Origin: Acidobacteriota bacterium
GTDB lineage: Bacteria; Acidobacteriota; Terriglobia; UBA7540
Direction of reading: 5' to 3'
Length of the DNA stretch: 21,604 nt
Assembly: GCA_003165615.1 (NCBI GenBank)
Contig: PLWR01000239.1
Coordinates: 1-21,604 of the forward strand
Shown here piece after piece: positions 1-21,604 of this stretch (positions are counted from its first letter, which is position 1; each line of letters starts with the position of its first letter). The notes under the pieces were generated by a model, which was not told where the DNA came from, did no database searches, and was given only the letters and a program-made list of their open reading frames with translations. Made by a program: the position numbers and the translations under genes.

Positions 1-500
1 TCGGCGACCACGTCTATTCCACCAAGGGCGAAAGCCTGGAGGAAGTCGTGGGCATGTATCTGGTGATGCGGCAGAAAACCGTGGCCGTGGCGGAAAGTTG
101 TACGGGCGGATTGCTTGCCGAACGCCTGACGCGCATTTCCGGAAGCTCCACCTATTTCCTGGGCGGCGCCGTCTGCTACACCAATGAGATGAAAACCCGT
201 TGGGCTGGAGTCCCGGCGGAAATGATTCACACCCATGGCGCTGCTTCCCAGCCGGTCGCGCAAGCGCTGGCCGAAGGAGTTCGATCCCGCACGGGCTCGT
301 CGATTGGTCTTGGAATCACCGGAATCGCCGGACCTGCAGGAGGCACCACCGAAAAGCCGGTGGGATTGGTCTTCATCGCCATCGCCGACGAGCGCGGAAC
401 CCAGGTGCGAGAGTTTCGCTTTCCGGGTGACCGCGACCGCGTGCGCTTTTGGGCAACACAAATGGCGCTGGAGATGGTGAGACGGAGGATTAGGGACTAG
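1..500 (+). CDS. cinA: CinA-family protein, C-terminal (nicotinamide-nucleotide amidase) domain, 5'-truncated by window edge
   Basis: The reading frame is open from the window edge (first full codon at position 3) to the TAG at 498-500, so the N-terminus lies outside. The visible ~165 residues are the CinA C-terminal domain. They begin with the family linker GDHVYSTKGESLEEVVG, followed by AVAESCTGGLLAERLT with the serine of the ESCTGG motif, then GITGIAGPAGGT and KPVGLVFIA. In the family this domain deamidates nicotinamide mononucleotide in pyridine-nucleotide salvage; full-length CinA also carries an N-terminal MoCF-like domain, which is probably present upstream. The GTG at 48 is internal to the conserved linker and is not the start. 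The last codons and the stop lie inside the heptamer array that fills the next intergenic region. Identification is firm; only the full length is unknown. Confidence 0.93.
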   Translation, partial: GDHVYSTKGESLEEVVGMYLVMRQKTVAVAESCTGGLLAERLTRISGSSTYFLGGAVCYTNEMKTRWAGVPAEMIHTHGAASQPVAQALAEGVRSRTGSSIGLGITGIAGPAGGTTEKPVGLVFIAIADERGTQVREFRFPGDRDRVRFWATQMALEMVRRRIRD

Positions 501-708
501 GGACAAGGGACTCGGGAACTCGGGACTCGGAACCTGCTCGTATGAAATCCATGGTTGAGCTGCGGCTTGATGTAGCATGTTGGCGCAGAGATTCAAGTCT
601 TGGATTGAAAATTCAAATTACAAGGTACAAGACTCCCGTATCCCTTGTCCCGTATCCCTTGTCCCGAACTCCCGAGTTCCCGAGCCCCGAGCTCCCGAGT
701 TCCCGATA
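492..708. repeat. Heptamer array 1, two inverted arms (AGGGACT / TGTCCCG type)
   Basis: The left arm at 492-533 is six head-to-tail 7-mers: AGGGACT, AGGGACA, AGGGACT, CGGGAAC, TCGGGAC, TCGGAAC. The right arm at about 632-708 is the complementary, C-rich version (ACTCCCG, TATCCCT, TGTCCCG and so on), with some 8-nt units near its end. About 100 nt of non-repetitive sequence separates the arms. The first unit contains the cinA stop codon, and the right arm ends 7 nt before the thpR ATG. The RNA could fold into a long imperfect hairpin. Function unknown. Confidence 0.85.
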
Positions 709-715
709 ACCGACC

Positions 716-1279
716 ATGCGTGCTTTCATTGCCCTCGATCTGCCTGAGCCTCTTCACGCCGCGTTGGCCGAGGCGCAACGTAGCTTCCGCAGCGCCGCAC
801 CGGACGCCCGCTGGTCGCGTCCCGAGGGCATCCACCTGACTCTTAAATTTCTCGGTGAAATCTCCGACGCGCAGACCAAGCAGGTGGTGGAGTCATTGAC
901 TCACCTCGGCCCCTTCGACCCGTTTCCCGTGGAAATCGAAGGGTTCGGGTTCTTTCCCCAAGCCCGGAAGCCACGAATCTTTTGGGCCGGAATCACGGCC
1001 CCGCCCGCACTGGCAGAGCTTGCCGCCAGAGTCGAGATGGCCATGGAAAAGATTGGGTTCGCACGCGAGGATCGTGTTTTCTCACCGCATCTTACGCTGG
1101 CCCGATTCCAGGTTCCACGCTCTCAGCCGGCGCTGGAAGCCGCCGTCGCGGCACGAACCGCAACCTCATTGGGCAAATTTGAAGCTTCAGAATTCTTCCT
1201 GTTTGAAAGTAAACTGTCACCGCAAGGATCACAGTATAGAAAGGTTATGAAATTTCCAAGAACGGTGGTTATTGGCTAG
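716..1279 (+). CDS. thpR: RNA 2',3'-cyclic phosphodiesterase (2H phosphoesterase superfamily)
   Basis: This is a 187-residue cytosolic protein of the 2H phosphoesterase (LigT/ThpR) family, which opens 2',3'-cyclic phosphates on RNA; the family was first noticed for joining tRNA half-molecules in vitro. The N-terminus MRAFIALDLP is the typical family start. The two catalytic HxTx motifs are both intact: H40-L-T42 and H125-L-T127. Length matches the family. The ATG at 716 has no Shine-Dalgarno sequence; the 15 nt before it belong to the end of heptamer array 1. The stop TAG at 1277-1279 is itself part of a repeat unit (TGGCTAG) of the next array. Position next to cinA is typical for small housekeeping genes and gives no further clue to the substrate. 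Confidence 0.95.
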   Translation: MRAFIALDLPEPLHAALAEAQRSFRSAAPDARWSRPEGIHLTLKFLGEISDAQTKQVVESLTHLGPFDPFPVEIEGFGFFPQARKPRIFWAGITAPPALAELAARVEMAMEKIGFAREDRVFSPHLTLARFQVPRSQPALEAAVAARTATSLGKFEASEFFLFESKLSPQGSQYRKVMKFPRTVVIG

Positions 1280-1353
1280 TGGGTAGTGGTTAGTGACGAA
1301 CCGTGCGAATGCTCGGTGAGGTTTGCTAACCACTAGCCACTAACCACTAGCCA
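1266..1353. repeat. Heptamer array 2, two inverted arms (TGGTTAG / CTAACCA type)
   Basis: The left arm at 1266-1293 reads TGGTTAT, TGGCTAG, TGGGTAG, TGGTTAG. The right arm at 1326-1353 reads CTAACCA, CTAGCCA, CTAACCA, CTAGCCA. The arms are near-perfect reverse complements over more than 20 bp with a loop of about 32 nt. The left arm covers the last codons and stop of thpR, and the right arm ends 16 nt before the plsY ATG. Confidence 0.9.
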
Positions 1354-1369
1354 CTTCTCTTAAAACACA

Positions 1370-2011
1370 ATGATCGGCGCCCTCACTCCCCTCTTCGCTT
1401 ATCTTCTCGGCTCGATTCCCTTCGGCTACCTCATCGTCCGCTGGCAAAAAGGCGTTGACGTTCGCAGCACGGGCAGCGGCTCTACGGGCGCCACGAATGT
1501 AATGCGGAATCTCGGCATCATCGGCTTCGTCACCACTTTCATCCTGGATGTCGGCAAAGGCATTCTTGCCGTGCTCCTGGCTTCTCACCTGACATCGTCC
1601 AATCCACACTGGATTCCGCTCACCGGAAACCCTCGATGGATTGCCTGTGCGTCCATCGCGGCAATTCTGGGCCACTGCTTTCCCGTCTGGCTGAAATTTC
1701 ACGGCGGCAAGGGCGTTGCTACAGGAGTCGGCGTCTTCATCGCCCTGGCGCCCGTTCAAGTTGCCCTGGTTTTAGTAATCTTCGCCATCATGGTGGCGAT
1801 TTGGCGTTATATTTCTTTGGGCTCAATCGTCGCCACGGCGGCGTTCCCAGTGCTTCTCTACTTTATGAAACATCCGCCCCTGCCCATCGTTTTGGGAGCG
1901 GCCGGCGGCGCCTTGATCATCATCTCCATGCACCACGCCAACATTGGCAGGCTGCTCGCGGGAACGGAGAATAAGGTGGGAAGGAAGAAGACAGGCGTCA
2001 GTCGTCAGTAG
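1370..2011 (+). CDS. plsY: Glycerol-3-phosphate acyltransferase PlsY (acyl-phosphate dependent)
   Basis: This 213-residue integral membrane enzyme moves the acyl group from acyl-phosphate to glycerol-3-phosphate, the first committed step of phospholipid synthesis. All three family motifs are present: GSGSTGATNVMR at 35-46, GGKGVAT at 112-118, and HHANIGRLLAGTE at about 188-200. Hydrophobic segments at about 5-23, 48-70, 90-108, 120-145 and 148-185 agree with the multi-pass PlsY topology. The ATG at 1370 is kept because the family start motif (LLGSIPFGY) follows 11 residues later; no Shine-Dalgarno sequence precedes it. The last residues (GVSRQ) and the stop are encoded by the first units of heptamer array 3, so the repeat has grown into, or supplied, the C-terminus. 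gpsA, which makes the acceptor substrate, follows. Confidence 0.96.
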   Translation: MIGALTPLFAYLLGSIPFGYLIVRWQKGVDVRSTGSGSTGATNVMRNLGIIGFVTTFILDVGKGILAVLLASHLTSSNPHWIPLTGNPRWIACASIAAILGHCFPVWLKFHGGKGVATGVGVFIALAPVQVALVLVIFAIMVAIWRYISLGSIVATAAFPVLLYFMKHPPLPIVLGAAGGALIIISMHHANIGRLLAGTENKVGRKKTGVSRQ

Positions 2012-2208
2012 TCCGTCGTCAGTTGTCCGTTGTCAGTGGTCGGTGGTCAGTGGCTATCGCATTGGCGAAGAGTAATTTAAGATTGCTGATTTGTGTTTGT
2101 CGATTGCTCAAGCTGCGATCGATATTGCTTGGAAGGCTGAAATGACTCGAAAATCGCAAATCGAGAATTGATAATGCCACTGACAACGGACAACTGACTA
2201 CTGACAAC
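1997..2208. repeat. Heptamer array 3, two inverted arms (GTCAGTT / AACTGAC type)
   Basis: The left arm at 1997-2052 is eight 7-mers: GTCAGTC, GTCAGTA, GTCCGTC, GTCAGTT, GTCCGTT, GTCAGTG, GTCGGTG, GTCAGTG. The right arm at 2178-2208 is CACTGAC, AACGGAC, AACTGAC, TACTGAC, AAC. The plsY stop falls across units 2 and 3. A run of six T (2209-2214) follows the right arm and directly touches the gpsA ATG. The 125-nt spacer is AT-richer and shows no gene. Confidence 0.9.
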
Positions 2209-2214
2209 TTTTTT

Positions 2215-3213
2215 ATGTCCACCATCGCAACCATCGGCGCAGGCAACTGGGGCACGGCCCTGGCGGCGACATTCGCGCAATTGGGCCACGCGGTTACACT
2301 CTGGGCTTATGAAGCGGAAGTGGTGGAAAGCATCCGCTCCCGCCACGAGAACCAGCTCTTCATGCCCGGAATCAAGCTGCCGGAAAATCTTTCCGCCACT
2401 TGCGATCTGGGGGAAGCGCTGGCAGGCGCGGAAATTGTGGTCACCGTCATGCCCTCGCATGTTTGCGGGACGATCTTCCAGCAAATGCTGCTGCACTTAC
2501 GGCCCGGCATGATTTTCGTGAGCGCCACCAAGGGGCTGGATACCGTCCGCTTGATGCGCATGAGTGAAGTCATCCGCAGCATTGTGGGGGAAATGTTCCC
2601 GCCTCGCCTGTGCGTGCTTTCCGGACCCAGCTTTGCCAAAGAAGTCATTTGCGGCGATCCCACCGCCGTGGTGGTGGCTTCCGACGACCGCGAAGCGGCG
2701 CAGCAGGTGCAGCGTGAGTTCGCTTCGCCAGCGCTGCGTCTTTACACCTCAAGCGATGTGGTAGGAGTGGAGTTGGGCGGGTCGGTAAAAAATGTGATTG
2801 CCGTTGCCGCCGGCGTGGTGGAAGGGTTGGGGCTGGGGCATAACCCCACCGCCGCGCTGATTACGAGAGGTCTGGCAGAGATGACCCGCCTGGCCTGCGC
2901 CTGCGGAGCCAAACGCGAAACCCTGGCCGGCCTCGCCGGCATGGGAGACCTGGTGTTGACCTGCACCGGCGACCTCAGCCGCAATCGCACCGTGGGCGTG
3001 GAACTGGGCAGGGGGCGCAAGCTCGCGGACATCATCGGGTCCATGCGTACAGTGGCCGAAGGCGTCAAGACGACCAAGGCCACGGTGGCGCTCGCGGCAA
3101 AATACCACGTGGAAATGCCCATCACCCGTCAAGTCAACCGGATTTTGGAAGGAGAAGTGACACCCCGCGAGGCGATCCGCGAACTGATGGAGAGGTCGCT
3201 TAAGGATGAGTGA
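2215..3213 (+). CDS. gpsA: NAD(P)H-dependent glycerol-3-phosphate dehydrogenase
   Basis: This 332-residue cytosolic enzyme reduces dihydroxyacetone phosphate to sn-glycerol-3-phosphate for phospholipid synthesis. The Rossmann motif GAGNWG (residues 8-13) opens the protein. ATKGLD (K106), SGPSFAKE (136-143), GGSVKN with the catalytic lysine K192, NPTAALITRGLAEM, GLAGMGDLVLTCTG and SRNRTVG are all present, and the length is standard for the family. The ATG at 2215 gives the expected MSTIATIGAGNWG start. It has no Shine-Dalgarno sequence because six T and the right arm of heptamer array 3 lie directly before it. The pairing with plsY is functional: GpsA provides the acceptor substrate of PlsY. 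Confidence 0.97.
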   Translation: MSTIATIGAGNWGTALAATFAQLGHAVTLWAYEAEVVESIRSRHENQLFMPGIKLPENLSATCDLGEALAGAEIVVTVMPSHVCGTIFQQMLLHLRPGMIFVSATKGLDTVRLMRMSEVIRSIVGEMFPPRLCVLSGPSFAKEVICGDPTAVVVASDDREAAQQVQREFASPALRLYTSSDVVGVELGGSVKNVIAVAAGVVEGLGLGHNPTAALITRGLAEMTRLACACGAKRETLAGLAGMGDLVLTCTGDLSRNRTVGVELGRGRKLADIIGSMRTVAEGVKTTKATVALAAKYHVEMPITRQVNRILEGEVTPREAIRELMERSLKDE

Positions 3214-3219
3214 CAAGCT

Positions 3220-3346
3220 AGGTGTCAGGTATCAGGTGCCAGGTCCAAGGTGTTAGGTGTTTAGGTGATAGGTGGCAGGTGCGAGGTTTTAGGTCTTCCT
3301 GACACCTGGCACCTGATACCTGACACCTTACGTACACCTGACACCT
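3220..3346. repeat. Heptamer array 4, two inverted arms (AGGTGTC / GACACCT type), between convergent genes
   Basis: The left arm at 3220-3290 holds ten units of the form AGGTNNN (AGGTGTC, AGGTATC, AGGTGCC, AGGTCCA, AGGTGTT and so on; one unit is 8 nt). The right arm at 3301-3346 holds GACACCT, GGCACCT, GATACCT, GACACCT, a short interruption, and GACACCT. The loop is only about 10 nt, so this is the tightest hairpin of the set. It lies between the convergent gpsA and bacilliredoxin stops, where a bidirectional terminator would be expected. Confidence 0.9.
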
Positions 3347-3350
3347 AAGC

Positions 3351-3791
3351 CTAATTTGCCCGGGCAACGGTGCTGTTACTGCAATATTGGTTGAACGCTT
3401 TGGCGAGATCTTCGGCGATGGCGTAGGGATCGCGCCCTTCAATTTCTTTCCGCTCCAGCATGAAGACCACTTTGCCGTCGCGCAGCAAGGCGACCGACGG
3501 TGAGGAAGGCGCGTAGCCGGTGAAATAGCTGCGTGCCTGGGTGGTGGCATCGGTGTCCTGGCCTGCAAACACCGTAGTCAAAACTTCGGGGCGTGCTTGG
3601 TTCTCCAGCGCCATGGCGACGGCGGGCCGTGCCCGTCCTGCCGCGCAACCGCAGATGGAATTGACGACCACCAGCACCGTACCGCTGGTTTTCGTCAAGA
3701 CGGCATCCACCTCTGCCGGCGTGCGCAACTCCTGAAAGCCAATACTGGTGAGTTCATGCCTCATGGGTTGAACAAATTCTTCTGGGTACAT
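3351..3791 (-). CDS. BrxA/BrxB-family bacilliredoxin
   Basis: This 146-residue thioredoxin-fold protein belongs to the bacilliredoxin (YphP/YqiW) family. Family members act on mixed disulfides between proteins and low-molecular-weight thiols, best known for bacillithiol. The start MYPEEFVQPMRHEL is the characteristic family N-terminus, and the CGC active site (C47-G48-C49 in NSICGCAAGRARP) is intact. The frame stays open a further 74 codons upstream, but the ATG at 3789-3791 is chosen because it gives the family start and has a perfect Shine-Dalgarno AGGAGG six bases before it (3798-3803, complementary strand). It is the only minus-strand gene here, convergent with gpsA and divergent from the HD-GYP gene. 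Whether the host makes bacillithiol cannot be told from this window. Confidence 0.93.
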   Translation of the reverse strand: MYPEEFVQPMRHELTSIGFQELRTPAEVDAVLTKTSGTVLVVVNSICGCAAGRARPAVAMALENQARPEVLTTVFAGQDTDATTQARSYFTGYAPSSPSVALLRDGKVVFMLERKEIEGRDPYAIAEDLAKAFNQYCSNSTVARAN

Positions 3792-3797
3792 GCTTAT

Positions 3798-3803
3798 CCT
3801 CCT
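3798..3803 (-). promoter_or_regulatory. Strong ribosome binding site deciding the bacilliredoxin start
   Basis: The complementary strand reads AGGAGG-ataagc-ATG. This perfect Shine-Dalgarno with 6-nt spacing fixes the start at 3791 over upstream in-frame starts. It contrasts with thpR, plsY and gpsA, which have none. Confidence 0.85.
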
Positions 3804-3924
3804 GATGGCCGCGGCGCGCATACCTTGGATCGCCTCTTCCGAGGCTGATTCCGAAACACGGCAGCTCGCGTGGCGCTTCCTGCTGGTAAATTGTCCTGGT
3901 TGCCCTGAAAACAACCGAAGCGTA

Positions 3925-3930
3925 AGTATA
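3925..3930 (-). promoter_or_regulatory. Possible -10 element for the bacilliredoxin gene
   Basis: On the complementary strand the hexamer TATACT lies about 135 nt before the start codon, in the divergent region between the bacilliredoxin and HD-GYP genes. No convincing -35 is seen at the usual distance, so this is only a candidate. The rest of the divergent region shows no gene. Confidence 0.3.
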
Positions 3931-4003
3931 CCATCTTTTCGCTTGCCCGGGGGGCGAGATGTGACGGAGGTCAAATTCCAGAATGCGATACGTTTACGTG
4001 CTA

Positions 4004-4032
4004 TTGATTTCAAGTGAATAATTGCCTAGAAT
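4004..4032 (+). promoter_or_regulatory. Sigma70-type promoter for the HD-GYP gene
   Basis: TTGATT (4004-4009), 17-nt spacer, TAGAAT (4027-4032). The -10 matches the consensus at five of six positions. The expected transcription start at about 4039-4040 would leave a leader of only 11-12 nt before the ATG at 4051. Confidence 0.6.
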
Positions 4033-4050
4033 AGACTTATTGAGCGGCAA

Positions 4051-5844
4051 ATGAAACATGGCAAGAGAACCCGCGTCCGGATCCTCTACGTCATTCTGCT
4101 GATCCTCATCGGCATCACCGTAGGGCCACTCTGGTTCTACGGATCCAAAATGATGTCGATGAATCGGGAACGGCTGGAGACGCAGGAAAGCGTGCTCCAG
4201 ACGATCACCTCGCAATCGCTCTCCCAGGTTATTTCGCTTTACATGGAGAATTTGAATCAGCAGTTGAAAGAGTTCTTTGACACCGTGGTGCCGCTGGCCA
4301 CGCACATTCCCGCCGCCAAATATTCTTCCGACACAGACCTGCGTGTGGCGTTGGAAGGCTTTGTTGCTGATCGGCCGGCAGTTCTCTACGCCACCGTGCT
4401 GAATAACCAGGCACGAGGAGTGCAGGCGCAGGCGCACAGCTTCAATGCCGCCAGCGATCCCTTTCTGCTCAAATCCCTGGGGGCGGCATTCACCGCCGCG
4501 CAACAGGGGCAGGAGTATCGGAGTAATCCCATCACGGTAATGAGTTCTGCCGGGAATGATGTGGTCATGGTGATGGCGGAACCCCTCAAGCAGAAGAACC
4601 AGTTCCTGGGGATGGTGGCCGCCGTCGTGACCCTCCAGCCCATTACGCAGAAGTTGGAGGATACCAAGGAACTGTCCGGCCTGGAAGCTTATGTGGTGGA
4701 CAACGCCGGACGTCTGGTAACTTCCTACGACCCCGACAAGGTCTCAGGAATGGATATGGTTGCCATCCCTATCGTACAGAAGTTTCTCGATTGGCAGGGG
4801 CGCGCGCGCGTCGCGGAAACGTCTCTCTTCCCCCTGCAAAAGGGCAACCAGACGGTGATGATGCTCGGCACTTACTCGCCCACGCAAAAGTTGGGTTGGG
4901 GTGTGATTGTCCAACGGAAAACGAGCGAGGCCTACGCCACGGTCTCCGAAATGCGCCGCCAGACCTTCCTGTGGGGCTTGTTGTTGGTGGTCCTCAGCCT
5001 GGTGGTCGGTTTTTTTGCCGCCAAGACAATTACTTATCCCATCGACATGCTGACGCGGACGGCGCGCTCCATCGCCCAGCATGACTTCACCCAGCGCGCG
5101 GAGATTCGCAGCCGCACCGAAATTGGCGAACTTGCCTCCACCTTCAACCAGATGGCCGAAGACATTCAGCGCTACATCGGCAATCTGAAGATGGCTTCGG
5201 AGCAGAACCGCCAACTGTTTATCGACTCCATTGAAATGATCGCGGCCGCCGTCGACGCCAAGGACCCCTACACCAAAGGCCATTCCGGACGGGTTTCCCA
5301 ATTCTCCGTCATCCTGGCGCGGGAGATTGGCCTGCCGGAAGAGGAAGTCGATAAGATTCGCATTTCCGCCACCCTGCACGACGTGGGCAAGATTGGCATT
5401 GAAGATCGCGTGCTCAAAAAGCCCGGAGTGCTGACCACCGAAGAATTTGAAATCATGAAGCGCCACACGGTGATGGGCTATGAAATCGTGCGCCAGGTCA
5501 AACAACTCACGGAAATGCTGCCTGGCATTCGCTGGCACCATGAAGCGCTGAACGGCCGCGGCTATCCTGATCACATTACCGGAGATGAACTGCCGCTGAT
5601 GGTGCGCATCATCGCCGTGGCAGATACGTTTGACGCCATCACCACCGACCGGCCTTACCAGGCGGGCTCGGAGTTTCCCAAAGCGCTCGAAATCCTGCGC
5701 AAGCACGTGGGCACCAAGTACGACCCCATCGTAGTGGACGCGATGGAGTCCGCACTGGCCACGGGTAAGCTGGATAAGTTCGAAATGCGGCGGAAAATGG
5801 TGGCGGCCGCTCCCGCTGATCCGGTTGGCACCCCTCGCGCTTAG
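4051..5844 (+). CDS. Membrane sensor HD-GYP phosphodiesterase (Cache-HAMP-HD-GYP)
   Basis: This 597-residue inner-membrane signalling protein probably hydrolyses cyclic di-GMP in response to an extracytoplasmic signal. TM1 lies at about 10-30; a periplasmic Cache-like sensor at about 35-305 ends in the typical LGWGVIVQ segment; TM2 lies at about 306-328. A HAMP domain (330-382, ending TEIGELASTFNQMAEDIQ) leads into an HD-GYP domain at about 390-570. Catalytic signatures are intact: HD at 443-444 within LHDVGKIGI, HHE at 496-498, GYP at 504-506, and ADTFDAITTDRPY. There is no receiver or GGDEF domain. The gene follows its own promoter and is divergent from the bacilliredoxin. A link to the polysaccharide operon 8 kb downstream is possible, since such synthases are often c-di-GMP controlled, but no PilZ or other c-di-GMP receptor is recognised there. 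Confidence 0.93.
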   Translation: MKHGKRTRVRILYVILLILIGITVGPLWFYGSKMMSMNRERLETQESVLQTITSQSLSQVISLYMENLNQQLKEFFDTVVPLATHIPAAKYSSDTDLRVALEGFVADRPAVLYATVLNNQARGVQAQAHSFNAASDPFLLKSLGAAFTAAQQGQEYRSNPITVMSSAGNDVVMVMAEPLKQKNQFLGMVAAVVTLQPITQKLEDTKELSGLEAYVVDNAGRLVTSYDPDKVSGMDMVAIPIVQKFLDWQGRARVAETSLFPLQKGNQTVMMLGTYSPTQKLGWGVIVQRKTSEAYATVSEMRRQTFLWGLLLVVLSLVVGFFAAKTITYPIDMLTRTARSIAQHDFTQRAEIRSRTEIGELASTFNQMAEDIQRYIGNLKMASEQNRQLFIDSIEMIAAAVDAKDPYTKGHSGRVSQFSVILAREIGLPEEEVDKIRISATLHDVGKIGIEDRVLKKPGVLTTEEFEIMKRHTVMGYEIVRQVKQLTEMLPGIRWHHEALNGRGYPDHITGDELPLMVRIIAVADTFDAITTDRPYQAGSEFPKALEILRKHVGTKYDPIVVDAMESALATGKLDKFEMRRKMVAAAPADPVGTPRA

Positions 5845-5851
5845 AAAGCTC

Positions 5852-5868
5852 CTGACACCTGACACCTG
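5852..5868. repeat. Short heptamer array 5 (CTGACAC), single arm
   Basis: CTGACAC, CTGACAC, CTG lies between the HD-GYP stop (5844) and ftsY. It is the same family as the right arm of array 4 but has only about two units and no facing arm. It sits directly before the ftsY -10-like element. Confidence 0.6.
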
Positions 5869-5869
5869 C

Positions 5870-5875
5870 TACAAT
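5870..5875 (+). promoter_or_regulatory. -10-like element just before ftsY
   Basis: TACAAT at 5870-5875 ends 8 nt before the ftsY ATG, so a transcript from it would start at or within a base or two of the start codon. No -35 consensus is seen 16-18 nt upstream, and no Shine-Dalgarno precedes the ATG. A leaderless ftsY mRNA is therefore the simplest reading, but readthrough from the HD-GYP gene is possible. Confidence 0.4.
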
Positions 5876-5883
5876 AGACCCTT

Positions 5884-6855
5884 ATGGTTTCCCTGTTTGG
5901 TTCCGGCAATAAAGAGAAGAAACCCGGCTTCCTGGATCGTCTGAAGCAAGCCGTTGCCTCCACCAAGGCGCAACTGGTTGAACGGATCGAAGAGATTGTC
6001 GAGCAAAAGCCGACCTTGGACGAATCGGTCCTCGACGCTCTGGAAGCGACCCTGATCACCGCCGATCTGGGGGTGCGCACCACGCAGGAAATTCTGGGCC
6101 GCTTGAAACAGCAAATCAGCCAGGGCAAGCTGCGGGAGACGGCGCAATTGCGGCCCGCCGTCGAGCAGGGGATTCTGGCAATTCTGGAAAATCCCGGCGC
6201 GGGCTCCACCACCCCCAAGGCCAAAACGCCACCGCCCGGCATGCCCGCCGTCATTTTTGTGGTGGGGGTGAACGGAGTAGGCAAGACCACCAGCATCGCC
6301 AAGCTGGCCCATTATTTCAAGCAGCAGGACCGCCGCACCCTGCTCTGCGCCGCCGATACCTTCCGCGCCGCAGCCAATGAGCAATTGGAGATTTGGGCCG
6401 GACGCCTGGGCATCGAGATGATCAAACAGAAATCGGGGGCGGACCCGGCGGCGGTTCTCTTCGACGCCCTCGCTGCCGCCAAGACTCGGCATCCCGATGT
6501 GGTCATCGTCGATACGGCGGGCCGCTTGCACACCAAGACCAACTTGATGTCGGAATTGGGAAAGATGTGCCGCATCGCGGCGCGCGAGGTTCCCCATGCC
6601 CCGCATGAAGTGCTGCTGGTCATCGATGCCACAACGGGGCAGAACGGGCTGCAACAGGCGCGGCAGTTTGTTGACTATGGCGGCGCCACGGGCATCATCC
6701 TGACCAAGCTTGACGGCACCGCCAAGGGCGGCGTGGTCATCGCCATCGCGCGCGAACTCGGCCTGCCCATTCAGTTCGTCGGCGTCGGCGAAAAGATCGA
6801 CGACCTGTTGCCGTTTAATCCCCAGGAATTTGTGCAATCGATTTTTGAACCGTGA
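5884..6855 (+). CDS. ftsY: Signal recognition particle receptor FtsY
   Basis: This 323-residue SRP-type GTPase docks ribosome-SRP complexes at the membrane for co-translational insertion. It has the N domain (about 15-105) and G domain (about 120-320), without the long acidic A domain of the E. coli protein. Motifs in order: P-loop GVNGVGKTT (128-136), DTFRAAANEQL (158-168), DTAGR (210-214), TKLDGTAKGG (274-283), and the FtsY-type end GVGEKIDDLLPFNPQEFVQSIF. The last motif and the short A-less N-terminus separate it from Ffh, which would carry a methionine-rich M domain. The ATG at 5884 lies 40 nt after the HD-GYP stop. A hairpin with a T-tract follows at 6925-6955. Confidence 0.97.
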   Translation: MVSLFGSGNKEKKPGFLDRLKQAVASTKAQLVERIEEIVEQKPTLDESVLDALEATLITADLGVRTTQEILGRLKQQISQGKLRETAQLRPAVEQGILAILENPGAGSTTPKAKTPPPGMPAVIFVVGVNGVGKTTSIAKLAHYFKQQDRRTLLCAADTFRAAANEQLEIWAGRLGIEMIKQKSGADPAAVLFDALAAAKTRHPDVVIVDTAGRLHTKTNLMSELGKMCRIAAREVPHAPHEVLLVIDATTGQNGLQQARQFVDYGGATGIILTKLDGTAKGGVVIAIARELGLPIQFVGVGEKIDDLLPFNPQEFVQSIFEP

Positions 6856-6924
6856 TCGCCGCGCGGAGCCCGATGGTGGATAGCCCAAGGATAAGCGCGA
6901 TTGCCTAATGATGGGCATGTCGCG

Positions 6925-6955
6925 CCAGGGACATTATGGCATGTCTGGGCTTTTT
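6925..6955 (+). terminator. Possible rho-independent terminator after ftsY
   Basis: Stem CCA-[GG]-GACAT / ATGTC-TGG with a 6-nt loop (6935-6940) and a two-base bulge, followed by GC and five T (6951-6955). The stem is modest, but position and T-tract fit. It separates ftsY from the HAD gene. Confidence 0.45.
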
Positions 6956-6990
6956 CACTGGATTTCTTGTCTGGAGGTTCGTCTAAACCC

Positions 6991-7635
6991 ATGCCCATGA
7001 CCACGGTCATTTTCGATTACGGGTGCGTGCTTTGCTTGAAGCCCGTCCCGGCGGATTTTGAGTTGCTGCGCAAGGCCATCGGAGCGGATCTTGCCAACTT
7101 TGAGGAAACCTACTGGCGATATCGCGACGCCTATGATCTTGACACCCTCGACGCCTCCGCCTATTGGCAGGAGTTTGGACGCGATGTGGGCGTCAATTTC
7201 TCTCCCGCCCAGATCCACAAGCTTGCGGCCCTGGACTGCCACATCTGGGGCAAGACTAATCTCGTCATGGTCGAATGGGTCCGTCTGCTTCGCGGACGCG
7301 GGTTGAAGACGGCAGTTGTTTCCAACATCTCCCGAACCGTTGGCGACTACCTCCGCCGAACGCACCGATGGCTTGGACTTTTCAACCAAATCTGCTTTTC
7401 CGGCGAGTTGAAAATCATGAAGCCCAGCCCCGCCATTTTCCACGCTTGTCTGAAGGCTTTGGGCGAGCCAGCCTCCCAGACATTATTTATTGACGATCAT
7501 GAGGCCAACATTGCGGCAGCGCGCGCTTTGGGAATGAACGGCATCGTGTTCAGCTCAATGGATCGACTGCAGACAGACCTGGAACCCTACGGACTCGCGG
7601 AGTCTCTGGCGGAAGCGAAAGCCCGCGCCTCGTGA
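6991..7635 (+). CDS. HAD-superfamily subfamily IA hydrolase
   Basis: This 214-residue cytosolic HAD hydrolase is probably a small-molecule or sugar-phosphate phosphatase. Motif I is FDYGCVL (nucleophile D9). The second aspartate is replaced by glycine (G11), as in the YihX/haloacid-dehalogenase-like 'FDxGxVL' group. Motif II is VVSNIS (S111), motif III is the lysine in MKPSP (K144), and motif IV is FIDDHEAN (D168-D169). A helical cap lies between motifs I and II (about 15-90). The start at 6991 is chosen because the frame upstream offers only a TTG at 6901 and a non-conserved leader crossing the terminator hairpin. GGAGG at 6973-6977 is 13 nt before the ATG, a little far; an in-frame ATG at 6997 is an alternative. 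Substrate cannot be assigned. Confidence 0.85.
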   Translation: MPMTTVIFDYGCVLCLKPVPADFELLRKAIGADLANFEETYWRYRDAYDLDTLDASAYWQEFGRDVGVNFSPAQIHKLAALDCHIWGKTNLVMVEWVRLLRGRGLKTAVVSNISRTVGDYLRRTHRWLGLFNQICFSGELKIMKPSPAIFHACLKALGEPASQTLFIDDHEANIAAARALGMNGIVFSSMDRLQTDLEPYGLAESLAEAKARAS

Positions 7636-7957
7636 TCGGCCCGCGCTACGACCCCCTGGCATGGACCTGGAACAAGGTTGTAGGGAGGGCGGTTCCCAAA
7701 GATCCTAGAGGACGCTCCGCTCTGCTATCCGCAAAGGGCGTTTTTCGTTTCTAATTCAGCGATATAACTACCAGTGCAGTTTCCGATTGCGTTTTCCAAG
7801 AGGAATCAGCAGGCGAACGTGGGGACCACACATACGGTTAGGCGACTACACAGCCAAGTGATTTAACCAAGCTTGCCGAAGGAACACTACCCGAAAGGTC
7901 GTTTAGAAGGGCCGCACAATAACGTGCTCGGCGCATAATTCTGTAACTGTTTCTCAA
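7636..7957. other. Gene-free stretch at the left border of the accessory cassette
   Basis: About 320 bp without a convincing gene. It changes from GC-rich near the HAD gene to visibly AT-richer, with no heptamer array. It holds the decamer TAATTCAGCG (7752-7761), which recurs at the far side of the methyltransferase gene. No tRNA, integrase or clear terminator is seen; a T-run (7741-7745) after CAAAGGGCG lacks a good stem. Confidence 0.5.
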
Positions 7958-7986
7958 TTGCGAGGAATCGCGACTTGGGGTACATT
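7958..7986 (+). promoter_or_regulatory. Candidate promoter of the RadC-like/methyltransferase cassette
   Basis: TTGCGA (7958-7963), 17-nt spacer, TACATT (7981-7986), each matching consensus at four of six positions. The predicted start falls at about 7993-7996, that is, on the ATG at 7996, giving a leaderless message. It overlaps a GAGGA (7962-7966) that could instead serve as Shine-Dalgarno for a TTG start at 7975; both readings cannot be true on one transcript. Confidence 0.4.
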
Positions 7987-7995
7987 ACGTGTTCA

Positions 7996-8313
7996 ATGGA
8001 AGAAGAAAAAGATTGGGACCATGCAGGCGGGAAACTTGCCGAGCTTGGCCCTGAAGCTTTGACCGAAGTCGAACTGCTCTCCATCCTGGTTGCTCCGGGG
8101 ACGCCGGGCAATCCTGCGGAGAAAATTGCTGAAAACATAATAGAGAAATATGGATCAATCGAAAGGTTCGGCGGCCATCCGCTGGAAGAGCTCTACCAGA
8201 TAAAGGGGATGGGCGACGTTAAAATCATCCGTCTCGCTGCGGCCCTGGAGATAGCCCGCCGCGCCGCCTATGGCTTCTTAGATGACGGCAGGAAAAAAAC
8301 CACGAAGAAGTAG
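7996..8313 (+). CDS. Stand-alone RadC/UPF0758 N-terminal (helix-hairpin-helix) domain protein
   Basis: This small 105-residue protein matches the N-terminal domain of RadC (UPF0758): LAELGPEALTEVELLSILVAPGTPG (15-39), then a helical stretch AEKIAENIIEKYGSIERF, then a helix-hairpin-helix with the KGMG hairpin (70-73) and AAALEIARRAA. Full RadC proteins (about 225 residues) continue into a JAB/MPN+ metallo-domain; here that domain is absent and the gene ends. Its last 32 nt overlap the methyltransferase start (ATG 8282), so the two are almost certainly co-translated. The helix-hairpin-helix suggests sequence-independent DNA binding, perhaps as accessory or targeting subunit of the methyltransferase; this role is inference. 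The start could also be TTG at 7975, preceded by GAGGA at 7-nt spacing; the ATG is preferred because the domain begins soon after it. Confidence 0.75.
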   Translation: MEEEKDWDHAGGKLAELGPEALTEVELLSILVAPGTPGNPAEKIAENIIEKYGSIERFGGHPLEELYQIKGMGDVKIIRLAAALEIARRAAYGFLDDGRKKTTKK

Positions 8314-11300
8314 ACTGGGTGAGAAAGCCGCCCGCGCGCCTCGCACTCAATTTGTCCGCATCGAAAGATCAATCTCCAAGTATCTCGAGGAAGTCAAGCC
8401 GATCAAAAGTGAGCCTGCCCGGCTCACCAGACTTACCATCCTATTGGACGAACTATTTGGGGGCCTGGAATTTCCCCTCATTCGTGATTTTCTGGCGGGT
8501 TTTGAAACACGAATTTCCAGCCACGAAGGAGAAAAGTGCCGGGTATTGAGGGGGAGGACCGACGCGCTTTACGGGAATCTGGTTATCGAGTTCGAACGGG
8601 GGGCTAGCGGCTGGCTGCGGGATGCAAAGAAGCAGCTCCAGCGCTACCTTGCGATCTTACGTACAAATGCGGAAACCAAGGATTCCTATTTTATCCCGAT
8701 CGCCAGCGATGGCGTGACATTCGTCGTCTTTGCGCCAAAGGAGAGTGCGAGCGTCTCCACATTAGATTCCGAAGAGGTGGCCATTGAAAAGATCGAGGAA
8801 TTCAATCTCGACAAGCGCCAACCTCTGGATTTTTATTTCTGGTTGGACCGGTACTTTTTGCGCGAGCACAAGCGCGAACCCCACACAGAAAATTTCCTAC
8901 AGGATTTCGGAACGAGTAGCCACGCCTTTCGATACGCAGCTTCGATGTGGCTGGACGTCATCGAGACCGTCCGCACGCAAAGCGATTTCAAAGTCATTTA
9001 TGACAATTGGCGGAAATACCTCCGAATCGCGTACGGTACCGCGGTGGGGGACGAAGACCTTTTCGTTCGCCACACTTTTCTTGCTACGTTGGCGAAGCTG
9101 ATTGCGTACACCCGCATAACGAACGCCCAGTCTGCGCCCGAGGAAAATGAGACGAACGAGATTATCCAAGGAACCTTCTTCGAAAAACAACGAATCATGA
9201 ATTTCCTGGAAGAGGATTTCTTCTCTTGGGTAGGGCGTGCTCCCGTGTTGGCGATAACGCAGCGAATCGTCCATCGTTTGATCAATTTGCTTTTTACTTA
9301 CCAACTGCGTGAACTGTCAGAGGACGTTATGAAAGAACTCTACCAGCAGTTGGTCGATCCGAAAGACCGGCACGATTTGGGTGAGTATTACACCCCGGAT
9401 TGGCTTGCAGCCCGCATGTGCAATTCGCTCTTAAGCAAGGAAGGTGAGGATGCGGTTCTCGATCCCTCTTGCGGCTCGGGAACATTCCTTTATCAGGTCA
9501 TCCAACACAAGAAAAAGCATCTGCCTGCAACGCGAGCGTCGATGGAAAAGATCCTGAGGACGGTCGTGGGGATTGACATTCACCCTTTGGCCGTCATCGT
9601 GTCGAAAATGAATGTCCTCTTAGCTCTCGGCGACCTGTTCGATAAGCGCGCCGGGTCAATTTCGATTCAAGTCTATTTGGCGAATTCGATTCGCCATCCT
9701 GTCAAGCAACCCTACTTAGGCAACGGCGGCGTGCCCGCCGAAAGGGTGGAAGTAAACAAGCGCGAGGTACTTATACCGGACGCTGTGCTCGCTAGCGCCG
9801 CCAACCTGGATGCGGCGGTGCGGGTAGCGGATGAGTTTGCCAAGTCTCACCGGCATGACGAGCATCTCAAGACCGAAGATTTTCTGAGCCACGCGCGTCA
9901 GAGGTCGCCTGAACTGGCCAAGTCTTCAGATGTTCTCCTCATGCTGTTCGATCTCGCGAAACTCTTGCACGAATTCATCCGTAAGCCCGAAGACACCATC
10001 TGGGCTTATATCCTTAAGAACCAATACAAACCGACTTTCTTAACTAAACAATTTGATGTCGTTATTGGCAACCCGCCCTGGCTTTCTTTTCGATTTGTAG
10101 AAAAGGGCGAGTACCAGGACTATTTGAAGCGTTTGATTGTGAAAGAATGCGGGTTGCTTGAGGGAGCAGGACACCTGATTGCGCATCTCGAACTGGGGAC
10201 ACTCTTTTTTGTGAGGTGCGCAACCTTATATTTGAAACCAGCGGGCAAGATCGGCTTCGTGTTGCCGCGCAGTATCTTCAGCGCCGACCAGCACGATCGC
10301 TTCCGGAGGTCTTACGTCTCTGGCAGAACGACCCTAACCGAAGTCTGGGACCTGGAGGAGGTCTCACCGCTTTTTAACGTTCCCGCCGCGGTCGCTTTTG
10401 GCGATTTGAAGAGCGACCGCGAAAAGGCCCTGCCGGGAGAAATCCTTTCCGGACATTTAAAGAGGAAGAATGCCTCACTGAAAGAGGCGAATTCCGATTT
10501 GAAAACCGAGGCGACAGAATTTCACGTTGTCCAACAGGGCAAACGAACCTTTCTTAGCACCAGCCGCAGAAAGATTTCAGCTCAGAGAAGCTATTACCAG
10601 CCCTATTTCAAGGAAGGCGCCACGATCGTCCCTCGAAACTTCTGGTTTGTAGATTTCAAATTTTATCCGAACCTTGGCATTTCGACGACCGAACCGCTGG
10701 TGGTGACAGACCCCCGCGCCGAAGCAGAGGCGAAGGCTCCGTACAAAGGCACGCAATTCGAGGGTCCTGTCGAAGCTGATTTTCTTTACGCGACGCTCCT
10801 CTCCACCGACCAGCTCCCCTTTGGGCATTTCGATATTCGGCCCGTGGTTCTGCCATTGATTGAGGATGCGCAAGGCTACCACCTTCTGGATATTGAACAG
10901 GCTCGTAACAAGGGATTCCTGGGCATGGCCGAGTGGCTAAAGCGCGCTCAAGAAACCTGGGAAAAGAAGCGCCGCGAGAAGGCCAAACGAATGAATGTCT
11001 GGCAACGGCTGGATTTTCAAAGGGGAATTACCGACCAAGACCCAAAGGCGAGGTATGTTGTGTTGTTCGCCATGTCTGCAACCTATATGTGCGCTAATGT
11101 GGTCGAGAGAGGTCGGGATGTAGTCCAGGTTGGCCAGCAGCAGATATCCCTACAGAGTTTCATTGCCGACTACAAAACATTTTCCTTTGAAACAAGTGAG
11201 AAGGAAGAGGCTCACTATTTAGCTTCAGTGTTAAATTCACCTCTTGTCGATGAGTTGTTAAAGCCGATGCAGTCTCGGGGCCTGTGGGGTCCGCGCGATA

Positions 11301-11545
11301 TCTGCAAGAAGGTTCTGGAACTTCCAATTCCGGAATTCAGCGCCAAAAACCCGAAGCACATGAAGCTCGCGGAGATGGCGGAAGCGTGTGCGGAAAAAGT
11401 CAAGGAAATGGTTCCTGACCTCAGGAAGCTTTTCGAAGATGTCCGGGGACCTCATGCCATAGGTCGCGCGCGGACTGCCGTCCGCAATGCTCTTTCTTAT
11501 GAGCTCGCCGAAATCGACTCCCTTGCAAAAGAAATCTTGAAATAA
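8282..11545 (+). CDS. Large Eco57I/type IIG-like N6-adenine DNA methyltransferase with nuclease-like N-terminus
   Basis: This 1087-residue protein probably combines DNA modification, target recognition and perhaps cleavage in one chain. Residues about 85-150 resemble a PD-(D/E)xK fold: RGRTD (D94), VIEFE (E103, E105), then the helix AKKQLQRYL. A helical region (about 190-350) leads to GEYYTP (367-372), motif I DPSCGSGTFL (394-403) and catalytic NPPW (597-600), the gamma-class adenine methyltransferase signature. The C-terminal ~450 residues resemble TaqI/Eco57I target-recognition regions, with LNSPLVDELL and PRDICKKVLELPIPEF near the end. It overlaps the RadC-like gene by 32 nt. No separate restriction or specificity gene is adjacent. 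Composition is visibly less GC-rich than neighbouring genes, suggesting transfer. Methyltransferase identity is firm; restriction activity is uncertain because the usual catalytic lysine after E103 is a glutamate. Confidence 0.88.
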   Translation: MTAGKKPRRSRLGEKAARAPRTQFVRIERSISKYLEEVKPIKSEPARLTRLTILLDELFGGLEFPLIRDFLAGFETRISSHEGEKCRVLRGRTDALYGNLVIEFERGASGWLRDAKKQLQRYLAILRTNAETKDSYFIPIASDGVTFVVFAPKESASVSTLDSEEVAIEKIEEFNLDKRQPLDFYFWLDRYFLREHKREPHTENFLQDFGTSSHAFRYAASMWLDVIETVRTQSDFKVIYDNWRKYLRIAYGTAVGDEDLFVRHTFLATLAKLIAYTRITNAQSAPEENETNEIIQGTFFEKQRIMNFLEEDFFSWVGRAPVLAITQRIVHRLINLLFTYQLRELSEDVMKELYQQLVDPKDRHDLGEYYTPDWLAARMCNSLLSKEGEDAVLDPSCGSGTFLYQVIQHKKKHLPATRASMEKILRTVVGIDIHPLAVIVSKMNVLLALGDLFDKRAGSISIQVYLANSIRHPVKQPYLGNGGVPAERVEVNKREVLIPDAVLASAANLDAAVRVADEFAKSHRHDEHLKTEDFLSHARQRSPELAKSSDVLLMLFDLAKLLHEFIRKPEDTIWAYILKNQYKPTFLTKQFDVVIGNPPWLSFRFVEKGEYQDYLKRLIVKECGLLEGAGHLIAHLELGTLFFVRCATLYLKPAGKIGFVLPRSIFSADQHDRFRRSYVSGRTTLTEVWDLEEVSPLFNVPAAVAFGDLKSDREKALPGEILSGHLKRKNASLKEANSDLKTEATEFHVVQQGKRTFLSTSRRKISAQRSYYQPYFKEGATIVPRNFWFVDFKFYPNLGISTTEPLVVTDPRAEAEAKAPYKGTQFEGPVEADFLYATLLSTDQLPFGHFDIRPVVLPLIEDAQGYHLLDIEQARNKGFLGMAEWLKRAQETWEKKRREKAKRMNVWQRLDFQRGITDQDPKARYVVLFAMSATYMCANVVERGRDVVQVGQQQISLQSFIADYKTFSFETSEKEEAHYLASVLNSPLVDELLKPMQSRGLWGPRDICKKVLELPIPEFSAKNPKHMKLAEMAEACAEKVKEMVPDLRKLFEDVRGPHAIGRARTAVRNALSYELAEIDSLAKEILK

Positions 11546-11581
11546 TTCAGCGTCATTGAAATTCAGTTGGAGAAAGCTACG

Positions 11582-11660
11582 GTAGACCTGCTTTTGAGGT
11601 CCGCGGCTTTTTGGTTTGGATGGGCGGAAGAACCGCGGACCTACAAAACAGGCCTGCTAC
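11582..11660. repeat. Long imperfect inverted repeat downstream of the methyltransferase
   Basis: The perfect core AGGTCCGCGG (11597-11606) pairs with CCGCGGACCT (11633-11642). The arms extend outward with small indels through CTTTTG/CAAAAC and CCTG/CAGG to GTAG (11582-11585) and CTAC (11657-11660). The loop of 26 nt contains CTTTTTGG. The element begins 37 nt after the methyltransferase stop. It may terminate transcription or be a non-autonomous mobile or REP-like element; a second small stem GTGGA-acaa-TCCAC follows at 11666-11679. Confidence 0.75.
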
Positions 11661-12016
11661 AGGGCGTGGAACAATCCACATGGTCGTATAACGGCCTATC
11701 CGTACAAGTGGCGGCCTGGACTCGTCGGCCTTCGCCTCCTCGCTTTTGGGATTCGGACTGAAAGGTCGCCTACGCGTCTACTGGAGGCCACCTGACCGCA
11801 TCACGGCCTGCTCAGAAGGAATGGGGTCTTAAGTTAGCGCTTATGGCCTGGTGACCTGCACGCGCCGCGCGGGCATGATGTAGAGGCGGCGGAAGCTGTC
11901 CCGATCCTATCGGGACGCCGCCATTTGGTCGGTCGGCTGACGGATAAACTCGCCGTTACGGAATTCGACGCCGGGGCAAGCAACCCGCCGCCGCCCCCGC
12001 ACCTCTCAGAAAGTTG
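11661..12016. other. Gene-free stretch between methyltransferase and VKOR fusion
   Basis: About 355 bp with no convincing coding region on either strand. It holds the stem at 11666-11679 and the nested hairpin at 11885-11922. GC content returns to the high level of the flanks towards the right. No heptamer array, tRNA or integrase is seen. Confidence 0.5.
11885..11922. repeat. Nested perfect hairpin
   Basis: Inner stem GTCCCGAT (11898-11905) / ATCGGGAC (11909-11916), perfect over 8 bp with a 3-nt CCT loop. It is enclosed by GGCGGC (11885-11890) / GCCGCC (11917-11922), with unpaired bases only on the left side. No T-tract follows, so it is a poor rho-independent terminator; a dispersed REP-like element or RNA structure is more likely. 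Confidence 0.75.
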
Positions 12017-12022
12017 TAGAAT
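12017..12022 (+). promoter_or_regulatory. -10-like element just before the VKOR fusion gene
   Basis: TAGAAT ends 8 nt before the ATG at 12031, the same distance as TACAAT before ftsY. No -35 match is seen at 11994-11999 (C-rich). If used, the mRNA would be leaderless. AGGTG at 12023-12027 is a possible but very close Shine-Dalgarno. Confidence 0.35.
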
Positions 12023-12030
12023 AGGTGATT

Positions 12031-13695
12031 ATGCGGAAATCACTCTCTCTCCTCCTGGCGCTTGTGGGACTCTTTGATTCCCTCTACCTTCTCTGGATCT
12101 ACACTTCCCCCACCCGGCTCATGGTCTGCCTGGGGACGGGGTGCGACACGGTGCGCCTTAGCGCGTATTCCCACCTCTGGGGCGTGCCCATGCCGCTGTT
12201 TGGTGCGGCGGGCTACGCGCTGGTGGCCTTGCTCATCATTGCCGAATCGCTTGTACCTCCGCCGCTGGCCATCGAGGTCCGCTATGCGCTGGCGGGGGCG
12301 ACAGGATTTGGATTTCTCTTTTCGCTGTACCTGGAATATCTGCAAGGATTCGTGATTCATGCCTTCTGCGCGTGGTGCGTGACCTCGGGCGTGGTGATGA
12401 CCGCGCTCTGCGGGCTGGCCATCTATAACGTCCTCCGCCCCGCGCTGGAAACCGATGCTCCCGCCCAGCTTGCCCAGGTGCGCAGCTACTTCGTGGTCAG
12501 CGTGGCAGCGCTGTTGATGGGTGTTCCCGCTTTCTACCAGCTTTCCACCCATGGGGAAGCCCCTCCGCCACCGCCCCCTGCCCCGAATGAGACCACGGCG
12601 GAGAAGCTGGTGAGGCCCGACAGCCACGCCACGGGCAATCCGGGCGCGGCCGTGACCGTGGTGGAGTTTGGAGATTTCGAATGCCCCGTTTGCGGACGCG
12701 AGGAGGCGGTGGCCAAAGAGATTCGCGCCAAGTATGCCCATCAGATCCGCTTCGTATTCCGGCAGTTCCCTCTCATTCATACCCACCCTTTTTCCGAGCG
12801 CATGGCGGAAGCCTCAGAGTGCGCAGCCGAACAAGGTAAATTCTGGGAAGCGGTGGACGAGATTTACTCACGGCAAGGCGATGCAAGCGATGACGGATTG
12901 AGGCGCGATGCCGCCGAAATCGGTTTGGATCCGGCCAAATTCCATCAGTGCCTGACGAGCGGCGCTGAGGCAGCGAGGGTGACCCGCGATCGCGAGGATG
13001 GCAAGGCGCTGGGGGTGAATGCCACGCCCACATTTTTCATCGGCCACCAGGTAGTATCGGGAGCGCCGGATGAGGAAGAGTTTTCGCGACACATTGAACA
13101 GGAACTGGCGGCGCCGGGAACCGGGTTGTCCCCCCCTACCGCGCTGCCCACGGCCCCGGCGTCCGCCGTCCCCTCCACGCCCGCCCCAGCGGAGCATCCA
13201 GCCCCATCCCCAACCCCTTCCCAGAAAGCTGCGCCCGCCCCAGCCAACACCGAACCCGCCACCTCGCCATTCGGATTACTTGGACAAGGCCCGGGAGGAG
13301 TGCTGTCAAGTTTCCAAACCAGCGTGACGTGCAGCGAAAGCGATGCCGCCAAGAAGCAACCTGCCTTGATAAGCACCAGCCAATTGCGGCAACTCCTTGC
13401 GGGAAATTCCAAGCCGCTGTTTGTGGACGTGCGGTCCGCCAAAGAATATGCGGCGGGACAAATTCCCGGGGCGGTCAATATTCCCGTGGACAACATGCCG
13501 CAGCGTTGGAGCACCCTGCCCAAAGACCGCGTCATCATTTTTTATGAGAGCGGACAATCCTCCGGGGATATTTGCGCCTCCGGCCGCGCGGCAGGGCGGA
13601 TTCTGCTGGAGCACGGCTACGCCTTCGATCAGGTCAAGGTGTATCAGGATGGCCTGGCCGGTTGGCAGAAGCCGGAAATAGACACCCGCAAGTAA
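12031..13695 (+). CDS. VKOR-DsbA-rhodanese fusion protein (oxidative protein folding)
   Basis: A 554-residue membrane protein. Residues about 1-140 are a vitamin K epoxide reductase domain: helices at about 4-26, 54-76, 82-106 and 113-138, loop cysteines C33 and C38 (CLGTGC), and quinone-site CAWC (C113, C116). A further helix (about 152-172) leads to a DsbA-like thioredoxin domain with CPVC (C218, C221) and cis-proline in NATPTFF (P333). After a linker rich in Pro and Ala (about 360-415) comes a rhodanese-like domain (VDVRSAKEYAAGQIPGAVNIP). VKOR reoxidises the thioredoxin module using quinone, so one chain can introduce disulfides into exported proteins. The expected rhodanese cysteine in the FYESG loop is missing, but C515 (DICASGRAA) lies just after. 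A GTG at 12025 is an alternative start. VKOR-thioredoxin fusions are known; the added rhodanese is unusual. Confidence 0.9.
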   Translation: MRKSLSLLLALVGLFDSLYLLWIYTSPTRLMVCLGTGCDTVRLSAYSHLWGVPMPLFGAAGYALVALLIIAESLVPPPLAIEVRYALAGATGFGFLFSLYLEYLQGFVIHAFCAWCVTSGVVMTALCGLAIYNVLRPALETDAPAQLAQVRSYFVVSVAALLMGVPAFYQLSTHGEAPPPPPPAPNETTAEKLVRPDSHATGNPGAAVTVVEFGDFECPVCGREEAVAKEIRAKYAHQIRFVFRQFPLIHTHPFSERMAEASECAAEQGKFWEAVDEIYSRQGDASDDGLRRDAAEIGLDPAKFHQCLTSGAEAARVTRDREDGKALGVNATPTFFIGHQVVSGAPDEEEFSRHIEQELAAPGTGLSPPTALPTAPASAVPSTPAPAEHPAPSPTPSQKAAPAPANTEPATSPFGLLGQGPGGVLSSFQTSVTCSESDAAKKQPALISTSQLRQLLAGNSKPLFVDVRSAKEYAAGQIPGAVNIPVDNMPQRWSTLPKDRVIIFYESGQSSGDICASGRAAGRILLEHGYAFDQVKVYQDGLAGWQKPEIDTRK

Positions 13696-13849
13696 ACGCC
13701 CATGTCATCACGTTCAGATCTAGTTAACAAGCTCCGAAATCAACTAGCCTTAGATGAGTAGTGCGGCGGAATTGTCGCAGGCAGCCCTGAAGTCAGTCAA
13801 TTAGTCCATTAATGTCGGACATATTCAACCATTTACTTAAAATTAAATG

Positions 13850-13879
13850 TTGATGTATACCAGTTAATACCGTTATACT
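13850..13879 (+). promoter_or_regulatory. Promoter for the HEAT-GT2-TPR-glycosidase operon
   Basis: TTGATG (13850-13855), 18-nt spacer, TATACT (13874-13879; five of six to consensus), within an AT-rich patch in otherwise GC-rich DNA. GTATA (13855-13859) and TATAC (13874-13878) form an inverted pair over the spacer, a possible operator. The predicted transcript begins near 13886 and has a leader of about 145 nt holding a direct repeat GCGCTCCG (13894-13901 and 13909-13916, 15-nt period). The rest of 13696-14031 shows no gene. Confidence 0.6.
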
Positions 13880-14031
13880 CCCCGTTCCTTTAAGCGCTCC
13901 GTCTGCAGGCGCTCCGAGGCCAATCCAGCCATGGGTTCCGTGAGTGCCACTATCGCGCTCCTCTATCCGTTCCTGATGAACCGGGTCTTCTCCAGGAAGA
14001 GCTGGTTACCCTCCTCAAGGACGACACTGCC

Positions 14032-15495
14032 ATGGTCAATATCAGTACCCCGGTAACGCATTGGGCTTTAATGACTTTGATTTTCGTGCTGATGGGAACT
14101 TTTCTGCTCATTGCCGTGGCGCTCATCCGGCGGTGGCAACAGATCCGTTTTGCCCGCCACGTTCATACCCTTCACCATCGATACCGGCCGGTACTCGCCA
14201 GATTGCTATCAGGAGCGCGGAGCGCGGGCGGAATTGAGGCCCTGCGGGAGTTACCGTTAGCCGACCTGGAACTCTTATTCGATCCTCTGTTCTCCCAGCG
14301 AAAACTTACGGAGCGACAACTGGTTTTCCTTGAGGCTTTATGCGCCGACTTAGGGTTGATTGCGTTGTGGCAGAGTCGATCGGCCGCCGGGCATACTGCG
14401 ACGCCGCTATACTCTGGCGACGGGACGCCGGGAAATCACCCCGGCGGCGCGGCGGGGCGGTATCTGCTGCGCGCGAAAAGCATCCGCAACCTGGGCAAGT
14501 TGCGCCATCGACCCAGTTGGCCGCTCCTGGTGAATGCGGTGGATGACCGCCACCCCGACATTCAGTTGCTGGCATTGCGATCTTTGGGGGCGATGGGCGC
14601 ACCCGAGAGCTTTCCCTTCCTTCGCGAGCGGCTCCATGCAGTGGTGCAAAGGGAATCGACGTCCCCGCCGTTGGCAGGGTTGCAGGCCGCCATGGTCAGT
14701 TTTGATCTAAGCTGCGCGCCGGCTCTGTTGCCTTCACTGCGTCACCCGGATCGTCACCTGCGCTTGCACGCCATGGAGATTCTGCGGACCATGGTGGGCC
14801 GCGAGGCCGCCCGCCAGCCGCGCCTCATCCTAATCCAGGAGTTGCTGAGCCCACCGGTGGTGGATTTGCTGTTGACGGTTCTCGCGGTTGACCTCAGCGC
14901 GGAGGTTCGGGCGCGCGTCGCAGACGTTATTGTCTTTGTCGCCGACGCTCGGGCCACGTCGGTGCTGCATGACCTTCTGATCGATCGCCAATGGTTCGTG
15001 CGCCTCCACACCGTGCGAGCGCTCTCACAATGGCGCCAGACCACCAAGCCTCAGCATTTGGAGGTGGGCGATTGCTTGCACGATCCCCACTGGCGGGTGC
15101 GCGAGACTGCCATCCAGACCCTCATATCCTTTGGCCAAAAAGGAAGGGATCACCTCTATAAACACTTCCTGACTTCTCCCGACCACAACACGCGCGCACA
15201 AATTGTAGAGGTAATTGAGCGCACAGGATTAATGTCGGTCCTCGTGGAGGAGTACAGCACCGGCACTAAAGGCGTCGAGGCCCTCATGGTCGAGTATCTG
15301 GCAAGTGATACAGCACCGATGGGGATCTCCGGAGTTCTTCGCACGTTAGAACCCGAGAGCCGGAAGAGATTCCTGGATCGTTTCCTCCCTTATGCGGAAG
15401 CTACGATGCGGTTTCCGGAAGAGACACACACAGAGATGGGGAGCTCCCTCAGCCTCCAGCAAATTCTCGAGTTCCCGCCCCACCTGGCGGCCTGA
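14032..15495 (+). CDS. Membrane-anchored HEAT-repeat protein of a polysaccharide operon
   Basis: A 487-residue protein with one N-terminal transmembrane helix (about 10-33, followed by RRWQQIRFARH, so the rest is predicted cytoplasmic) and an alpha-solenoid body. HEAT-like units are visible at about 150-205 (DRHPDIQLLALRSLGAMG), 232-257 (HPDRHLRLHAMEILRTM), 295-340 (SAEVRARVADVIVFV; DRQWFVRLHTVRALSQW) and 353-372 (DPHWRVRETAIQTLISFG). No catalytic motif is seen. The ATG at 14032 is preceded by AAGGA at about 10 nt. The glycosyltransferase gene starts 15 nt after its stop, so the two are tightly coupled; a scaffold or regulatory partner of the synthase is the likely role, by inference. It does not resemble BcsB, PgaD or Alg44 in anything visible. 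Confidence 0.82.
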   Translation: MVNISTPVTHWALMTLIFVLMGTFLLIAVALIRRWQQIRFARHVHTLHHRYRPVLARLLSGARSAGGIEALRELPLADLELLFDPLFSQRKLTERQLVFLEALCADLGLIALWQSRSAAGHTATPLYSGDGTPGNHPGGAAGRYLLRAKSIRNLGKLRHRPSWPLLVNAVDDRHPDIQLLALRSLGAMGAPESFPFLRERLHAVVQRESTSPPLAGLQAAMVSFDLSCAPALLPSLRHPDRHLRLHAMEILRTMVGREAARQPRLILIQELLSPPVVDLLLTVLAVDLSAEVRARVADVIVFVADARATSVLHDLLIDRQWFVRLHTVRALSQWRQTTKPQHLEVGDCLHDPHWRVRETAIQTLISFGQKGRDHLYKHFLTSPDHNTRAQIVEVIERTGLMSVLVEEYSTGTKGVEALMVEYLASDTAPMGISGVLRTLEPESRKRFLDRFLPYAEATMRFPEETHTEMGSSLSLQQILEFPPHLAA

Positions 15496-15510
15496 AAGAA
15501 GCTGCCGGCC

Positions 15511-16935
15511 ATGACCTACCTGCGCGCAATCCTGTACGACGCGGTCATAGGATTCAATCTTGTTGTCCTCTCCTACTTTTTTCTGGGCAATGGGATATAC
15601 ACGATCCTGATGTTGCTCTCCCTGCGCGCCACTTGGATGCATATGCGGGAAATGACCTATCAAGGGCTGGATGCGATGCGCCTTTCACCGATGACCCCGC
15701 CCGTGACCATCATCATTCCTGCCTGGAACGAGCAAGACGTCATCGTGAATTCCGTTCGCTCCGCGTTACAGGTCGACTACCCTGACCTCCAGGTGATTGC
15801 CGTGGATGACGGGTCGACCGATATGACCCTTGACCGCCTGGTGAAAAGTTTTGGGCTGGTGGAGATGGACGGGGCCTACCACCCCACCATCTCCACCGGG
15901 TCCATCCGCACCTATTACATCAATCCCGCCATTCCCAACCTCCTCGTGGTCAGCAAAGTTCGGGGGGGGAAACCGGATGCCCTCAACGCCGGCATCAATC
16001 TCTGCCGGTCTCCCTACTTTTGCAACCTGGATGCCGACTGCCTGCTGGAACGCGACGCCCTGCTGCGCTTGATGGACCCCATCGTTAACTCTGACCGGGA
16101 AACGGTGGTAAGCGGCGGAATCGTGCGCATCCTGAACGGCTGCGAAACCAAAAACAGCCGCGTCACCAAAGTGGGCCTGCCGCGGACCTGGCTGGAACGA
16201 TTTCAGGTGGTCGAGTACCTGCGCAGTTTCCTTTTAGGCCGGACGGGGTGGCATCTGGTGGGAGGCACCTTGATCGTGTCGGGAGCCCTAGCCGTCTTCC
16301 ATCGTGCCACCGTCATCGAAGCCGGCGGTTTCAGCCCCGACACCGTGACCGAAGACATGGACCTGATTGTTCAACTCCATCAGTGGGCCGCGGATAACAA
16401 TCGCAGAATCCACATGTCCTTCACCTCCGACCCCGTGTGTTGGACGGAGTGCCCTTCCACGCTCGCCAGGCTGGCCAATCAGCGCCGCCGCTGGCAACTG
16501 GGGCTTTGTCAGACGCTTTGGAAACATTACGAAATCCTATTCAGAAGAAAATATGGAATTGTGGGATGTGTCAGCTTCCCCTTCCATGCTTACGTGGAGG
16601 GATTGGGCGCGGTGGTGGAATTCCTGGGATATTTTCTCATACCGTTGGGAATTCTCTTCGGCATGGTTTCTCCCGGACTGCTCCTGGTGTTTATTCTGCT
16701 CGGTTTCATCTATGGCGGATTCCTTTCGGTGGGAGCCGTCCTGCTGGAAGAACTCAATTATCGCCGCTACCCGCGGTTGAGGGATTTAATGACCTTGCTG
16801 GTCTTCGCCGTGTTCGAAAACGTCGGATACCGGCAGTTAGTCTTGTACTTCCGATTTCAGGGAGTCTTGAAATTCCTGGCAGGCAGCCGCCGTTGGGAAA
16901 AGGTAGCCCACATCGGCGCAATTGCTGAGGGATAG
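15511..16935 (+). CDS. Processive family-2 glycosyltransferase (membrane polysaccharide synthase)
   Basis: A 474-residue inner-membrane GT2 enzyme. It has an N-terminal helix (about 12-38), a cytoplasmic GT-A domain, and C-terminal helices (about 345-405, with more near 425-455). Catalytic motifs of processive synthases are complete: VDDGS (98-102), DAD (174-176), TED (280-282) and QRRRW (324-328). In BcsA/PgaC/HasA-type enzymes these bind the nucleotide sugar, hold the metal, supply the general base and bind the growing chain. Length is closer to PgaC or YaiP than to BcsA, and there is no PilZ domain. The polymer cannot be told from sequence. The stop is 68 nt before a TPR/beta-barrel exporter and the start is 15 nt after the HEAT gene, so the polymer is probably made and exported by this operon. 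Confidence 0.93.
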   Translation: MTYLRAILYDAVIGFNLVVLSYFFLGNGIYTILMLLSLRATWMHMREMTYQGLDAMRLSPMTPPVTIIIPAWNEQDVIVNSVRSALQVDYPDLQVIAVDDGSTDMTLDRLVKSFGLVEMDGAYHPTISTGSIRTYYINPAIPNLLVVSKVRGGKPDALNAGINLCRSPYFCNLDADCLLERDALLRLMDPIVNSDRETVVSGGIVRILNGCETKNSRVTKVGLPRTWLERFQVVEYLRSFLLGRTGWHLVGGTLIVSGALAVFHRATVIEAGGFSPDTVTEDMDLIVQLHQWAADNNRRIHMSFTSDPVCWTECPSTLARLANQRRRWQLGLCQTLWKHYEILFRRKYGIVGCVSFPFHAYVEGLGAVVEFLGYFLIPLGILFGMVSPGLLLVFILLGFIYGGFLSVGAVLLEELNYRRYPRLRDLMTLLVFAVFENVGYRQLVLYFRFQGVLKFLAGSRRWEKVAHIGAIAEG

Positions 16936-17003
16936 GAACGCGGAACCACCCCGCCATCACGGGCAACGAATGGGACCCTGGGCCTCCGGCGAGTCAGGCA
17001 GAA

Positions 17004-19037
17004 ATGAACCCACTCGAAAAAAGATACCCTGACGCTGAGAAGAACACCTTTCCGGTCATTGCCGCCTCACCGGTTTTGCGCCTTGGCTGGAAGTACTTAT
17101 GTTTCTCACTCACCGTGGTGGCGGCGGCCAGCCTTTGGGCGCCTCTGGCGCTGCCGGCAGAAAAGGGAAATCCGTCGCCGCCTTCCGCCGTGGCGGGCAT
17201 GAAGACAGCGGAGCCCTCCCGGCTGGAAATGCTCTATCGCCAGCGCGCGGAAAGGAACCCTCAGGACGTGGAGGCTTTCGCGGGGATGGCAATTCTACAG
17301 GTCCGCCGCGGCGACTACGCGGACGCCATTGCCTCCTATCGCCGCGTATTGGAACTCATCCCCCATGACCACGACGCCAGGGTGGGCTTGGGGCGAGCCT
17401 TGGCTTTTAGCGGCCAATACGACGCCGCCCTGCGCAGCTTCCAAGGACTCTTGCAGGAGCGCCCGGGTGATACCGATGCCCTCGAGGGATTGGCGCGCGT
17501 GCAAGCATGGGCGGGCCACCCGGAAGCAGCCTTGCCTATCTTCCAAAACCTCGCGGCGCGGTATCCTGCCGACCCCGAATACGCCGTGGGCCTGGCCCGG
17601 GCGGAAATGAGTCTGCACCAGTACCCCGAGGCGCGAAAACACCTGACGGCGCTGCTCGCCGCCCATCCCCGGAATCTTGACGCCCAATTGCAGCTAGCTT
17701 ACCTTGACCTCTTGCAGGGACATCAGGCGGAAGCCCTGCGGCGATTCAATCACCTCATCAGCGAAAACCCCACGAATACGGAAGCCCTCCTGGGCAATGC
17801 GCGCATTGCCTACTATCGCGGTGACCTTGTTTACGCTCGCAATTTGGTGGCGAAGATCGTGGATGACGATCCGCGCGATGTCACTGCCATCTTGCTGCTC
17901 GCCCATTTGGAAAGAGCCCTGCACAATAGACGGCGAGCCCGGGCTATGCTGTATCGCGCCCAGACCCTGGACCCCCACAACACGGAGGCGGGCCAGCTTG
18001 AGAACAGCCTCCAAAACGATTCCCGGCCCACCCTGCACACCTCGGCCTCCTACGCGCGGGAGGTCGCTTCCGGCAACACTTCGAACGCTGAGGATCTCAG
18101 CACCTTCGGCTACGAAAACACCTGGGGGTTCCTCGCCCTGCCCCGCTCGGAGTCCTATTTGTCTTTGGCTTACCTTCCCTCCCAAAGCCCGAGTGGCGGA
18201 ATACAGGGCGCGGTAGGGCCCGCACAGATTCTCTATCACCAAACCACTTACGTGACACCGCAACTTACCGTGCGCGCGGGAGTGGGGCTGGCGCGTTTCG
18301 GGCCAGGCGAACTCGTCGGCATCACCACCCAGGAGCAGCCCATCGCCTCCGCGGGAACCCGCCCTCTGGGCTTTGCCAGTTTAAGTTACGCGCCCAGGAA
18401 GAAACTCTCAGTGGATCTGACCGCCGGGCGCGCCGCCATCACCTACACGCCTACCGCCGTGCGCCTGGGAGTGATGGAAGACCGGCTTTCCATGGGATTG
18501 GATTACCGCTTCAATGCGAAAACAGATTTACGTCTGGAGTCCTTCCTGACCGATGATTCCACGTTCTCCTACCAGCATGTGATCGATCTGGGGGGTTTCA
18601 ATCCGGTGCGATTTGACGCCGCCGACCACAATCGCGGTAGAGGCGCCACCGTAACCATGGACCGCAATTTATTCCACAAATCGACGATGGCCGTCGACCT
18701 CGGCTATGACGGGCTTGTCTATGGGCTTACGGGAGGGACGCAAAAACCCTACATGGGACTCTTCAACCCGGGATTCTACCAACGCCACTACCTTACCGCC
18801 CATCTTGTGGGGAAAATTCGCGGGCCCCTCGGATACGATTTTTACGGCGGCGCAGGCGTCCAGCAGGTCGAGCACGGAACGCTGCTAAAACCCGCGCTGC
18901 TCCTCAGTCCGGCATTCACCTTAAAGGCCAGCCCCCGGCTCTCACTGACTCTCGGTTATACGCATTATGACAGCTCACAATCACTGGGCACCTTGCGCGG
19001 GAACGCGGTGCGACTTTCTACGGATTGGAGATTTTAG
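17004..19037 (+). CDS. TPR plus outer-membrane beta-barrel polysaccharide export protein (YaiO/BcsC/PgaA-like)
   Basis: A 677-residue exported protein. The signal peptide hydrophobic core is at about 32-48 with likely cleavage after ALPA (about 52), behind an unusually long N-region. About seven TPR units run from 75 to 335 (for example GDYADAIASYRRVLELIPHDHDA, GQYDAALRSFQGLLQERPGDTDA, GHPEAALPIFQNLAARYPADPEY). From about 345 to the end, alternating Tyr/Thr/Leu-rich strands and a terminal Phe (STDWRF) are typical of an outer-membrane barrel. The order TPR then barrel is that of BcsC, PgaA and YaiO, where TPRs span the periplasm and the barrel is the glycan pore. At this size it is closest in plan to YaiO or NfrA-like proteins. 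It follows the synthase by 68 nt. Confidence 0.88.
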   Translation: MNPLEKRYPDAEKNTFPVIAASPVLRLGWKYLCFSLTVVAAASLWAPLALPAEKGNPSPPSAVAGMKTAEPSRLEMLYRQRAERNPQDVEAFAGMAILQVRRGDYADAIASYRRVLELIPHDHDARVGLGRALAFSGQYDAALRSFQGLLQERPGDTDALEGLARVQAWAGHPEAALPIFQNLAARYPADPEYAVGLARAEMSLHQYPEARKHLTALLAAHPRNLDAQLQLAYLDLLQGHQAEALRRFNHLISENPTNTEALLGNARIAYYRGDLVYARNLVAKIVDDDPRDVTAILLLAHLERALHNRRRARAMLYRAQTLDPHNTEAGQLENSLQNDSRPTLHTSASYAREVASGNTSNAEDLSTFGYENTWGFLALPRSESYLSLAYLPSQSPSGGIQGAVGPAQILYHQTTYVTPQLTVRAGVGLARFGPGELVGITTQEQPIASAGTRPLGFASLSYAPRKKLSVDLTAGRAAITYTPTAVRLGVMEDRLSMGLDYRFNAKTDLRLESFLTDDSTFSYQHVIDLGGFNPVRFDAADHNRGRGATVTMDRNLFHKSTMAVDLGYDGLVYGLTGGTQKPYMGLFNPGFYQRHYLTAHLVGKIRGPLGYDFYGGAGVQQVEHGTLLKPALLLSPAFTLKASPRLSLTLGYTHYDSSQSLGTLRGNAVRLSTDWRF

Positions 19038-19046
19038 AGGTGCACA

Positions 19047-19128
19047 GCGCGGCAGCGCGGCGTTACGCTCTTTTCACTTTGGCCATTTGCCATTTGCCTT
19101 TTGACTTGCTTTTGCGGCTCTGCCGCGC
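19047..19128. repeat. Heptamer array 6 (TTTGCCA type) inside a 9-bp inverted repeat
   Basis: Between the exporter and glycosidase genes, GCGCGGCAG (19047-19055) faces CTGCCGCGC (19120-19128). The loop holds a short run of 7-nt units (TTTGGCCA, TTTGCCA, TTTGCCT, TTTGACT) at about 19078-19108. This is the same 7-nt periodicity as arrays 1-5 but with a new unit, and the only example on the right side of the window. Confidence 0.6.
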
Positions 19129-19197
19129 AACGCTACCCACTGGCAGAAAAGGCGAGTGCTTGAATTTGAACCCTGCAAGTCTGAGGATAGGCAAATC

Positions 19198-21480
19198 ATG
19201 TCCATGGGGAATTCCAAACCAACAAGTATCGAGCTGGGATCTTTGGATCGCAGGTCGTTTCTGAAGCTGGGCGCCATCAGCACAGCCCTGCCGGGCGCGG
19301 CATCGGCGGAAGTGAACAAAGGCGCCACTGCCCCCACGTCTGGGGCCGGGCACGGCGGTGCCGTCCAAGGCGAATGGCTGCCTCCCATTCCCCAGCTTGC
19401 GGATCTCGCCAGCGACCGGCTGGTTCACCATTTCCGCGATCTTTTCAACCCCCCGGCAGCGCAGAATGAATGGGGCTACCTTCAAGCCACAAAATCAGTT
19501 TCGGGAATCACGGCCATCAGCTTTCCGCCGTTTATCTGCTGCGGAACCCCGGCAATTCCTTTCAGCCCGGGCGACCTGGTGACCTGCGAATTGTTCTTAA
19601 ACGATCAGATTTTGTATTCCCACCCTTATCCCGCGGGCGAGGTTGCCTTCACGTGGTATCCCCATCGCATTGGGCGCGAGACGCTGGTGCAGGGAATACG
19701 ATTCACCACCCAGACGTTCCTTCCCTCCGGGCAGCGCGCCGGCGCTGAACTTATCGCCGTGAAGAATGAGAGCCGCGAGCGGCGCAAGTTCTCATTGGGG
19801 TTCGACCTCCGCGCCGCCATCTCCGTGAAGCGGGAACAGCCCTGGTACGCCGGCTTTTCGGCCGAGATGGACAACCAGGTCACGCCCAGCGAGTCCCATG
19901 GCTGCGTGATCTTCGAGGCCCAGCACAGCCGGGCGGTCTCTGTGCAAGGCGTCCGGCCCCATCCCACTCGAATCGAGCACGGGCAGATGCTGCTCTACGA
20001 AACAACTCTCGACCCCGGACAAACGCAGACCTTCCATTACCTCAACATTATCGGTGAGGACAAGGATGCGGCCCTCAACACTTACGACCAGCAGCAAGCC
20101 GGGTTTGAACGCCTGCTCACTGAGAACGAGGAACGGTTCACCGCCACTTTCCGTTCCGCCTTCACCCCGGGGAATTCGGTATTTTCCGGGCATCTCCCCC
20201 AACTTGTCACTCGCAGCCCGGAACTCTGGAAACTCTATTACATGGGCTTTGCCAGCCTGCTGATGACCCGCCGGGATTCACCGGATGGATTTTATGCTCC
20301 GACTTACGTCACCATTCCCCGCATCTGCCCGACCCTGAGTTACATCTGGGACGCCATGCTGACTTCACTCAGCCTCTCTTTGCTTGATCCTGAGGCCCTC
20401 AGGAAATTGCTGGAAAACTGGCTCATCCAGAACATGCATGAGCATCTGGCCACGGATTACCTTACGGGTAAGGGCATTGGCACTTGGTACGCCGCCAACG
20501 ACATGGGCATTCTACGCTGTGTGGACAACTATCTTCGGGTCAGCGGTGATTTCGCGTGGCTCGACAAATCCTTTGAGGGAAAACCTGTCCTCGAACATCT
20601 GGTGGACCACGCCATCAATTGGAAGAAGCTCGATAAGCTGGGCCACGGATTGGCCGACTACGGCAACATGGATAACTTGCTGGAGGTGGTCAGCACCTGG
20701 GTCCACGAAGTTCCGGCGATGAATGCCGGCAATGTGTATGGCATGCGTTTCGTGGCCACGTTGCTCGCCCAGCGTGGTGACGGGCGGGCTGCCCAATTGC
20801 GGTCGGAAGCGAGCGATCTCGCGGCTCGCATCAATCGCCTGCTGTACGTGGACGGCAAGGGTTGGTGGAAGTGTGGCCAGCCCGATGGAACCTTCAAGGA
20901 GGTTCGGCATTGCCTCGACTTGCTCACCGTGCTCGACACCATGTTCGAGGACCTCAGCGAGAAACAAAAAAAGGAGATGAGCCACTTCTTTTGGAGCGAA
21001 CTGCACACCCCTTTGTGGATGCACGCCCTTTCGCCCGGGGACGTGGACGCCTCCTGGGGCCTCCGAGCCGACCAGAGTTGGGTGGGAGCTTACACGGCCT
21101 GGCCCTCGATGACCGCCAAGGGCCTTTATAAGATTGATCCCTCCGCCCAAGTGGCGGCATGGGTTAAAGGCTTGGCGAAATCAGCCAACCAGGGCCCGTT
21201 CGGACAGGCGCATATTGCCGAAACGGTGTTTCCGCCTGAAAGCGGTGGCGCCCTGAAATGCCCTTTCGATCAACCCTATTGGAGCGATTGGTGCGAGGTT
21301 GCAGGCGGCAGCTATATTGACCTGATCATCGGCACGATATTCGGGGCCGACTTGACCCTGCATGACGGGATCAGGGTGAAGCCGCGCCTGGTGGATTTCG
21401 ATCCTGGCGCCAAGCTTCTGAACGTCAATTATCAGGGGAACGGCTATGTGATTTCGAGCCGGGGCGCCCAGCGGATGTAA
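19198..21480 (+). CDS. Tat-exported six-hairpin ((alpha/alpha)6-barrel) glycosidase-like protein
   Basis: A 760-residue exported protein. The N-terminus carries a twin-arginine signal: DRRSFLKLG (R18-R19), a hydrophobic stretch, and a probable cleavage site near AASA (34-37). Residues about 60-330 look like a beta-sandwich domain; about 340-680 is helical with repeated Trp/Glu/Asp-rich loops (YIWDAMLTSLSLSLLDPE, WYAANDMGILRCVDNYLRVSGD, YGNMDNLLEVVSTWVHEVPAMNAG), typical of six-hairpin glycosidases such as GH63/78/116 relatives. A C-terminal beta-domain ends with DGIRVKPRLVDFDPGAKLLNVNYQGNGYVI. The exact GH family and catalytic acids are not assigned. The start at 19198 is chosen over GTG 19156 because GAGGA (19183-19187) lies 10 nt before it and the Tat signal follows directly. 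As the last gene of the operon it may trim the polymer, as BcsZ does for cellulose (inference). Confidence 0.8.
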   Translation: MSMGNSKPTSIELGSLDRRSFLKLGAISTALPGAASAEVNKGATAPTSGAGHGGAVQGEWLPPIPQLADLASDRLVHHFRDLFNPPAAQNEWGYLQATKSVSGITAISFPPFICCGTPAIPFSPGDLVTCELFLNDQILYSHPYPAGEVAFTWYPHRIGRETLVQGIRFTTQTFLPSGQRAGAELIAVKNESRERRKFSLGFDLRAAISVKREQPWYAGFSAEMDNQVTPSESHGCVIFEAQHSRAVSVQGVRPHPTRIEHGQMLLYETTLDPGQTQTFHYLNIIGEDKDAALNTYDQQQAGFERLLTENEERFTATFRSAFTPGNSVFSGHLPQLVTRSPELWKLYYMGFASLLMTRRDSPDGFYAPTYVTIPRICPTLSYIWDAMLTSLSLSLLDPEALRKLLENWLIQNMHEHLATDYLTGKGIGTWYAANDMGILRCVDNYLRVSGDFAWLDKSFEGKPVLEHLVDHAINWKKLDKLGHGLADYGNMDNLLEVVSTWVHEVPAMNAGNVYGMRFVATLLAQRGDGRAAQLRSEASDLAARINRLLYVDGKGWWKCGQPDGTFKEVRHCLDLLTVLDTMFEDLSEKQKKEMSHFFWSELHTPLWMHALSPGDVDASWGLRADQSWVGAYTAWPSMTAKGLYKIDPSAQVAAWVKGLAKSANQGPFGQAHIAETVFPPESGGALKCPFDQPYWSDWCEVAGGSYIDLIIGTIFGADLTLHDGIRVKPRLVDFDPGAKLLNVNYQGNGYVISSRGAQRM

Positions 21481-21604
21481 CTTCCCGGCATTCTCGGCGT
21501 GTCGCGGCACATCGCCCTCTCCACCCACCCGGGGGGAGGCAATATCCCACTCATTCCAAAACGGACCGCTGCCAAATTCTTGGTAGTGTCTCAGTTTGAT
21601 GTAG
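21481..21604. other. Non-coding right edge
   Basis: 124 bp after the glycosidase stop. A C-run followed by GGGGGGAGG (21531-21539) gives at most a poor hairpin. No further gene, array or identifiable mobile-element end is seen before the window stops. Confidence 0.4.

Follow-up and report, generated by a model that had tools for sequence, protein, structure and literature searches.

Two genes on the forward strand overlap in the window, the 21,604-nucleotide stretch of DNA analyzed here. The first encodes a 105-residue protein that holds the N-terminal half of RadC (RadC-N) without an MPN domain. The second, sharing 32 nt with it, encodes a 1087-residue Eco57I-like methyltransferase that bears a nuclease domain; the coordinates and domains given for the pair in the original prediction were confirmed. 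The features of the locus are as follows.

7996..8313, + strand: standalone RadC-N protein of 105 aa, carrying UPF0758_N (helix-hairpin-helix) and no MPN/JAB
8282..8313, + strand: overlap of the two reading frames, 32 nt, from ORF coordinates
8282..11545, + strand: enzyme of family a, 1087 aa, a type IIG-like adenine methyltransferase with a nuclease domain at its N-terminus
8306..8341, + strand: N-terminal tail motif, enzyme residues 9-20 (RSRLGEKAARAP), proposed RadC-N docking peptide
8345..8926, + strand: PD-(D/E)XK-type nuclease domain, residues 22-215, from residue conservation and a model
8561..8596, + strand: predicted catalytic residues D94 ... E103-x-E105, from conservation among 87 aligned family members
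9299..10381, + strand: core of a gamma-class N6-adenine methyltransferase, residues 340-700, motifs DPSCGSGTF and NPPW
10382..11542, + strand: C-terminal region of the enzyme, residues 701-1087; target recognition presumed from the layout of type IIG enzymes

A Separate Clade of RadC N-Terminal Domains

The RadC-N frame starts at the ATG at 7996; an alternative TTG 21 nt upstream would give 112 residues, and 105-106 residues is the length of many of the homologues listed. In Pfam the protein matches UPF0758_N (PF20582; E=1.6e-12, 47.8 bits against a cut-off of 27.1), and no MPN/JAB domain was found in the frame, which stops after residue 105. The NCBIfam RadC models NF000642 and TIGR00608 score 60.5 and 45.8 bits, far under their cut-offs of 180 and 133.85, with matches confined to residues 20-98. 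A PDB search with the RadC-N profile returned 20 weak matches, headed by the repeats of topoisomerase V and including several helix-hairpin-helix proteins and some unrelated ones. Homologues are labeled "DNA repair protein RadC" in some sources. To our knowledge, the role of the N-terminal half of RadC is unsettled.

The standalone proteins share the N-terminal helix-hairpin-helix half (PF20582) with the RadC/UPF0758 family but lack the MPN/JAB half and form a clade separate from full-length RadC (support 100/99). Their residue preferences also differ: K13 is present in 47 of 47 sequences and R79, V75, and I77 in 44, 41, and 40, positions at which R, Q, A, and A, respectively, prevail in full-length RadC. 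The original prediction had named a recent truncation, betrayed by full-length RadC in close relatives, as a competing origin; although the NCBIfam matches in this region and the RadC names of some homologues fit such an event in this genome, it is effectively ruled out because the standalone form is a clade apart, with favored residues of its own and with both forms found together in five genomes.

A Type IIG-like Partner Enzyme

The 1087-residue frame matches N6_Mtase and Eco57I in Pfam and the PADLOC model REase_MTase_IIG at 4.8e-83. With type IIG defined as in an excerpt of PMC3874165, the enzyme has both motif I and NPP[YFW] of a gamma-class adenine methyltransferase, and an N-terminal PD-(D/E)XK-type domain is recognized from its residues and predicted fold. 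Within family a, to which the enzyme belongs, the methyltransferase motifs are nearly invariant. The nuclease-domain residues are E75, D94, E103, E105, Q118, and Y122; D94 and E103 are kept in all 87 aligned members, and position 105 is occupied by E in 76 members and by K in the other 11. Of 84 extracted loci, 77 entered the nuclease-domain alignment, along with three proteins. DrdV and BpuSI are the top matches of this domain. A plain Foldseek search with the domain model gave no match at E<=0.001, and the model has pLDDT <50 at residues 73-86 and 90-96, the stretches holding E75 and D94. The whole-enzyme model, of low confidence (mean pLDDT 57) and poor in the C-terminal region 701-1087, served as support only. 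When PDB sequences were searched with the enzyme profile, four chains matched, each a methyltransferase subunit from a type I or similar system.

Family a resembles the type IIG enzymes Eco57I, BpuSI, MmeI, and DrdV in being a single chain in which an N-terminal PD-(D/E)XK-type domain and a helical part are followed by a gamma-class adenine methyltransferase core and a C-terminal region. It differs in that RadC-N is present as a protein of its own and a tail stands ahead of the nuclease domain, and in the third residue of the motif, which is canonically K but is E in family a (K in 11/87). The excerpt names extra methyltransferases or S subunits as partner proteins in type IIG systems (PMC3874165). 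BcgI-like RM + S systems share the two-protein organization around a fused nuclease-methyltransferase; RadC-N, however, with 105 residues, has no recognition-domain match in Pfam, and its divergence tracks that of the enzyme C-terminal region weakly (r=0.29, in a test that ignores species relatedness). BREX PglX and MADS mad2 have a related methyltransferase core, PglX being a top structural match, but the scores lie far under the curated cut-offs for these proteins (28.3 of 400 and 65.5 of 720 bits), and no other BREX or MADS genes were recognized by eye in the window's ORF list. The pair had been put forward as an unrecognized system and, indeed, no description of RadC-N with a methyltransferase was found in the literature searched.

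Conserved Linkage to Three Methyltransferase Families

Five phylum scans (1284 genomes) yielded 42 standalone RadC-N genes, the absence of MPN being judged by frame length; the scans scored only some candidates per genome, and three of them show matches at E<=1e-22 only. Linkage to a methyltransferase gene proved to be conserved. Among the 37 RadC-N genes with readable downstream sequence, 31 lead into one of three methyltransferase families (14 into a, 13 into b, and 4 into c), or 22 of 28 once nine genes known beforehand from the enzyme-side search are removed. Such an enzyme lies near full-length RadC in 1 of 58 control loci, a best-scoring, non-random sample. RadC-N is on the same strand as, and upstream of, the methyltransferase in all 31 pairs. 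The pair recurs in several phyla, so the pairing seen here with a 32-nt overlap is more than chance. A methyltransferase is thus a conserved partner of RadC-N, as originally proposed, yet the partner is not a single enzyme: it is drawn from at least three families.

The 42 genes include G932 (84.5 bits), whose score overlaps those of four excluded planctomycete RadC-like matches (G766, G736, G758, and G897; 81-85 bits), because its 220-aa frame holds two RadC-N domains and precedes a family c methylase. The A1 profile has no match in the loci surrounding the four excluded matches (L210-L213). Also outside the counts are the RadC-N remnant of G1137 and two partial, short matches in G003.

The junction between the genes varies among loci, from an overlap of a few to a few dozen nucleotides to a short gap or intervening genes. 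Toxin-antitoxin genes are among those lying between RadC-N and the enzyme gene.

An Enzyme Tail That Accompanies RadC-N

A short basic N-terminal tail, directly preceding the PD-(D/E)XK nuclease domain, accompanies RadC-N in enzymes of families a and b. From 156 records, 113 distinct N-termini were obtained, and motifs were built from 12 of 14 family b tails (L165 and L167 left out) and 20 of 22 family a tails (L013 and L228 left out). Of 22 family a enzymes that have RadC-N, 16 score above the 99% shuffle level with the b-tail motif, compared with none of 60 that lack RadC-N; many N-termini of the latter are short and were padded, which lowers their scores. L001 was entered as RadC-N-positive by hand (176 bits) after a distance filter had passed over it, and five family a loci with <600 nt upstream were omitted. 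Two of the omitted loci, L009 and L060, bear the tail by eye. Six of the 22 tails fall under the 99% level, including the window's own weak copy of the motif (2.8 bits), and the RadC-N-less locus L055 scores above those six (5.5 bits). With the a-derived motif, high scores were observed in only 6 of 14 family b tails. Common descent within each family may explain why tail and RadC-N occur together. Families a and b may also be distantly related over their N-terminal 160 residues (E=0.002); the two families are therefore not fully independent evidence. Family c has no recognizable N-terminal tail, and docking on the tail therefore cannot be the whole story.

The overlap had been taken as a sign of co-translation and joint function. 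This coupling is not essential, since genes intervene in several loci while the enzyme tail is retained. A role of the tail as a DNA element is ruled out by third-position divergence in 29 tails (21 from family a and 8 from family b), which places the constraint at the protein level. Nor do the data support the tail as a leftover of the segment joining the two RadC halves: among 53 full-length RadC linkers, five exceed the 99% level with the b tails and none with the a tails, and the medians differ slightly but significantly for the b tails (-8.0 versus -10.0, p=1.9e-5), with no significant difference for the a tails.

A Candidate Accessory Subunit and Its Alternatives

RadC-N looks like a shared, undescribed working part of restriction-type systems. 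From the sequence comparisons, we estimate a probability of roughly 0.55 that it serves enzymes of the restriction-modification type as a dedicated accessory subunit, docked on the tail beside the nuclease. The sequences support a monophyletic family of standalone RadC-N proteins encoded just upstream of nuclease-methyltransferases. RadC-N would bind the short basic tail ahead of the PD-(D/E)XK domain, and its helix-hairpin-helix DNA-backbone clamp would then be kept beside the cleavage site. Gripping DNA without sequence specificity, it might promote or license cleavage, and target recognition would remain with the enzyme C-terminal region. Loading of the enzyme at stalled forks or single-strand gaps, gating of cleavage, and a role in defense, all raised in the original prediction, are hypothetical. 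Such a short, portable docking tail could allow one enzyme to replace another beside a resident RadC-N gene. A wider role as a general exchangeable adaptor of prokaryotic nuclease-methyltransferases, marked by a portable docking peptide, enzyme swapping, and frequent toxin-antitoxin insertions at the junction, is a tentative extension that we place somewhat below an even chance. The context in which RadC-N stands alone suggests a function in DNA restriction or modification. If it is a required subunit, annotation pipelines call half a restriction system a DNA repair gene, and supposed single-chain enzymes may have been tested without their partner.

RadC-N could instead be a regulator or antidote that binds DNA or the enzyme and restrains expression or nuclease activity, much as controller proteins do in certain type II systems or as an antitoxin would. 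Its small gene stands in first place and often overlaps the enzyme gene, toxin-antitoxin genes are present at the junction, and an inhibitor could use the tail as readily as an activator. The known controller proteins of type II systems are helix-turn-helix proteins, however, unlike the helix-hairpin-helix RadC-N, and at L259 (genome G1137) the enzyme is retained with RadC-N reduced to a remnant, which excludes a strict antidote if that enzyme is active. Overall, this explanation appears unlikely.

A slimmer chance still is given to RadC-N aiding methylation and not restriction, with partners that are mainly orphan-type methyltransferases to which it gives processivity or substrate choice. The near-invariance of the methyltransferase motifs agrees with this, as does a Pfam scan of four family c proteins, which showed no nuclease domain. 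Against it, D94 and E103 are conserved throughout family a, PD63 ... E80-x-K82 is kept in 8/8 family b enzymes, and the tail is located at the nuclease end. Family c also has an invariant D733 ... E747-x-E749 stretch (4/4, by eye) that could be a nuclease too.

It is very improbable that RadC-N is a drifting fragment in defense-rich regions with no functional tie to the methyltransferase. Three RadC-N genes (L223, L226, and L229) have no methyltransferase nearby, and near-identical RadC-N precedes enzymes of different families. Mere hitch-hiking is nevertheless difficult to reconcile with the 31/37 linkage (22/28 without the previously known genes) against 1/58 for full-length RadC, the constant strand and order of the 31 pairs, a tail that goes with RadC-N in two families, and the correlated divergence, albeit from a test that ignores species relatedness.

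In tblastn searches, the L003 RadC-N had no match in phage records and one RadC match in plasmid records (37.5%). Among viral contigs, the pair was found on one contig in two scans.

The RadC-N/methyltransferase pair

Two open reading frames on the same strand of the window share 32 nt:

7996-8313, same strand as the enzyme frame: UPF0758_N-only protein of 105 residues (RadC-N)
8282-11545, same strand as the RadC-N frame: protein of 1087 residues

Matches of the shorter protein in Pfam and NCBIfam are confined to RadC's N-terminal half. The longer one matches N6_Mtase and Eco57I in Pfam, and its top PADLOC match is a type IIG enzyme. The genes flanking the pair look like ordinary chromosomal genes, with CinA-, PlsY-, GpsA-, HD-GYP- and FtsY-like genes upstream (FtsY by Pfam, the other names by eye) and a Pfam-checked HAD protein nearby. 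Downstream, at 12025-13695, lies a fusion of VKOR, DsbA-like thioredoxin and rhodanese domains (Pfam).

No account of such a pair was found among the open-licence papers searched; it is absent from passages on RadC in PMC12458937, PMC5512222 and PMC10164562 and from 12 passages on type IIG enzymes in PMC3874165. Restriction-modification-like enzymes are known, and RadC-N, a putative accessory protein, is rated as the new part.

Conservation of the linkage

Genome contigs were scanned with an alignment of the enzyme, and the best 80 of 532 loci were used. In this set plus the window, a profile of standalone RadC-N detected a partner in 16 of 81 sources, always upstream of the enzyme and on the same strand (16/16). 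The positive loci carry the nearest enzymes: among the best 80, RadC-N accompanies 15 of the 18 at ≥40% identity and, in the available DNA, none of the 62 at ≤39%. Of the other three in the closer group, two (L009 and L060) start ≤30 nt from the contig end; at the third, L025, upstream DNA is present and neither RadC-N nor the N-terminal tail described below was found. Records with the pair come from Acidobacteria, Chloroflexota, Nitrospirota, Planctomycetota, WOR-3 and Neomarinimicrobiota, and it also occurs on a 53-kb contig classed as viral (L081, IMGVR_UViG_3300006945_000001).

With RadC-N as the starting point, 42 standalone genes were counted over five phylum scans (297, 301, 294, 245 and 147 genomes). 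In the best-first lists of the 297- and 301-genome scans, scores dropped from 130 bits for standalone RadC-N to 73 bits, where nearly all frames are long enough for full-length RadC; the other three scans held some matches at 81–108 bits, and the gap is less clean. Downstream of the 42 genes lie methyltransferases of family a, to which the window enzyme belongs (14 cases), family b (13) or family c (4). Three others have a different methyltransferase at a greater distance (DrmMI-like at L217, ISP-type at L218, a small one by eye at L219), the contig ends before any enzyme in five, and no methyltransferase was found downstream in three (L223, L229 and L226, the last with a ResIII helicase). Families a, b or c were reached in 31 of the 37 readable cases, with intervening genes in 5 of these 31 pairs. 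Nine family a cases (genomes G001-G007, G469 and G750) were known beforehand from the enzyme-side scan, five of them as centres of the phylum scans; without these nine, 22 of 28 lead to one of the three families (a 5, b 13, c 4). For comparison, profiles of families a and b were run against full-length RadC loci (the 58 with the best scores, each with 1.5 kb on either side), and one locus gave a match, a weak one. A standalone RadC-N relative, P0106, is recorded from a Thermoplasmata archaeon, and the family may extend to archaea.

Different partner enzymes

Family b enzymes (about 940–1160 residues) are also IIG-like by PADLOC, and a canonical PD ... ExK is present in 8/8. Family c comprises N6/N4-type methylases of about 850–870 residues with a PglXI-like PADLOC match; their four RadC-N partners are divergent (84–122 bits). 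A D ... F-E-x-E stretch near the family c C-terminus, invariant in 4/4 proteins (the one encoded at L235:4888-7431 among them), resembles an additional nuclease motif on visual inspection. At L224:1360-2013 a tandem double RadC-N protein precedes a family c methylase, and at L222 (oriented 4288-6917) the family b enzyme occupies two reading frames and is apparently broken.

In a tree of 47 standalone and 13 full-length proteins (103 columns), many forks are weak; standalone RadC-N separates from full-length RadC at 100/99. On the well-supported branches the partner label must change at least twice for a and at least five times for b, several of the b changes being against rows that lack a partner or have an unreadable one. 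The RadC-N proteins of L006 (partner a) and L214 (partner b) are identical at 88/97 positions, above the median among family a partners (61%), and their enzymes align only piecemeal (27% over 136 residues of the methyltransferase core); different enzymes therefore adjoin nearly identical RadC-N proteins. Families a and b may be distantly related across their first 160 residues, since a marginal match (E=0.002) was obtained there.

A shared N-terminal tail

Family a enzymes with RadC-N open with a short basic tail, [KR][ST]K[LI]xEKxxR[IMVF]P[DE] or a variant, whereas those without RadC-N begin at the core. A similar tail, SKIKGKxxRIPSPF and variants, starts family b enzymes with RadC-N and is absent from relatives without it; none was found in family c. 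Scored with a motif built from b tails only, 16 of 22 RadC-N-positive and 0 of 60 RadC-N-negative family a enzymes surpassed the 99% shuffle level, a score gap widened by the many short, padded N-termini among the negatives; one negative, L055 (5.5 bits), outscores the six weak positives. In reverse, the a-derived motif distinguished 14 family b enzymes from 12 others (p=1.4e-5), with 6 of the 14 tails at ≥15 bits; the 14 include one with a RadC-N remnant only, and the 12 include one that lacks upstream sequence. Identity by codon position over 21 family a tails is 63%, 76% and 34% at first, second and third positions. The window's own tail matches the motif weakly (2.8 bits), and that of L013 is degenerate. 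At L259:894-1034 a 47-residue RadC-N remnant lies upstream of a family b enzyme still bearing the tail.

Possible role of RadC-N

The tail lies immediately before the predicted nuclease domain. Across 22 pairs, uncorrected for species relatedness, RadC-N divergence correlates with that of the nuclease (r 0.69) and methyltransferase (r 0.75) parts, and much less with the C-terminal region (r 0.29, p 0.006). Together these observations suggest that RadC-N would dock on the tail and that its work would be tied more closely to the catalytic body than to target choice. Helix-hairpin-helix motifs usually grip the DNA backbone, and for this reason RadC-N would most likely serve cleavage as a clamp or licensing factor; the main rival is a regulatory or inhibitory role.

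Genes at the junction

A recurrent protein of ~183–203 residues with the stretch MYAVIEKN..LHIS.A.FY.M is encoded near RadC-N genes at L006:4545-5156 (no Pfam match for this copy), L215, L218 and L221. Toxin-antitoxin genes lie between RadC-N and the methyltransferase at L004:405-1177, L006:6512-7997, L011:5978-6232 and L225, and follow RadC-N at L216, where the contig ends before any enzyme. By Pfam they include MNT-HEPN, PIN, ParE and HicAB types, from several lineages, as if the junction were a landing site for such genes. The enzyme tail is retained despite the toxin-antitoxin genes at L004, L006, L011 and L225 (Pfam) and at L215 and L222 (by eye).
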